Source: an uncultured bacterium (GTDB lineage Bacteria > UBP6 > UBA1177 > JAKLFG01). From it: a DNA stretch of 55,810 nt. The stretch spans positions 1 to 55,810 of the forward strand of contig CALMRE010000214.1 of assembly GCA_937871295.1 (NCBI GenBank), in the 5' to 3' direction. Below, piece by piece: positions 1 through 55,810 of this stretch. A model generated the notes under the pieces. The model saw nothing but the letters and a program-made list of their open reading frames with translations, ran no database searches and was not told the DNA's origin. The stretch's first letter is position 1. Every line of letters starts with the position of its first letter. Both the position numbers and the translations under genes were made by a program.

Positions 1-220
1 CAACCGGCTCGCTTTTCGTAATCCAAGAGACGACGGCACCTTTAGAAAAAAAATCTTTTTCAACATTTCTGTTTCCAATCTGTTTCCATTGGATTATTTC
101 TTTTCCTTCTGGTTGCCTCTGCGAAAAACATCAAAATGTCTTGCATAAGAATATCCCAATCAATCTTAATGAGTTTGACCATAGCATTAGCGAGATGAGA
201 TGTCAAGAAAACAATGGAAC
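1..220. other. AT-rich left flank without a convincing gene
   Basis: This stretch is visibly AT-richer than the rest of the window. The only open frame of note is on the minus strand at 182-60 (40 codons from an ATG, beginning MVKLIKIDWDILMQDI). It has no ribosome binding site in front of it and I do not recognise it. It could be the remnant of a gene or a small foreign segment beside the AbiE system. Confidence 0.4.
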
Positions 221-283
221 CGGGCGGACGCCGTCCGCCCCTACGCAGAACCACAAACAGTAGGGGCGCAGGGCCTGCGCCCG
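221..283. repeat. Inverted pair of REP-like palindromes
   Basis: Two 24-bp units face each other. The left (221-244) is a hairpin GGGCGGAC/GTCCGCCC ending in CCCTAC. The right (260-283) begins GTAGGGG and is a hairpin GGGCGCAGG/CCTGCGCCC. They share an outer GTAGGGGCG motif in opposite orientation, separated by 15 bp, which is the architecture of a bacterial interspersed mosaic element built from REP units. The pair lies 9 bp beyond the abiEii stop, so it may also act as a 3' stabiliser or weak terminator of that mRNA. Confidence 0.65.
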
Positions 284-292
284 GAATCAGCA

Positions 293-1159
293 TCACCCAC
301 AAATGACCGAACTTGCGGCCGCGGTGAAGAGTTCCTTCGACCACGCATCGGCGCTCCGCGCATCGCGCAGAAGCGGCATGACATCTCGCCGCGCCTGACC
401 GATATCGAGCGTCGCGATCCGGTCGGCGAGCAATTCGCGGAACCGCTTTTCGGTGAGCGCCCCCTTGCCGTCATAATGCCCCGTCTGCCGCATCCGCGCC
501 TCCAGATGAGCCAGATCGAGCGGCGTCTTGCGGCCGACATACCACAGCAGGTCGTACCAGTCGCGCCCCTTGACCCGCGTCCCCCAGTTCCGGCACAGGA
601 TCGCGTGCATCTTCCCGGCGAAGAGCGACGGCGGCGCATAGACCACCACCGAGAACGGCACCGGCGTGAAGAGATACTTCGCCTCGGTCGTGAACGCCCC
701 CGGCGGATCGGTGTCGACCTCTACCTTTATCTTCAGTTGCTTGCCGGGATGCGACGTTCCGACGACGGCCGGCGCCGCCTCGACCACGAGCAGATTGTGT
801 GCCGTGTTCCCCTTGATGAAGGCCGATTCGATGGCGCTCTTGGCCGACTTCGTCTTCTTCTCGACCGTCACCGAGAAACCGAACGCGGTCAATTCGCTCT
901 CGACCGCCTTGAGATAACGTTCCAGCGGGAAGCGTTCCTCCGGCGCGAGAAGCGAGAAATCGAGGTCTTCGGAGAAACGGTCGAGCCCGTGCAGGATGCG
1001 GAGCGCCGAACCGCCGTAGAACGCGGCCCGTTCGAAGAACTTGGTACGCCACAGCCCGAGCAGGGCGATCTCCTGAATTATCTCCTTGAACGCGTTCTCG
1101 TAGTCGGTCGCTTGGCGCAGTTCATAGCGCCCCAGCATGCTCTTTACCGCTTCGTTCAC
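293..1159 (-). CDS. abiEii: AbiEii/AbiGii-family nucleotidyltransferase toxin
   Basis: A 288-residue protein of the nucleotidyltransferase toxin family (formerly DUF1814), the toxin half of AbiE phage-defence toxin-antitoxin pairs. The nucleotidyltransferase signature is visible: GGSALR at residues 49-54, then SEDLDF with the two metal-binding acidic residues D65 and D67, a third candidate acid in KVEVD (D149), and the family's later motifs AGKMHAI (181-187) and KGRDWYDLLW (197-206). All key residues are present, so it should be active. Translation starts at GTG 1159, whose G is the last base of the upstream abiEi TAG stop, so the two genes are translationally coupled. Known members transfer nucleotides to tRNA or a similar target and cause reversible growth arrest; the target here is inferred only from the family. 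Confidence 0.93.
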   Translation of the reverse strand: MNEAVKSMLGRYELRQATDYENAFKEIIQEIALLGLWRTKFFERAAFYGGSALRILHGLDRFSEDLDFSLLAPEERFPLERYLKAVESELTAFGFSVTVEKKTKSAKSAIESAFIKGNTAHNLLVVEAAPAVVGTSHPGKQLKIKVEVDTDPPGAFTTEAKYLFTPVPFSVVVYAPPSLFAGKMHAILCRNWGTRVKGRDWYDLLWYVGRKTPLDLAHLEARMRQTGHYDGKGALTEKRFRELLADRIATLDIGQARRDVMPLLRDARSADAWSKELFTAAASSVICG

Positions 1160-1785
1160 TATCCCCTCCCCCGCATGAGCGGCGCCAGATGTATCGTCGC
1201 GCCGCCATAGTACGCGGCGAGTTCTTCGGTGAGGACCGGATCGAGATGCCGGAACGCGGCAAGGTCGATGCGGCGGTCATCGAAAAGGAAGAGCGTCAGT
1301 TCCTCCGGCGTCTTTCCGTCGAAGCGGCGCAGAACGATATCGCACAGGGCCTTTTCGGGCGACGCGACCAGATAGGTCCGGCCGTCGACGGTCGAACGGG
1401 AGATGATACCGTGCGGATAACAGCGCGGCGGCAACGGCTCATACAGAAAGGTGCCGACCGGCGTGTCGAAGCGCTTGGCGCGTCCGGCGGTGACACTGGT
1501 CACCGACTCGACCCGTTCCGGGATGAGCCCGTGGAGGGCGAGCGCGTATTCAAGCGACAGACAGGAGGGGCCGTAGATGAGATTGGCGAGTATCTCGCGC
1601 GACAGCGGCCCGCGCGCCAGCCGGGGGCCAAAGGCGTACAGACCCTTCTTGACGCGGACGAGGTCGCCGCTCCGCAGAAGGGCATGCACCTTGAGGCGCG
1701 GCTGTCGATAGTCCGAAAGAAGATGCATGAGATAGGGATAATCGAGCTCTTCGCCCGGCGTGAGTGAACGGATGTCGGTGGCCAT
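1159..1785 (-). CDS. abiEi: AbiEi-family antitoxin / transcriptional autorepressor
   Basis: A 208-residue partner of AbiEii. The N-terminal third (about residues 12-60) reads as a winged helix-turn-helix, with the family's 'HALLRSGDLVRVKKGLYAF' segment. The rest matches the AbiEi C-terminal antitoxin region, with 'SLEYALALHGLIPE' and a later 'EKALCDIVL' typical of the group. The family binds its own promoter and neutralises the toxin without a tight protein complex (type IV). The start at 1785 has GGAGG five bases upstream. The promoter and a near-perfect palindrome lie immediately upstream, consistent with negative autoregulation. The gene order antitoxin-toxin with a one-base stop/start overlap is the usual one. 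Confidence 0.92.
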   Translation of the reverse strand: MATDIRSLTPGEELDYPYLMHLLSDYRQPRLKVHALLRSGDLVRVKKGLYAFGPRLARGPLSREILANLIYGPSCLSLEYALALHGLIPERVESVTSVTAGRAKRFDTPVGTFLYEPLPPRCYPHGIISRSTVDGRTYLVASPEKALCDIVLRRFDGKTPEELTLFLFDDRRIDLAAFRHLDPVLTEELAAYYGGATIHLAPLMRGRG

Positions 1786-1791
1786 TTCAAC

Positions 1792-1826
1792 CTCCAGTAT
1801 GTTTGTATTTTATAAACTTACTGGAG
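1792..1826 (-). promoter_or_regulatory. Palindromic operator of the abiE operon
   Basis: Inverted repeat with 13-nt arms (1792-1804 and 1814-1826), 12 of 13 positions complementary, separated by 9 bp. The outer 8 bp, CTCCAGTA and TACTGGAG, match perfectly. It covers the -10 box and spacer of the abiE promoter and runs into the GGAGG ribosome binding site. Cooperative binding of AbiEi to inverted repeats in its own promoter is established for other AbiE systems; that this is the site here is inference from position. Confidence 0.75.
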
Positions 1827-1834
1827 AAAGTCAA
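1807..1834 (-). promoter_or_regulatory. abiE promoter
   Basis: On the minus strand TTGACT (1834-1829), a 16-bp spacer and TAAAAT (1812-1807). The -35 box lies 4 bp beyond the mpl stop codon. It is embedded in the palindromic operator, so repressor binding would exclude RNA polymerase. Confidence 0.7.
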
Positions 1835-1837
1835 GTG

Positions 1838-3256
1838 TTATGACAGATACGGCGCCAACTTTCCGAAGAAGCCGCCGAAGCCGCCATTCGACATGACGAT
1901 GACGACGCTCTCCTTGTCGGCCTCGGCGCGGAGCACTTCGATGATCTGGTCCGCCTCGGTAAGATGCCGCGCCGCCGGGTAACCCTTCACCCGGTTGATA
2001 TTCTCGCAGAGCCGTTCGGGATTGAACTTCTCCTCGGGCTTGAGCGAGTCGGCCTTCGCCGGTTTGCCGATGATGAAGAGATCTGCGTCGGAGAATATCG
2101 TCGCGTACTCTTTTTCGAATATATCCCGCGCATTGGAATTGGTCGCCGGATCGAACACCACGATGTAGCGCTTCGCCCCGAACAGACTGCGGAACGAGTC
2201 GAAGGTGTAGCGGACCGCCGTCGGATGGTGGGCGAAATCGCTGTAGACCGGCGCGCCGTTGAGATGCCCGAGGAATTCCTGCCGCCGCTTGACCCCTTTC
2301 ATCCCGGCGATCGCCTGCGCAATGGCGGCGTGACCGAGTTCGGGGAGGTCGAGGTGGATGAAGGCCATGAGCGCCGCGAGGTTCATGAGGTTCTGGTCGC
2401 CGAAGAACGGACTCTTGAACTCCTCCCCTTCTTTACCGTTGACCGTCACGCGGAATTTCATCATGCGGCCGTCGGAACCGGTGCGACGGGCGAACAGGTC
2501 GGCCGACGGGTCGGTCACCGAGTAGGTGAAGAAAAGTTCGCGCGGGAAGAGGGTCAGCAGTTTTTTATTGTTCGGGAAGTCGATATTGAGGATGCACCGT
2601 TTCGCTATGATGGCGGTGAATTTCCGGAAGCTCTCGAAGATGGCGTCGAGCGACGCGTAGATGTCGGCGTGGTCGAATTCGATGGAGGTGATAATGCCTA
2701 TGTCGGGACGGTAATGGAGGAACTTGGGCCCCTTGTCGAAAAAGGCGGTGTCGTATTCGTCCCCCTCTATCACGAAATGGCCCGACGGCTCGAAGGCGGC
2801 GTTGGTCATCGAGAAAAGCGGGATGCCGCCGATCATGTAGGAAGGTTTTTTGCCGACCGCCGCGAGGAATTCGGCGATGAGGGTGGTGGTGGTGGTCTTG
2901 CCGTGGGTACCGGCGACGACGACCGAGCGGTGACCCGGTATCAGGAATTCTTCGAGGAACGAAGGCATCGAATAGTACGGGATGCCGCAGGAAAGGATAT
3001 AGGCCGCTTCGGGGCTTTTCCCCCACAGCGCGTTCCCGACGACGATGATGTCCGGTTTTTCCCGTTCGATCATCGCAACGGTATCGGTCAGCGGATTCTC
3101 GGCGATGCCGGCACCTTTGAGCGAATCGCTGATGGGCGGATAGTAGGCCGAATCGGTCCCGATGACGCGGGCCCCCATCCGCTGGGCGAAGAGCGCCGCG
3201 GAACTGACGCCGGTGCCGCAGATGCGGACGAACAGAACGGTTTTACCTTTCAGCAT
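1838..3256 (-). CDS. mpl: UDP-N-acetylmuramate:L-Ala-gamma-D-Glu-meso-DAP ligase
   Basis: A 472-residue cytoplasmic Mur-ligase-family enzyme of murein recycling. It joins recovered tripeptide L-Ala-gamma-D-Glu-meso-DAP to UDP-MurNAc using ATP. The Rossmann-like N-terminal domain begins with the Mpl/MurC-type glycine motif 'RICGTGVSSAALF' (residues 11-23). The ATP loop is GTHGKTTTTTL (117-127), followed by the central-domain 'EGDEYDTAF' segment and the C-terminal-domain 'DFAHHPTAV' motif; together these fit Mpl better than MurC. Length is normal for Mpl (about 450-470). The ATG at 3256 has AGGG seven bases upstream. It implies meso-DAP peptidoglycan and uptake of murein peptides. The gene follows the barrel-like protein by 33 bp and probably shares its promoter. 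Confidence 0.92.
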   Translation of the reverse strand: MLKGKTVLFVRICGTGVSSAALFAQRMGARVIGTDSAYYPPISDSLKGAGIAENPLTDTVAMIEREKPDIIVVGNALWGKSPEAAYILSCGIPYYSMPSFLEEFLIPGHRSVVVAGTHGKTTTTTLIAEFLAAVGKKPSYMIGGIPLFSMTNAAFEPSGHFVIEGDEYDTAFFDKGPKFLHYRPDIGIITSIEFDHADIYASLDAIFESFRKFTAIIAKRCILNIDFPNNKKLLTLFPRELFFTYSVTDPSADLFARRTGSDGRMMKFRVTVNGKEGEEFKSPFFGDQNLMNLAALMAFIHLDLPELGHAAIAQAIAGMKGVKRRQEFLGHLNGAPVYSDFAHHPTAVRYTFDSFRSLFGAKRYIVVFDPATNSNARDIFEKEYATIFSDADLFIIGKPAKADSLKPEEKFNPERLCENINRVKGYPAARHLTEADQIIEVLRAEADKESVVIVMSNGGFGGFFGKLAPYLS

Positions 3257-3289
3257 GTCGTTACCCTACTTGTATTAACGGAAGACATT

Positions 3290-4672
3290 TTAGAACATGA
3301 GCGAGAGATAGGCGCCCCATCCGACGATGATGTTGGCTTCGGTCAACAGGCGGCCGCCCGATTTCGAATCGACATCGCCCGCACCGATCCACGGGGTGCT
3401 CTCGGAATCGATGCCGGGGACGAAGCCCGGTTCGTGATCGCCGGCGCCGGTGGTGTCTTCAAGCGCGGCGCTGAGATAATGCTTGTGGCGATAGCCGACC
3501 GAGACATAGCCGCCGAACTGGACATAGTGGAATATCTTGAAATTCATTTTGAACAGGCCGGTGGTCGTGAAATAGGGATCTTCCAGCGGCAGGAGGTGAT
3601 AGTTCTTGTCGACGCCGGCGGGCAGTATCCAGCCGTAACTGGCCGCGCTGTCGGGATCGATCCCCTCGTAGACCCAGCGGGCGTCGGTGATGTAGTTGTA
3701 GGCGTTGCCGCGGGTCGTGTACTGCATCCCGAGATCGAGCCGGAAGAATATCTTGTGCCCCTTCTCGATCTGTTCGAACGCGTAAAGATCGGCGCCGAGG
3801 TTGAGGGTGAATTCATGGCGCGCCTTCTCCACGATGGAGTTGGCCGAGGGGGTGGAAAGCGAAGCCAGCACCTGAAAGTACGGTTCGGCTACATCGTAAC
3901 GCTTGGCCACGGCGGTGCGGATATCGAAGGTGTAGAGCCCCTTGCCGACGCCGCCGGTCTTCCCGGTCTGTTCGATGGTGTCGGCGATGCCGGTGGCAGG
4001 GACGGGGTCGCCGTTCACGTCGAAGCGGACGCGCCGGTTCATGTTCTTGGGGGTCGCTATCGCGGCGGTCGGGAAGGTCGTCTTGAAACCGACCAGCCAC
4101 GAGAAGGCATCCTTGCCCCGTTCCTGATTGAAGGGGGCCCACTGCACGCCGATGCCGATATCGCCCACGCCCATGTGGTTGTAGTAGAGATCGCCGGCAT
4201 CGGGGAAGAGATTCTGTTCTATCAGACTGAACCCTTGTCCACACGAAGGCACTACTGCCCCGGTGCTCCCATCGATGCAATAGTTCTCGAGGAGCAGTTT
4301 GTAGGCGTCCTTGAGAACTATCGGCACGTCGACCGAAAGCGAAAGATCGTGATAGAGCCCTATTTCGGAAGAGATCATCAGTTCGCGCAGGTAGCGCACC
4401 TCGGGGTTGCCGCTGTATTCGAGCGTCTCGACGCGGCGGCTTTCGGTGGTGTAGTAGACCCCGCCGTTGCCGGTGCCGGCGTCGTAGGTCTGCGGGATGG
4501 TGTTGTACTCGCGCTTGATGTCGGCGAATTCGTGGGTGTTCTTGTAGTAGACGTTGAGGTTGAAGTCGAACGGATTATTCTCGTCGAACGAATCGGCGAC
4601 ATCGGTGACCTCGGCGGCGGAAAGGGCGCCGGCGAGAAGCGCCGCAAAGAAAAGTAAGGCCAGCCTCCTCAT
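3290..4672 (-). CDS. Exported outer-membrane beta-barrel-like protein
   Basis: A 460-residue protein with a clear signal peptide (basic MRR, hydrophobic stretch, cleavage near ALSAAE). The mature part is rich in alternating aromatic/hydrophobic strands, for example 'LSLSVDVPIVLKD' and 'EPYFQVLASLSTP', and ends in an aromatic (LSLMF). That terminal Phe is what BAM-assembled outer-membrane barrels usually carry. The opening segment 'DFNLNVYYKNTHEFADI' also looks like a first barrel strand. I do not recognise a specific family; the closest general type is the porin-like or 'transporter' barrels of unknown substrate. It has its own promoter and is followed by mpl 33 bp later. Confidence 0.75.
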   Translation of the reverse strand: MRRLALLFFAALLAGALSAAEVTDVADSFDENNPFDFNLNVYYKNTHEFADIKREYNTIPQTYDAGTGNGGVYYTTESRRVETLEYSGNPEVRYLRELMISSEIGLYHDLSLSVDVPIVLKDAYKLLLENYCIDGSTGAVVPSCGQGFSLIEQNLFPDAGDLYYNHMGVGDIGIGVQWAPFNQERGKDAFSWLVGFKTTFPTAAIATPKNMNRRVRFDVNGDPVPATGIADTIEQTGKTGGVGKGLYTFDIRTAVAKRYDVAEPYFQVLASLSTPSANSIVEKARHEFTLNLGADLYAFEQIEKGHKIFFRLDLGMQYTTRGNAYNYITDARWVYEGIDPDSAASYGWILPAGVDKNYHLLPLEDPYFTTTGLFKMNFKIFHYVQFGGYVSVGYRHKHYLSAALEDTTGAGDHEPGFVPGIDSESTPWIGAGDVDSKSGGRLLTEANIIVGWGAYLSLMF

Positions 4673-4701
4673 GCGAAAGCCTCCGGAAAAAGGGTTGTAG
4701 C

Positions 4702-4730
4702 AGTATATGGAAAGAGCGCGCGCGAGTCAA
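4702..4730 (-). promoter_or_regulatory. Promoter of the barrel-like protein gene
   Basis: Minus strand TTGACT (4730-4725), 17-bp spacer, TATACT (4707-4702), about 30 bp before the ATG at 4672; the start codon is preceded by CCGGAGG. The spacer is an unusual CG-alternating run. Confidence 0.65.
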
Positions 4731-4760
4731 GAATAATGGACGATAAGCGTGCGGCGGCCA

Positions 4761-6479
4761 TCACGGCGTGATATCGGGCGGTTCACAGGGGTAAACGGTG
4801 GCGCCCAGCGGCGACACCTGAATGTTCTTTTTGCCGCCGGTGCCGTCGGTGACGGTCAGCGAGAAAACGTCCCAGCAGGTGTCGGTGGTCGTGAAAAGCG
4901 CCTCGGCGCTGGCGGCTTGCACCGCGTGGGTGTAGGCCTTGACGATCGCCTTGCTCGGGCCGCGGCTCGTATCGTAGGCGTGGACCACCACTTTATAGAC
5001 GCCGTTGGCCGGCTGGTTGACATAGATGGTCTCCGGCCCGCGGCCGGTGGTGTTGTCGATATCGAGCGCCGGGTCGTCCTTCGGCTCCCCCACCACGCCC
5101 CAGTCGGGCCGGGCGCCGGCATACTGCGGCGAACAGTTGTAGAAGTAGCAGTCGGTCGACGGATCGCCGTAGGTCCCGTCCGGGGCGACCAGATGGAGAT
5201 CGATGTCGCTGTCCTTGTTGTCCCAGATCATCTTGATGATGAGTTCATCGTTGGGAAGCGCCTCTATCTCGCAGTCGGCCCAGTTGCTCGTCACATTCTC
5301 GGCGTTCTTGACCATCAGCCGCACGCTGTAGGTCCCCTTGAGCATCGCCTGAAAGGTCGATTTGGAGGAGTCCGACCAAATGTTGGCGACCGGTTTGGTC
5401 TTGTCGTTGAGGTCGACGATGGAGGCGCCGCCGCCGCTTCCGCCGCCGGGGACCGACGCGAAGGTCCAGTAATAGGAAAGGCCGGTGGTCGTGATGCCGT
5501 CCACATCGACGCTCGCCGAGCCGTCGAGGGTCGGCCAGGTCAGTATCGGCACCTGCTGGGGGGTGCAGGTCAGTTTGGCGGTCGGGATATCGGTCCGCTC
5601 GGGGCCGCAGACCAGATCGACCTTGAAGCGCTGATTCTTGCTGTAGTCGGTAACATCGTTGTTGAGTATCTCGAGTTCGCCCACGAGCCCCAGCGGGAAG
5701 TTCGGATCGTTGCGGCAGCCGATCTCGGCGATCCCCGATGCGGCCGGCGCGATCTCCTCATCGGAGGGGATGCTTTTCTTGATGAAAAACCCCGGGTCGC
5801 CCGCTTTGGCCGAAGCGCCGATGGTGATGCTCATCGCGGTGATGGTGAGGTTCGCGCTGCCGATATTGTTGATCTGCAGGTTCTGTATCTTTTCTTCGAA
5901 GCCCTCGCCGAACTCCATTTTATTGTCGTCCGCGACGGCGTCATCGGGCGTCTTGACCTCTATCATCGGCGAACCTTTAGCGCGTCCCGAGAGTTTGATG
6001 TCGAGCGCCGGGGAGCATTTGTCGTCGCTGTGAATGCGCAGGACACCTTCGAACAGCTCCCACGTCACCACCTCGTAACTGACGCCGAAGGTGATCTTCT
6101 CGTCCTTTTTAAGGAAGATCGGCGAGGTCGCCACCGGATCGGGCGACAGGGTGAAGCCGGTGATGCTCCCGTCGCCCTGTATCAGTTCGGCGCTCGTTAT
6201 CTGCAGGCCGTTCCCGTCGCAGGTCAGACAGCGGTTGGTAACGGTGAGGTAGCGGGTGCCGGCGAAGGTCTTGTAGTAGCCGGTGAATTCGAGTTCCTCG
6301 GCGCTCGGCCGGATCTTGTTGTCGGTGCTCGAATAGTTGCAGGTGATCTTGTCGATGTCGGTCTTTTCGTCGATATCGCCGATGTCGGTGTCGGTGTCGA
6401 CCGGATCGTCCTCCTTGCAGGCGACGATGACCGACAGGAGCGCCAGCAGCGCGAAGAGGGTCGCGGTGAAGTTCTTCAT
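4761..6479 (-). CDS. Secreted lipoprotein with ASH-like, PKD-like and YfaP-like domains
   Basis: A 572-residue lipoprotein. I take the ATG at 6479, two bases after the previous stop, because it starts a clean lipoprotein signal (MKNFTATLFALLALLSVIVAC). Lipidation at C21 is followed by an Asp/Thr-rich tether (DTDTDIGDIDE). Residues about 45-290 contain two Ig-like segments of the ASH/'choice-of-anchor' kind (RYLTVTNRC...; LQINNIGSANLTI...). About 295-400 resembles a PKD domain ('SASVDVDGITTTGLSYYWTF'). The last 170 residues open with 'WDNKDSDIDLHLVAPDG', the hallmark of YfaP/DUF2135-type domains. There are paired cysteines throughout. It is probably a surface or periplasmic adhesion or scaffold protein and is last in the operon read from 12992. 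Confidence 0.8.
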   Translation of the reverse strand: MKNFTATLFALLALLSVIVACKEDDPVDTDTDIGDIDEKTDIDKITCNYSSTDNKIRPSAEELEFTGYYKTFAGTRYLTVTNRCLTCDGNGLQITSAELIQGDGSITGFTLSPDPVATSPIFLKKDEKITFGVSYEVVTWELFEGVLRIHSDDKCSPALDIKLSGRAKGSPMIEVKTPDDAVADDNKMEFGEGFEEKIQNLQINNIGSANLTITAMSITIGASAKAGDPGFFIKKSIPSDEEIAPAASGIAEIGCRNDPNFPLGLVGELEILNNDVTDYSKNQRFKVDLVCGPERTDIPTAKLTCTPQQVPILTWPTLDGSASVDVDGITTTGLSYYWTFASVPGGGSGGGASIVDLNDKTKPVANIWSDSSKSTFQAMLKGTYSVRLMVKNAENVTSNWADCEIEALPNDELIIKMIWDNKDSDIDLHLVAPDGTYGDPSTDCYFYNCSPQYAGARPDWGVVGEPKDDPALDIDNTTGRGPETIYVNQPANGVYKVVVHAYDTSRGPSKAIVKAYTHAVQAASAEALFTTTDTCWDVFSLTVTDGTGGKKNIQVSPLGATVYPCEPPDITP

Positions 6480-6481
6480 GG

Positions 6482-7762
6482 TCACTCTCCTCCCTCTTTC
6501 ACACAACGGAAACCGAGATTGTAGTAGCGGTAGTGGGGAAAAGCCTTGTCGCGGGCGTAGGTCGTTATCTCGTTCTCGAGAGAGACCCAGCTGCCGCCGC
6601 GAATAAGTTTTTTCTGCAGAGTGCCGCCGTCGGCCGGGCCGGTTGGATCGACCGCCGGGTCGGGCTCGGCGCTCTTCTTATAATAGGAATCTATGTCGTA
6701 CCACGTGTCGGTCCATTCGGCGGCGTTGCCCGCCATGTTGTAGATGCCGTACGGAGAAACGGCGCTTTCGAAGGAGGTGACATCGGTGACATCCTCAAAG
6801 AGCGCCGAGTAGTTCACGATGGAGTTCTCGGCGTTGTCCTGCGGATCGGTGTCGCCCCACGGATATTTGCGGTAGGTGTCGCCGCGGGCCGCCTTTTCCC
6901 ACTGCGCCTCGGTGGGGAGTCTCTTGCCGGCCCACTGGCAGAAGGTGTTCGCCTGATTCCAACTGACCCAGAGGACCGGGAAATTCCGGTAGGCGGGATC
7001 GTAGTAGTAATTGGGGTAGCGCGAAGAGTTTATGGAATAGGGCTCCGTGCAGACCTCCGCGGTCTGGCAGGCGCGGTACTGGGCATTGGTCACTTCGTAC
7101 TTGTCGATGTAGTATTCGGACATCTCGACGGTGTTGAACCCCTCGCCCGCAAGCACCCCTTCGGTCGCGTCGATCGCGCCGGTCGGCGTTCCCGATGGCG
7201 CGCCGTACTCGAAGGTCCCGCCGGGAATAAGCACCATTTCCGATATGCCGGTGGTCTCGGCGTTCTCCTTCTTGACCAGTTCCTTGGGGAAACCGACATG
7301 GAAATAGCCGAGGAACTGCGTCGATATCTTGAACATGTTCCGTTCGAGGTCCTGTTCGTACTGGTCGGCCGGTATCTCTTCGAAGGTCTTGCGGTCGATC
7401 GCGAAATAGGGTTTGAGATCGACCTCGTCGAGCAGCCCCTGAATATCCTCCTCGTTGTACGGGATTATCAGGGTCGCCGGTATGTTGAACTTGTAGGCCA
7501 TCGGAGCGACGCTGTAGATGTTGGTCAGGGTCGCCGAAAGGTTGGTGAACGGATCGGTGTCCATCGCGTAGATGGTGAAGGTGATGGTCTGGGCGAGCGC
7601 CTTTTTCGGGATGATGATGGTGACGCCGTGGACCCCTTCGTACTTGCCCCCCTCCGGGCCGATGTCCTTGCCGCGCACTTCATAGATCGATTCGGTCTCC
7701 ATGCAGGCGGCCGAAAGGAGGGAGAGAAGCAGGATCGCGAGGAGACTGCCGGTGGTTCTCAT
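6482..7762 (-). CDS. Lipoprotein with ZU5-like and FGE-sulfatase (SUMF1) domains
   Basis: A 426-residue lipoprotein (lipobox LLSAAC, C20). Residues about 30-160 look like a ZU5-type beta domain (the 'GPEGGKYEGVHGVTIIIPKKAL' region). Residues about 175-422 are a formylglycine-generating-enzyme fold: 'MVLIPGGTFEYG', 'YYIDKYEVTNAQYRAC', 'NQANTFCQWAGKRLPTEAQWEKAARG', 'GNAAEWTD', 'LIRGGSW' and 'LGFRC'. The Cys pair that follows RGGS in true FGE is absent here (RGGSWVSLENEITTY). It therefore probably does not oxidise cysteine and is better viewed as a binding domain of the C-type-lectin-like fold. The ribosome binding site lies in a run of nine G residues between the previous stop and this ATG. Confidence 0.85.
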   Translation of the reverse strand: MRTTGSLLAILLLSLLSAACMETESIYEVRGKDIGPEGGKYEGVHGVTIIIPKKALAQTITFTIYAMDTDPFTNLSATLTNIYSVAPMAYKFNIPATLIIPYNEEDIQGLLDEVDLKPYFAIDRKTFEEIPADQYEQDLERNMFKISTQFLGYFHVGFPKELVKKENAETTGISEMVLIPGGTFEYGAPSGTPTGAIDATEGVLAGEGFNTVEMSEYYIDKYEVTNAQYRACQTAEVCTEPYSINSSRYPNYYYDPAYRNFPVLWVSWNQANTFCQWAGKRLPTEAQWEKAARGDTYRKYPWGDTDPQDNAENSIVNYSALFEDVTDVTSFESAVSPYGIYNMAGNAAEWTDTWYDIDSYYKKSAEPDPAVDPTGPADGGTLQKKLIRGGSWVSLENEITTYARDKAFPHYRYYNLGFRCVKEGGE

Positions 7763-7769
7763 GTCGTAT

Positions 7770-7778
7770 CCCCCCCCC
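7770..7778 (-). repeat. G9 homopolymer at the ribosome binding site
   Basis: Nine consecutive C on the plus strand (G on the transcript). The first G is the last base of the preceding TAG stop, and the tract ends seven bases before the next ATG (7762). The tract supplies the Shine-Dalgarno sequence, so a change in its length would change ribosome binding site strength or spacing. Confidence 0.7.
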
Positions 7779-9082
7779 TACTCGTCCATGACCGACAGGG
7801 AACAGCCGCCCGATTCGCGTACTTCGTAGCGCGGCTCGTCGCCCTCCTTCACCTTGCTGTAGAAGGTGCCCGACTCGCTTGAGTAGCCGAAGAGCGCGAC
7901 GGTGGTGAAGGGTTCGACCGGATCGTTGGAGTAGAACTTGACGATACCCTTCTTGGCGCCTTCCTCGTAGGGTTTGAAGAACACGGTGACCGCCGATATC
8001 TGGCCCGGTTCGAGCAGGAACTCTTCGGGGAGCACGATGAAATTCGGGTCATCCGATACGATGCGGCCTTCAAGCAGACGGGTGCCGATGTTCTCGACGT
8101 TGAATTCCCAGTAGTCCTCGTCGCCCGGCACGGTGTCGAGGAACTGGTGCGCCCGCCGTTCGATGAAGATCGCGGGGAATTCGAACTGCACCGTCTGCGA
8201 GTTGAATATCCACGTTTCGTCCTCTCTCACCAGCGGTATCGGTATCGGTATCGGGAATTCCAGTTCGAACAGCGGTATCTTGATGGTCAGGGTAACGGTC
8301 AGGATCAGATCGGTTTCATAGTAGACCAGCGACTCGTAGTGCGCCTCTATGATGAGGGTCGTGCCGACCAGCGGCGGCTCGATGACCAGATACTGATTGT
8401 CGGAGAATATCGACCGCTGCGCCTTCTCATCCAGAGCGATGCGCGAACCGAACATCTCGATGTACATGATGCCGTCGAGATCGAAACTGAGGTGTATCAT
8501 CGAGGCGATGTTGCCGATGATCGGGATGCTGATGGGAACGCCGATGATGTCCTGCAGGGTGCCGTCCCAGAGATGGAAACTCTGGATGCTGTCCTCGAGC
8601 GACACCGGATTCTCGTCGTTGCCGTCGAGCAGGAACGGGGTGAAATTCTTTTCGTCGAAGAAGCGCAGGTCGAAGTTGAGATATTCGCTGATCTCCTGCG
8701 GCGTCCCGTCGCCCAGCGGCCATTCCAGTTTGTAGAGCGCCTCCATCTCGATACCGTAGTTCATCAGCGCGTGGCCGCCGTCCTCGGTCCCTTCGTAGGA
8801 AAGTTTCACCGATTCGGGCCACTGTGCAACGCCTTTGCCCTTCAGTTCCATCTCCGATTTCGCGCCGCCCCAGAGGTTTATCTTTATCTGGAAAGGGCTC
8901 CCGCCGGGGACCCAGTCGCCGGTGCCGACATTGAATTCTTCGAGCAGGACATCTTCGTGGAAGAAGGTTATCTCTTCCGATTTCTGCTCGTCGTAGACCT
9001 TGAAGCCGTCGCCATCCTCGACGATGACCGCACCGAGCAGGAGCGGCGTCAGAAGACCCACGGTCAGGATGATCTTTTTCAT
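7778..9082 (-). CDS. Exported protein with C-terminal ASH-type Ig-like domain
   Basis: A 434-residue protein. The start at 9082 (MKKIILTVGLLTPLLLGAVIVEDGD) gives a good Sec signal and has GAGG five bases upstream; the open frame upstream overlaps another gene. There is no lipobox Cys. The first 290 residues are beta-rich and unrecognised, with hydrophobic segments such as 'IIGVPISIPIIGNIASMIHL' and a Pro-Ile run (FPIPIPIP) encoded by a short tandem ggtatc repeat. Residues about 320-405 resemble an ASH/'abnormal spindle'-type Ig domain ('NIGTRLLEGRIVSDDPNF', 'FYSNDPVEPFTTVALFG'), like the domains in the last gene of the operon. The gene begins 14 bp after the 942-residue lipoprotein stop. Confidence 0.75.
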   Translation of the reverse strand: MKKIILTVGLLTPLLLGAVIVEDGDGFKVYDEQKSEEITFFHEDVLLEEFNVGTGDWVPGGSPFQIKINLWGGAKSEMELKGKGVAQWPESVKLSYEGTEDGGHALMNYGIEMEALYKLEWPLGDGTPQEISEYLNFDLRFFDEKNFTPFLLDGNDENPVSLEDSIQSFHLWDGTLQDIIGVPISIPIIGNIASMIHLSFDLDGIMYIEMFGSRIALDEKAQRSIFSDNQYLVIEPPLVGTTLIIEAHYESLVYYETDLILTVTLTIKIPLFELEFPIPIPIPLVREDETWIFNSQTVQFEFPAIFIERRAHQFLDTVPGDEDYWEFNVENIGTRLLEGRIVSDDPNFIVLPEEFLLEPGQISAVTVFFKPYEEGAKKGIVKFYSNDPVEPFTTVALFGYSSESGTFYSKVKEGDEPRYEVRESGGCSLSVMDE

Positions 9083-9096
9083 GGCCTCATACCTCA

Positions 9097-11925
9097 TTAA
9101 TTGGCATCCATCGCGCACCGGAACCCGATCATGAGCGAATTGTTCTGCGGGTTGACGCCGCGCCGGTAACTGGGCCGGATAAGGTGACGGGTGCTCGCCC
9201 AACTCCCGCCGCGCACGGTCCGCTGATCCCCGACCGGCGTGGGAACGCCGCCTTCGGTGAGATCGGAATAATAATAGAAACGGGTGGCCACCCACTCTTC
9301 GACATTGCCCGACATATCGTGGATGCCGTACGGCGACATGCCCGGTTTCGAGGTGAAATTGGGGTAGACCGCGCCGTTGAAGTAGCCTACCGGCGTCAGA
9401 TTGGGCGCCGGGTACATGAGTTCGAGTATCGCCGGATCTATCTTCTCTTTCTCCAGTTTGCTCGGTTCGTACGGGTCGCCGCTGTTGCGGAAATTGGCGC
9501 GGAATTGTGTCGAGGCGGCGTTGAAGACCTCCTCGTCGCCCCACGGGAACTCGTTGCATTCGGCGTTGTTGGCGATACACCCCGCGTCGGCGGCGTTGCA
9601 GACGCAGTCGCCGGTGGCGCGCGCGGCGAACTCCCACTCCTCCTCGGTCGGCAGGCGACGGCCCGCCCATTTGCAGTAGGCGTTGGCGGCGTACCAGCAG
9701 ACGCCGGTGAGCGGATAGTTGTCCTTGTCCCCCTTCGCGTAGACCGGCTGGTCCCAGACATCGAGATAGTGATCGTCGCCGAAACATTTCTCTATGCCGC
9801 GCGAGGCGTATTGACGCAGCCACTCCTTGTTCTCGGGGTCGTTGAGGAAGTGCTTGTACTGCGCGACCGAGACTTCGTATTTGTCCAGATAAAAACTGTT
9901 CTGCATCGTTACCCGGTGACGCGGCTTCTCCGATTCGTAGGCCTGCGAACCGAACCAACCGTCGTCGCCGTCGGAGCCCACCGAGAAATTCAGGCCGGTC
10001 GCGGAGATCATCACCATACAGCCGGGAATGTCGCCGCCGGCGTTGGTGCACAGACAGTTCCCCGTCGTGCAGACCGGGACCTCGGTCGGATAGAGAATGG
10101 TATCGTCGTCGTTGCCGAGTTCCTCGTCCTCTTCGTTGAAATAGTAGATGTCCTGCGCGGTGTCATGATTGAACACCGCATCGGTGAATTCGAAGACCGG
10201 CGCATCCATCCCTTTGAAACGACGAACGATATCCATCGGCGCCAACTGGCCGTAGACGAGATTCGAGACCTTTTGCAACTGGGTGATGAAACTGGCGCTC
10301 CCGGTCTTCTGCTGGATATCGGACAGGAATGAGGAGCTCGAGACCGTGCGGCCGATAAACGCGTTCTGGAAGACCTCCATGATCTTCTCGAACAGATCGC
10401 GCTTGTACTGGAGCGCCTCGAACGAAGAGCGCCGCTCCTTCATGAAGTCGTTGACCCGCAGGCCGAGTCCGTGAGCCCGGATACTGCGCGCGATCACGTA
10501 AGCCGGATGCTGAGCCAGCGGTTTCCCCGATATCTGGTCGTAGTTGAGCAGTACCGTTTTGAAATTATCGCTGATATCGCCCGACAACTGCACCATCGGC
10601 AGGACCACTTGGGTGAAATAGGTCGCCCAGAGCGCGTCGAAGGCGCGCGGCTCGAGTTCGGCCAGATCGGGACCGGGCAGATAGCCGACAAGAAAGCCCT
10701 GATCGATATCCTCCTTCTTATATTTGAGGGGGGTCTTTTCGGTGACCGGCTCGAAATCGTAGTAGGTGTTGATCTCGGCATTCAGGGTGTTCGACTGATC
10801 GTCGGCCAGTACGTTCTCCCGGAACAGTTCATCCTGTTCGTTGACGTAGCGCTGGACCAGATAACGCAGTTTGGGGGACACATAGTTGCGCGGCGGCACG
10901 ATGAGCGCCGGGTCGGCCTCCTTGTCGATCCCCGGGTCCGATATCTCGCCCGGAAGCGACGCCTCGATCGGCATGGCATCGACGAAGTAGAAGACCCAGC
11001 GCGGCATATTGTTGTAGGCCTTCACCTCGGGACCGTTCTCGTTGTAGTATTTGATGTAGACATTGTCGACCTCCTCCTCTTGCGGCTGGAGTATCTCCTT
11101 GTAGACGACATGGTAGAAGGTCTCGGTGAGGTCGTCCTCGTTGACCATGCCGTTGGGGGCCAGAGCGGTCGCGGGGTTCTGCTCCTTGCCGAGTTCATTG
11201 AACAGTTCATTGACCGCGGCGGCGACGACGTTCTGGATGTCGATGTCGCCCGAAACGATGATGGCGGGCGACATGATGGTCATCTTATCTTCGAGCATAC
11301 GGGTCAGGTAATCGATCGTCGTCAGATTCCGTATCCGCTCAAGGAGTGCGGCGTTGAAGAACGGGTCGACCGTCGCGAGGAGCGCCGGCTGGAGGAAAAC
11401 GAGCGCCACCGCCGTTTCACGCACCGAGAACTCGATGTTGGTGCGCCGGAAGTAGCCTTCGCCGTTGGTCGGAAAGATGGTCAGGAAGATCGGCGTATTC
11501 CGGTTCTCCTCCTCATAGTTGGTCTCGAGGACCAGCAGAGATGTGCCGACCGCGTTGAGCCGCAGCCAGAAGGTGCCGTTGACCGGATCGACGCTCTGGC
11601 GGAAGTTGTCTTTCCCGTAGAGCACCCGCAGGTTCTTGTACGGCAGGATGAAATCGTCCGGCAGACTCACCCGGCCGTTGTAGAACATCTTGGTGGTGGT
11701 GTAGGTCAGGCCGGCGAACTCCTCCTGCTCCTCCAGCGGGTTTTTCGGTTCCCGCAGGTTCTGGATACAGCGACCCTCAAAGCACCGCTGGCCCAGATCG
11801 CAGTCCTCGAAAGTGGCGCAGGTGATGCCGAAATGCGACTCCTTCGGCTGACAGGAGCCGACGAAAAAGGTCGCGGCGATCATCACCGCAAGCGCGCCGA
11901 AAAGAAGCAGTAGCCCGTTGCGCAT
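9097..11925 (-). CDS. Large lipoprotein with C-terminal FGE-sulfatase (SUMF1) domain
   Basis: A 942-residue lipoprotein (FVGSC lipobox, C25) whose mature N-terminus is a small Cys knot ('CATFEDCDLGQRCFEGRC', EGF/Dickkopf-like spacing). About residues 60-640 are an unrecognised, mostly helical and beta mixed region with several hydrophobic stretches. Residues about 650-940 are an FGE-type domain: 'FYLDKYEVSVAQYKHF', 'NAYCKWAGRRLPTEEEWEFAARA', 'GNVEEWVATRFYYY', 'VRGGSW' and 'IGFRCAMD'. An extra Cys-rich insertion ('CVCNAADAGC') sits inside the domain. As in its neighbour, the catalytic Cys pair after RGGS is missing (RGGSWASTRHLIRPSY), so sulfatase activation is unlikely. It follows the SH3-like protein gene by 3 bp. 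Confidence 0.85.
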   Translation of the reverse strand: MRNGLLLLFGALAVMIAATFFVGSCQPKESHFGITCATFEDCDLGQRCFEGRCIQNLREPKNPLEEQEEFAGLTYTTTKMFYNGRVSLPDDFILPYKNLRVLYGKDNFRQSVDPVNGTFWLRLNAVGTSLLVLETNYEEENRNTPIFLTIFPTNGEGYFRRTNIEFSVRETAVALVFLQPALLATVDPFFNAALLERIRNLTTIDYLTRMLEDKMTIMSPAIIVSGDIDIQNVVAAAVNELFNELGKEQNPATALAPNGMVNEDDLTETFYHVVYKEILQPQEEEVDNVYIKYYNENGPEVKAYNNMPRWVFYFVDAMPIEASLPGEISDPGIDKEADPALIVPPRNYVSPKLRYLVQRYVNEQDELFRENVLADDQSNTLNAEINTYYDFEPVTEKTPLKYKKEDIDQGFLVGYLPGPDLAELEPRAFDALWATYFTQVVLPMVQLSGDISDNFKTVLLNYDQISGKPLAQHPAYVIARSIRAHGLGLRVNDFMKERRSSFEALQYKRDLFEKIMEVFQNAFIGRTVSSSSFLSDIQQKTGSASFITQLQKVSNLVYGQLAPMDIVRRFKGMDAPVFEFTDAVFNHDTAQDIYYFNEEDEELGNDDDTILYPTEVPVCTTGNCLCTNAGGDIPGCMVMISATGLNFSVGSDGDDGWFGSQAYESEKPRHRVTMQNSFYLDKYEVSVAQYKHFLNDPENKEWLRQYASRGIEKCFGDDHYLDVWDQPVYAKGDKDNYPLTGVCWYAANAYCKWAGRRLPTEEEWEFAARATGDCVCNAADAGCIANNAECNEFPWGDEEVFNAASTQFRANFRNSGDPYEPSKLEKEKIDPAILELMYPAPNLTPVGYFNGAVYPNFTSKPGMSPYGIHDMSGNVEEWVATRFYYYSDLTEGGVPTPVGDQRTVRGGSWASTRHLIRPSYRRGVNPQNNSLMIGFRCAMDAN

Positions 11926-11928
11926 GGC

Positions 11929-12930
11929 TTATTCCCAAATATTGAACATCACTTTTATCCGGCCGCCGAACGACCAGAAGTCGCGTTCTATCTTCTCGCC
12001 GCTCGCCGTCTTGCCGGCACCGGCCGCATAGAGGAATTCGAAACCGCCGCCGATATAGACCGGGTCGGAGACACGCACCACATGCTCAAGCGCTCCCGAG
12101 AAATAACCGCCGTTGAAGACGATGGTGTCGGGCCGCGTACCGGTACCCTTGTAAAGCGGTATCTCGGGCATGCGGAAGTAGCCGCCCGACACCGACGCGA
12201 CCGTACGCGACCGCTTGCTTTCCAGATACGGGATATGGGCGCGGATCACGCCGCCGACACCGGCGTACAGGACATCGGCGTCGACCGAGATCGCCTTGAA
12301 TTCGACGCCGGGGATGAAGTACTCATGCACGCCGTAAAAGGCACCGAGGCTGTAATTGCCGAGCACCGAATAGTTCTTGAGTTCCGGCGAATAGGAAAGA
12401 CCGACCGAAAGATCGAGGAATATACGGTAAAGCACATAGTCGGTGAAGGAAACGGCATCGCGCTCCACCCACCCTTCCTTGGTCAGGAACTCCACCTTTA
12501 TCCAGTCGCCCTGTTCGTCAAGCACCACCAGTTCGTCACCCTTGAACAGTTCGAACATCTTGCGCGCATCGAGCGAATTCTCGGCGTAGAGATAGGTCGG
12601 CCGCTTCACATTGACGATGTCGGGATCTTCGTATTCGTAGACCTCTTCACCGCGCTTTTCGAGCGCGAACTCATCCTTGGGTTTTTCGACGAACTCATCC
12701 TTGCGTACGGGTTCTTCGTCCTCCCCGTCCCCTTCCTCCGTCGCCTCCTCATCCTCCTCGTCGCGTCCGCCGGAATCCTCTTCGTCCTCCTCCTCTTCCG
12801 CATCGTCATACACGACGCCGAAAAGTGACGGCAGGTCGCTTGCGGGCGCCGAAGCGGCGATGAGAGAGGAAGAACAAAGGAACGACAATAGAAGGACAAA
12901 AGAAAAGGCACACAGCGGAAGTGTTCTCAC
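11929..12930 (-). CDS. Exported protein with acidic linker and SH3-like domain
   Basis: A 333-residue protein. I prefer the GTG at 12930 over the ATG at 12966: it has AGGAG six bases upstream and begins a good signal peptide (VRTLPLCAFSFVLLLSFLC...), and the ATG would sit on the promoter's -10 box. After cleavage comes a very acidic Glu/Asp linker (about residues 45-90). About 105-165 resembles a bacterial SH3 fold ('LFKGDELVVLDEQGDWIKVE', 'EGWVERDAVSF'). The C-terminal 165 residues are a beta-rich region ending in 'GGRIKVMFNIW' that could be a small outer-membrane barrel. First gene of a five-gene operon; it might link murein, via SH3, to the outer membrane. Confidence 0.75.
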   Translation of the reverse strand: MRTLPLCAFSFVLLLSFLCSSSLIAASAPASDLPSLFGVVYDDAEEEEDEEDSGGRDEEDEEATEEGDGEDEEPVRKDEFVEKPKDEFALEKRGEEVYEYEDPDIVNVKRPTYLYAENSLDARKMFELFKGDELVVLDEQGDWIKVEFLTKEGWVERDAVSFTDYVLYRIFLDLSVGLSYSPELKNYSVLGNYSLGAFYGVHEYFIPGVEFKAISVDADVLYAGVGGVIRAHIPYLESKRSRTVASVSGGYFRMPEIPLYKGTGTRPDTIVFNGGYFSGALEHVVRVSDPVYIGGGFEFLYAAGAGKTASGEKIERDFWSFGGRIKVMFNIWE

Positions 12931-12964
12931 GGGCGGCTCCTGTTGCAACTCTTTTCGAAAAGCC

Positions 12965-12992
12965 ATTGTATCGAAACCGGCACCGAAATCAA
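12965..12992 (-). promoter_or_regulatory. Promoter of the exported-protein operon
   Basis: Minus strand TTGATT (12992-12987), 16-bp spacer, TACAAT (12970-12965). A 6-bp inverted repeat, CCGAAA/TTTCGG (12983-12988 and 12996-13001), straddles the -35 box and could be an operator. It lies 18 bp after the gyrA stop; I see no terminator between them. Confidence 0.7.
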
Positions 12993-13010
12993 TCCTTTCG
13001 GTCGCTTTTT

Positions 13011-15527
13011 TTACTGGCCTTCGCCGCCGTTGTCTTCGGCCGCGTCGTCCTCGGCCTCGTCGTCGGACCTGCTTCCGTCCGCCGGCTCGACGATCTTGGT
13101 CACGCTCACGACCTTTTCCCCTTCGGCGACGCGGAAGAGCCGCACCCCCTTGGTATTGCGGCCGATGACGCTGATGCCCGACACCGGGATGCGTATCGCC
13201 TGCCCGTTGGTGGTGATAAGCATCGCCTCGTCGGTGTCGTTCACCTTGAGGACGCCCACCACGAAACCGTTCTCCGCGGAGGTCTTTATCGTGATGATCC
13301 CCTTGCCGCCGCGCGACTGGACACGGTAATCCTCGACCGGGGTCCGTTTGCCGATACCGCGATCGGTGACCGATAGGAGCGTCTTGTCGAGTTCGACCAC
13401 CTCCATGGTCATCACTTCGTCCTTTTTCTCGAGCAGCATACCGCGTACTCCGGTCGCCGCCCGGCCCATGGAGCGGACCTGCGTTTCGGGGAAGCGGATC
13501 GAAAGACCGTTGCGCGAGGCGAGAATGATCTCGTTGGAACCGTTGGTTATGGCCACGCCGATCAGTTCGTCGCCCTCGTTCATGTTGATCGCCTTCTTGC
13601 CGTTCGAGCGCTGGATGGCGAACTCCATGAGATCGGTCTTCTTCACCGTGCCGCGCTTTGTGGCCATGAAAACGAAATGGTCGGGCATGAACTCGCGGAT
13701 CGGCAGTATCTCCATGACATGCTCGTCCTTTTCGACCTGCACCATGTTGATGATCGGTTTGCCGCGACTGCCGCGTCCCGCCTCGGGCAACTGATAGACC
13801 TTCACCCAGTAGACCTTGCCGTAACTGGTGAAGATCATCAGGAGCGTGTGATTGCTCGTGATGAAGATGTCGCGGACGAAGTCGTTCTCCTTCGGGTTTA
13901 TCGCGTTTATCCCCTTCCCGCCCCGTTTCTGTTTGCGGTACTGGGTCAGCGGCGTCCGCTTGATATAATTCTCGGTGGTAAGCGTCACCACCATCTCCTC
14001 GTCGGGGATGAGATCTTCTATGTCGATATCACCGGCCTCGTCGACGATCTCGGTCCGCCGCTCGTCGCCGTAGCGCTCCATGATCTCCTTGAGTTCGCTT
14101 TTGATGACCGAAAGGAGCGTCTTTTCGTTGGCGAGGATCTCGTTATACCACTTGATCTTCTTGTGCAGCTCATCAAGTTCGGCCTGTATCTTCTCGCGTT
14201 CGAGCCCGGTGAGCCGCGACAGTTTCATGTCGAGGATGGCCGACGCCTGTATCTTCGAGAAGGCGAACTTCTTCATGAGCGCTTCCCGCGCCTCGTCGGT
14301 CGAAGGCGACTTGCGGATGACCTCGATCACCTTGTCGATGACGTCGAGCGCCTTTTTGAGGCCCTCGAGGATATGAGCGCGCTTCTCGGCCTCCTCCAGT
14401 TCGAACTTGGTGCGGCGGGTCACCACATCGCGCCGGTGCATCAGGAAGTAGTTGAGCACATCGCGCAGGTTGAGCGTTCGCGGCACGCCGTTGCAGATGG
14501 CGAGCATGTTGATGCCGAAACTGGTCTGGAGATTGGTCATCTTATACAACTGGTTGAGTATGATCTCGGCGATGGCGTCCTTTTTAAGTTCGATGACCAT
14601 GCGAATGCCGCGACGGTCCGATTCATCGCGGATGTCGTGTATCCCCTCTATCTTCTTGTCCTTGACCAGTTCCGCTATCTGGATGATGGTCTGCGCCTTG
14701 TTGACCTGATAGGGCAGTTCGTGGACGATGATCTTGGGACGATCGCCCGCCTTTTCGCTCTCCTCTATGGTCACGCGCGAACGCATCCGGACGATGCCGC
14801 GGCCCGTTTCATAGGCCTGTCGGATGCCGCCGCGGCCGAGTATGAGACCCGCGGTCGGGAAATCGGGACCTTTGATGAAGTTCATCAGGTCGGTGATGCC
14901 CGCTTCGGGATGGTCGATGAAATAGAGAAGCGCCTTGATAACTTCGGTCAGATTGTGCGGCGGGATATTCGACGCCATGCCGACCGCGATACCGGAGGAG
15001 CCGTTGATGAGCAGTTGCGGGATGCGCGCCGGCAGGACCTCGGGTTCGCGGAGAGAGCCGTCGTAGTTGTCGAGCATCCGGACCGTATCCTTGTCGATAT
15101 CGGCCAGCAGTTCGCCGGCGATACGGGCCATGCGCGCCTCGGTATACCGCATCGCGGCCGCTTCGTCGCCGTCTATCGAACCGAAGTTCCCCTGCCCGTC
15201 GACCAGCGGGTAGCGCATCGAGAAATCCTGCGCCATACGGACCAGCGTCTGGTAGATCGCCGCGTCGCCGTGCGGATGATATTTACCCATGACATCGCCG
15301 ACGATGCGCGCCGATTTCTTGTAGGGCGCGGTGTAGGTCGAGCCGAGTTCCTTCATCGCGAACAGCAGGCGGCGGTGGACCGGCTTGAGACCGTCGCGCA
15401 CATCGGGCAGGGACCGGCCGACGATGACGCTCATCGCGTAATCGATATAGGAGGTCTTCATCTGCTGTTCGATGCTGACCGGCTTTATCTTCTCGTTGAT
15501 GTTGTTGATGTTGGTCTGTTCTACCAT
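13011..15527 (-). CDS. gyrA: DNA gyrase subunit A
   Basis: An 838-residue topoisomerase II A subunit. The catalytic tyrosine is Y128 in '[11 protein letters not shown]'. The quinolone-resistance region reads '[20 protein letters not shown]' (81-100), with Ala and Gln at the positions of E. coli Ser83 and Asp87. The C-terminal beta-pinwheel carries a GyrA-box (KQKRGGKGI), which identifies gyrase rather than topoisomerase IV. The protein ends in an acidic tail, as in many gyrases. ATG 15527 lies 15 bp after gyrB with GGAGAG upstream, so the two are co-transcribed. With GyrB it introduces negative supercoils using ATP. Confidence 0.97.
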
Positions 15528-15542
15528 GTATGTCTCTCCATC

Positions 15543-18068
<2,526 letters not shown>

Positions 18069-18098
18069 CTTTTCGCCGCAAAAAACTGATTAAATCTA

Positions 18099-18112
18099 CC
18101 TGTGATTACAGG
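18099..18112. promoter_or_regulatory. Perfect palindrome upstream of gyrB
   Basis: CCTGTGATTACAGG: 5-bp perfect arms with a 4-bp centre, 31 bp upstream of the gyrB -35 box. It could be a regulator site or chance. Nothing else besides A/T tracts is seen in the 184-bp gap 18012-18195. Confidence 0.35.
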
Positions 18113-18195
18113 ATGTTGCCTCATCGAATAAAAAAAATATAAAAAACGGGCATTATCACGTCTAACTTTCTGTTTTTCTAGGGGTATTCCAGACG

Positions 18196-19587
18196 CTATT
18201 TTTCCTCTTCCCGGAGACCGAAAAAGAAGGAGGTGACGAATTCGACCGTTTCGGCCGTTTTTTCTCTAGTGAATACGGAAGTTTCATCGCCGTATCGACG
18301 GTAAAGGAACAAGGCGTCGCGGAAATTGGCGAGACGATCGGTGTGGAGGGCATAACGAAGGGCGCGGCCGAACGGCGAAGAGCTCCCCGCTTCCTGCTCA
18401 TACCGTGAGACCGCCGCGATCATCGCTCCCGACAATAGACCGCTCGCCTCGCGGTAGGAATAGTCGCCCCGCGCGATAAGATAGTACACCACGGCAACAT
18501 CGCGCAGCCAGCGATCCTGTTCGACGAGATATATCTTCTCCCCTTTGATGCGGAACGGTATATTGTGGCGCGGATCGCACCCTTCCATCAGCGAAAGGGC
18601 GCGATTGTGCACGAACGGTTCGAAAAGATCGTCGCGGTGCGGCGCGAACATCGCCTGCCGTTCGTCGAAAAGCGCGCACCGTTGGTTATTATCATCGTCC
18701 GATAATGCGCCGTTCATACGCCGCCACCCGTCCGCATCGTCGGTCGCGATGAATTCCATATCGGGAAGCCGCGCGATATTATCCAGAGAGAAACGGCCCA
18801 TGAGACGAACGATATTTCCTACCGCGTCGCGTTCCCGGTGACGATCCTGCGCTTTTTTGGGAAGCGGCACCAGCGGCGCCAGTTTATCGGAGTAGGCCGG
18901 TTCGGCCGGCAGGAAGGTCCGGTCGCCGGCGGTAAAAAAGGCGAAAAAGGCCAGATAGGGCAGCAGTATCCCCTCCTTCCATAACGCATGGTACCGCTCG
19001 TACTGGGCCCTGAAAAAAGGATCCGCTGCGGCGGCCGGTCCGCTGCTGCTGGAGAAGAACAGCGCGAGCGACCGGTAAACCAGCCACGAATCGCGGCGCG
19101 AACCGCTCCGTCCTTCGGCGTACAGCGAAACCACCTGATCGAGGATGAAGAAGAAGCGCTCCGAGAGCTCCCCGGTCGAGAGCGTTCCGGAACGGGCGAA
19201 CAGATCGACCTCCTGCGGTACCCGTTTGATGCCGTTGATGACAAGAAATGCTATCTCGTCGCGGAACTGCTCCGCCGGAGCGCTCGAAGGGGCGCCGTTG
19301 ACCAGTTCGACGAGCGTCAGGAGGGCCGGCAGGAACTGTTCGGCGCGCAGGTAGTACCAGTAACGGTAGGCGGCGCTTGCCGGGGTATCGGGGAAACGGT
19401 CGAGATAATCGCCTAATGCGCCGGCGTCCGACACGAGTGCTTCCGCCACCTCGGCCGAAAAACATTCGGCCGCTTCGATGATATGAAATCCCGCGGGCAG
19501 TACGGCCGAAGCGGCGCAATGCGGCGCCGCGGCGGCAAGAAACGGCGAACAGAACAAGAAAAGTATCGCGGCGAGAAGGTACCGCAT
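18196..19587 (-). CDS. Exported protein of unknown function
   Basis: A 463-residue protein with a Sec signal peptide (MRYLLAAILFLFCSPFLAAAAP). The mature protein is largely alpha-helical by composition and contains several aromatic-rich helices ('ASAAYRYWYYLRAEQFLPAL', 'EGILLPYLAFFAFFTAGDR'). I do not recognise a family; the repeated helix pattern leaves a solenoid possible. The ATG directly follows the TAA of the Cys-rich lipoprotein gene (no gap), so it is translationally coupled and probably works with it. A T-rich stretch but no solid terminator hairpin follows the stop. Confidence 0.7.
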   Translation of the reverse strand: MRYLLAAILFLFCSPFLAAAAPHCAASAVLPAGFHIIEAAECFSAEVAEALVSDAGALGDYLDRFPDTPASAAYRYWYYLRAEQFLPALLTLVELVNGAPSSAPAEQFRDEIAFLVINGIKRVPQEVDLFARSGTLSTGELSERFFFILDQVVSLYAEGRSGSRRDSWLVYRSLALFFSSSSGPAAAADPFFRAQYERYHALWKEGILLPYLAFFAFFTAGDRTFLPAEPAYSDKLAPLVPLPKKAQDRHRERDAVGNIVRLMGRFSLDNIARLPDMEFIATDDADGWRRMNGALSDDDNNQRCALFDERQAMFAPHRDDLFEPFVHNRALSLMEGCDPRHNIPFRIKGEKIYLVEQDRWLRDVAVVYYLIARGDYSYREASGLLSGAMIAAVSRYEQEAGSSSPFGRALRYALHTDRLANFRDALFLYRRYGDETSVFTREKTAETVEFVTSFFFGLREEEK

Positions 19588-20049
19588 TTACCGTAAGGTC
19601 GGCGGCGCGCAGATACCCAAGGCGCCGTCGATATCTATCCCGAGACCGGCCGCCGCCTGTATTTGATCGTTGCAGATCATCCCGTCGGGACATTCGGCGC
19701 CGCTGTTGGCGGGGTCGCACCGCATGGCGCAGGCGTTCGGGTTATCGGCTATCAGCGTGCCGAAGACCGTCGTGCAGAAGGTTGCGACACAGTCGGGTTG
19801 CTTGCAATCGGCGTGGATCGCGCAGGCATCATACATACAGACGAAAGCATCATCGTCCGGCGTTTCCAGAGTATCCTCGTCACCGGCGGGTAGCGCCGTA
19901 TCGGTGAAGGTGTCCTTATCGGGAGGGTTCAGTTCGTCGGCATACTGATCCCAGAGGGTGCCGCCGCTCTTGGCGCCGGGCTCCGCGACGCAGGCAGAAA
20001 AAATGAACGCCGCAAACAGGCCGAGAAATATCCGCATCGTGTCGGTCAT
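19588..20049 (-). CDS. Small Cys-rich lipoprotein
   Basis: A 153-residue lipoprotein. The start at 20049 (MTDTMRIFLGLFAAFIFSAC) has AGGGG eight bases upstream; the lipidated Cys follows FSA. An acidic tether (GDEDTLETPDDDAF) leads to a compact Cys-rich domain with ten or so cysteines in paired spacing ('CMYDACAIHADCKQPDC', 'CAMRCDPANSGAECPDG'). The pattern is EGF/Kazal-like, but I cannot assign a family. The gene sits directly behind the terminator of the RRM gene, so its expression depends on read-through or an unseen start site. It is coupled to the following exported protein. Confidence 0.75.
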   Translation of the reverse strand: MTDTMRIFLGLFAAFIFSACVAEPGAKSGGTLWDQYADELNPPDKDTFTDTALPAGDEDTLETPDDDAFVCMYDACAIHADCKQPDCVATFCTTVFGTLIADNPNACAMRCDPANSGAECPDGMICNDQIQAAAGLGIDIDGALGICAPPTLR

Positions 20050-20061
20050 GATCAAACCCCT

Positions 20062-20092
20062 AAAAAAAAGGCCGGACACAGAGCCCGGCCTT
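20062..20092 (-). terminator. Rho-independent terminator of the RRM gene
   Basis: On the minus strand an 8-bp stem AAGGCCGG/CCGGCCTT (20092-20085 and 20075-20068) with a 9-nt loop, followed by a run of eight T (20069-20062). It is 24 bp after the RRM stop. The T-run is followed at once by the ribosome binding site of the next gene. Confidence 0.85.
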
Positions 20093-20116
20093 CGGAACAT
20101 CCCGTCTGATATCGTC

Positions 20117-20371
20117 TCAGAACTTCTTCGGACGAGCGATGTTGACCTTGATCCGGCGACCGTCCAGTTCCTGATCGTTCAGGCTCCGGATGGCGCGTTC
20201 CGCCGAATCTTCATCCGCCATTTCGACGAAACCGAAACCCTTGGACCGGCCGGTCTCACGATCGGTCACGATCTTGGCCGAGGTCACTTCGCCGAATTCA
20301 GAGAACATCTGTTTCAGGCCGTCCTCGGTCATACGGTAATTCACATTACCGACATACAGCTGCGTGGTCAT
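20117..20371 (-). CDS. Small RRM RNA-binding protein
   Basis: An 84-residue single RNA-recognition-motif protein of the bacterial cold-inducible Rbp type. RNP-2 is 'LYVGNV' (residues 4-9) and RNP-1 is 'KGFGFVEM' (around 44-51); both carry the aromatic residues that stack on RNA. The short C-terminal tail 'IARPKKF' replaces the glycine-rich tail found in cyanobacterial Rbps. The start at 20371 is set by GAGGG upstream and by the RRM fold beginning at MTTQLYVG; an open frame upstream of it is only the leader. It is probably an RNA chaperone or mRNA-binding protein. Confidence 0.93.
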   Translation of the reverse strand: MTTQLYVGNVNYRMTEDGLKQMFSEFGEVTSAKIVTDRETGRSKGFGFVEMADEDSAERAIRSLNDQELDGRRIKVNIARPKKF

Positions 20372-20393
20372 AACGAAACCCTCAAAACAAAAA

Positions 20394-20448
20394 GACCGTA
20401 AAACACCGCCTGCGCCGCCCGGCGCCCCCTGGCGCAAGACCCGCAGGA
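20394..20448 (-). promoter_or_regulatory. Structured 5' leader of the RRM gene
   Basis: The roughly 80-nt leader between the promoter and the RRM start contains overlapping GC-rich pairings: TGCGCC/GGCGCA (20411-20416 with 20431-20436), GGCGC/GCGCC (20431-20435 with 20422-20426) and CCTGCG/CGCAGG (20409-20414 with 20442-20447). They cannot all form together, so alternative folds are possible. Confidence 0.45.
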
Positions 20449-20456
20449 TTTGACCG

Positions 20457-20484
20457 ATTCTAATGACATCAACGACAAAATCAA
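20457..20484 (-). promoter_or_regulatory. Promoter of the RRM gene
   Basis: Minus strand TTGATT (20484-20479), 16-bp spacer, TAGAAT (20462-20457). Same -35 box and spacing as the gyrB and 12992 promoters. Confidence 0.7.
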
Positions 20485-20492
20485 CATTTTTC

Positions 20493-21620
20493 CTACTTTC
20501 CGCCGGTGTAGGTGTAGGCCTCGGGACAGGGCCGGATAAAGATCTCGCCGTTGGTCTTTTCATCGAAAAGTCCGGCGTTCGTCAAGGCACCGGCCACCGG
20601 TTCGGCAAGCGAGGAAGGGAGGATCATGGTGAGTTTTTCGCGCGCCGGGGAGAGTTTGCCCTGCGGTGTGGCGGGCGGCGGTGCCTGACGCAGGCGGCTG
20701 ACGGTGGCGCCGCTCGCGCCGGCATCCATCGCCACTTTCGCCAGATCGGTCGCGCGGCCTTCGGGACAGAGGACCGTGACATCGGTCAGGTCGCGCAGGT
20801 ATTTCCGTTTTTTCGAACGGGTGTGATCGCTCGTGCCGGTGAATTTACGCCGCCAGCCGGTCGACCCTTTGAGTTCGTCGAGCGCCGCGACGATCTGCCC
20901 GATGCTCGCCGCCGACAGGTGCCTGCCGACATAGAGCCGGGTATTGAGGAGGCCGCGCGCCACCGGATAGGTGAAGATGAACCCTTTGCCCGGCTGATCG
21001 AGTTTGCCCGCTTCGATAAGCCGCACCAACGCCCCCTGCGCATCATGGTGCGTGGTGATGATGTTGACGATCTCCTTCTCGGCCGGGATGGTGATGCGGA
21101 TAAGCCCCAGCTTATCGCGCAATCCGGCGCCGATGCCGTAGGTGACGCTCGGCACGCAGATGCCCATCTCGAGGGCGGCGCGTACGATGACATCGCCCTG
21201 ACCACGCTGGACGATGGTCGATATGCCGGTCAGATGCTGTATCATCGAATGACGCGCCGGATCACCGGGCGTCACAGCCGGTTCCTCTTCGGCGGAGCGA
21301 CCTTCGTCGTGAAGAAGTTCGATATGTTCGCTGTAGATGGAACCGCGCCCCTCCTGATCGAGCATCGCCGCATGGATGAGACGGTCCATGACCGGCAGTT
21401 CCTGCTCCAACGGCACGGTGAAACGATAGATGTCTATCATGTCGTCGACCAGCGTCTGGCCGCCCCGGAAGAACAGCCCGCGTTTCTCGCCGATCATGAT
21501 GGAACGGCCCGACTGGACATAGGGCCGCGGGATACCCATGCCGGCAAGCGTGGCGGCGACCGTCTTGGATATCTCCTGATAGACCTCACAGGTTATCTTG
21601 GCGCAGATCGTCCGTTTCAT
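20493..21620 (-). CDS. Protein with three PII (GlnB)-like domains
   Basis: A 375-residue soluble protein with three PII-like ferredoxin-fold segments. About 1-105 has 'RGGQTLVDDMIDIYRFTVP' and ends in 'GRGSIYSEHIELL'. About 125-235 has 'GLIRITIPAEKEIVNIITTH', then 'GKGFIFTYPVARGLL'. A degenerate third runs from about 278 to 375 ('DVTVLCPEGRATDLAKVAM', ending 'GEIFIRPCPEAYTY'). The 'G-x-G-x-I/F' strand with tyrosine/phenylalanine matches the PII C-terminal strand. Such proteins accompany DUF1538 transport proteins. The start ATG overlaps the DUF1538 stop (ATGA). A small-molecule or nucleotide sensor gating the membrane protein is the natural inference. Confidence 0.8.
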   Translation of the reverse strand: MKRTICAKITCEVYQEISKTVAATLAGMGIPRPYVQSGRSIMIGEKRGLFFRGGQTLVDDMIDIYRFTVPLEQELPVMDRLIHAAMLDQEGRGSIYSEHIELLHDEGRSAEEEPAVTPGDPARHSMIQHLTGISTIVQRGQGDVIVRAALEMGICVPSVTYGIGAGLRDKLGLIRITIPAEKEIVNIITTHHDAQGALVRLIEAGKLDQPGKGFIFTYPVARGLLNTRLYVGRHLSAASIGQIVAALDELKGSTGWRRKFTGTSDHTRSKKRKYLRDLTDVTVLCPEGRATDLAKVAMDAGASGATVSRLRQAPPPATPQGKLSPAREKLTMILPSSLAEPVAGALTNAGLFDEKTNGEIFIRPCPEAYTYTGGK

Positions 21621-23752
21621 GGCGTCACCTCCACCGCTTCCTGCGTAGCCGCGTCCGATCCTTCGGTATCGCTGATGACCTTCTTCCGTTTACGCGCCGC
21701 GTAAAGGCCGGTGAGCAGGACCGAGAGTACCGGATAGGCCGATGCCATCGCAAGTATGCCGAACCCCTCGACCGCACCTATCCGGGTACTGATGCCCAAC
21801 CCCATCGCGAGCACGAGCGGCACCGTCACCGGACCGGTGGTGACCCCGGCGCTGTCCCAGCCGATGTTCACATACTCTTCGCTCGAGAGTTTCGTGACCA
21901 CCATAAGCGTCAGGTAGGGCGGCGCCAGCAGCCAGATGAGCGGAATGTCCCAGATGATCTTCGCCACGCCGAAGGCGATGCCGACGCCAACCCCCACCGC
22001 GACCGCCTGCATGAGGAACGATTTCTTGAAGGTGCCGACCGTGAGTTCCTCGACCTTGAGACCAAGCGCGTTGAGGGCCGGTTCGGCGAGCGTCGCGCCG
22101 TACCCCATCAGGAAGCCGAACAGGAGCACCACGAAGATGCCCCAGAAACTCCGTTCGCCGCCGAACAGCGGTCCCACCTGAGGGATGTAGGTGTAGGTAG
22201 CGGTCATATCGTCATAGTTCTTTTCGTTGTACGGTATCGTTTCGACCTGTCGCCCGTTCTTGCGGTAGAAGAAGGTCTCTATGCCGCCGTCGCCGGAGAC
22301 CGCCTTCTCGACCACATCGGGGGTGAAATTGCGGATGGTCTCCCGCTTTTCGTTGAGCGGCAGGGTGGTGAACGATGAGGGCAGTTTTCCCCCCACCTGA
22401 TCGCCGATCTTCGACAGCCCCGTCTCCATGCCGATATTGAAGAGTCCCATGCCGATGACCGCCACGATGATGCCGAAGGCTATCTCGTCGGTGCGCGGCA
22501 GTTTCTCCCGCAGGATAAGGAAGAAGACCAGCAGCATGAAGAGGGTCAGGGGAATGATCGCCTGCGCCGCCGTCTGGAAGTTGCGCAGGAAGAGCGCCGC
22601 CGCGTCTATGAGCGCCGGCTTATCGGGGGCGTTGAGATATTCGCGCGCCGCCTTGACCGATCCGAAGAGCGATATCTTCTCCTCCACCGCGCCGTTGCGG
22701 GCGACCCAACTCATGAAGCGGGTCTCTTCGGGTCCGAAGATGCGCGACCGCTCCGAACCGTTCCCCGCCATCTCGGCGACGAAGGCGCGACGTGATGCAT
22801 CGCTGTCGAAATAGCTGGTGATCCCCTCCCTGCTGCCATGCACGAACGCATAGCGCAGAAGTTCGTCGTCGCTTTCGAAAAGGGCAAGGGCGGTATCGCG
22901 GTTGTCGGGCGACAGAAAGCGCGTCTCCTCCATCGGTTGCGGCACGCTTTTGAGAAAAAAGACCCCCAGCAGAAGGACGGTGAGTATCGGGAAGAGCGAC
23001 GCAAGCGTCACTACGCCGAAGCCCGATGCTCCGCCGGTGTCGCTCGAACCGACGATGCGGGTGATGCCGATGCCGAGCGCAAGGACCAGCGGCACCGTCA
23101 CCGGACCGGTCGTCACCGCGCCGCAATCCCACGCCAGTCCGGTGAGATAGAGCAGATTCGGATCGAACGCGGCCCAGATCGAAAGCACCGTCAGGAGCGG
23201 CACCATGATATACAGGAACGGTTTCAAGGACCAGTTGTAGAGGAACCGCAGCATGCCGAACACGACCGCCACTCCGACCCCCGCGCCCACCGCGAAGACC
23301 AGATAGTTCGCGTGGCTGTTAAGGAGCAGGAACAGGAGCGGAGCATCCCACGCCTTCACGGCGCTGCCGAGTATCTTGAGCGCCCCGATGGCCGGCTCGG
23401 CAAACGTCACGCCGAATCCGAGTATGAGCGAGAAGGCCAGTATCACCGCCAGCCCCGCCCGCTGAGGCAGTTTGATACCGATGAGTTCGCCCAGCGGCAT
23501 CAGGCCGAGGAGCAGCCCTTCCATGAAGAAGGTGAGACCGATGATGACCATCGCCATGCCGAAGGTGATGATGGATGCGTCGAGGATGGGTATGCCGAGA
23601 ACAAGTATCTGGAACAGGACGAGATAGAGGATGATGAGCCAGACGGAGCGGACCTGCTCCATCACGCGGCTTTTTATATACGGTAGAATGAGGCCGATGG
23701 CCTGCTGGAAGGATATCCTGATGCGTTTGCCGCCGCCCGTGTTCTGTGCCAT
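21617..23752 (-). CDS. Tandem DUF1538 integral membrane transport protein
   Basis: A 711-residue inner-membrane protein with two homologous DUF1538 halves. Each half has a 'FAEPAIGALKILG / LAEPALNALGLKV' helix and a 'WDCGAVTTGPVTVPLVLALGIG' or 'WDSAGVTTGPVTVPLVLAMG' signature, a reentrant-looking Gly/Pro/Thr motif likely to line the transport path. The halves are joined by a roughly 200-residue soluble stretch (about 310-510). Many glycine-rich helices are present. Related UmpA/UmpB proteins have been proposed as cation/proton antiporters; here both halves are in one chain. I recall that assignment, it is not visible in the sequence. The start at 23752 has GGAGGGGAG upstream. Confidence 0.88.
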   Translation of the reverse strand: MAQNTGGGKRIRISFQQAIGLILPYIKSRVMEQVRSVWLIILYLVLFQILVLGIPILDASIITFGMAMVIIGLTFFMEGLLLGLMPLGELIGIKLPQRAGLAVILAFSLILGFGVTFAEPAIGALKILGSAVKAWDAPLLFLLLNSHANYLVFAVGAGVGVAVVFGMLRFLYNWSLKPFLYIMVPLLTVLSIWAAFDPNLLYLTGLAWDCGAVTTGPVTVPLVLALGIGITRIVGSSDTGGASGFGVVTLASLFPILTVLLLGVFFLKSVPQPMEETRFLSPDNRDTALALFESDDELLRYAFVHGSREGITSYFDSDASRRAFVAEMAGNGSERSRIFGPEETRFMSWVARNGAVEEKISLFGSVKAAREYLNAPDKPALIDAAALFLRNFQTAAQAIIPLTLFMLLVFFLILREKLPRTDEIAFGIIVAVIGMGLFNIGMETGLSKIGDQVGGKLPSSFTTLPLNEKRETIRNFTPDVVEKAVSGDGGIETFFYRKNGRQVETIPYNEKNYDDMTATYTYIPQVGPLFGGERSFWGIFVVLLFGFLMGYGATLAEPALNALGLKVEELTVGTFKKSFLMQAVAVGVGVGIAFGVAKIIWDIPLIWLLAPPYLTLMVVTKLSSEEYVNIGWDSAGVTTGPVTVPLVLAMGLGISTRIGAVEGFGILAMASAYPVLSVLLTGLYAARKRKKVISDTEGSDAATQEAVEVTP

Positions 23753-23781
23753 GTCTCTCCCCTCCGGTTCAGGACCGAGGC

Positions 23782-23810
23782 ATGCTACCACCGTCGCGGG
23801 GGCAAGTCAA
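23782..23810 (-). promoter_or_regulatory. Promoter of the DUF1538/PII-like operon
   Basis: Minus strand TTGACT (23810-23805), 17-bp spacer, TAGCAT (23787-23782). It overlaps an A/T palindrome (TCAAAAA-C-TTTTTTGA) just after the preceding stop. Confidence 0.55.
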
Positions 23811-23836
23811 AAAAGTTTTTGAGAATCAGCGCCCGG

Positions 23837-26224
23837 TCACAATTCGTCGAAATCGGCGCAATCGAGCAGCGTATTGCCGGCGGTGAAGCAGAGACAGTCG
23901 TCGGTCGTCGGCCAGTAGATGCCGAGCGATGCGGGGTCGTCGACCAGTTGCATGTTGCCGAATATCTTCAGCGTCTCCCCTACCGCGAAATCGGTGTTGT
24001 CGGCGTAGCACGGCAAAAGCGACGCATCGGCATCGTTCGCGTCACGCGCCGCGACGAAACACTTCTTGTAGGATATGTCGCTCCCCCGTATCTTCTGCTC
24101 ATAATCGTACAGACCGAAGTAGAATTCGCCCGCTTCGGTCAGCGTCGCGGCGCTGTCGGTCTTCGCGGTGACCAGCGCCTGCGCCGGCACGACAAGTTCG
24201 CTCGCCTTGAAACGGTAGGTATTGTCGCCCAGCGCCTCGAGATCGCCGAAACTCTGGACGATCAACACCTCGGTCCCCAGTCCGTTGTCGCTCCGCATCG
24301 CGAAGTTGTTGTAGGAGGAGGCCTCGAAAAAGGCACCGCCGGCCATGAACTGATGGTCTGTCTCCCCCTCCTCCGGTATCTGCGCGGCGGGGTCGTTGAT
24401 CGGACCGACGAAACGGTAGTGCGCAAAAGAATCGCCCGCGGCGGCGAAATAATTCTCCGGCACCGCACAGCCGAAATCATCGGCTATCGTCCGGCACGCC
24501 GTGACGCCCCCCTGATCGTCGAAGCACTGACACTGTTGCTGTTCCAAGATATCCTCCGAAAGGGGCAGATAGGCGAAAAGACGCACTTCTTCGCCGACCG
24601 AAAAATCTTCATTGCGCTGTGTGCAGAACAGGAAACGGGCCGTCTCGTCGGCGGGCATTCCCAGCGTGCAGCGTTTTGTCGTTCGATTATTGACGGTATC
24701 GTACCAGTAGTCGAGGCGGGCATAGGTGAGTCCGCTCAATTCGACCGGGCCGCCAGCCCCGTTCTTCGCCGCCTCCAGTTCGGCTATCGGTACCGACAGT
24801 TCAACGCGCCGCACCCTCACCTCGCCGGTGTAGTAGCGCTCCACTTCGGGGCATTCCTCCATCAGATAAAGATTCCTCTTCTCCCCGTCGTCGTACCGGA
24901 AGGCATATTCTTTGCAGAAAAGGTTCTCGCTGCCGGTCCCCGCCGAGTAATAATAGTACCCGGCACCGGTCACCGGATCGGCGGCGCTGATGTCGTTGAT
25001 GGGACCTTTGAAACGTATCGTCTCGTAGCGGTCCGCCGCCGGATCGGGGCGCAGGTCCATGTAAGCACAGTCATCGGCCACCGGGAACGGCGTCGACTTG
25101 AGAAAAATAGCCACTATCAGATCCCGGAGATAGCCGTTGTCGCCGGAAACCGGGTAGTTTGCCTGCAATACGAAGGCGGTCTTTATCGAGGGGAAATAGA
25201 CCAGTTCGCCGTTGAAATTGACGAGCGAACCGTTATGTCCGTAGCCCTCGCCGAGGGCCGCATTGTCATAATGAAGAACGCCGAGCCCGTATATCTCCTC
25301 GTCACCGGTCGAGACGAAGGTGAGCATCTCGTCAAGCATGGCGGTCGACAGCAGCCAGCCGCCGAAAAGGCGCGTAGCGAAATGGGCAAGATCGGCCACG
25401 CTCGATACGATGCCGCCGTCGGACCACGCCGGGTTGTCGGCCGTATAGGAATAGGGCGCATCGCCCTCATACAGATGACCGCCCGCGAGCATGCCGAGCA
25501 GTCCCTCGTCCGTTTCGAGACTCGTGACCGGCAACTCCGCCTCCTCGAAGATCTCGCGGCGCAGAAAGTCGGCCAGCGTCTCTTCCGCGACCTGTTCGAT
25601 GATGCGACCGAGGAAGATGTAGTTGGTGTTTGAATAGGCCCACCCCGCGCCCGGTTCGAAATAGCGGGGCATACCGGCCGAGACGGCGATGATCTCCTCG
25701 GGAGACCCCGACACGGCATAATCGCTGATGCCGGAGGTGTGATTGAGCAGCATCCGCACGGTGATGCGATCGGACTCGGGATAGTCGGGGTACCACTTCT
25801 CCAGTTTGTCGCCGAGCGTTATTTTCTGCTTCTCGGTAAGCCGCAGTATCGCCGTGGCCACGAACATCTTGGTGATGCTCGCGACACGGAAAAGCATATC
25901 GGGGGTCAGCGTCGACGCCTCTTCGACATCGGCCGTACCGGCGGCGACGGTCACAACCGCCCTGCTGCGGGAGTCCTCAATAGCGGCCGCTATCCCGGCG
26001 CCGTTGGTGAAAATGAGATGTTCCTTGAGAAGCACGGCGATCCCCTCCTTCAGCGCGGCATTGTCGCTGTCGGGGCTCTCGTCGGCCGTCTCATCGTCAG
26101 GTTCGACAACGGCGTCCAGATCAGGAAAGGCGAAATCGTTGTCATATACTTGCGCCTCTTCCCGGCAGGCCGTCATGATCGCAACAACGATCACCGCCGC
26201 CGTCACATAGACGGAACTCCTCAT
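23837..26224 (-). CDS. Serine beta-lactamase-fold lipoprotein with duplicated C-terminal module
   Basis: A 795-residue lipoprotein (AIMTAC, C20) with an acidic tether (about 27-56). Residues about 58-390 are a class-C beta-lactamase/penicillin-binding-protein-like hydrolase: S116-I-T-K119, Y197-S-N199 and a later H-N-G in place of KTG, as in many esterase or D-peptidase members. Residues about 390-795 hold two copies of an unrecognised module. Each starts near 'RF[KV]GPIND', contains a Cys about 120-150 residues on, then 'DF[SA]VGE' and ends in a 'C-x-C-F...C' cluster. The start at 26224 has GGGAGG upstream. A cell-envelope peptidase or esterase is likely; the role of the module is unknown. 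Confidence 0.87.
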   Translation of the reverse strand: MRSSVYVTAAVIVVAIMTACREEAQVYDNDFAFPDLDAVVEPDDETADESPDSDNAALKEGIAVLLKEHLIFTNGAGIAAAIEDSRSRAVVTVAAGTADVEEASTLTPDMLFRVASITKMFVATAILRLTEKQKITLGDKLEKWYPDYPESDRITVRMLLNHTSGISDYAVSGSPEEIIAVSAGMPRYFEPGAGWAYSNTNYIFLGRIIEQVAEETLADFLRREIFEEAELPVTSLETDEGLLGMLAGGHLYEGDAPYSYTADNPAWSDGGIVSSVADLAHFATRLFGGWLLSTAMLDEMLTFVSTGDEEIYGLGVLHYDNAALGEGYGHNGSLVNFNGELVYFPSIKTAFVLQANYPVSGDNGYLRDLIVAIFLKSTPFPVADDCAYMDLRPDPAADRYETIRFKGPINDISAADPVTGAGYYYYSAGTGSENLFCKEYAFRYDDGEKRNLYLMEECPEVERYYTGEVRVRRVELSVPIAELEAAKNGAGGPVELSGLTYARLDYWYDTVNNRTTKRCTLGMPADETARFLFCTQRNEDFSVGEEVRLFAYLPLSEDILEQQQCQCFDDQGGVTACRTIADDFGCAVPENYFAAAGDSFAHYRFVGPINDPAAQIPEEGETDHQFMAGGAFFEASSYNNFAMRSDNGLGTEVLIVQSFGDLEALGDNTYRFKASELVVPAQALVTAKTDSAATLTEAGEFYFGLYDYEQKIRGSDISYKKCFVAARDANDADASLLPCYADNTDFAVGETLKIFGNMQLVDDPASLGIYWPTTDDCLCFTAGNTLLDCADFDEL

Positions 26225-26253
26225 GGCCGCACCTCCCGTGCAAAGACGGTGTC

Positions 26254-26259
26254 ATTATA
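26254..26259 (-). promoter_or_regulatory. -10 box of the serine hydrolase gene
   Basis: A consensus TATAAT on the minus strand, 30 bp before the ATG, without a good -35 at normal spacing (the nearest TTGCTC is 20 bp away). It may need an activator. Confidence 0.4.
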
Positions 26260-26292
26260 CTGAAACGCGCGCAGATATCGAGCAAATTCTGG

Positions 26293-26318
26293 GAAGAAGG
26301 TTCTATTCGTGCTTCTTC
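26293..26318 (-). terminator. Possible 3' hairpin of the etf operon
   Basis: GAAGAAG and CTTCTTC form a 7-bp stem around the stop codon of the acyl-CoA dehydrogenase gene. No U-run follows, so at best a weak or Rho-assisted terminator. Confidence 0.3.
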
Positions 26319-28033
26319 AGCAGATCGTTCTTGAGGTCGGAGATATTTTCGCCGTAGGTGTGGATGGCGAGGTCGCACTGGCGGATGAGATAGTCGAGCC
26401 GCGCGTCGCTCTCGGTGCGGAAGAACTTGAACAGGTCGCGCTTCTCGGGATGCTTCTCGGCGACCGGCAGGAAGAGGTACTGACGGTAGATGATCGATGC
26501 CATCTCGACCAGATACCCGGCGACATAGTCGAGGAAATCCTTATTCTGCACCTTTTTCACCCGCTCCAACACCTCGTCGAGATGCGTGATATGGGCGAGC
26601 AGTTCCCTCTTCGCGTCGGCAAGTTCGGCGACCGGCAGCTCCTTCGCCTTCTCCATCCATTTGAAGAAGAGCCCCGAGGTCAGCGTACCGATGGCCGCCA
26701 CGACCTGCAACTGCGTGGTCCCTTCGTAGATATTGGTGATGCGGGCGTCGCGGTAGAGCCGCTCGACCGGGAAATCCTTCATGTAGCCGGTGCCGCCGTG
26801 TATCTGTATCGCGTCGTAGGAGGCCTTATTGGCGAGCTCCGCGATGGTGAACTTGGAAAGCGGCGTCAGGAAATCGGCCAGCACCTTCGCCTCTTTGAGC
26901 TGCGCCTTGACATTCTCGCCGTTGTGCTCCTTGCGCTCATACATATCCTGATAGTCGACCGCGAGGCTGGTATGGTAGAGCAGTAACCGCGAGGTCTCTA
27001 TCTCGGCCTGCATCTTCTTGAGCATCTGGTAGACCGCCGGGAAGTGGATGATCTTCCTGCCGAACTGTTCCCGTTCGTTGGCATACTTGACCGCCTCGTC
27101 AAAGGATGCCTGCGCGATGCCGAGCGCCTGCGCCGAAACGGTGAGCCGGGCGCCGTTCATCAGGCTCATGACATACTTGATGAGTCCCACCTTGCGCTGG
27201 CCGACCAGTTCCGCCTTCCCCATGTTGAACTGCAGTTCGCAGGTGGGCGAGCCGTTGATGCCGAGTTTATGTTCGATGCGGCGGACGATCATGTTGCTGT
27301 CGCGGTAGCGTTCGTAGAGGAACATCGACAGGCCGCGACCTCCCTTCGATCCTTCTTCGGAACGGGCAAGCACCAGCGATACATCGCCCGAGCCGTTGGT
27401 GATGAACCGTTTGACGCCGTCGAGGTACCACTGGCCGTCCTTCTCTATCGCTTTGAGCGTGACCGCCTGCAGATCGCTCCCCGCCTCCGGTTCGGTCAGC
27501 GCCATCGAACCCGACACCTCGCCCGAGCAGAACTTGGGCAGGACGCGGTCCTTCTGCTCCTCGTTCCCGAATTTATAGACGGTAACGGCGATGTCCTGCA
27601 AGCCGAAGAGGTTCATCAGGCTCGCGTCGCCCTGCGACACCATCTCGATGATGACGACATTGACGGTGACCGGCATGTTGAGCCCGCCGTATTTGCGCGG
27701 CAGGGTACCCCCCATGTAGCCGGCGGCGCCGAGCGCCTTCATGTTCTCCTTGGTTTCGGAGGCCCACTCGACCACGCCGTCCTTGAAGGTGGCGCCCTTG
27801 GCGTCGACCGCCTCGGCGCGCGGCCAGATGAAGTTGGCGCAGATGTCGCCCGCGTTCTTGAGCGACATATCGTACCACTGCTGGGCCTCTTCGTAGGAAT
27901 GGATGGCGGTGCTGCCGCTGTCCGTGTAGTTGTTCTCGAGGTCCTTGACGATATCGGCGAGATCTATCTGCGAAAGATAGAACTTCCGGTTATCGGTATA
28001 GAAGTTGTTCTTATTGCTCGCTGCTCCCGACAT
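26303..28033 (-). CDS. Acyl-CoA dehydrogenase
   Basis: A 576-residue FAD-dependent acyl-CoA dehydrogenase that introduces the alpha,beta double bond and passes electrons to EtfAB. Family landmarks: 'MALTEPEAGSDLQAV' (FAD/substrate), 'WYLDGVKRFITNGSGD', 'QREQFGRK'-type motif (here NEREQFGRKI), 'IQIHGGTGYMKDFPVERLYRDARI' region and 'IYEGTTQLQ', whose Glu is the likely catalytic base. The long C-terminal extension (about 420-576) matches the larger AcdA-type dehydrogenases. The ATG overlaps the etfA stop (TAATG). Substrate chain length cannot be read. Confidence 0.93.
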   Translation of the reverse strand: MSGAASNKNNFYTDNRKFYLSQIDLADIVKDLENNYTDSGSTAIHSYEEAQQWYDMSLKNAGDICANFIWPRAEAVDAKGATFKDGVVEWASETKENMKALGAAGYMGGTLPRKYGGLNMPVTVNVVIIEMVSQGDASLMNLFGLQDIAVTVYKFGNEEQKDRVLPKFCSGEVSGSMALTEPEAGSDLQAVTLKAIEKDGQWYLDGVKRFITNGSGDVSLVLARSEEGSKGGRGLSMFLYERYRDSNMIVRRIEHKLGINGSPTCELQFNMGKAELVGQRKVGLIKYVMSLMNGARLTVSAQALGIAQASFDEAVKYANEREQFGRKIIHFPAVYQMLKKMQAEIETSRLLLYHTSLAVDYQDMYERKEHNGENVKAQLKEAKVLADFLTPLSKFTIAELANKASYDAIQIHGGTGYMKDFPVERLYRDARITNIYEGTTQLQVVAAIGTLTSGLFFKWMEKAKELPVAELADAKRELLAHITHLDEVLERVKKVQNKDFLDYVAGYLVEMASIIYRQYLFLPVAEKHPEKRDLFKFFRTESDARLDYLIRQCDLAIHTYGENISDLKNDLLKKHE

Positions 28034-29028
28034 TAGCCTTCCTCCCTCAGATATCTGATCATCAGCGGGATGATCTCCTTGAGATCGCCGACGATGCCCA
28101 TGTGGGCGATGCCGAATATCGGCGCGTCGGGGTCCTTGTTGATCGCGAGTATCTTCTGCGACTCCTCCATCCCGGCGCGGTGCTGGATCGAGCCGCTGAT
28201 GCCGCAGGCGATGTAGAGCTTCGGCCGGACCACCGACCCGGTCTGACCGACCTGCCGGTCCTTCTCGACGAAACCGAAATCGACCGCCGCGCGGCTCGCC
28301 CCCACCTCGGCGCCCAGCGCCTCGGCGAGCTGGAAGATGAGCTTGAAGCTATCCTTGTTGCCGACACCGGCGCCGCCCGAAACGATGACATTGGCGGCGC
28401 TCAGATCGACCTTGGAGACCTTCGGGATGATGCGCAGGAACTCGCTTTTCACCCACTCATCCTTGAAATCGACCGTGAGCTCCTCGAACTTGACGGTGTT
28501 GTTGCTTTTGTGCTCCGGCAGCGGCATGACCCCTTCGCGGACCGTCGCCATCATCGGGCGATGATCGGGGGTCACGATGGTGGCGAGTATGTTGCCGCCG
28601 AACGCCGGACGGATCTGGTAAAGTATCTTCCCTTTGTCGCGGTAGTCGTCTATCACCAGTTGCGTGCAGTCGGCGGTGAGCCCGGTGTATATCTGCGCGG
28701 CGACCAGCGGCGCGATGTCGCGGCCGGTGTGGGTGGCGCCGAAAAGTACGATATCGGGCTTCTCGCTCTTTACGAACTGCGCGACGATATTCTTGATGGC
28801 GATAGAATGGAGATGCTTGAGTTTCGCGTTGTTGTAGAACACCAGCCGATGCATGCCGTACTTGAACAGGTCGTCGGTGTCCTCGGGAAGCCGGTCGCCG
28901 ACATAGATGCCGACCACTTCGCCGTGGAAGGGCTTCATGAGCGAGGCCGCCTTGCCGGTGAGTTCGAGCGTCACATTGCGGAGCCGCTCGGTCCCGGCCC
29001 GTTTTTCTATGAATACCGCCGTTTTCAT
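28033..29028 (-). CDS. etfA: Electron transfer flavoprotein alpha subunit
   Basis: A 331-residue protein. N-terminal alpha/beta domain, then the FAD-binding domain with 'VSGGAGVGNKDSF', 'GQTGSVVRPKLYIACGISG', 'IQHRAGMEES' and 'ILAINKDPDAPIF', all classical EtfA landmarks. It heterodimerises with EtfB to take electrons from the acyl-CoA dehydrogenase next door. The start overlaps the etfB stop by ATGA. It appears to be a conventional rather than bifurcating form, but that cannot be settled by eye. Confidence 0.95.
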   Translation of the reverse strand: MKTAVFIEKRAGTERLRNVTLELTGKAASLMKPFHGEVVGIYVGDRLPEDTDDLFKYGMHRLVFYNNAKLKHLHSIAIKNIVAQFVKSEKPDIVLFGATHTGRDIAPLVAAQIYTGLTADCTQLVIDDYRDKGKILYQIRPAFGGNILATIVTPDHRPMMATVREGVMPLPEHKSNNTVKFEELTVDFKDEWVKSEFLRIIPKVSKVDLSAANVIVSGGAGVGNKDSFKLIFQLAEALGAEVGASRAAVDFGFVEKDRQVGQTGSVVRPKLYIACGISGSIQHRAGMEESQKILAINKDPDAPIFGIAHMGIVGDLKEIIPLMIRYLREEG

Positions 29029-29888
29029 GACTGCACCTCGACATACTGCTTCATCAGATCGCGGACCAGCAGTTTGATGCCGTCCAGTTGCGGGTCGTAC
29101 ATCTTGAGGTCTCCGCCCTGCACCGCGATATCGCGTATCGCGTTGACCTTGGTCGGGCTCCCCTTGAGGCCGATCTGCGCCTCGTTGATATCTTTGAGGT
29201 CGGCGAAGGTGAGCGTCGGGATGATCCAGCCGTTCCGTTCATATTCGGCCCGCTTCTCGGCCGGGATGTTCTCAATGATATCGGCCTTGAAATAGCGGAG
29301 CATGTTGCGCGCCGAAGGATAGCGCGGGGTGTTGGCGGCCGAGGTAACGGTAAGAAGCAGCGGCAACGACGCCTTAATGACCTCGGTCTGGAATTCGCCG
29401 TCCCGTTCGACGGTGATGGCTTTGTCGGTCACTTCGTTCAATGCCGTGACATAGGTCACCTGATTGAAATTCAGTTTCTCGGCCACCTGCGGGCCGACCT
29501 GCGCCGTGTCGCCGTCGATGGCCTGCCGCCCGGCGATGACCAGATCGACGCCGCCGATCTTCTTGATCGCCTCGGCGAGGATATAGCTCGTCGCCCAGGT
29601 ATCGGACCCGGCGAACTTTTTGTCGGTCAACAGATACCCGGCGTCGGCGCCCATGTAGAGCGCCTGCTTGATGATATCGACCGCCTTGTAGGGTCCCATC
29701 GTGAGGAGGATCACCTCGCGGCCGGTCCGGTCCTTGATCTGCAGTGCCGTTTCGAGCGCGTTGAGGTCTTCGGGATTGAAGACCGTCGGGAGCGCGGCGC
29801 GGTTGACCGTGCCGTCCTCCTTCATCGCGTTGCCCCGGATATTGGCCGTATCCGGTACTTGCTTTGCCAAGACAACGATTTTACTCAT
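29025..29888 (-). CDS. etfB: Electron transfer flavoprotein beta subunit
   Basis: A 287-residue AMP-binding partner of EtfA. It opens with 'KIVVLAKQVPDTANIRG' and contains 'NPEDLNALETALQIKD' and 'DLVIAGRQAIDGDTAQVGPQVAE', standard EtfB motifs. Two adjacent ATGs exist (29891 and 29888); GGAGG lies one base before the first and four before the second, so 29888 is the better start. First gene of the etfB-etfA-dehydrogenase operon. Confidence 0.95.
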   Translation of the reverse strand: MSKIVVLAKQVPDTANIRGNAMKEDGTVNRAALPTVFNPEDLNALETALQIKDRTGREVILLTMGPYKAVDIIKQALYMGADAGYLLTDKKFAGSDTWATSYILAEAIKKIGGVDLVIAGRQAIDGDTAQVGPQVAEKLNFNQVTYVTALNEVTDKAITVERDGEFQTEVIKASLPLLLTVTSAANTPRYPSARNMLRYFKADIIENIPAEKRAEYERNGWIIPTLTFADLKDINEAQIGLKGSPTKVNAIRDIAVQGGDLKMYDPQLDGIKLLVRDLMKQYVEVQS

Positions 29889-29931
29889 CATTCCTCCGTG
29901 TACACCATATAAAAATGACACTTCAGTCTAG

Positions 29932-29960
29932 TACCTAACAAAATCAGATGCCAATGTCAA
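29932..29960 (-). promoter_or_regulatory. Putative promoter of the etf operon
   Basis: Consensus -35 TTGACA (29960-29955) with a 17-bp spacer to a poor -10 TAGGTA (29937-29932). A strong -35 with a weak -10 would fit a regulated promoter. A second TATATG lies nearer the gene without a -35. Confidence 0.4.
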
Positions 29961-29968
29961 AGAAAATC

Positions 29969-32896
29969 TTAATTGCCGCCTTTCAATTCCATCTCGGCAA
30001 GCATCCGGATGAAGTCCTTCGACGGTTCGGCGAGGGTCCGTTTCATGAAGAAGCCGGTGAGTCCCTTTTTGCTCTGCTGGAGGTCGAGTATCTTCTCTTC
30101 TATGGTTTCGCGCGCGAAGAGTTTCGATACGACCACCTGCCGGTCCTGCCCGATGCGGTGGGCGCGGCTCCACGCCTGCTCCTCGACCGCCGGGTTCCAC
30201 CACGGGTCGACGATGATGACATTGTCGGCGCCGGTCAGGTTGAGGCCGAAGCCGCCGACCTTGAGCGACAGAAGGAAGACATCGCGTTCGCCGCGGTTGA
30301 ACCGCTCGACCGGGTCGCGCCGGTCCTGCGTATCGCCATCCATATAGAAATAGGCGATACCGCGCTTCTTGAGCGCCTTCTCGATGATGGCGAGCATCTT
30401 GACGAACTGGCTGAATATAAGGACACGGCCGCCGGCGTCGCGGATCTCGTCAATGAGTTCGGTGATGAGGGCGATCTTCCCCGACTCTTCGATGTCGGTC
30501 ACCTTGTCGGAGACCATCATCGGGTGATTGGCCGCAAGCCGCAGTTTGGTGAGGAGCGCGAGCACCTCTATCTTGTTCATGTCGCCGCCCAGCTCCAAGA
30601 ATTCGGCGCGGCCCCGCAGGAGGTAGGAGAGGTATATCTCCTTCTGCTTGGGGGTCATCTCGACCGGATATTCCTTTATGATGACCGGCGGCAGTTCGGG
30701 AAGGAGGTCCTTTTTCTCGCGCCGCAGGATGAAGGGGGCGGTGATGAGCGCCAGCTTCTCGAATTCGGCGGTGTCGCCGGTCCGTTCGATCTTCTCGACC
30801 TCCTGACGGCGGCCGAGAAGCCCCGGCATCAGGAACTGGAAGATGCTCCACAGGTCGGCCAGATGGTTCTCCATCGGCGTGCCGGTGAGCGCCAGCCGGA
30901 AATCGCATTCGACCTTCTGCAGGGCGCGGAACCGTTTGGTGGTCTGATTCTTGATATGCTGCGCCTCGTCGACGATGAGGGTACGGAACCGTTTCCCTTT
31001 CAGGCGGTCGAGGTCGTTGACGAGTATGGCGTACGAGGTGATGATGATGCCGTTGTCGGTAGAGCGCCAGCGTCGGGTCCGTTCCTCCGGAAGCATCGCG
31101 TCGATGACGGTCCGTTCGAGTTCAGGGAAGAACTTCTGTATCTCGCGGTCCCACGACCAGACGAGCGTCTTGGGGGTCACTACGAGCGTCGCCCCCGGCG
31201 TCGGGTCGGCGATGAGCGCGGCCAGCGACTGCAACGTCTTGCCCAGACCCATCTCGTCGGCGAGTATCCCGCCCAGTTTCATGCGGCGCAGAAGGCCGAT
31301 CCACCGCACCCCGTCGCGCTGGTAGGGGCGCAGGATGGCGAATTCGGGCCGGTCGATGAGTTCGGGCAGCGTCCCTTCGGAGAAACTGCGGATGATCTCC
31401 TCGTAGTCGGCGCGCGCCGCGGCGGTGCCGTCGAACCGTTCAAGGAATTTCTTGCCGCCTCGCTTGAGAAAATGGGGCAGAAATACCGGACTCACCCGGT
31501 CGGCGGGCAGGGCACTGCCATAGGCGAACAGTTCGTTCAGCCGGTTCAGGAACCCGACGCTCCGCTCGATGATGACCGGATCGCCCGCGCTGTCAACCAC
31601 CACCGGCGCCTCGTTACCCTTTTTGAGCTGGCGTATCGCGTCGATGAGACTGGCGGGCGGGAGCGGCGTCACCGTCTCGGGCAGGTGGACCGAGAAGGAG
31701 AACCAGCCGTCCTCGGGATGGAGTTCTATGCCGATACCGGTCCGCGTTATCTCCTCTTCCGCTATCTCGATGCGCGCTATCTTCTTTACCGTTTCTATCT
31801 CGCCGACCGCCCGGAGCGGCGAATCGTCGGCAAGGAGCGCGGCCAATTCTTTCAGCGGGACCGACCAACGGTTCTTGACCGAACGGAACCCGGCGTCGCG
31901 GATCGCCTGCCGCACCTGTTTCATGAAGGGGGCGCTGAAGGTGAGCAGCCGTCCGTCGGCGGCATAGGCGTGTTCCGAATCCTTGCGCGACAGCCGCATC
32001 TGTATCCGTTTCCCGCCGACGAGGAAGAAGACCTCGAGGTAGATGCGTCCTTCGTCGAAATCGAGTGCGAAAAGGGTATCGGCGGCGTCGATGCTGTCCC
32101 ATGCGTCGTCGAGTTCCCCGGTCAGCCGGAAGAGGGCCGATACCCGCCCCGAAAGCTCGCGCACCGCGGTGAAGAGCTCCTCCTCGCTACCCAACGGCGC
32201 CCGGAACTGCAAAAGCCGCCGCAGGACATCGGCATGTTCGGCCTGCAGGGCGACGACCGACGCCTGTTCACGGTCGAACACCACCCCGCTTTCGGGATCG
32301 AACAATATCGACGCCGGCAGCGAAAAGCGGACCGCGCCGCCGTCGCGCCGGTAATGGATATCGATCGGCAGGTCACCCTTCTTCACCCACATGCCGCCAA
32401 AGATGAAACTGTGCGGCGACACCGCCAGCAGAAGCATCCGTTCGCGGTGGGCCAGCTTCTCCAGCAGACGCGCCAGATGGGCCGCCGTACCGATATCGCG
32501 GGTGACAAATTCGAGCCCCCCCTCTTTCGTGACGCGCAGCGGCACCGGTTCGTCGGCCGCCGGGGAAGGCAGATTCCGCCCCACCACATCGGCCAACTGG
32601 GTCACCGGCGAGCGGTCCTCGATGATCAGTTCGTTGTATTTGAGCGCCGCGGCGACGATATCCTCGCAGAGCTCATCGCCGTGCTGAGAACAGTGGTGAT
32701 CGCTCAGTCCCCCTTCCGCGTCTACGGCGAAGCCGACACTACGCCGCCGGTCGGCCGTGACCGCCGCCTCGACCATCGCCGCGCCGTTGTTTTCGGTCAG
32801 TGCGGTGATGACGACCCGTTTAGCCGCGTACAGCGAACTGCCCTCGAGAAAAGATGGCGATGCGACTATTTCGGAAATACGCAGGGCGACGGGCAT
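29969..32896 (-). CDS. SNF2-family DNA-dependent ATPase/helicase
   Basis: A 975-residue Swi2/Snf2 protein of the bacterial HepA-like type. The N-terminal 500 residues hold a degenerate SWIM-like zinc element ('DHHCSQHGDELCEDIVAA', about 66-83, lacking the first C-x-C) and the bacterial SNF2-associated region. The motor has motif I 'DEMGLGKTLQ' (about 545), 'DEAQHIKNQTTKRFRAL' (about 642), 'LTGTPMENHLADLWSIF', 'FSQFVKMLAI' and motif VI 'RAHRIGQDRQV'. It should translocate on DNA and remodel protein-DNA complexes. It starts 3 bp after lolA and is last in the operon from 40884, an unexpected context among envelope genes. Confidence 0.94.
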   Translation of the reverse strand: MPVALRISEIVASPSFLEGSSLYAAKRVVITALTENNGAAMVEAAVTADRRRSVGFAVDAEGGLSDHHCSQHGDELCEDIVAAALKYNELIIEDRSPVTQLADVVGRNLPSPAADEPVPLRVTKEGGLEFVTRDIGTAAHLARLLEKLAHRERMLLLAVSPHSFIFGGMWVKKGDLPIDIHYRRDGGAVRFSLPASILFDPESGVVFDREQASVVALQAEHADVLRRLLQFRAPLGSEEELFTAVRELSGRVSALFRLTGELDDAWDSIDAADTLFALDFDEGRIYLEVFFLVGGKRIQMRLSRKDSEHAYAADGRLLTFSAPFMKQVRQAIRDAGFRSVKNRWSVPLKELAALLADDSPLRAVGEIETVKKIARIEIAEEEITRTGIGIELHPEDGWFSFSVHLPETVTPLPPASLIDAIRQLKKGNEAPVVVDSAGDPVIIERSVGFLNRLNELFAYGSALPADRVSPVFLPHFLKRGGKKFLERFDGTAAARADYEEIIRSFSEGTLPELIDRPEFAILRPYQRDGVRWIGLLRRMKLGGILADEMGLGKTLQSLAALIADPTPGATLVVTPKTLVWSWDREIQKFFPELERTVIDAMLPEERTRRWRSTDNGIIITSYAILVNDLDRLKGKRFRTLIVDEAQHIKNQTTKRFRALQKVECDFRLALTGTPMENHLADLWSIFQFLMPGLLGRRQEVEKIERTGDTAEFEKLALITAPFILRREKKDLLPELPPVIIKEYPVEMTPKQKEIYLSYLLRGRAEFLELGGDMNKIEVLALLTKLRLAANHPMMVSDKVTDIEESGKIALITELIDEIRDAGGRVLIFSQFVKMLAIIEKALKKRGIAYFYMDGDTQDRRDPVERFNRGERDVFLLSLKVGGFGLNLTGADNVIIVDPWWNPAVEEQAWSRAHRIGQDRQVVVSKLFARETIEEKILDLQQSKKGLTGFFMKRTLAEPSKDFIRMLAEMELKGGN

Positions 32897-32899
32897 GTT

Positions 32900-33556
32900 T
32901 CAGAGATCGGAGACCTCGAAGCCGACGGGAACGGTGTAGGAGAACACCGAGGGCTCCATCTTCGGATCATATTGCACCGTGGTGAAGAAATACTGGTTGA
33001 TGTTGCCGATCTCGTCTATCACCGCGACCGACCGGACATCCTTCCCCTGCATAACGAGGAACAGGTACCGCAGACGGGGTATCTTGGCTATCGGGGAAAG
33101 TTTGAAGACCGATTGCCCCTCCTCGACCTTGATGCCTCCCTTGCGGACCAACGCCACATCGGCCTTCTTGACGGTGAACTTCTTTTTGATCTCGGCAACC
33201 CCTTTGAGGAAGACCAGATAGTCGCTCGACTCACTCTGTCCCTTCATGCGCGAAACCGCTTTCTTTTCGTGATCGATGATGGCGACCCCGGCGTCGTTTA
33301 TGAATATCTGTTTGACCAGTTTCGCCGTCTGAAGATAGTCGAAACGCATGAAGGAGGGCGCTTTATACTGAATGGTCCCCGTTTCGGGCGCGGCGCTCTT
33401 TTTGGTCAATTTGTTGTAGAACACCTGCGTGAAGTCGGCCTTGAAACTCTTGAGCGACTCGTAATTGAGCAGCAGTTCATCGCTTTGCGCCGGGGCCGCC
33501 TGCGCCTGCAACAGGCCCGCTGTCAGAAGCGCCGCGAACAGCATGAGGGTTCTCAT
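32900..33556 (-). CDS. lolA: Periplasmic lipoprotein carrier protein LolA family
   Basis: A 218-residue periplasmic protein. I chose the ATG at 33556 (MRTLMLFAALLTAGLLQAQAAP) because GGAG lies nine bases upstream; the ATG at 33571 has no ribosome binding site. After the signal peptide comes the LolA fold with 'YESLKSFKADFTQVFYN', 'GTIQYKAPSFMRFDYL', 'FINDAGVAIIDHEKKAV' and 'GFEVSDL' at the end. LolA carries outer-membrane lipoproteins released by LolCDE across the periplasm. It lies 18 bp after a lipoprotein gene and 3 bp before the SNF2 gene. A specialised LolA serving the operon's lipoproteins is possible. Confidence 0.88.
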   Translation of the reverse strand: MRTLMLFAALLTAGLLQAQAAPAQSDELLLNYESLKSFKADFTQVFYNKLTKKSAAPETGTIQYKAPSFMRFDYLQTAKLVKQIFINDAGVAIIDHEKKAVSRMKGQSESSDYLVFLKGVAEIKKKFTVKKADVALVRKGGIKVEEGQSVFKLSPIAKIPRLRYLFLVMQGKDVRSVAVIDEIGNINQYFFTTVQYDPKMEPSVFSYTVPVGFEVSDL

Positions 33557-33574
33557 CGTATGGTTCTCCATGGG

Positions 33575-35563
33575 TTATCGGTAAGTGACGACCGTCTCTT
33601 CGTAGACCGGACTGTATTCGAACAGCCGCGACCGCTGCGGCGAGAAGAGGAGGAGGTGGCTGTTGGGAAGCGGCAGCAGCCGTTCGAACAGATCGACCGA
33701 ATCGGGGCCGAGGAAGGTGCGCGACGGAATAACGGTGAAGGAGTAGGTCAGGCCGCGCGAAGTGGTCACTTCGTCGGTACGGCGGCGTATCAGCATGTCG
33801 ATGTAGCGGTCACTGTAGGAAACCTCGCGCGAAGCGCGGTCGTTCCAGCCGGCCGGCATTTCGCGGGCGGTCCCTTCGACCACCGCGCCGCCCGGCATCT
33901 CCGCGCGGACCAGATACCGTTCCCGCGGATAGATACCGTAGGAAAGGTGGTCGCCGTAACAGGCGGCGATATCGTCGCCCCAGACCCCGGGATCCAGTTC
34001 CAGCGCCTGTCCGTTCACCACGCGGCGCACCGTCAGAGAGACCCCGGTGCGCGCCGGTATCAGACATTCCTCGGTCTGCCGCAGGCCGGTCAGAAGCACG
34101 GCGTAAGCGGCGGGTTCGCCGACGATGAATTTAGTGAAATCGGCCCGGTCGTCGAAGAAAAGTCCGTCCAGTTCGTTCCATGCCCCGTTGTCGGAAAGCG
34201 ACCCCGAGAAAAGCGCTTCGTAGGTGATCTGATAGGATATGGCGAACGGCAGACCGCGCAGGGCCGCTATCCGTTCGATATGCGGCATGTTGGCCTCGGT
34301 CGAATCGCCCTCTTCGGGCAAAGTCGCGCCGGCATAGGTAAGTTGCGGCAGATCGGAGGCGCCCTCTTCGGCGGGGTCGACCATCCAGCCACGGGTGGTC
34401 ATATCGTAGGAGAATATCCGCCCCGAATCGGTGGCGAACCATATCGCATCGGCCTCGCGGGCATCGTACTGCCCCGCCGGCAGGACCAATACGTCGGCAT
34501 CGGGCGCCGTCTGCTCGTCGGTCGCCGTCAGCGCCAGCCGCAGAACCGCATCGCTATCGTCGGTCAAGGCATCTTCCACTTCTTGGTCGCTGTCGCTCGC
34601 GAACAGATCGTCGCCGTCGTTCGAGGCGGTATAGACCGTCGCCTTTTCAAAATATTCCGCGTCCGCGAGTCTGGCGTAAACGCGCGCGGCGATATAATCG
34701 ACCGACACCGCCGTCGTCACGAAGGTGTCAAGGGGCAGCGGTATGGCCGTCTCAATGACGGGGGTTCCCTCTCCCGGACCGGTCATCACCAGAGCGGCAT
34801 CGCCGTTCCAGCAGACGAACCGTCCGTCCGAAAGCGCCGCCACACCGGTAAGCGGCGCCGCCGCGATCAGTTCCTCCGGTAGTGAAGCGCCGTCGACGAT
34901 CAGCAGAGGCAGGTTCGCGGGACCGGTCACCGTGAGCAGGAACGGCAGTCCGCTCCCCTCCTCCACCGCCACACAGCGCGTCCCGTCGCAGGCGATGGCG
35001 GAGAACCGATGCCCCGCCGTCTGCGGATATACCGTGCCGTCGGCCGCGACCAGCGCCGCGCGCTCACCGGCGAAATCGTCGCCGCGCACCAGAAAATGAC
35101 CGCCCAGCACATCGACGGCGCGCGGCATCATGTCGAGCGCGACCGGTTCCCGGACCGGATCGGTCTCGGTGAGCGCCTTGTCGAGCCGCTTGAACGCCAG
35201 CGACCACTCTTCGGGCACCGCGGCGGCCAAAAGAAGGCCGTCATCGAGGGTCATCAGATCGAAACCCGCCACCACCGTGCCGGCGAGCAGTCCCCGGCCG
35301 GTACCCTTCGTGCCGTCGGTGAAATCCTCGTTGACCGCGCCGGTGCAACCGTCGAGCAGTTTTATTACGCCGCCGTACGCGGTGTTGTCGGTGACGAAGG
35401 CGGCATACCCGGCCGTTCCGTCGGCGCAGGTGATGGTCCGCCCGAGCACCCGCGCCTCGACCGGCAGTTTCAGGTAGTATTTGGTGGCGGCCTCGTCGCA
35501 GGCTGCCAACAGGAGGATCATACCGGCCAGCAGAGAGGTCGTGAAAAAGGCGTTCCTTCTCAT
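33575..35563 (-). CDS. Large lipoprotein, probable beta-propeller
   Basis: A 662-residue lipoprotein. The start at 35563 (MRRNAFFTTSLLAGMILLLAAC) overlaps the upstream stop by ATGA. Lipidation at LAAC is followed by Asp at +2 (CDEA), which in enterobacteria signals inner-membrane retention; that rule may not hold here. The mature region has repeated short beta units such as 'LMTLDDGLLLAAAVPEEWSL' and 'AALSDGRFVCWNGDAALVMT', with acidic insertions ('DDLFASDSDQEVEDALTDD'). This suggests a six- to eight-bladed propeller, but no named repeat is certain. It pairs with the preceding propeller lipoprotein. Confidence 0.7.
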   Translation of the reverse strand: MRRNAFFTTSLLAGMILLLAACDEAATKYYLKLPVEARVLGRTITCADGTAGYAAFVTDNTAYGGVIKLLDGCTGAVNEDFTDGTKGTGRGLLAGTVVAGFDLMTLDDGLLLAAAVPEEWSLAFKRLDKALTETDPVREPVALDMMPRAVDVLGGHFLVRGDDFAGERAALVAADGTVYPQTAGHRFSAIACDGTRCVAVEEGSGLPFLLTVTGPANLPLLIVDGASLPEELIAAAPLTGVAALSDGRFVCWNGDAALVMTGPGEGTPVIETAIPLPLDTFVTTAVSVDYIAARVYARLADAEYFEKATVYTASNDGDDLFASDSDQEVEDALTDDSDAVLRLALTATDEQTAPDADVLVLPAGQYDAREADAIWFATDSGRIFSYDMTTRGWMVDPAEEGASDLPQLTYAGATLPEEGDSTEANMPHIERIAALRGLPFAISYQITYEALFSGSLSDNGAWNELDGLFFDDRADFTKFIVGEPAAYAVLLTGLRQTEECLIPARTGVSLTVRRVVNGQALELDPGVWGDDIAACYGDHLSYGIYPRERYLVRAEMPGGAVVEGTAREMPAGWNDRASREVSYSDRYIDMLIRRRTDEVTTSRGLTYSFTVIPSRTFLGPDSVDLFERLLPLPNSHLLLFSPQRSRLFEYSPVYEETVVTYR

Positions 35564-36747
35564 TTCGCCACCTCCTCGACCGACAGGAACCGGTCGCGGT
35601 CCTGGCAATCGGCGCGCAGGAGCAGTATGCGGTCCTCCTTGAAGCAGTCGACGAACAGACGCCGTTCCGGATCGTCGGCGCGACTGTGCAGTTGATAGGG
35701 AGAACAGCCTTTTATCTCGACCCGCGCCAGTTGCGTGCCGCCGAACGATTCGTAGGCGGTGACGGTATGTTCCGACGGGGAGGCGACGAAGATCAGTTCC
35801 ATCCCCGCTTCGGCGCCGCAGGGGACGACCGCAGCCTCGCCGAGGTCGCCGGTCACGGCGGTCACCCAGCGCAGTTCCGCGGCAAGCATACCGGCCGTCT
35901 CCACGACCTCCATCTTCAGGAGCGCCGGCGCTTCGTACCCCTCCTGATCGCTGTTGCGATAGGAAAGGTAGTAGGTCGAAGGCCGTTCCCCCGAAGGGAC
36001 GATATCGCGCACATCGCTCCCCGGCAGGGGCAGGGGCAGTTCCAGACGGGAAACGACCGCCGAAACGGATCCTTCGGTCTTTTCGCTCTTCGGGATATCG
36101 GCGGTGATGCGCAGCACCCCGAGGAAATCTGCGTTCTTGTGGGCCGTCAGGTAGAGGCCGTGCGGTTCATCGGCGATCAGTTCCGTTATCCCCGCCTCCA
36201 TCTTGAAGGTGCCGGCCAGCGTATCGCCGGTATCGTCGCGCTGGAAGATCGACACCTCGCCGTTGAGCAGGTGCGATACCAGCAGCAGCCGGTCGTTATC
36301 CCCCAGCGCCATCGCGTAGGGTTCGCGGCGCACCGTCTGCGTCGCCTCGCTGATCGTACCGTTGTGGTGGTAGACAAGCCACGGCGCGCCGGACAGGTCA
36401 CGCAAAGCATCCACGCGGTGCAGGGAATGGGTCTCGCGGGTGGTGACATAGACGGTCTTCTCGTCGTCCGCGAAGATCATCCGGCCGCCGAGCGAATCGA
36501 CGAGCACCGTAGAGATAACCTCTCCGGAGGAAAGATCGAGCAGCGATACGCGGCCGTGATCGTAGGCCCGTTCGAAGTTGCTGGACAGCAACAGCAGGTA
36601 TTTGCCGTCGGCCGTCAGCAGCAGGTCGGTGACCGAGAAGATCGCCCCCTCGGGCGGCACCTCACGGTCTATCGACTCGGCGCAGCCCGCCGCGATAAGC
36701 AACAGCAGTGCGCAGAGGAGGAAAAGAGGGCTCCGCGATCGCATCAT
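35560..36747 (-). CDS. YncE/YVTN-like beta-propeller lipoprotein
   Basis: A 395-residue lipoprotein (LIAAGC, C22). The mature part contains propeller-like blades of the 'surface antigen/YncE' kind: 'LLLTADGKYLLLLSSNFERA', 'GRVSLLDLSSGEVISTVLV', 'ADDEKTVYVTTRETHSLHRV' and 'ALGDNDRLLLVSHLLNGEVS'. Blades of this type often bind other proteins at the surface or periplasm. Two ATGs (36747, 36744) overlap the previous stop; the first is the ATGA overlap. It is translationally coupled on both sides. Confidence 0.78.
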   Translation of the reverse strand: MMRSRSPLFLLCALLLLIAAGCAESIDREVPPEGAIFSVTDLLLTADGKYLLLLSSNFERAYDHGRVSLLDLSSGEVISTVLVDSLGGRMIFADDEKTVYVTTRETHSLHRVDALRDLSGAPWLVYHHNGTISEATQTVRREPYAMALGDNDRLLLVSHLLNGEVSIFQRDDTGDTLAGTFKMEAGITELIADEPHGLYLTAHKNADFLGVLRITADIPKSEKTEGSVSAVVSRLELPLPLPGSDVRDIVPSGERPSTYYLSYRNSDQEGYEAPALLKMEVVETAGMLAAELRWVTAVTGDLGEAAVVPCGAEAGMELIFVASPSEHTVTAYESFGGTQLARVEIKGCSPYQLHSRADDPERRLFVDCFKEDRILLLRADCQDRDRFLSVEEVAK

Positions 36748-37640
36748 TTCTTTTTATCCTGCTTCTCTTTGTTTTTCTCACGCGGCGGCAGACCGAGTTT
36801 TTTCTCGATCGTTGCGGTCATCTTGGGATACTCGGTCGTCGGAAAGATGTCGCGCATGCCGAGCACCACCTTTTTCGCATAATCCTTCTTGCCCAGCGCA
36901 ATGAGCGCCTCGGCGATCCGCAGATAACTGATCTCGTGCTTGACGCACCCTTTGTATTCGGCGTCGATGCGGCGGTACTGCTCTATCGCGGTGTTCCAGG
37001 CTTTCTCGGCCGAGTAGGTCTCGCCGACATAGAAGACCGCCTCGCAGTCGTGTCTGCCGGGGAATTTGCGCAGATACCGGGCCCATCCCTCCCGCACCTG
37101 CGGCGCGATGGCGGCGTCCTCGCTCATCTTCTGGAGTTGCGTGAAGGACTTCTCCGGATCGTCGGGCAGACGGACCGCACCGCCCTTGTCGATCGTCACG
37201 TTCTCGACCGGCCGCTGACCCTCAAGTTCCGCGCGCAGCGCGGCCACTTCCATCGCCAGCGCATCGGACCGCTCCACGATACGGTTCACCGTCGGCGTCA
37301 GTTCGGCGGCCGCCTTGTTCGCCCCCACATCGATCGCGTCGATACGGCTGTTGAGATCCCGGATAGTATCCTTGAGCTCGTCGAGAGTGGAGAACGAAAG
37401 GCTCATCTTGTTCTCCTGCGCCGTCTTCTGGAGCTTCAATCGCTCCTCTATCTTCGCGAGGCGCTCGGCTATCGCGGCAAGATCGCCGCGCAGGGTCTCC
37501 TCCAGCACTCTTCGTTTGGCCGCCCCTTCGGCGAGGCACTGGGCCTTGGCAAGGTCCACATCCTTGGTAAGCGCGATACAGCCCGCCATGAACAGCAGGC
37601 AGAACGAGGTCGCTATGCGGATCACCGGAAGTTTTCTCAA
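36744..37640 (-). CDS. YbgF/CpoB-like lipoprotein with coiled coil and TPRs
   Basis: About 298 residues if it starts at TTG 37640 (read as MRKLPVIRIATSFCLLFMAGC), which has AGGAG ten bases upstream. ATGs at 37658 and 37694 would fuse extra residues before the signal and have no ribosome binding site. After the lipidated Cys come a coiled coil (about 30-140), a linker and TPR-like helices ('AVFYVGETYSAEKAWNTAIE', 'EALIALGKKDYAKKVVL'), then a Lys-rich tail. The order coiled coil-TPR is that of CpoB/YbgF of the Tol-Pal system, but no tol genes are in the window. It probably links an envelope complex. Confidence 0.75.
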   Translation of the reverse strand: MRKLPVIRIATSFCLLFMAGCIALTKDVDLAKAQCLAEGAAKRRVLEETLRGDLAAIAERLAKIEERLKLQKTAQENKMSLSFSTLDELKDTIRDLNSRIDAIDVGANKAAAELTPTVNRIVERSDALAMEVAALRAELEGQRPVENVTIDKGGAVRLPDDPEKSFTQLQKMSEDAAIAPQVREGWARYLRKFPGRHDCEAVFYVGETYSAEKAWNTAIEQYRRIDAEYKGCVKHEISYLRIAEALIALGKKDYAKKVVLGMRDIFPTTEYPKMTATIEKKLGLPPREKNKEKQDKKK

Positions 37641-37647
37641 GACGGCG

Positions 37648-40600
37648 TCACTCCTCATCAAGGAGCAGGAACTTCGCCTTGATATAGTATTCATCGGTCG
37701 AAGGAAGGTTCGCGGTCATCTTGCGCAGGACGCTCTTGGCCTGCTCGGGGTCCTCGGTCATCAGGCGGCTCGCCTCGGCGAACATCGACGCGGCGCTTTT
37801 TGTCACTTCGGCGAAGGCATCCTTCACCTGTTTGTTGTCCTTGTCGAAGAAGGCGGCCTTGTAGAGGAGTTTGCGCGCCTCTTTGAAGTCGCCGTCCTTG
37901 AGTTTACCCAGCGCGCGGTTCACATAGACCTGAATGCGGGTGGCGTTTATCTCCTTGGTCACGCCGGTCGCCTCGACATCGCGGCTCCGCTCGACGGTGT
38001 ATTCCTTCTTCGCGCTGGTATTCGATTGATCTATCATCTTCTTCGCGGTGCCGTCCAGCCGGGTCAGGAAATCGCGCTCTATCTGCGCCTTGCGCTTCTC
38101 GTATTCCTTCTTGGCCGCCGCCTCTTTCGCCCCCGCCTTGGCGAGCTCCGACTCAAAGGCGCCCTGACGGGCCTTGGCGTTCTTCTCCCATTCGTCGCGT
38201 TTCGCCACGATCCCCTTTTCAAGTTTCTCTATGAGCATCTTAAGCCGCGCCTGTTCGCTGTCGCGCTCCTTGACCAGACCCTTCATCTGCCCTTCGAGGT
38301 CCTTCATCTCCTTTTCGAGTTTTGCGCGGTCCTGCTTGTAGAGTCCTTCATATTTGGCGTAGATCGCCTTACGGTCCTTTTCCTGCTGAACCTCCATGCT
38401 CTGTGCCTTCTTGACCGAATCCTCCTCGATCTTCTGGACCTTCTTATCGGCGTCGATCTTGAGCTGTTCCAGTTTCTTGGCCAAACCTTCGCGGAGTTTG
38501 TCGCCCTGTTTGGCCGAGTCGCCCATCTGCTTCTCGAGAGCCGAAAGCGCCTTGCGCTTCTTCTCCAGTTCGGTCTCGAACGCGGCGCGCCGCTTCTTCG
38601 ATTCGGCGGTCCACTGATCCTCGCGCGTCTTCTGGCGTCCCTCGATCTCCTTGACCTTGCGGTTCCGCTCCGCCTCTATTCCCTTCAGCATCGAATCGAA
38701 TTTTTTCTGGAAATCCTTTTTCTGCTTCTGGATCGCCGAAAGTCGCTTCTCAATATCCTTCTTCTCGCCCTCTTTCTTCGATTTGAAGGCCGCCGTCTCC
38801 CCCTCTATCTTCCCCTTGGTCTCCTTGAACGACTTTTCGAGATCCTTGTTCAGGGTGGCGATCTCCTTGTCGACCGGATCGGTCTTGCCCTTGATGAACC
38901 CTTCGCGCCCTTTCTCGAAATTCTGAAGCGCCTTGTTGGCGGCAGCCAGTTTCTTCTGCAGATCCTTGTAGTCGGGCTTCTTGTCGTAGTTGTTGTACTT
39001 CTCCTCGAACTTACGGATGTCGGCCTCGACCGTTTCGACCGCCTTCTGGAGTTTCTGCGCCTGCGCCTCGAACTCCTTGTCGGCCCCCTCTTCCGCCTTG
39101 CGGCGCTTGGCATCGGCCTCCTGATCTATCTTCTCGCGCTCCTTGTCGACCTTCTCCTGCACTTTCGAGAGACGCTGTTCCTGCTTCTCGAGGAATTGAT
39201 CTATCTCCTGCTGGACCTTCTCGAGCGCCTTGGTCTCCGCCTCGTCCTTCTTGTCGAACTCGGCCACCTGATTATTGAGATCCTCGCTCTTTTTCTGGGA
39301 ATCCTTCTCGGCCGCATCCATATCCTCGCGATCCTTCTTCTCGTCCTTGCCGATGTTCTTTTCGCGATCCTGCTGGAGTTTCTGCTCGGCCTTGTCGAAC
39401 TTCTCGTTCTCCTTTTCTATCGCCTTGTTGGCCGCTTCGATCTGCTTTTCGATATCCTTGGATTTACCCTCGAGTTCCGCGATCTGCTTCTCGGTATCCT
39501 TCTCGAGTTTGCGCGCCTCTTTCTCCTGATTCTTCAGGGTATCGGACTTCTCTTTCTCGGCCGCCTTGCGCATATTTTCATATTTCTTGTCGAGCGCCTT
39601 GAGCTCCTGCTCTATCGCCTCGCGGTATGAATCCTCGTACCCCTTGTCGTTGCCGTACTCCTCGGCCTTTTTGTTGATCCTGTTGTCGAGCACCTTGATC
39701 TTCTTCTCGTATTTCTCGTCGAGACCGCCCTCGAGATCGGTCTGCGCCGATTTGATATCGGCCGCGTTCTTCTCCTCGTACTCCTTCTCCTTGCGGCGGA
39801 AGTCCTTTTCGTCCGATTCGAACTTGCGGGTGATGGTATCTTTGAGTTTCGCCGTCGCGCCGAGGTCATCCTCGAGTTTGCGCAACTGGTCGTCCTTCCA
39901 CTTCTTGTGATCCCCTATCTCATTCTTGAAACCCTTGAAGAGTTTGCGGAAGTCAGAACCGTCGTCGGCAGTATCGGCATATTTCCAGCGTTCATTGCTC
40001 TCTTTGGTGAAGACGATCGCCTTGTAGCCTGCGGCGCGCACCTTGTCGTCCTTCTCGGAGGCGCGATCGAGGTTGTCCAGCGCGGCGGCCCAGTCTTCCG
40101 ACTTCAGGGCATCCTTCGCCTTTTCCATCATTTTGCGGATATCGTCGGCGGTATCGGCCAGATCGGTCTCGTCGGCGGCGCGGAACGAACTCACCGCCTC
40201 TTTGTAATTGGCCGTCTGATAGGCCTTAAAGCCTTTGCGCATCACCTCTTTCTTTTCGCTGGAGGAGAGCTTCTTCGCCGGCTGATCGGCGGAGGAACTC
40301 ATCTCGTCATCGGAGGAGGACGAAGAGGACGAGGTTTCCTCTTCGGGTTCGTCCTTCACTTTGGAAAGCAGTTTGTTGACCGATCCGAGCACTTCGCCCG
40401 CGATATCCTCCGGGTCGTCGTCCTCTTCGACATCGATGCTCCCTTCGGCGACCTTGCGGCCTTTTTTATTGAATATCGTCAGTTCGATCTTCCCTTTGCC
40501 GTAGGAAAGGATGAGCGCCAGATCGAAATCGGTCTGATCCTTGGCGGCCCGTTCGACGCAGGCGATCTTGCCGGCGCACTTCTTGACCTGCGCCTTTATC

Positions 40601-40806
40601 TTGCCCGAAAGGGCGTCGGGGCCGGAGGTCTCGGCCTCTTTCACCTTGTCGTAGAGGAGCGGCAGGTTCTCGTCGAGCCCCTCGGCGAATTCCTTTTCCG
40701 CACCCTTGTTCCATGCGGTGGGGAACACCGCGAGCGATTTCGCGCACAGCGTACCGGCCATAAAAAGCGCACACAGCATCGCGGCCGTCCGGATCGTGTT
40801 CTTCAA
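37648..40806 (-). CDS. Very long exported coiled-coil protein
   Basis: About 1052 residues from TTG 40806 (KNTIRTAAMLCALFMAGTLC), which has AAGGGGG five bases upstream; the ATG at 40941 lies beyond the promoter and is unlikely. After the signal is a small globular part (about 20-150) with a Cys pair ('KKCAGKIACVERAA') followed by 'DLALILSYGKGKIELTIFNKK'. A Ser/Asp/Glu low-complexity linker follows, then TPR-like helices ('GFKAYQTANYKEAVSSFRAA'). About 700 residues of nearly unbroken Lys/Glu coiled coil (about 290-950) come next, and TPR-like helices again at the end ('LKDGDFKEARKLLYKAAFF'). An extended periplasmic strut about 100 nm long is an inference from the coil length. Confidence 0.85.
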   Translation of the reverse strand: MKNTIRTAAMLCALFMAGTLCAKSLAVFPTAWNKGAEKEFAEGLDENLPLLYDKVKEAETSGPDALSGKIKAQVKKCAGKIACVERAAKDQTDFDLALILSYGKGKIELTIFNKKGRKVAEGSIDVEEDDDPEDIAGEVLGSVNKLLSKVKDEPEEETSSSSSSSDDEMSSSADQPAKKLSSSEKKEVMRKGFKAYQTANYKEAVSSFRAADETDLADTADDIRKMMEKAKDALKSEDWAAALDNLDRASEKDDKVRAAGYKAIVFTKESNERWKYADTADDGSDFRKLFKGFKNEIGDHKKWKDDQLRKLEDDLGATAKLKDTITRKFESDEKDFRRKEKEYEEKNAADIKSAQTDLEGGLDEKYEKKIKVLDNRINKKAEEYGNDKGYEDSYREAIEQELKALDKKYENMRKAAEKEKSDTLKNQEKEARKLEKDTEKQIAELEGKSKDIEKQIEAANKAIEKENEKFDKAEQKLQQDREKNIGKDEKKDREDMDAAEKDSQKKSEDLNNQVAEFDKKDEAETKALEKVQQEIDQFLEKQEQRLSKVQEKVDKEREKIDQEADAKRRKAEEGADKEFEAQAQKLQKAVETVEADIRKFEEKYNNYDKKPDYKDLQKKLAAANKALQNFEKGREGFIKGKTDPVDKEIATLNKDLEKSFKETKGKIEGETAAFKSKKEGEKKDIEKRLSAIQKQKKDFQKKFDSMLKGIEAERNRKVKEIEGRQKTREDQWTAESKKRRAAFETELEKKRKALSALEKQMGDSAKQGDKLREGLAKKLEQLKIDADKKVQKIEEDSVKKAQSMEVQQEKDRKAIYAKYEGLYKQDRAKLEKEMKDLEGQMKGLVKERDSEQARLKMLIEKLEKGIVAKRDEWEKNAKARQGAFESELAKAGAKEAAAKKEYEKRKAQIERDFLTRLDGTAKKMIDQSNTSAKKEYTVERSRDVEATGVTKEINATRIQVYVNRALGKLKDGDFKEARKLLYKAAFFDKDNKQVKDAFAEVTKSAASMFAEASRLMTEDPEQAKSVLRKMTANLPSTDEYYIKAKFLLLDEE

Positions 40807-40855
40807 GGTAGCCCCCTTATCAAAAAAGTGAATCATTAAGCCTAACGCGCGCACC

Positions 40856-40884
40856 ACCATATATAAAAGAGAAGATGATGTCAA
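40856..40884 (-). promoter_or_regulatory. Promoter of the coiled-coil operon
   Basis: Minus strand consensus TTGACA (40884-40879), 17-bp spacer, TATGGT (40861-40856); TATATG at 15 bp is an alternative. It fits a leader of about 45 nt to the TTG at 40806. Confidence 0.65.
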
Positions 40885-40934
40885 AATTTTTAACAATACG
40901 GCGCGGCTCTTTGAAGGGTCGGTGAAAAGAATGT

Positions 40935-40962
40935 TTGACAAAGCGGCGTTTATCGCTATAAA
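40935..40962 (+). promoter_or_regulatory. tRNA-Ala promoter
   Basis: TTGACA (40935-40940), 16-bp spacer, TATAAA (40957-40962), 12 bp before the mature tRNA. Divergent from the coiled-coil promoter 50 bp away. Confidence 0.75.
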
Positions 40963-40974
40963 AGGGGCCTGCGT

Positions 40975-41050
40975 GGGGCTGTAGCGCAGTTGGGAGCGCG
41001 CTAGAATCGCACTCTAGAGGCCGCCAGTTCGATCCTGGCCAGCTCCACCA
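40975..41050 (+). tRNA. tRNA-Ala (anticodon CGC)
   Basis: Complete cloverleaf of 76 nt including an encoded CCA (41048-41050). Acceptor GGGGCTG pairs with CAGCTCC (one G-U). The D stem is GCGC/GCGC and the anticodon stem CTAGA/TCTAG with loop ATCGCAC gives anticodon CGC, reading GCG alanine codons. The T arm is GCCAG-TTCGATC-CTGGC. No terminator hairpin is apparent after it. Confidence 0.96.
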
Positions 41051-41081
41051 TTTCTCCTGATTTTCCGCACATCACGAAGGG

Positions 41082-42665
41082 TCACTCAAACGGGCAGATA
41101 CCTTCCTTTTCGCAGTAACAGGCAAGATCGCGAATATAGGCCAGAGGCGCTAAAGGTGTTTTCCATAGAAGATATTTATCATCAAAAGAATTGTAAACCA
41201 TATAATATCTTCCTACTCGCGGGTCCGTCACTTTCGTTGGACAATATTGCTTCTTAGTATCGAGCCGGTAGAAGCAGGCCTTTATATCTTTTCCAGCCGT
41301 CTCGTTGTAGAATATCTCACTATACAGCACAATATTCCCCTTGAACTGATCGGGGTAGGCTCCGTAACTGATAGTTTCGGTCATCGTGTAGGACAGTTCC
41401 GAATACACAGGGATGCCACTGGAAATATCCACATGAATCATGACCATCTTGTTAAGATCGTGGTATACCAATTCGTTCGGATTCTCTTCGTTGAGGCGCG
41501 GATCATTCACTGATTCCCCGTCGCGGTCAATACGCAAGCAATCGGTTTCGGGGTTGTACGGGAGTTTGGTAAGGTCACATACATAGATGTTTAGATAGGT
41601 GTCGATAAAGGTCAGGTGATCCCCTGCGACGCTTCCCTCATAAACCTTTTGTCGATTAAGGTCATGCCATATCCATTCGTCCATTTTTGCATACTTAACC
41701 TCCAAAGTATTATTGGAGCGATGTTCGATGTTCAGGACAATCCATTTTTCGCCTACGAAAGGAGGTCGGGAGAATTGTGCTTGGTGTTGTTCATCATCAT
41801 AAATGACTTCTTGACGGTACCCTTGGGCTTTTTGGGTGGAAGCCATTATATATGTTTTCTCCAAAGGCAACTTGCTCCAATGTTCGGAGCCTGAAACATA
41901 AATAAAGTTGCCATAACCATGGTTGCCTTCCAACGAATAGGCAACAGTGTTGAAAGCATCTTTTTGAACATCATACGCCATCATTCTGTGAGAGGCATAG
42001 TCATCAGTGCTTGCCCCCATCATGAGGAGTCCAGCTATCCCGTTTTGTATTTTTAGTGTATATAATTCGGCCGCGCTGGAATTGTAACCGCCAGCACTAA
42101 GCATCTTGTCACACTCGCTGTACGACACCGTTTCCGCCTTCATGTCGGGCATCTCGCAAGGCCACGGATAGCATTCCTTGTATGTCGCTGTTCCCTTTTT
42201 ATATTCTTGATATCTTCCCCAATTAACCCATTCCCACAGATTTCTCGCGCACTGGGGATCATTGTCGGTCGGGGTATCGCAGCCGGGACGGCAGAAGGTT
42301 ATCTTGCCATTCGCGTCCTTGAGCGGAAACCCAGCCGCCTTGACATTTTCGTAAACTTTGAGGTCGGGACATAACTCATCAATATCAGGCGCTTGGTCGA
42401 CATCACCGTTCGCCCCGGTATTATCAGCATCCGGCGACATCAAACCATCATCAGGCGGCTCGGCGACATCTATGTCATTTCCCGGTATCTCGATGCAGAA
42501 TTGAGCCGTGTTGCAGGAGTAGCCGTAGTCGCAATGGCCGCACGCAACGCCATCGATCATGCCGCACCGCCCAACACACGGATCGTTGTCGTTCGGTGCC
42601 GTCTTCGACGAAGTACACGCGGCAAGAAAAATGATCGTCAGATAGATTACGCACCGCAGGAACAT
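41082..42665 (-). CDS. Cys-rich lipoprotein of unknown function
   Basis: A 527-residue lipoprotein. The start at 42665 (MFLRCVIYLTIIFLAAC) has GGAGG seven bases upstream. A Cys-rich mini-domain ('CVGRCGMIDGVACGHCDYG') is followed by an acidic tether (about 60-95). The rest is beta-rich and could be a propeller ('HLTFIDTYLNIYVCDLTKLP', 'ISYGAYPDQFKGNIVLYSEI'). It ends in a Cys cluster. I do not recognise the family. The gene is clearly AT-richer than the neighbouring lipoproteins and follows the MNT gene by 25 bp, suggesting it arrived with the HEPN/MNT pair. Confidence 0.78.
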   Translation of the reverse strand: MFLRCVIYLTIIFLAACTSSKTAPNDNDPCVGRCGMIDGVACGHCDYGYSCNTAQFCIEIPGNDIDVAEPPDDGLMSPDADNTGANGDVDQAPDIDELCPDLKVYENVKAAGFPLKDANGKITFCRPGCDTPTDNDPQCARNLWEWVNWGRYQEYKKGTATYKECYPWPCEMPDMKAETVSYSECDKMLSAGGYNSSAAELYTLKIQNGIAGLLMMGASTDDYASHRMMAYDVQKDAFNTVAYSLEGNHGYGNFIYVSGSEHWSKLPLEKTYIMASTQKAQGYRQEVIYDDEQHQAQFSRPPFVGEKWIVLNIEHRSNNTLEVKYAKMDEWIWHDLNRQKVYEGSVAGDHLTFIDTYLNIYVCDLTKLPYNPETDCLRIDRDGESVNDPRLNEENPNELVYHDLNKMVMIHVDISSGIPVYSELSYTMTETISYGAYPDQFKGNIVLYSEIFYNETAGKDIKACFYRLDTKKQYCPTKVTDPRVGRYYMVYNSFDDKYLLWKTPLAPLAYIRDLACYCEKEGICPFE

Positions 42666-42690
42666 AAGAAGACCTCCGGTGACCGGCTCG

Positions 42691-43005
42691 TTAGGCCGCC
42701 TTGGAATATATGAGTTCGCCGGTCCGCACGACCTCTTCGAGAAATCCGCTCCGGTCGCTCCCCTCTTCAAGCAGAACCGGCTCTATATTGACATCTATCG
42801 AGTTGCGCAACATATAGAGCTGCGATTCCAACGCAAGAAAATCACCGTCAATGCTATCGAAGATAACGGCTACATCGATATCGCTGTCGATACGCTGCGA
42901 ACCCTTTGCATAGGAACCGAACAGAATAACCCTGCTCGGATGATAGCGAAGAGCGACCGCCTGCGCGAACCGCCTTACTTTTTCGATGACCTTTCCTTTA
43001 TCCAT
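42691..43005 (-). CDS. MNT-type minimal nucleotidyltransferase (antitoxin)
   Basis: A 104-residue minimal nucleotidyltransferase. The signature is 'ILFGSYAKGSQRIDSDIDVAVI': GS followed ten residues later by D-x-D, the metal site. The start at 43005 is set by GAGGAA upstream and lies 31 bases inside the HEPN gene. In HEPN/MNT pairs the MNT enzyme usually inactivates the HEPN RNase by AMP transfer; that role is inferred from the family and gene order. Confidence 0.88.
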   Translation of the reverse strand: MDKGKVIEKVRRFAQAVALRYHPSRVILFGSYAKGSQRIDSDIDVAVIFDSIDGDFLALESQLYMLRNSIDVNIEPVLLEEGSDRSGFLEEVVRTGELIYSKAA

Positions 43006-43376
43006 ACCAACAGTTCCTCGGTGCTTTTTACCAACTCGCGGCATCGCATTTCGGTAAGCGACTTCAGCAACTTCTCTTTGTAGGTCGGGTACCGCGCCTC
43101 AATATTCAATGGCTCAAGAGTCGCCACGAATTCTTTCTGCGCGTCGCTCAAAGCATCATATATTTCCGCATCCATGGCGATCTTGGTGAGATTGTGCGAA
43201 TAAGGCGGAGTCGTCTGTTTCGCGGCGGCATACGAGCCCTTGAATGCCTTTTCGATAGTCTGGTGGCACATGAACCCAACATAGAGATAGCGCTTCGTTT
43301 TCAGCATCGCCCGCGCGGTCTCAAGATCGTATTCGGCTATTTCGAACCAATAAGCCGTTTTCTCGGCGTGCTCCAT
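42975..43376 (-). CDS. HEPN-domain protein (toxin partner)
   Basis: A 133-residue all-helical HEPN-domain protein: 'WFEIAEYDLETARAMLKTKRY', 'CHQTIEKAFKG', 'PPYSHNLTKIA' and 'ARYPTYKEK' are the usual landmarks of this HEPN family. I cannot find the canonical R-x4-6-H ribonuclease motif of HepT-type toxins, so its activity is uncertain. It overlaps the MNT gene, the standard arrangement, and has its own strong promoter directly upstream. Confidence 0.87.
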   Translation of the reverse strand: MEHAEKTAYWFEIAEYDLETARAMLKTKRYLYVGFMCHQTIEKAFKGSYAAAKQTTPPYSHNLTKIAMDAEIYDALSDAQKEFVATLEPLNIEARYPTYKEKLLKSLTEMRCRELVKSTEELLVWIKERSSKK

Positions 43377-43400
43377 CTTATGCCCCCGAAAAGTCAGACA

Positions 43401-43429
43401 ATCTTACTGGAACGGCATTCTTTTGTCAA
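43401..43429 (-). promoter_or_regulatory. HEPN/MNT promoter
   Basis: Minus strand consensus TTGACA (43429-43424), 17-bp spacer, TAAGAT (43406-43401). The -35 box is separated by one base from the end of the 59-bp repeat copy, so the promoter begins where the repeat ends. Confidence 0.72.
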
Positions 43430-43430
43430 T

Positions 43431-43489
43431 GTAAAGCGGAGGGACTATTTCTCCGGGGACTTCTCCTTCTCCAGCGCCGCGAGCGTCAC
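43431..43489 (-). repeat. 59-bp direct repeat, copy A
   Basis: Identical to 47647-47705 except for one base (43463 C versus 47679 T). It lies between the second Kelch gene and the HEPN promoter, 4216 bp from the other copy. Confidence 0.95.
43445..43489 (-). pseudogene. Duplicated 3' end of the YbhN-like gene
   Basis: Within repeat copy A the minus strand reads VTLAALEKEKSPEK then TAG, the exact last 14 codons and stop of the YbhN-like gene at 47661. The sole difference between copies is synonymous (GAG versus GAA). No upstream part of the gene is present. Confidence 0.9.
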
Positions 43490-43510
43490 CGAACGGTTAG
43501 ATGATCTTTT

Positions 43511-45598
43511 TTACTGGTCGACGGGGATCAAGGGTATCTCGGCGACGCGTACATCCCCGAAATCCTCATAGCTGAGTTTCTGATACCGGCCGCCGAACAG
43601 ATACCACTGAGCGCCGCGGACTGCCGAAACCTGACCCCACCGACCCTGCATCTCGACGGGAGATTGCGCCGCAGGATACCACATTGCACCGTCCCGCGAA
43701 TACCAAAGATCGGAAAATGACCCTCCGGTATAGCTGTATCCGCCGTACAACCAGAGCCCCCCATTCACCGGCTGAGCGACGGCACCATAACGCGGTTCAA
43801 AAGAGGCATGGCGCACCACCTCTTCCCAATGGATGCCGTCGGTGGAACGCCAGACATCGTTGCGGCATTCGAACGAGGAGAACCGTGTTATCTGGCCGCC
43901 GACGACCCAGATCGCGCCGTCGAAGACGAACGTGGCGTGAAGCGCCCGCACCGGGAAGGGCTCCACGACCTCCAGCGGCGAGAAGTCGACACCGTCAGAG
44001 GAACACCAGACATCGTTGCCCGCATCGCCGTCGATATCGAATCCGCCGAGGAGGCAGAGTTGTTCCTGCCACACGACCGCGCCGTGTCCTTGCCGCGGCG
44101 GGAATGCGGCATTGTCGGTCGCCAGTGTCCATTCGACGCCGTCGGTCGAATGCCACACATCGTTGGAGGCCTCCCCGTCCATGCCGCCGACAAGCACCAA
44201 TGTATCGTTGAAGGCGCTGAGCGAATGACCGGCGCGGGGGCCGAACGCCGGTGTCTGGTTCAGAAGTTCCCAGTTCACGCCATCGGATGATCGCCACACG
44301 TCGTCGAGCATGACGTTCTTCTTATTTTCGATCTCCCAGTTCCTTCCACCGACCACATAGAAATGGCCTTCAAGATCGGCAACGGCGTGAAGACTTCGTC
44401 CGGTGAAGGATGCGGTGTTCTGCTCCATCGAATGCCAGACAAGGTCATTCTCCGTGTAATGGACCACGCTTTCCTGTTCTCCCGCGACGATGAAAAGACG
44501 GTCATTGAGGGTGGCAAGACCGGCGTCGGTCGGAACACCGCCTTCCGGTCCGGTGATCGTTTCCCAGTTTTCTCCGTCAACGCTTGCCAGCAAGGTGTTG
44601 CCTCCCTGACGCGGCGCCAATAACATCCGTCCATCGAATACCGCACCCAGCATCCCGCCGCTTGGGAAAGGAGCATCACCCGTGACGAGTTCCCATGTCT
44701 CGCCGTCATCGCTGACCCAGACCTCGCGGGAGGTCGCGCTTTCGATGGAACCGAAAAGCCATGCCCGTCCATCAAAGACCACGGCGGCTGCACCGCTCCG
44801 GGGCACGAACATATCCCGCGCCGCCTCTTCCCAGACAAAGCCGTCAACGGAACGGTACAGGACTGAACGCGGCGTCCCCGTCGTATCGTAATTGTTTAGC
44901 ACCCACATCGAGCCGAGGAACGAGAAGAAAGCAGGATGCGTGGTCGGAGCGAAGGGAAGGTCCCCGGCGCTTCCCACCGGCTGAAAAGCGATCGACATTC
45001 CGTTCGACTCCGCCTTGAAGAGATATTTATCAAGTCCCACATAGGGCGGCGGAGCATACGATGTCCCGTTCACCAGATAGAGCTCGTTGTTGTGGACGGT
45101 GCCCGAGTATCCCTGCAGGGTCACCTCCGGGAGTATCGACGGAATGGTACCGGCCCACATGTCGGCCGATGCAAGATGCCACGACAGCCCGTCGACGGTG
45201 TGCCAGACATCCTCAAGATAACCGTCGGCGCCGACACCGCCGATGAGCCACAATGAGTTGAAATAAGGCATCAGCAATGGTTCGGAGCGACCTTCGAACC
45301 AATCGCCACCGGCGATGACATGCCAGGTCACATTCAACGGAGGTTCATCGTCTACCGGGGATACTCCATCGGTATCGGGGAAATCGTCTCCTGCCAGCGA
45401 GTCGTCCTGTTCGAGAGCGTCCAATGGCTCATCCGAAAGGACCATGTCGTCATCAGGGACCATCTCTTCATCGATGACCGGAAGAATATCCGCTTCGCTT
45501 TCCGGTAACGGGTCGTTCGTTGTGCCGCAGGATGCCGCCCAGAGGCCCAAAAGGAGCGCGGCAAGCATCCGGCTGTTATTTCGGCGAAGGAAAGACAT
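43511..45598 (-). CDS. Kelch/Asp-box repeat lipoprotein (second of pair)
   Basis: A 695-residue lipoprotein. The start at 45598 overlaps the previous stop by ATGA and begins MSFLRRNNSRMLAALLLGLWAASC (C24). An acidic tether about 60 residues long follows ('DEEMVPDDDMVLSDEPLDAL'). The remainder is a run of about nine units built on 'DVW-x-S-x-DG-x-x-W' (for example DVWRSSDGVNWELL, DVWHSTDGVEWTLA) with 'LW/VVGG' strands between. This is a Kelch-like propeller decorated with Asp-box-like turns. It is closely similar in plan to its neighbour and probably a tandem paralogue exposed on the cell surface. Confidence 0.85.
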   Translation of the reverse strand: MSFLRRNNSRMLAALLLGLWAASCGTTNDPLPESEADILPVIDEEMVPDDDMVLSDEPLDALEQDDSLAGDDFPDTDGVSPVDDEPPLNVTWHVIAGGDWFEGRSEPLLMPYFNSLWLIGGVGADGYLEDVWHTVDGLSWHLASADMWAGTIPSILPEVTLQGYSGTVHNNELYLVNGTSYAPPPYVGLDKYLFKAESNGMSIAFQPVGSAGDLPFAPTTHPAFFSFLGSMWVLNNYDTTGTPRSVLYRSVDGFVWEEAARDMFVPRSGAAAVVFDGRAWLFGSIESATSREVWVSDDGETWELVTGDAPFPSGGMLGAVFDGRMLLAPRQGGNTLLASVDGENWETITGPEGGVPTDAGLATLNDRLFIVAGEQESVVHYTENDLVWHSMEQNTASFTGRSLHAVADLEGHFYVVGGRNWEIENKKNVMLDDVWRSSDGVNWELLNQTPAFGPRAGHSLSAFNDTLVLVGGMDGEASNDVWHSTDGVEWTLATDNAAFPPRQGHGAVVWQEQLCLLGGFDIDGDAGNDVWCSSDGVDFSPLEVVEPFPVRALHATFVFDGAIWVVGGQITRFSSFECRNDVWRSTDGIHWEEVVRHASFEPRYGAVAQPVNGGLWLYGGYSYTGGSFSDLWYSRDGAMWYPAAQSPVEMQGRWGQVSAVRGAQWYLFGGRYQKLSYEDFGDVRVAEIPLIPVDQ

Positions 45599-47616
45599 CA
45601 AGGCCTCCCCTGCTCTTCTATCTGTGCGGCCCACACATCGCCGAGCGGGCAATTCGCCGCATCACGGGTATCCAGACCGCCGACGACCACAAAGGCGTCG
45701 TCATGGATCACCACCGAGAAATCGATGCGCGGCGCGAACGGGGCATCATGCATGAAACGCCACTCCGCTCCTTCCACCGAACACCACACCTCTGACAGGG
45801 GGTTGGCGTCATGTCCACCGATAAGGCAAAGATAATCGCCGTAGGAAACCGGCTCGGCGCCGAATCGCGGCGAAAAAGGAGGCGCGGGAAGAAGTTCCCA
45901 CTCGTTCCCGTCATCCGAACGGTACACCTGTGATGCATTTCGGTGGAACGCATATATCTTGCCTTGATGGACCAGCATCCTCCCGGGTTCGGAGGTTCTG
46001 GTAAAGCTCTCCATTTTCTCCCAAGCGACGCCGTCGGCGGTACGCCACACATCGTAGAGATCGCCGTCGTCATCCTCGCCGCCGAACAGATAAAGCATAT
46101 CGTCGAAGACGAACAGCGATGCCAAGGACCGTTCAGGGAACGGCCCCTTTTCGAGCATTTGGTCCCAATTCTTGCCGTTCGTCGAACGCCACACATCGCT
46201 TTGCCGCCCCACGCCATAGGTGGATCCGCCGACAAGCCAAAGCGCCCCCTTATAGACGGCGAGCGATGCGTCGACACGTGTACCGAACGGGGCGTCAGCG
46301 ATGGCGCGTTCCCAGTAAATACCGTCCAGCGAGCGCCATATCTCGCTTTTATAGTTGTTCTGATCCGATCGGTTCCATCCGCCGATGACCCACAGGTACC
46401 CGTCAAAACTCGCCGCCGCATGGCCCTGTCGGGCCGTGAAAGGACGATCCGGGAACAGGTCTTCCCATGAAAGGGCATCGGTGCTCTGATAGAGATAACG
46501 GTCTATCTCGCTCCTTTCGCTGGAAGAAGAATACCCTCCAAAGAGGTTCAGCATGGTATCGGTGACCACGACCTGCTGTTCGTAGCGAGCGATGACCGGT
46601 TCGACCTCGCTCACCAACTCCCAGCTCACTCCGTCGGCACTCGACCACACATCGGTCAACAACGCGTAGTTTTCATCCATTCCGCCCATGAGGTAGAGAC
46701 GGCCACCGAACGAAAGCACCTTGGGATCGGCGCGCGCCGTAAAGGGACCGTCGGATAGTTTCTCCCACGAAAAACCGTCCGTCGAGGACCAGACATCGTT
46801 GTGCACCTGATCGCCATCATCGCCACCGATGATGTAAAGGGCGTCATTATGAATGGTCCATCCGAATTGCACACGCGGCTCGAATGGCGCCGGGCTGGCC
46901 GTCCAGGTCACCCCTTCATCTTCGGAAACGTACGCGCTTTCGCAGATCGGCGTTCCGTTCCCGTACCAACAGCGGCTTCCCAGCAGCCATAACCGGTCGT
47001 CAAGAGCGACCAACACCGGCTTGTCACGTTCACCGAATGGACAGCCGACGCATCGACGATGCCAGTAACGGCCATCGTCCGAGTACCAGAGATCGTCGAG
47101 AGACCCCAGAGCGCCACGGCCACCGGCCATCCAAAGGCGGTCATGATAGGTGGTCATGGCATGGCTTATCCTGCGGGGGAAAGCACCGTTTTCAAGGAGC
47201 GATTCCCAATGCACCCCATCGGTCGAACGCCACACATCGTCCTCGACCTGACAGTGAGAAGCGCCGCCGCTCAGGAACCACGCAGCCCCCAGTTTGCTGA
47301 CTGCGGCGCCATAACGTTCGGGAACACCTTCACGCCCGGCCAGTTGCGACCACGAACTCAGAACAAGGTCGTCTATCGACACCAGGTCTGCGTCGGTCGA
47401 CCAATCCGTCTCGCCCGAAAGACCCTCATCCTCATCGGACAGGATCCCGTCCGATTCGATCAAAAGAAAAGCATCTTCCTCGGTCTCAACAATGGCATTA
47501 TCAGCGACCGGCACGTCGCCGTCGGGCGTCACCGCGTCGGCGTCATGCTCCGTCTTCGCTGACGAACACGCGGCGAGAAGAGCCGCGAAAACGATGAGGT
47601 ATTTTCTCCCAACCAT
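45598..47616 (-). CDS. Kelch/Asp-box repeat lipoprotein (first of pair)
   Basis: A 672-residue lipoprotein starting at 47616 (MVGRKYLIVFAALLAAC); open frame upstream belongs to another gene. An Asp/Glu-rich tether spans about 20-75. I count about eleven 'DVW-x-S-x-DG-x-x-W' units (DVWRSTDGVHWESL, DVWSSTDGFSWEKL, EIWRSLDGIYWERA, DVWRTADGVAWEKM and others), enough for one large or two propellers. There is no good Shine-Dalgarno, and the predicted promoter places the transcription start at or beside the ATG, so a leaderless mRNA is possible. Confidence 0.85.
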   Translation of the reverse strand: MVGRKYLIVFAALLAACSSAKTEHDADAVTPDGDVPVADNAIVETEEDAFLLIESDGILSDEDEGLSGETDWSTDADLVSIDDLVLSSWSQLAGREGVPERYGAAVSKLGAAWFLSGGASHCQVEDDVWRSTDGVHWESLLENGAFPRRISHAMTTYHDRLWMAGGRGALGSLDDLWYSDDGRYWHRRCVGCPFGERDKPVLVALDDRLWLLGSRCWYGNGTPICESAYVSEDEGVTWTASPAPFEPRVQFGWTIHNDALYIIGGDDGDQVHNDVWSSTDGFSWEKLSDGPFTARADPKVLSFGGRLYLMGGMDENYALLTDVWSSADGVSWELVSEVEPVIARYEQQVVVTDTMLNLFGGYSSSSERSEIDRYLYQSTDALSWEDLFPDRPFTARQGHAAASFDGYLWVIGGWNRSDQNNYKSEIWRSLDGIYWERAIADAPFGTRVDASLAVYKGALWLVGGSTYGVGRQSDVWRSTNGKNWDQMLEKGPFPERSLASLFVFDDMLYLFGGEDDDGDLYDVWRTADGVAWEKMESFTRTSEPGRMLVHQGKIYAFHRNASQVYRSDDGNEWELLPAPPFSPRFGAEPVSYGDYLCLIGGHDANPLSEVWCSVEGAEWRFMHDAPFAPRIDFSVVIHDDAFVVVGGLDTRDAANCPLGDVWAAQIEEQGRP

Positions 47617-47622
47617 GCCGCC

Positions 47623-47651
47623 ATAATAGCCAAATGTTCTCGGAAAGTAAA
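47623..47651 (-). promoter_or_regulatory. Putative promoter of the Kelch pair
   Basis: Minus strand TTTACT (47651-47646), 17-bp spacer, TATTAT (47628-47623). The -35 sits at the edge of repeat copy B. The start point would be about 47616. Confidence 0.5.
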
Positions 47652-47705
47652 GCGGAGGGACTATTTCTCCGGGGACTTTTCCTTCTCCAGCGCCGCGAGC
47701 GTCAC
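47647..47705 (-). repeat. 59-bp direct repeat, copy B (source)
   Basis: The native copy: the last 14 codons and stop of the YbhN-like gene plus 14 bp beyond. See copy A at 43431-43489. Confidence 0.95.
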
Positions 47706-48641
47706 ATGATTGCGCCACAGCCACACAAGACCGATGATGGTGACCGGCACTATCTGCGCCATGTGGAGCACCAGCGCCACCGCCATGCCGAGCGTCGTAA
47801 CGATGGCGAATATCTCCAGCGATTTGACCACCGCGTACTGGAACACCCCCAAACCGCCTGGCGTCGAGGGAATGAGCATCCCCATGTTGACCGTCACGAG
47901 CATCAGCAGGTACGCTATCCACGGGATATCGAGCCCGAACGCTCTGACGACGAGCACATAGACCCCTATCTCGATGCTCCAGACGACGAACGACAGGATG
48001 AGCACCGTCGCGAGTTGCGATAAAGACTCTATCGCCCGGGTGCCGTGCAGGAACTTCTCGAGCAGTTCGAACGGCATCGCCAGCCACTTGGGGACCCGCC
48101 CCGAAACGGCGCGGACGATACGCACCGGCAGATCGGAAAAACTGCTGAAAAGGACGAAAACGAACAGCGACACGAAGATGAGCCCCGCCAGTTCGGCGAG
48201 ATTGCGCACCCACCCCGGGAAGGGATAGACGAACAGGAGCGCCGCGAGAATGAGGAAGACCGTCAGCCCGTCGAATATCCGTTCGACGAATATCGAGGCG
48301 AAGGCGGCGGTGCGGGAGATGCCGTTGCGGCTCCCGGCGAGGTAGGCGCGGGTGAATTCGCCGATGCGCGACGGCAGGACGTTGTTGACGGCGTAGCCCG
48401 CCATGACCAGCCGTATCGATTCGACGAGCGATATCTTCTTGAGATGGCCGAGCAAGGCCCGCCAGCGCAGTCCGCGGATGACGAACGACGAGAGGTAGAG
48501 CGCCATCCCGGCGGCGACATAGAAAAGATTGCTGTCGGCGAGATATCTGACGAACAGCGCCAGATCTATCTGGCGGAACAGCAGCCAGAAGAGCAGTACG
48601 GTGACGAAAAAACCCAGCAGCGCTTTTATCCGGTTGTTCAT
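47661..48641 (-). CDS. YbhN/LPTM-family integral membrane protein
   Basis: A 326-residue polytopic membrane protein of the UPF0104/lysylphosphatidylglycerol synthase transmembrane family (PF03706). Family landmarks include 'SFVIRGLRWRALL', 'GYAVNNVLPSRIGEFTRAYL', 'SIFVERIFDGLTVF' and 'IPSTPGGLGVFQYAVV'. About eight helices are seen. The soluble LPG synthase domain is absent, so a lipid transport or flippase-like role is more likely than aminoacyl transfer. The ATG overlaps the stop of the PAS-REC-HPt gene (ATGA). Its 3' end is duplicated at 43431. Confidence 0.9.
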   Translation of the reverse strand: MNNRIKALLGFFVTVLLFWLLFRQIDLALFVRYLADSNLFYVAAGMALYLSSFVIRGLRWRALLGHLKKISLVESIRLVMAGYAVNNVLPSRIGEFTRAYLAGSRNGISRTAAFASIFVERIFDGLTVFLILAALLFVYPFPGWVRNLAELAGLIFVSLFVFVLFSSFSDLPVRIVRAVSGRVPKWLAMPFELLEKFLHGTRAIESLSQLATVLILSFVVWSIEIGVYVLVVRAFGLDIPWIAYLLMLVTVNMGMLIPSTPGGLGVFQYAVVKSLEIFAIVTTLGMAVALVLHMAQIVPVTIIGLVWLWRNHVTLAALEKEKSPEK

Positions 48642-50062
48642 CGGTTCAGCCCCGCCAGCGTGGTGCGCCGGTATTTGCCGATGGCCGCCTCAAGCCGCGG
48701 GAATTGGGCCGCGAGCCGGTCGAACAGTTCCGCAAGTCCTTCCGCGCGCCCTTCCGCCGCCTGTATCTCGAGTTTATAGGCCGCCTCCTGCATCGCCTTC
48801 GCGCCGATATTGCCGCAGGAACCCTTGATGGTGTGCGCCTCGATGCGGATGGCGGGGAGATCTTTCGCCTCGCCGGTCAGCCGCCGCAGGATATCAAGCC
48901 GTTTACCGGTATCGGACAGGAACAGCGTCAGCATCTCCTCTTCGAAGCGGCGGTCGTTCTCGGAACTGCGCTGAAGCGCCGCCGGATCGAGCGCCGGAAA
49001 GGCATCGGCGGAGGCCGTTTTGGGGAGATCCTTCGTCAGCCCGTTCCGCGCAAGCACCTCCCGCAGAGCATCGAGGGTGACCGGCTTTGAAAGATATTCG
49101 TTCATCCCCGCCGCGATACACCTCTCGCGGTCGCCCCGCATGACATTGGCGGTCATCGCGACGATCGGCATCGTCTCGAACCCCTCGCCCAGCGCCCGGA
49201 TGCGTCGGGTCGCTTCAAAACCGTCGAGTATCGGCATCTGGCAATCCATCAGGACCAGATCGTAACGCTTCTTCCCGCACGCCTCCACCGCCTCCGCCCC
49301 GTGGTAGGCGATGTCGCAGGCGAAACCGAGTTTTAAAAGCATCTTCGCCGCCACCTTCTGGTTGACGAGGTTGTCCTCCACCAGCAGGATGCGGGCATCG
49401 CCCGGGACCGCGGGCGGAGGAAGCCGTTCTTCCCGTTCCGCTCCGAGCGATCCGTCCGAAGCCTCGCTGGTCATCCCTTCGGTCTCGGGCCGCTCATCGG
49501 CCGGGCGGGATGTTTCGCGCAGGGAAAGCAGTTCCGCCTCCATCCGTTTGCGGCGGCCGATGTCTTCCAGAACGCCGATGAAGTGTATCTCGTCGTCCGA
49601 TATGGCGGTCGACAGCCGCAGTTCGACCCAGCGGGTCCGGCCGTCGGCGCCGCGCACCCGGAATTCGTTCTGCACCTCGTGGAACTTCAGGCGGCTTTCG
49701 TCGAGCGTCCGTATGAGCGGTTCACGGTCCTCCGCGACGACGAAATCTATCCAGTTCATCTCGAAATTCTCCTCGAGCGGGATACCGAGTATCTCGAGGA
49801 AACGGGTGTTGACATAGGTCAGTTCATTGGAAAGATTCAGTTTGAAGATGCCGATGGGAAGCGTCATGGCCAGCAGGCGGAATTCCTCCTCCTTGGTCCG
49901 GAGTTCCTGTTCATGCTCCTTCCGGCTGGCGACGAAACGGTCGAAGTTCTCCCGCGCCTCGCGATTCAGGCGGCGCAACCGCGCGATGAGACGGACGATG
50001 AAAACGACCACGGCGACCGTGAAAAACGCGCCGGTCAGATGGAAAATATCTATGATATCCAT
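48638..50062 (-). CDS. Membrane-anchored PAS-REC-HPt protein without kinase core
   Basis: A 474-residue signalling protein. One transmembrane helix (about 8-27), a PAS/PAC domain (about 60-172, ending 'FIGVLEDIGRRKRMEAEL'), a 45-residue linker, a receiver domain (about 223-335) with acidic pocket 'VEDN' and D273 in 'LMDCQMP', K326 in 'EYLSKPV', then an HPt domain with H410 in 'RIEAHTIKGSCGNIGA'. The architecture is that of a hybrid histidine kinase from which the HisKA and ATPase domains are missing. It must receive phosphate from another kinase. It is between the NYN-CSD gene (19 bp) and the YbhN-like gene (overlap). Confidence 0.9.
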   Translation of the reverse strand: MDIIDIFHLTGAFFTVAVVVFIVRLIARLRRLNREARENFDRFVASRKEHEQELRTKEEEFRLLAMTLPIGIFKLNLSNELTYVNTRFLEILGIPLEENFEMNWIDFVVAEDREPLIRTLDESRLKFHEVQNEFRVRGADGRTRWVELRLSTAISDDEIHFIGVLEDIGRRKRMEAELLSLRETSRPADERPETEGMTSEASDGSLGAEREERLPPPAVPGDARILLVEDNLVNQKVAAKMLLKLGFACDIAYHGAEAVEACGKKRYDLVLMDCQMPILDGFEATRRIRALGEGFETMPIVAMTANVMRGDRERCIAAGMNEYLSKPVTLDALREVLARNGLTKDLPKTASADAFPALDPAALQRSSENDRRFEEEMLTLFLSDTGKRLDILRRLTGEAKDLPAIRIEAHTIKGSCGNIGAKAMQEAAYKLEIQAAEGRAEGLAELFDRLAAQFPRLEAAIGKYRRTTLAGLNR

Positions 50063-50081
50063 GAAGCCCCGCTATCCCGCC

Positions 50082-51086
50082 TCACTCGACCGTTACCGGG
50101 TTTTCCGTCTCCGCCGTCGGGGAGGCCGCCGGGTCGATCGAAGGCGTCGCATCCGCCGACCGCAGTACCCGTCCCGCCGCGCCGGCGCGCCCCGGTTCCG
50201 GTTCGCGCTTGACCAGGAAGGTCACCATCATCCCGATATCGGCGGCATCCCACTCGATGTCGGTCAGATCGGAAAGATGGAAAAAGAATTCGCGCCCGTC
50301 CACGCCCCGGATGAAGCCGTAGCCTTTCTCGCGCACCACCTTGCATATCTCGCCCGGCAGAGGATCTCCCGTCGGTTCGGGCTGCGCGGAAAAGGATTGA
50401 TGCTGTTCGGCGAAGCGGCGGCGGCATTCGTCGCAGTAGAAGGGGCGGCCGGCGCGCGGCCGGAAATCGCTCCACACCTTGCGTGGCCCCTGATGCAGCG
50501 GCGAAAGACACTCCAACTGGCGCTTTTCGGCCCGCAGTTCTATGCGCGGCACGATATCGTTGAGCCAGACGATCCCGGCGTCGACCACGCCCGCCAACGC
50601 CGAAGGATCGGCGTATTCGCGGTCGCAGGCATCCTTGATGCTCGCGATGACCACCCGTTTCCCGAGCCGGCGCAGAAGTCTCAGCGAGGGGAGATGATCC
50701 CGGTCTCCCGCCACGACCACGGCCACATCGAGGGCGCCGGGAAGGGCCGCATAGTAGAAGAGTTCGGCGACAAGCGCCATGCCCCCCTCCCGCTCGGTGG
50801 GGAACAGGAGCGCCTCGTAGTGATGGTCCTCGCGCAGAAGGGCGAACCGTTCGCGGCGGCTATCCGTATCGGCATCCTTTTCTTCTTTTTCGATATCTTT
50901 CGCGTACAGGAAGGTGCGGACCACCTCCGCTCCGGTCAGGTCGAGCGCCTGCGCCGCCTCGACGCCGAGCGCGCGGGGCAGTAGCGCGAAATCGAGCGAA
51001 AGGTCTCCCGCCGCGCCGCTGCCGGCCAGCAGGTGGAGCGAATCGAGCAACCAATCGCCGTCAATGAAAATCATTACACGCGCCAT
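50082..51086 (-). CDS. NYN-domain nuclease fused to a cold-shock domain
   Basis: A 334-residue protein. The start at 51086 (MARVMIFIDGDWLLDS) has GGAG seven bases upstream. The NYN/PIN-like domain (about 1-190) shows acids in 'FIDGDWLLDS' and 'VVVAGDRDHLPSLRLLRRLG', typical of the LabA/DUF88-type metal-dependent RNase fold. A short 'FYCDECRRRF' CxxC knuckle (about 238) precedes a cold-shock-type OB domain (about 255-305: 'CKVVREKGYGFIRGVDGREFFFHLSDL'-like, with the aromatic GYGFI and FFFH strands). A Pro/Ala tail follows. RNA binding plus cleavage is the natural inference. Confidence 0.85.
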   Translation of the reverse strand: MARVMIFIDGDWLLDSLHLLAGSGAAGDLSLDFALLPRALGVEAAQALDLTGAEVVRTFLYAKDIEKEEKDADTDSRRERFALLREDHHYEALLFPTEREGGMALVAELFYYAALPGALDVAVVVAGDRDHLPSLRLLRRLGKRVVIASIKDACDREYADPSALAGVVDAGIVWLNDIVPRIELRAEKRQLECLSPLHQGPRKVWSDFRPRAGRPFYCDECRRRFAEQHQSFSAQPEPTGDPLPGEICKVVREKGYGFIRGVDGREFFFHLSDLTDIEWDAADIGMMVTFLVKREPEPGRAGAAGRVLRSADATPSIDPAASPTAETENPVTVE

Positions 51087-51129
51087 TTCATTTCTCCATT
51101 TTAATTTCAGCGGCCACTTTGCGGAAGCG

Positions 51130-51158
51130 ATGCTAGCAGATAGCTCCCCGTTTGGCAA
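51130..51158 (-). promoter_or_regulatory. Promoter of the NYN-CSD operon
   Basis: Minus strand TTGCCA (51158-51153), 17-bp spacer, TAGCAT (51135-51130), matching the -10 of the DUF1538 operon. Confidence 0.55.
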
Positions 51159-51175
51159 AAAAATGCGACCGATAG

Positions 51176-51204
51176 TTGCTTTTACCGCGGGACACCCCTA
51201 TACT
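51176..51204 (+). promoter_or_regulatory. Promoter of the vWA lipoprotein gene
   Basis: TTGCTT (51176-51181), 17-bp spacer, TATACT (51199-51204), about 31 bp before the ATG; its -35 lies 17 bp from that of the divergent NYN promoter. Confidence 0.6.
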
Positions 51205-51235
51205 TTCGCTGTTGACGAAACCAACGGAGAAAAAA

Positions 51236-52480
51236 ATGGGACGCTTTTTACTGTTGCTCCCGGTCTTTATGTTGTTTTTTGCCGCCTGCACGCCCCCTGA
51301 AGAGGACTGGAACACCGACACCGACCTCATCGGCGGCGGGGAAGATGGGGAAAAGGACATAAACGACGAAAAGGACCTAAAGGACGAGGATCAGACGGCC
51401 GGTTCAGACCAGTCCGACTCTGCCGCCGATGATCAATCAGACACCGACCAACCCGACAGCACCGGGAGCGACGCCATCCTCCCCGACGACGACACTCCCG
51501 GTCAGTGGCTCGACCCGGTGACCAATCTGAAGATAGAGACCTCCATAGATCAACTCGTGCTCACCTGGACCAACCCGACGATGACGGGACTCACCGACAT
51601 CAAGGTGGTCCGCAGTCTGGCCGCGTTCCCGCAGAACATCAACGACGGCGACCTGCTGAACGAAGCGCTCGTCGAGACCTATGCCGACACGGCGGTCGAC
51701 GCCGGAGTGATCCATTATTACAGCGTATTCGCCTGCTACGGCGCGCTGGGATGCAGTATGCCCGCCGTCATGGGCGGCACCCCCTGCTACGACCGGATGG
51801 ACCTCGTGTTCGTGATGGATGTCTCGACCAGCATGGACTACATACTTGAGGATATGGAGAACCAGATCGGACTCGTCTGGAATTATGTTTCCCAGAATAT
51901 CGAACTGACCCCGACGATGGGGCTGACGGTATTTGTCGACGATGTGACGCTGGTCAATTCCGGCGCCCCCTACGCGACCGTCGAGGCGCTCAAGGGCGAT
52001 TTTCACTCATGGTATCAGCACACCTCCACCAACCAACAGACCCAGAGCGATGCCGGCAACAGCGACTGGCCCGAGAACTCGCTCGACGGCCTCGCCCTGA
52101 CCGCGAAGAACTTCCAGTGGCGCGATGTCAGCAAGACGCTGCGCATCATCATCCTCACCACCGACGATACCTTCCGCGAGAAACCCGCCTCGTTCACCAG
52201 CGGTCTTCCCGCCCAGCACACCTACGACGAGACGGTGACCTTGCTGAAGGACGGCCGCATCCGCGTCGCCGCTTTCGCCGCGAAGATCGGCGGCTCCACC
52301 GCGACCACCAATGTCGAGCCGGGCTTCTTTACCGCCTACAACGGCAAAGACTCCATACCGCTGGCGACCGGCGGCGAGGTCTTCTTCATCGACGATGTGA
52401 AAAGCGGGTCGTTGTCGCTGGTGGACGCGATAAATAATTTCGTGGAAACGGAGCGCTGTACCGCCTCCGATCAGGAATAA
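51236..52480 (+). CDS. vWA-domain lipoprotein
   Basis: A 414-residue lipoprotein; ATG 51236 has GGAG six bases upstream (MGRFLLLLPVFMLFFAAC, C18). A long Asp/Ser/Glu tether (about 20-88) is followed by a fibronectin-III-like segment (about 92-180, 'VTNLKIETSIDQLVLTWTNP') and a von Willebrand A domain (about 188-405). The MIDAS motif D195-x-S-x-S is intact, with 'IIILTTDDTF' as a later strand. It should bind a protein or matrix ligand through a metal ion. The only protein gene on the plus strand; it is convergent with the activase, with 7 bp between stops. Confidence 0.87.
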   Translation: MGRFLLLLPVFMLFFAACTPPEEDWNTDTDLIGGGEDGEKDINDEKDLKDEDQTAGSDQSDSAADDQSDTDQPDSTGSDAILPDDDTPGQWLDPVTNLKIETSIDQLVLTWTNPTMTGLTDIKVVRSLAAFPQNINDGDLLNEALVETYADTAVDAGVIHYYSVFACYGALGCSMPAVMGGTPCYDRMDLVFVMDVSTSMDYILEDMENQIGLVWNYVSQNIELTPTMGLTVFVDDVTLVNSGAPYATVEALKGDFHSWYQHTSTNQQTQSDAGNSDWPENSLDGLALTAKNFQWRDVSKTLRIIILTTDDTFREKPASFTSGLPAQHTYDETVTLLKDGRIRVAAFAAKIGGSTATTNVEPGFFTAYNGKDSIPLATGGEVFFIDDVKSGSLSLVDAINNFVETERCTASDQE

Positions 52481-52487
52481 CGCCGCC

Positions 52488-55400
52488 TCACCCTTCGGCG
52501 GGCACCGTCATATCATCTTCCGGGTCCGGCTCCAGCGCCTCGTTGGAGACGATGGTCTTGAGAATGGCCGATACCTTGTCGTTGATGTCGAGGTCGCCGT
52601 CGTAGAACTGAGACACTATCGGGATGCCGAGCGCATCCTTGAGTTCAAGGAATATCGATCCGGTGATGGTCCCCGGCATACAGCCGAACGGCGCGGTGTT
52701 GACCACCATCTTCGCCCCCTGACGGGCGAAGAGTATCGTCCGGCCGATGGTGATGATCGCCTCGCCGGAGAAATCGACCGGCAGGTACTTCATCCCCTCC
52801 TCCATCACCTCTTTCATCGGCGGTTCGTGCCGGTCGGAAAGGAGACGGTGGGCGGCGCGGTAGTAGCTCTTCTCGATCTGGCCGAAATAGAGGTTCTTGA
52901 CGAGCGATTCTCCCTGCCCGAAAAGCGATACCCCCTGCTGTTTGGCCATGAAGGACTGCATATACATAGTGTAGGATATCCATTCGTGGATCGGCGACAG
53001 CCACGCCTCGCCGCCGTTCTGTTCGATCACGCGGATGATATCGCCGTTGGCGAAGCGGTTACAGCGGACATATATCTCGCCGACGACCCCCACCAGCGGC
53101 CGCTGTTCGTGGGTTCGCGGGATCTTCGCGAAATCGTCGACGATGCCGGGGAATACCAGCCGCAGGTCGCGGCCCGCCGACAATTCATTCTCAAGGAGCG
53201 TCAGACTTTTCTCGAAGAGTTCGTCGGCGTCGCCCTTGGTCACTTCGTAGGGACGGATCTTGGTCGTCAGTTTGAGGAGCAGATCGCCCGCCATCGTGCC
53301 GTGCATCAGGGCGCGGCGGATACCCTCATCGACCCCCTGATAACTGTTGATCGACGAAGGTGAAAGTATCTCGATATTATCGTAGCCTTCGTTCCAGAAG
53401 ACCTTGCGTTCCAATAGGTTATACTGTCCGAAGCGGCACGGCCCTTCCGCCGTCGGCATGAAAATAATGTGTTTTTTGTCCCGTTCACGCCCCGCTTTTT
53501 TGAGTATCGCGCCCAGCGTGAGGGTCATCGGCAGACATTCACAGCCGCGGGTTGTCCGCTTGCCCAGCAGCAGATCCTCTTCGTCCTCGGGGTCGAGCGA
53601 CCGCGCTTCGTAGCCGCCGGCGCGGAACGCCGCCGCGAACATCCGCGACACCGCCTCGTGCATCGGCGGTATCCAGATCGTGCCGCTCTTCAGGTCTATC
53701 GGCCGGTCGGCGGTGAAGACCTCGGGCATGGTCCCCTTGCCGCTCCGCTTGAGCCCGCCCTTCTTGCGGTAACTGCGCACCACATCCATGAAGGCCTCGA
53801 CGCGGGTGCGGTAGCCGCCGTCGGAGTCGTGTTCGTCGAGTTCGAGTATCAGCATCGGCTTCCCCTTCATCTCCTCCTCGACATAGCTCAGAAGAAAGCT
53901 GTCGGGGCCGCAGTTGAAGTTCGACAGGTATATCGCGAACATATTCTTCGTGGCGCGGACCCGTTTGGCCGCCGCGACGATCTTCTGGCCGTAGTTCCAG
54001 AATACATTGAAGTGGTTCCCGTCGGCGAGCGTCGGGAGGTCGAGGTCGAGCATATCTATCGGCACCACATCGTGGCCCATCGCCGCGATCGCCTCGGCGA
54101 TGCCGAGATTGACGCCGCGGTCGTGGATGTTGTAGGGGCGCCCGATGATGACGAATACCGGCTTGTTCTCCTTCTCCCGCGCGGCGGCTATCTTCTCCCC
54201 TTCGGCGCGGATGTTCCCGTAAAGCGTCTCCCACGCCGCGTAGGCTTCGATAAATGCCTTCTCTATCTCCTTCTTCTTCGCCGGTATCTCGTGTTCTATC
54301 GCTTCATGGATCATCTTGGCGACCTTGAAGGTGTCGAGCCGCAGGTCGATGACCGGCGTGAGGAACCGGATGTCGCTGCGGCCGCCCCGCTCGACGAACG
54401 AGCGGATGACCGCCGGGCTGCTCTCGACATAGGGGCAGAAGAAGGAAAAAGCGGTCGTCATCTGCTGTTTATCGCTGATATAATATGGATGGAAAACCAG
54501 CGCGTTCTTCTTGAACAGGCTCACCGCGTGACCGATGGCGACCTTGGCCGGATAACAGAAGTCGCCCGTCGCGAGGCGGGCCGCCTCTTCGCGGATCGCC
54601 GGGGTGCTGTAGAGTCCCGAAAGCTGCGTCTCGTAGCCGAGGAGCGCGAAGAACTTACGCCACAGCGGATAGTAGGTATGGTTAACGAGGGTATGCGGGA
54701 TGTGGACCGTCCCCTTCGGCGGCTTGGACAGCTCTTCTTTTTTGTAGTAGAGGGCGTTGCGCAGGCGGAATGAATCGTACTGCGGCAGTTCGCGCCGTTT
54801 CTCTTCCGACGGGTCGCGGCCGCACATGAAACCCCAGCTGAAACTGCCGCCGTCGGTCCGGGTGATGGTGTTGATGCGGCAGTAGTTGGTGCAGAGCTTA
54901 CAGACCGAGGTGCTGGTGGTCACTTCGACGGTCGCCGCCTGCGGGCCGATGAAACGGCTGGGAACACCCTCGGCGGTCTTTTCGAGCGCTATCTGCGCCG
55001 CGCCGATGCTCCCCATGACATGGCAGAAGGGCGATACGACCACCTCGACGCCAAGCAGGTTCTCGAACGCGGCGACCAGACCCTTGTTGCGCGCCGTGGC
55101 CCCCTGAAAATGGACCCTTTTGCGGCTTATCGGCCGGTTGCCGACCACTTTCATCAGGTAGTTCTGGATGACCGAATAGAGGACCGCCGCGAGCGCCTCC
55201 TGTTTGCTGTAACCCTGTTTGAGGATGGCGCGGAGATCCTGCTCCATGAAGACGGTACAGCGGTCGCTGGTGACCGGCGGGGCGATGTTCTCGGTGGCGG
55301 GACCGATACGGTCGAGCGCGTAACCCAGTTTGCGCGCCTGTTCCTCGACGAAACTGCCGGTGCCGGCGGCGCAGACATAGTTCATGTTGACATCGGCGAC

Positions 55401-55810
55401 CAGCCCGTCTTCCAGCCGCAGGTATTTCGCGTCCTGCCCGCCGATCTCGAAGATGGTCTCGGCGTCGGGATAGAACATGGCGGCGCCGGTGCCGTGGGCC
55501 GTTATCTCGTTGACTATCGTGTCGGCGCCGAATATCTCGCCGACCAGTTTCCGGCCGCTGCCGGTGGTGCCGAAGGCGGCTATCTCTAGGACGCGGTCGC
55601 CGAGGATGCGGTAGAAAGCGCCGAATATCTTGCGGGTCGCCCCGACCGGGTCGCCGCCCGTTTTACGGTACAGATCGAAAAGCGGCTCCTTGTTCGCCGC
55701 GTCGAGTACGACGAGTTTGGTCGAGGTGGAACCGATATCGAGTCCGAGCGCAAGGCTTTTCACCCCGTCGAGCGGCCGGTGATGGCGGATCTCGTTGCCG
55801 TCGGGGTCGA
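52488..55810 (-). CDS. Acyl-CoA dehydratase activase/DUF2229 fusion (5' truncated by window)
   Basis: At least 1107 residues; the frame is open through the right edge (upstream residues DPDGNEIRHHRPLDGV), so the GTG at 55763 is probably internal. An ASKHA ATPase domain comes first ('GLDIGSTSTKLVVLD', 'EIGGQDAKY', 'CAAGTGSFVEEQA', 'CTVFMEQDL'); these two Cys match the [4Fe-4S] ligands of HgdC/BcrA-type activases. A 'CKLCTNYCRIN' cluster and DUF2229-type region follow, then HgdB-like parts ('GRPYNIHDRG', 'NFNCGPDSFLLSYVEEE', 'CMPGTI'). Family enzymes drive one-electron reduction of 2-hydroxyacyl-CoA dehydratases or benzoyl-CoA reductases. In the large forms a first ASKHA domain precedes this one, probably off the window. 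Confidence 0.9.
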   Translation of the reverse strand, partial: DPDGNEIRHHRPLDGVKSLALGLDIGSTSTKLVVLDAANKEPLFDLYRKTGGDPVGATRKIFGAFYRILGDRVLEIAAFGTTGSGRKLVGEIFGADTIVNEITAHGTGAAMFYPDAETIFEIGGQDAKYLRLEDGLVADVNMNYVCAAGTGSFVEEQARKLGYALDRIGPATENIAPPVTSDRCTVFMEQDLRAILKQGYSKQEALAAVLYSVIQNYLMKVVGNRPISRKRVHFQGATARNKGLVAAFENLLGVEVVVSPFCHVMGSIGAAQIALEKTAEGVPSRFIGPQAATVEVTTSTSVCKLCTNYCRINTITRTDGGSFSWGFMCGRDPSEEKRRELPQYDSFRLRNALYYKKEELSKPPKGTVHIPHTLVNHTYYPLWRKFFALLGYETQLSGLYSTPAIREEAARLATGDFCYPAKVAIGHAVSLFKKNALVFHPYYISDKQQMTTAFSFFCPYVESSPAVIRSFVERGGRSDIRFLTPVIDLRLDTFKVAKMIHEAIEHEIPAKKKEIEKAFIEAYAAWETLYGNIRAEGEKIAAAREKENKPVFVIIGRPYNIHDRGVNLGIAEAIAAMGHDVVPIDMLDLDLPTLADGNHFNVFWNYGQKIVAAAKRVRATKNMFAIYLSNFNCGPDSFLLSYVEEEMKGKPMLILELDEHDSDGGYRTRVEAFMDVVRSYRKKGGLKRSGKGTMPEVFTADRPIDLKSGTIWIPPMHEAVSRMFAAAFRAGGYEARSLDPEDEEDLLLGKRTTRGCECLPMTLTLGAILKKAGRERDKKHIIFMPTAEGPCRFGQYNLLERKVFWNEGYDNIEILSPSSINSYQGVDEGIRRALMHGTMAGDLLLKLTTKIRPYEVTKGDADELFEKSLTLLENELSAGRDLRLVFPGIVDDFAKIPRTHEQRPLVGVVGEIYVRCNRFANGDIIRVIEQNGGEAWLSPIHEWISYTMYMQSFMAKQQGVSLFGQGESLVKNLYFGQIEKSYYRAAHRLLSDRHEPPMKEVMEEGMKYLPVDFSGEAIITIGRTILFARQGAKMVVNTAPFGCMPGTITGSIFLELKDALGIPIVSQFYDGDLDINDKVSAILKTIVSNEALEPDPEDDMTVPAEG

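Follow-up and report, generated by a model that had tools for sequence, protein, structure and literature searches.

Organization of the locus

Two co-directional genes on the minus strand of the window (the whole stretch of 55,810 nucleotides that was analysed) encode a fused DUF1538 transporter, P0002, and a protein with three PII units, P0001. The transporter gene comes first in the direction of transcription. The genes and the signals around them are:

21617..23752, minus strand: fused double-DUF1538 membrane protein P0002, 711 amino acids, with an alternative GTG start at 23791 (open reading frame, PF07556)
20493..21620, minus strand: triple-PII protein P0001, 375 amino acids (open reading frame, three PII units)
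21617..21620, minus strand: ATGA stop-start overlap of the two genes (sequence)
21625..21632, minus strand: Shine-Dalgarno-like GGAGGTGA ahead of the triple-PII start, within the DUF1538 gene (sequence)
23782..23810, minus strand: promoter-like TTGACT-17-TAGCAT with TG before the second hexamer (consensus match only)

Translation of P0002 more likely starts at the ATG at 23752, giving 711 amino acids, than at the GTG at 23791, which would give 724; a GGAGG-type ribosome site lies just 5' of the ATG. The original prediction described an ATGA overlap of the two genes under one promoter. The overlap is present, and the genes overlap likewise in 16 of the 20 operon loci examined. The promoter-like site at 23810-23782 is only suggestive, since the 4.4-kb region contains four such sites against a mean of 1.1 in shuffled sequences.

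The fused DUF1538 transporter

Comparison of P0002 with PF07556 gave two matching stretches (2e-106, 354.4 bits against a cut-off of 22.6), which makes the protein a member of the DUF1538 family and bears out the predicted fusion of two DUF1538 halves. Its domains and inserts are:

22958..23635, minus strand: first DUF1538 domain, UmpA-like half (PF07556 175 bits; best UmpA stretch 29-265)
22631..22927, minus strand: soluble helical insert that separates the halves, roughly residues 276-374 (alignment with relatives)
21704..22546, minus strand: second DUF1538 domain, UmpB-like half (PF07556 190.2 bits; best UmpB stretch 521-680)
22148..22372, minus strand: beta-rich insert within the second half, roughly residues 461-535 (alignment with relatives)

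The helical insert is mostly absent from relatives L102-L106 and L115, and each of the 19 transporters aligned from the triple-PII group has the beta-rich insert. Charge counts around the hydrophobic stretches of P0002 assigned no membrane side to the two inserts. With the P0002 model, Foldseek returned no match at E≤0.001. The first row from VIA-align was the Na+/Ca2+ exchanger NCX_Mj (Z 5.3, 167 residues, rmsd 5.5), which, being below the background stated for that method, is only a lead.

The two halves match UmpA and then UmpB, the same order as in UmpAB of Halomonas zhaodongensis, a DUF1538 pair for which Na+(Li+,K+)/H+ antiport was reported (PMC5484666). The substrate, taken as unknown in the original prediction, is therefore not wholly so. 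The antiport activity comes from a single study that used E. coli KNabc and whose text does not mention PII; UmpAB was the only DUF1538 pair with reported activity found in the literature searched (PMC5484666). P0002 differs from UmpAB in being one chain of 711 amino acids with two soluble inserts and a PII gene as partner, and it scores far under the cut-offs of the NCBIfam equivalogs NF041627 and NF041628 (192.8 of 490; 154 of 500). These differences, and the single pair with reported activity, would fit a transporter regulated as proposed below with a substrate other than Na+, K+ or Li+, such as a different cation or some small solute. We consider this rather improbable because the PF07556 assignment is unambiguous and the halves correspond in order to UmpA and UmpB; in addition, a list of genes that carry information on optimal growth pH includes DUF1538 (PMC13255231).

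Three PII units in one chain

The following units were delimited in P0001:

21309..21617, minus strand: PII unit D1, residues 2-104 (secondary structure, hhalign 96.6%, conservation)
20949..21242, minus strand: PII unit D2, residues 127-224 (secondary structure, hhalign 99.3%, conservation)
21069..21143, minus strand: D2 T-loop and hinge, residues 160-184, GxGxGxRDxxGLxRxxIPAEKE (model, conservation)
20799..20945, minus strand: D2-D3 linker, residues 226-274 (conservation)
20526..20789, minus strand: PII unit D3, residues 278-365 (model, hhalign 97.0%, PDB matches, conservation)

The AlphaFold2 model of P0001 alone contains three complete ferredoxin-like beta-alpha-beta-beta-alpha-beta units with a pTM of 0.81; residues 169-178 of the D2 T-loop are of low model confidence (flexible). 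Each third of the protein was compared by hhalign with a profile built from DUF1538-linked and related PIIs, and all three matched, at probabilities of 96.6% (D1), 99.3% (D2) and 97.0% (D3). The corresponding scores were 56, 110 and 60, against a maximum of 17.2 across 20 column shuffles; shuffled profiles gave probabilities of at most 2% and reversed profiles scores below 18. The triple-PII family profile matched solved PII structures separately in D3, D2 and, weakly, D1. PF00543 matched 12 of the 19 aligned triple-PII members at E≤0.1 and exceeded its cut-off in D3 of the homologue L027 (29.3 bits versus 25). Foldseek searches with the P0001 model gave PII matches at a probability of 1.00. 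By its three units and their sequence relation to PII, P0001 belongs to the PII superfamily at the fold level. The predicted presence of three PII-like segments in a chain of 375 residues was thus upheld by structure prediction and by profile comparison of each segment.

Searches with P0001 alone gave no Pfam family at E≤10 (the PF00543 cut-off was not reached), a single irrelevant match in NCBIfam (RecX, E 0.12), and among PDB sequences only invertase inhibitors (E about 0.26). The top VIA-align rows were efflux pumps of the AcrB type (Z 7.7, rmsd 6.5); we read this as a generic ferredoxin-like resemblance. PII chains ranked below AcrB, over D1 and D3, at a Z of about 6 that was not above that of unrelated ferredoxin-like rows. 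D2 alone was absent from the best 50 rows, and no row matched the whole three-unit arrangement. Some of the PII rows cover model residues 6 to about 362; they might reflect D3 lying against D1 as in a closed ring, and we do not rely on them.

The three units are unequally conserved. In a set of 20 sequences, from which fragments under 330 amino acids (L019, L025, L030) were left out and in which L080-L083 were included, the positions at least 95% identical numbered 6 of 108 in D1, 29 of 100 in D2 and 15 of 96 in D3. D1 is the most diverged unit and D2 the most conserved. These differences and the hhalign results agree with the expectation that the units diverge from one another. The D2 T-loop, GxGxGxRDxxGLxRxxxPxxKE, is unchanged in all 20 sequences, and a comparably conserved T-loop was not seen in D1 or D3 of this set. 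D1 retains the B-loop glycines G91 and G93 in 20/20 sequences, and D3 has kept a GAxGAT turn and lost the first B-loop glycine. Eight of the 49 positions of the D2-D3 linker, W256 and R257 among them, are at least 95% identical. As a conserved T-loop occurs in the middle domain only, we read the chain as an asymmetric PII trimer.

Classical PII proteins (GlnB/GlnK) have single-domain subunits that bind ATP/ADP and 2-oxoglutarate, with a B-loop GxGK and a C-loop RxRTGE for ATP. P0001 has three domains per chain, does not carry the GxGK/RxRTGE signature and ends without an RTGE tail. The segments EGRGS in D1, PGKGF in D2 and TNGE in D3 are, judged by position, what we take to be the B-loop equivalents. 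ATP binding by the triple-PII protein is uncertain because it lacks both the lysine of the classical B-loop and the classical C-loop.

Conservation of the gene pair

Both genes occur in 22 of 28 genomes of the phylum and are adjacent in all 22. The pair is also carried by Desulfobacterota-type genomes (our own label for the phylum of G032). In the first loci found outside the phylum, a DUF1538 gene adjoins the triple-PII gene in four of five cases, the fifth locus beginning at a contig end, and it is adjacent in 4/4 further full-length triple-PII matches. Conservation at 37-86% protein identity rules out a chance pair of open reading frames. Alignment A1 comprised 19 of an initial 29 triple-PII loci, near-identical ones being omitted. 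The co-directional pair is therefore conserved across genomes, as was predicted, and the linkage of PII and transporter genes resembles that in SbtB/GlnK-type systems. Neither a lack of PII units in the predicted fold nor a lack of co-occurrence elsewhere was found.

The pairing extends well beyond triple-PII chains. In a sample of 297 genomes, a PII gene adjoins DUF1538 in 15 of the 18 genomes that have DUF1538; no PII was seen in the other three (G300, G307, G328), where the matches are partial. The DUF1538-linked chains hold one, two (L119-L121, L123, L127) or three PII domains, according to a survey that covered this phylum and one other sample. A fused transporter is also found beside a two-PII chain (L123, L127) and beside a PII truncated where its contig ends (L128), and on a Chelativorans plasmid a 'P-II family nitrogen regulator' is annotated after two DUF1538 genes. 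The loci with single or double PII (L074-L076, L119-L127 and the plasmid L147) share the gene order and are homologous on both sides; they differ in having one or two PII domains and mostly separate DUF1538 genes. Neither the pairing nor the fused transporter is special to this locus, a correction to the original prediction.

A tree of 31 tips, each with two clear DUF1538 halves, placed the transporters of triple-PII loci in one clade with a bootstrap of 100, which on phylogenetic grounds demonstrates a single origin of the triple chain. In this tree L101 was set by hand to three PII because its contig ends inside the gene, the cut PII of L128 was coded as one, and L091 was omitted as a duplicate of L128.

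Proposed mechanism

We propose, with a probability of roughly 0.6, that the locus encodes a cation/proton antiporter under PII regulation, each of the two partners being fused into one chain, and that the triple-PII protein forms a single asymmetric trimer with a docking D2 T-loop. P0002, with its UmpA-like and UmpB-like halves, would exchange monovalent cations for protons in this lineage, as suggested by homology. The three units of P0001 would fold together as one asymmetric PII trimer. We infer that three domains of almost the same size would reach a pTM of 0.81 only if they are arranged in a fixed way relative to one another; their packing may be trimer-like. D2 would provide the single conserved T-loop, which by analogy may dock on the transporter at its cytoplasmic face. 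A small ligand, probably an adenine nucleotide, would bind in an inter-unit cleft and so set where this loop lies, opening or blocking transport, analogous to the action of GlnK on AmtB and SbtB on SbtA. The earlier observation of a triple-PII protein paired with a fused DUF1538 transporter is confirmed, and its interpretation as a self-contained ligand-gated transport system is partly supported as a whole.

Known systems of this type are built from other parts. SbtB assembles from three identical single-domain chains and SbtA falls outside the DUF1538 family; GlnK is a classical PII homotrimer and acts on a different transporter; PII-NG has a single PII domain and the CzcABC pump is unrelated to the DUF1538 transporter. 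Their arrangement is similar to that of the locus. In SbtA-SbtB a bicarbonate transporter and a PII-like regulator share one operon, with a T-loop gating model, and in AmtB-GlnK the T-loop of the PII regulator likewise inserts into the transporter, in the pore (PMC8352866 and work cited there). PII-NG of Geobacter sulfurreducens is a divergent PII encoded in one operon with the CzcABC proton/cation antiporter (PMC7726332). The expression 'three PII domains' in PMC1779786 denotes a lid contributed by three chains. No report of a multi-PII chain or of a DUF1538-PII link was found in the literature searched, which mostly excluded subscription journals and preprints.

An arrangement we regard as unlikely is that three chains form stacked homotrimeric rings of D1, D2 and D3, their three D2 T-loops pointing towards a transporter that is itself a trimer. 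The known members of the PII family are homotrimers, in keeping with this idea. Stacking would also explain both two- and three-unit chains, because the two-PII chains cannot close a trimer alone, and it recalls the SbtB trimer that sits on the SbtA trimer (PMC8352866). However, the overall arrangement is confidently predicted in the single-chain model, three units on one chain require no partners, and stacking does not require the strong divergence of D1, D2 and D3. It is very unlikely that the triple-PII protein is a general regulator of nitrogen or carbon status that merely lies adjacent to the transporter gene. Such a role would suit P0001, since no other PII-type protein was found in its genome and the phylum has glutamine synthetase in 28/28 and PF00543 in 0/28 genomes (CutA1 in 0/1), but the triple-PII protein is missing from exactly the same 6/28 genomes that lack DUF1538, Amt occurs in just 2/28, and single PIIs of other lineages are likewise linked to DUF1538. 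It is highly improbable that D1 and D3 descend not from PII but from some generic ferredoxin-like module, whether ACT-like or of another kind: P0001 has no Pfam match and D1 and D3 resemble each other weakly (hhalign 11%), but both match PII far above the shuffled controls, D3 matches PII structures and, in L027, PF00543 exceeds its cut-off in D3.

Returning to the PII-regulated antiporter, a tentative extension is that P0001 is a naturally occurring PII 'heterotrimer' in one chain, with a single functional T-loop and one D2/D3 ligand cleft, gating the antiporter 1:1. One intact D2/D3 cleft is suggested because D2 keeps its loop and B-loop and D3 keeps the GAxGAT turn. A lineage without recognisable canonical PII would then retain PII signalling only as a hidden triple chain.

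Significance

The single-chain triple-PII protein is a variant of the PII-transporter theme for which no report was found in the literature searched. The roles of individual sites and T-loops have been hard to separate because PII is studied as symmetric homotrimers; in a chain made asymmetric by evolution, the capabilities of one T-loop and one ligand cleft could be examined on their own. All 28 genomes of the phylum appear free of PF00543 PII, yet 22 carry the triple-PII protein. The series of one-, two- and three-PII chains beside DUF1538 suggests that DUF1538 cation/proton antiporters are generally PII-regulated, a statement not found in the literature searched, and offers a direct route to asking what DUF1538 transporters sense.

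The gene pair and its surroundings

The genes for the membrane and soluble proteins overlap at an ATGA, as originally predicted, and are arranged with their flanking features as follows.

23810-23782, minus strand: promoter-like site directly upstream of the pair
23752-21617, minus strand: ORF, 711-residue membrane protein
21620-20493, minus strand: ORF, 375-residue soluble protein (triple PII)
20117-20371, minus strand: RRM RNA-binding protein gene directly 3' of the pair (PF00076, 1e-27)
20093-20067, minus strand: nearest terminator-like hairpin downstream of the pair on the same strand, past the RRM gene

Because of the position of this hairpin, the transcript may reach past the two genes. 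The 711-residue protein contains two DUF1538 domains (PF07556, 354 bits) and is the fused partner that had been proposed. By NCBIfam its first half is UmpA-like and its second UmpB-like, both far under the equivalog cut-offs. Upstream of the pair lies a 795-aa beta-lactamase-family gene (23837-26224, minus strand; PF00144 at 84-369); the long C-terminal part of its product had no Pfam match at E≤0.01, and neither had the 463-aa and 170-aa proteins encoded at 18196-20100 (minus strand), the latter being lipoprotein-like.

Three PII units in one chain

A Pfam search with the 375-residue protein matched nothing. An AlphaFold2 model was built from an alignment of 19 sequences, with relatives drawn from the phylum and Desulfobacterota-type genomes (mean pLDDT 79.6, pTM 0.81), and its secondary structure repeats beta-alpha-beta-beta-alpha-beta three times (residues 2-104, 127-224 and 278-365; units D1, D2 and D3). 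PII and GlnK chains dominated the PDB matches found with Foldseek at probability 1.00; 1qy7 was the best PII match (E 5e-4), and the single higher-ranked row had a TM of 0.19. When compared with a profile of 11 PII units, taken from DUF1538 operons and from related single-PII proteins, D1, D2 and D3 gave 96.6%, 99.3% and 97.0% (scores 56, 110 and 60), against at most 2.0% and 17.2 for 20 column shuffles and scores below 18 for reversed profiles. Compared with each other, D1-D2 gave 96.2%, D2-D3 66.2% and D1-D3 just 11.0%. The family profile matched solved PII proteins via D3, D2 and D1 (D1 at E 0.21), PF00543 was matched at E≤0.1 in 12 of the 19 aligned members, and D3 of one homologue exceeded the Pfam P-II cut-off. 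Model, structural matches and profiles confirm the triple PII beside a fused DUF1538 transporter. The original interpretation is supported in part: the three units, their divergence and the linkage to DUF1538 stand, and the pseudo-trimer packing is a proposed arrangement.

The units are unequal. Identity of at least 95% across 20 sequences is reached at 6/108 positions in D1, 29/100 in D2, 8/49 in the D2-D3 linker and 15/96 in D3. The D2 T-loop, partly flexible in the model, is nearly invariant (GxGxGxRDxxGLxRxxIPAEKE), with I178, A180 and E181 in 19/20 and the remaining named residues in 20/20. The B-loop GxG is kept in D1 and D2 (20/20 each), and D3 retains its second glycine alone (19/20, one gap); the GAxGAT turn is present in D3 and substituted in D1 and D2. 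In classical PII the turn and B-loop of adjacent subunits lie opposite each other across the nucleotide cleft, so a single D2/D3 cleft may remain.

Conservation and origin

The triple-PII gene occurs in 22 of the 28 phylum genomes, DUF1538 in the same 22, and by coordinates the two adjoin in all 22. In the five genomes with the first loci from outside the phylum, DUF1538 adjoins in four and the fifth locus starts at a contig end; besides genome G032, a 395-genome sample yielded four further full-length cases, all beside DUF1538. The expected co-occurrence elsewhere was therefore found. The genes overlap in 16 of 20 operon loci and are spaced by 15-190 bases in four.

PF00543 at E≤0.001 was found in 0/28 phylum genomes, the same profile being positive in 13/14 control genomes. 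Glutamine synthetase occurs in 28/28 and an ammonium transporter in 2/28, including the window's genome (G000:C31:26239-27417, L148), where a genome-wide search found no PF00543 PII. CutA1 was not found in that genome.

DUF1538 occurs in 18/297 genomes of the outside phylum, and in 15 of these 18 a neighbouring PII gene encodes one, two or three such domains; in the remaining three, without a PII seen, the DUF1538 matches are partial. Three outside triple-chain genomes also have another DUF1538 pair, with a gene for a single PII (~115 residues; L074-L076) after it; Pfam recognises this PII at 48.5 bits in L074, the one tested. A Chelativorans plasmid is annotated in the order DUF1538, DUF1538, 'P-II family nitrogen regulator'.

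The 17 triple-PII transporters group as a clade with bootstrap 100 in a 31-tip tree built from the two DUF1538 halves, showing a single origin. The sister of this clade is locus L128, where the transporter is fused and the PII gene, cut off by the contig end, opens directly with a D2-like unit, so that fusion probably preceded triplication in this lineage. Since two-PII chains fall in a different clade, tandem chains arose at least twice. Two-PII chains lie beside DUF1538 (L119-L121, L123, L127, L093) or another transporter (L090); the RGTG...PEKE motif has been lost from the N-terminal unit in L093 and L090, where asymmetry seems to be arising too.

Other PII genes also adjoin membrane proteins. 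Single-domain, D2-like genes of 101-108 aa (L084 1486-1800, L085 1474-1797, L086 1486-1791) neighbour a short non-DUF1538 membrane protein (~158 aa in L085 and L086), possibly another such pair. PII-like genes in L090 (33-1977) and L092 (1474-3279) lie directly 3' of a 410-463-aa membrane protein, which we take to be NhaD-type antiporter-like.

Proposed mechanism

The first row for the DUF1538 model in VIA-align was the Na+/Ca2+ exchanger 3v5u, at a Z of 5.3 that is below background; it is the type of match expected of a two-half cation exchanger.

Na+(Li+,K+)/H+ antiport, optimal at pH 9.0, is reported for the hetero-dimer UmpAB of Halomonas zhaodongensis (PMC5484666), its DUF1538 proteins being separate whereas those of the window are fused in one chain. 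PII-type regulators bind transporters with the T-loop inserted, as SbtB does on SbtA and GlnK on AmtB (PMC8352866), and the gene of a divergent Geobacter PII protein clusters with a proton/cation antiporter (PMC7726332). Neither a single-chain triple PII nor a general DUF1538-PII link was found in the literature searched. By analogy with these cases we infer that the triple-PII chain would pack as a one-chain trimer, with the T-loop of D2 acting as a gate for the fused antiporter in response to a small ligand. The pair would thus be a variation on known PII-regulated transporters.

Follow-up and report, generated by a model that had tools for sequence, protein, structure and literature searches.

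Genes and repeats between YbhN and tRNA-Ala

The window, i.e., the whole stretch of 55,810 nucleotides that was analyzed, carries a single direct repeat of at least 24 bp. Its two copies lie in the interval from the end of a YbhN-like gene to a tRNA-Ala gene and enclose two Kelch-repeat lipoprotein genes, lipo2 and lipo1, and no other gene. Past the distal copy follow a HEPN-domain gene, an MNT nucleotidyltransferase gene, a third lipoprotein gene (lipo3) and tRNA-Ala(CGC). Listed from YbhN onward the features are:

47661..48641, minus strand: YbhN-like gene, 3' end duplicated (Pfam LPG_synthase_TM)
47647..47705, minus strand: repeat copy B, made up of the tail of the intact YbhN-like gene and 14 further bp, ending in TTTAC (sequence comparison)
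47623..47651, minus strand: lipo2 promoter-like site TTTACT-17-TATTAT, overlapping copy B
45598..47616, minus strand: lipo2, Kelch-repeat lipoprotein gene; its stop overlaps the lipo1 start (TGATG) (Pfam)
43511..45598, minus strand: lipo1, Kelch-repeat lipoprotein gene, second of the pair (Pfam)
43486..43498, minus strand: joint of the lipo1 3' flank and the spare tail, AACCGTTCG followed by GTGA
43431..43489, minus strand: repeat copy A, spare YbhN tail (58/59) not attached to a gene, with the HEPN promoter 2 bp away
43401..43429, minus strand: HEPN-gene promoter-like site TTGACA-17-TAAGAT
42975..43376, minus strand: HEPN-domain gene, putative toxin-type half of a HEPN/MNT pair (Pfam)
42691..43044, minus strand: MNT nucleotidyltransferase gene, putative antitoxin-type half; PADLOC candidate PDC-S09 (Pfam, PADLOC)
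41082..42665, minus strand: lipo3, lipoprotein gene co-occurring with HEPN-MNT
40975..41050, plus strand: tRNA-Ala(CGC), where the variable interval ends on its far side; in the sister species G001 the target that was duplicated is the 3' end of this tRNA

Pfam matches comprise the Kelch repeats, the HEPN and nucleotidyltransferase domains, and LPG_synthase_TM for the YbhN-like protein. The HEPN and nucleotidyltransferase domains reside in adjacent, overlapping genes, i.e., in a HEPN/MNT arrangement with putative toxin and antitoxin roles. The Pfam scan identified no transposase or integrase among the locus genes, as an earlier note made from the sequence alone had stated.

Copies A and B are spaced by 4216 bp and identical in 58 of 59 bases. 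Both encode VTLAALEKEKSPEK and a stop, i.e., the final 14 codons of the YbhN-like gene, and continue for 14 bp. The single mismatch is synonymous, GAA in copy B versus GAG in copy A. The repeats fit the pair closely: 30 bp separate copy B from the lipo2 ATG and 21 bp separate the lipo1 stop from copy A, while on its other side copy A ends 2 bp ahead of the HEPN -35 box. The earlier note had described just this, a duplicated YbhN 3' end with one silent difference, enclosing exactly the Kelch pair and leaving a spare tail at the HEPN promoter, and the description is borne out. One feature was absent from it: the terminal TTTAC of the repeat supplies five of the six bases of the lipo2 -35-like box. 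When the repeats are joined in silico the YbhN protein remains unaltered; in principle, a clean deletion would thus be harmless to YbhN, as was claimed. All in all, the 59-bp repeat looks like the scar of new DNA spliced in behind the YbhN-like gene.

Other identities of the repeat were considered and discarded. An RNA element or terminator was rejected, as the repeat folds no better than shuffled sequence and Rfam reports at this locus a tRNA and nothing for the repeat. A viral origin was rejected for want of a match in viral contigs.

The longest identical stretch shared by the copies is 32 bp; hence a plain k-mer collapse during assembly does not account for the repeat. Two strain versions might have been misjoined in this metagenome-derived contig, since the nearest relatives are metagenome-assembled genomes in which strain mixtures are to be expected. 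However, the copies differ by a base, the joint falls at a flank outside the repeat, and like structures are present in separately assembled genomes. We regard an artefact of this kind as highly improbable.

The interval in related genomes

Four relatives of the same family were compared, some of them incomplete. G001, the sister species of the window's own genome (G000), has a YbhN protein which is 90% identical, and synteny with the window holds on both sides of the interval. The content between YbhN and tRNA-Ala is a different one: a DUF6141 gene, a different lipoprotein gene and an AAA_14/DUF4143 gene. Neither the Kelch pair nor the HEPN-MNT-lipo3 module is present in the G001 interval. 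Thus, the interval is variable. The best matches of lipo2 elsewhere in G001 are weak and the G001 HEPN homologues are distant. In G002 and G004, YbhN has other neighbors.

The HEPN-MNT-lipo3 trio reappears in G002, a member of another genus, between hrcA and hemW (L096, G002:C237, 7583-9826), and its HEPN-MNT part is 85% identical in nucleotides to that of the window. G004 contains the trio in a broken form with a disrupted HEPN gene (L097, G004:C53). Judged by this distribution, HEPN-MNT-lipo3 forms a separate unit.

The G001 interval bears a scar too. Its DUF4143 gene is flanked by a 60-bp direct repeat (59/60) which consists of the terminal part of tRNA-Ala and its 3' flank. In the window tRNA-Ala directly abuts the native flank, i.e., the site is seen here without the G001 DUF4143 insert. 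The earlier note took the direct junction of YbhN with the HEPN promoter as the original state; this junction was looked for and found in 0 of 24 relatives. Among the same 24, no genome with just one of the two interval versions proposed below was found.

The probable older junction and the probable derived copy

Positions 47595-47655 of the window align over 61 bp, gapless and with 82% identity, with the promoter region of the lipoprotein gene that follows YbhN in G001. All nine aligned bases inside the repeat match (9/9; chance about 4e-6). Further, the GAG of copy A departs from the GAA shared by copy B and the tails of G001 and G002. The promoter alignment, taken together with the TTTAC in the lipo2 -35 box, argues that the YbhN-lipo2 junction is old and that copy A is derived. 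From these comparisons the junction of YbhN with the lipoprotein promoter, or at least its lipoprotein half, probably was present in the genus ahead of the duplication and is partly common to G001, and copy A on the HEPN side is probably the derived copy. The view of the earlier note, with the lipoprotein pair as the newcomer and the YbhN-HEPN junction as the original state, is not supported in this form, given a gapless alignment of copy B and the lipo2 promoter to G001 and a deviating base in copy A.

The joint itself offers a further hint. The lipo1 3' flank, AACCGTTCG with the adjoining GTGA, agrees in 12 of 13 bases with the flank of tRNA-Ala that adjoins the G001 DUF4143 gene. This would be expected if lipo1 once adjoined tRNA-Ala; the match is short and was noticed post hoc, and we take it as suggestive. 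AACCGTTCRGTGA, which occurs at the joints of both the window and G001 and was therefore suspected to be a shared terminal motif, may be old tRNA-Ala flank. As the end of a general element AACCGTTCRGTGA was rejected: its other matches in 25 genomes lie in ordinary sequence, partly in conserved genes, and are devoid of flanking repeats.

A tandem duplication reaching from the YbhN tail through the lipoproteins, with HEPN-MNT-lipo3 subsequently replacing the second copy, would produce a junction of exactly this appearance, GTGA being the microhomology. Yet it requires a second replacement, cleanly delimited where the repeat ends, and a remnant of a second Kelch copy was not found. We deem this course of events decidedly unlikely.

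Gene-tail scars across the order

This type of scar is not special to Kelch cassettes. It also flanks DUF4143, RhuM and HEPN genes. The flanks of every fetched DUF4143 gene were aligned and a flanking direct repeat was counted at a score of at least 24. About 1.38 Mb of loci were scanned, partly picked for their DUF4143 genes, and the control sets were ORF-based. Most of the remaining repeats in the scan lie within proteins, stem from paralogues or are dispersed, and they were not considered further. Flanking repeats were present at 7 of about 52 evaluable DUF4143 genes versus 0 of 436 other genes, all of which scored 15 or less (Fisher p about 1e-7). For RhuM the count is 10/30 versus 0/359 controls; the flanks of L232, L234 and L252 may be dispersed repeats or paralogues, and dropping these three leaves 7/30 (p about 8e-9). 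For HEPN it is 2/13, again with 0/359 controls. The proteins concerned match PADLOC candidate defence families, DUF4143 matching PDC-S01, RhuM PDC-S05 and MNT PDC-S09; a DUF262-type gene matches PADLOC HEC-05.

The scars cluster at the ends of genes. An ORF stop is contained in or abutted by 12 of 22 scars, and 14 of 22 when the YbhN and tRNA cases are included; for random 60-mers the corresponding share is about 7%. Repeat length is 59 bp in the window and 28-195 bp in the 21 other cases. Individual loci illustrate the range. A RhuM gene in the genome that contains the window lies between a neighbor's intact 3' end and a diverged 59-bp copy of it (L229, G000:C98, 320-378/1640-1698). In G001 the last nine codons and the stop of a CDF transporter gene form an exact 35-bp scar around DUF4143 (L168, G001:C12, 7513-7547/8753-8787); the corresponding G000 locus (L274, G000:C56) retains the transporter-DUF4143 junction and a deleted DUF4143 remnant and has no scar. 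The rnhB 3' end is duplicated across another DUF4143 gene (L177, G001:C13, 4300-4342/5667-5709), an old scar with several substitutions and a stop codon within the spare copy. At L201 the scar derives from a thioesterase-like gene. A wider scan added L189, L190 and L209; at L190 (G006:C210, 3741-8732) two DUF4143 genes and the DUF262-type gene are enclosed by a 54-bp repeat located at a transporter gene's end. Two HEPN genes have flanking direct repeats of 169 bp (L263, G005:C20) and 195 bp (L267, G002:C146). Finally, one DUF4143 unit together with its promoter region is common to L165 (G001:C1) and L164 (G000:C31), which are unrelated loci with similar ends.

L050 (G001:C6), possibly a paralogue and starting where its contig does, was left out of the counts. 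Here, a 130-bp copy of a GNAT gene tail precedes RhuM-GNAT (1-130/1775-1904), and the contig stops exactly at the repeat.

The targets of different units possess no common core sequence. This speaks against a site-specific cassette system, integrase-borne or integron-like, in which the repeats would be attachment sites and the pair excisable. Attachment sites are classically found at the 3' ends of genes and tRNAs, to be sure, and an exact YbhN gene would be regained if the repeats recombined. The interval is nevertheless without an integrase, and the repeat has neither a significant fold nor matches in viral contigs. A system of this type is very unlikely.

A second possibility, a broader form of the reading in the earlier note, is that the 4.2-kb lipoprotein pair was inserted behind YbhN with duplication of a 59-bp target, creating two new joints by whichever enzyme or repair route underlies other insertions with long target duplications. 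The tight fit of the repeats around the pair is compatible with this, as is the like geometry around DUF4143 and RhuM units, in which the 3' gap often is 2-19 bp; the Kelch pair is also missing from G001. On the other hand, the junction of YbhN with the lipo2 promoter appears ancestral, most of the lipo2 -35 box sits in the repeat, and Kelch lipoproteins are not of the defence or toxin type, unlike the other units. We consider an insertion of the pair rather unlikely.

Proposed stacking of alternative interval contents

The explanation which we tentatively place first, at a little less than an even chance, is a recombination that stacked two alternative contents of the YbhN to tRNA-Ala interval end to end. 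We infer two parental versions, YbhN-lipo2-lipo1 and YbhN-HEPN-MNT-lipo3-tRNA-Ala, and the following order of events. Incoming DNA would have been exchanged by homology on one side. On the other side an illegitimate joint, possibly at the shared GTGA, would have connected the lipo1 3' flank to the other YbhN gene, 59 bp short of the end of the repeat. The spare tail on the HEPN-MNT side would then be the remaining stump of the YbhN gene of the second version. In this manner, stacking might generate the signature of an insertion with long target duplication without any mobility enzyme.

Several observations argue for stacking. Because the YbhN-lipo2 junction aligns with G001, it needs just one new joint. 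HEPN-MNT-lipo3 recurs as its own unit in G002. The G001 interval displays a like scar around a gene of another kind, an insert that is missing from the tRNA site of the window. At the CDF locus, G000 shows the transporter-DUF4143 junction free of a scar. The enrichment of scars at DUF4143 and RhuM genes and their position at gene 3' ends point in the same direction. Against stacking stands the failure to find a single-version genome among the 24 relatives. The motif match at the joint is short and other matches are in ordinary sequence, and repeats of 28-195 bp are shorter than free illegitimate joining suggests. Moreover, at least one DUF4143 unit occupies unrelated loci with similar ends in G000 and G001, which resembles true transposition of a discrete unit. 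This speaks against one scheme for every case: since the unit is at differing loci, a site must first be entered by some additional step, perhaps a true insertion with target duplication.

More generally, it is possible, if doubtful, that a transposase-free process repeatedly sets compact transcription units at gene or tRNA 3' ends in this order and duplicates 28-195 bp of target each time. The units would be lone candidate defence genes (AAA_14/DUF4143, RhuM) and occasionally cargo of another sort, like the lipoproteins here, the window being one product.

Comparison with known systems

The signature as such is of a known kind. It matches the insertion with long target duplication of Helicobacter, and is met here recurrently in an uncultured bacterial order around candidate phage-defence genes. 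Long, variable target duplications were reported for restriction-modification genes of H. pylori (Nobusato et al., 2000, Gene 259:99; Furuta et al., 2010, NAR 38:2428), as described in passages of PMC1643837, PMC3031569 and PMC3874152. Common to those descriptions and our loci are long direct repeats of target DNA, variable in length and for the known kind on the order of 100 bp, around an insert and the lack of a transposase, and our sister loci carry defence- or toxin-antitoxin-linked genes (DUF4143, RhuM, DUF262-type). The window differs from what these passages describe. The cargo in the window is Kelch lipoproteins and not a restriction-modification, selfish or defence gene, which is typical, though not strictly required. 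Also, the repeat is a gene 3' end, and the order of sequences suggests one new joint instead of two.

Target-site duplications of transposons usually comprise a few bases. Direct repeats around an insert are common to transposons and to the present scars, which differ by their length of 28-195 bp, the lack of a transposase and the fact that no terminal inverted repeats were identified. With integrative elements at tRNA or gene 3' ends they share a duplicated 3' end that restores the gene; unlike such elements they have no integrase and no common core, and the inserts go down to a single gene. Homology-facilitated illegitimate recombination, in which one side is homologous and the other is not, would place a stump of the resident gene beside the incoming DNA, the joint lying at a short microhomology.

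The movement of restriction, toxin-antitoxin and lone defence genes in the absence of a mobility enzyme has called for an explanation ever since long target duplications were described in Helicobacter. The order offers more than 20 scars, and for some of them the insert is missing from, or located elsewhere in, a sister genome, so that the mechanism becomes readable from sequence. Judged by the window and the CDF transporter locus, some of the long target duplications may have arisen as stumps when alleles were stacked and not as products of transposition.

Kelch lipoprotein genes in tandem are found a second time in the window's genome (L098, G000:C171, 9555-13543). This pair, about 36% identical to lipo2, adjoins a glyceraldehyde-3-phosphate dehydrogenase-like gene and is without flanking repeats.
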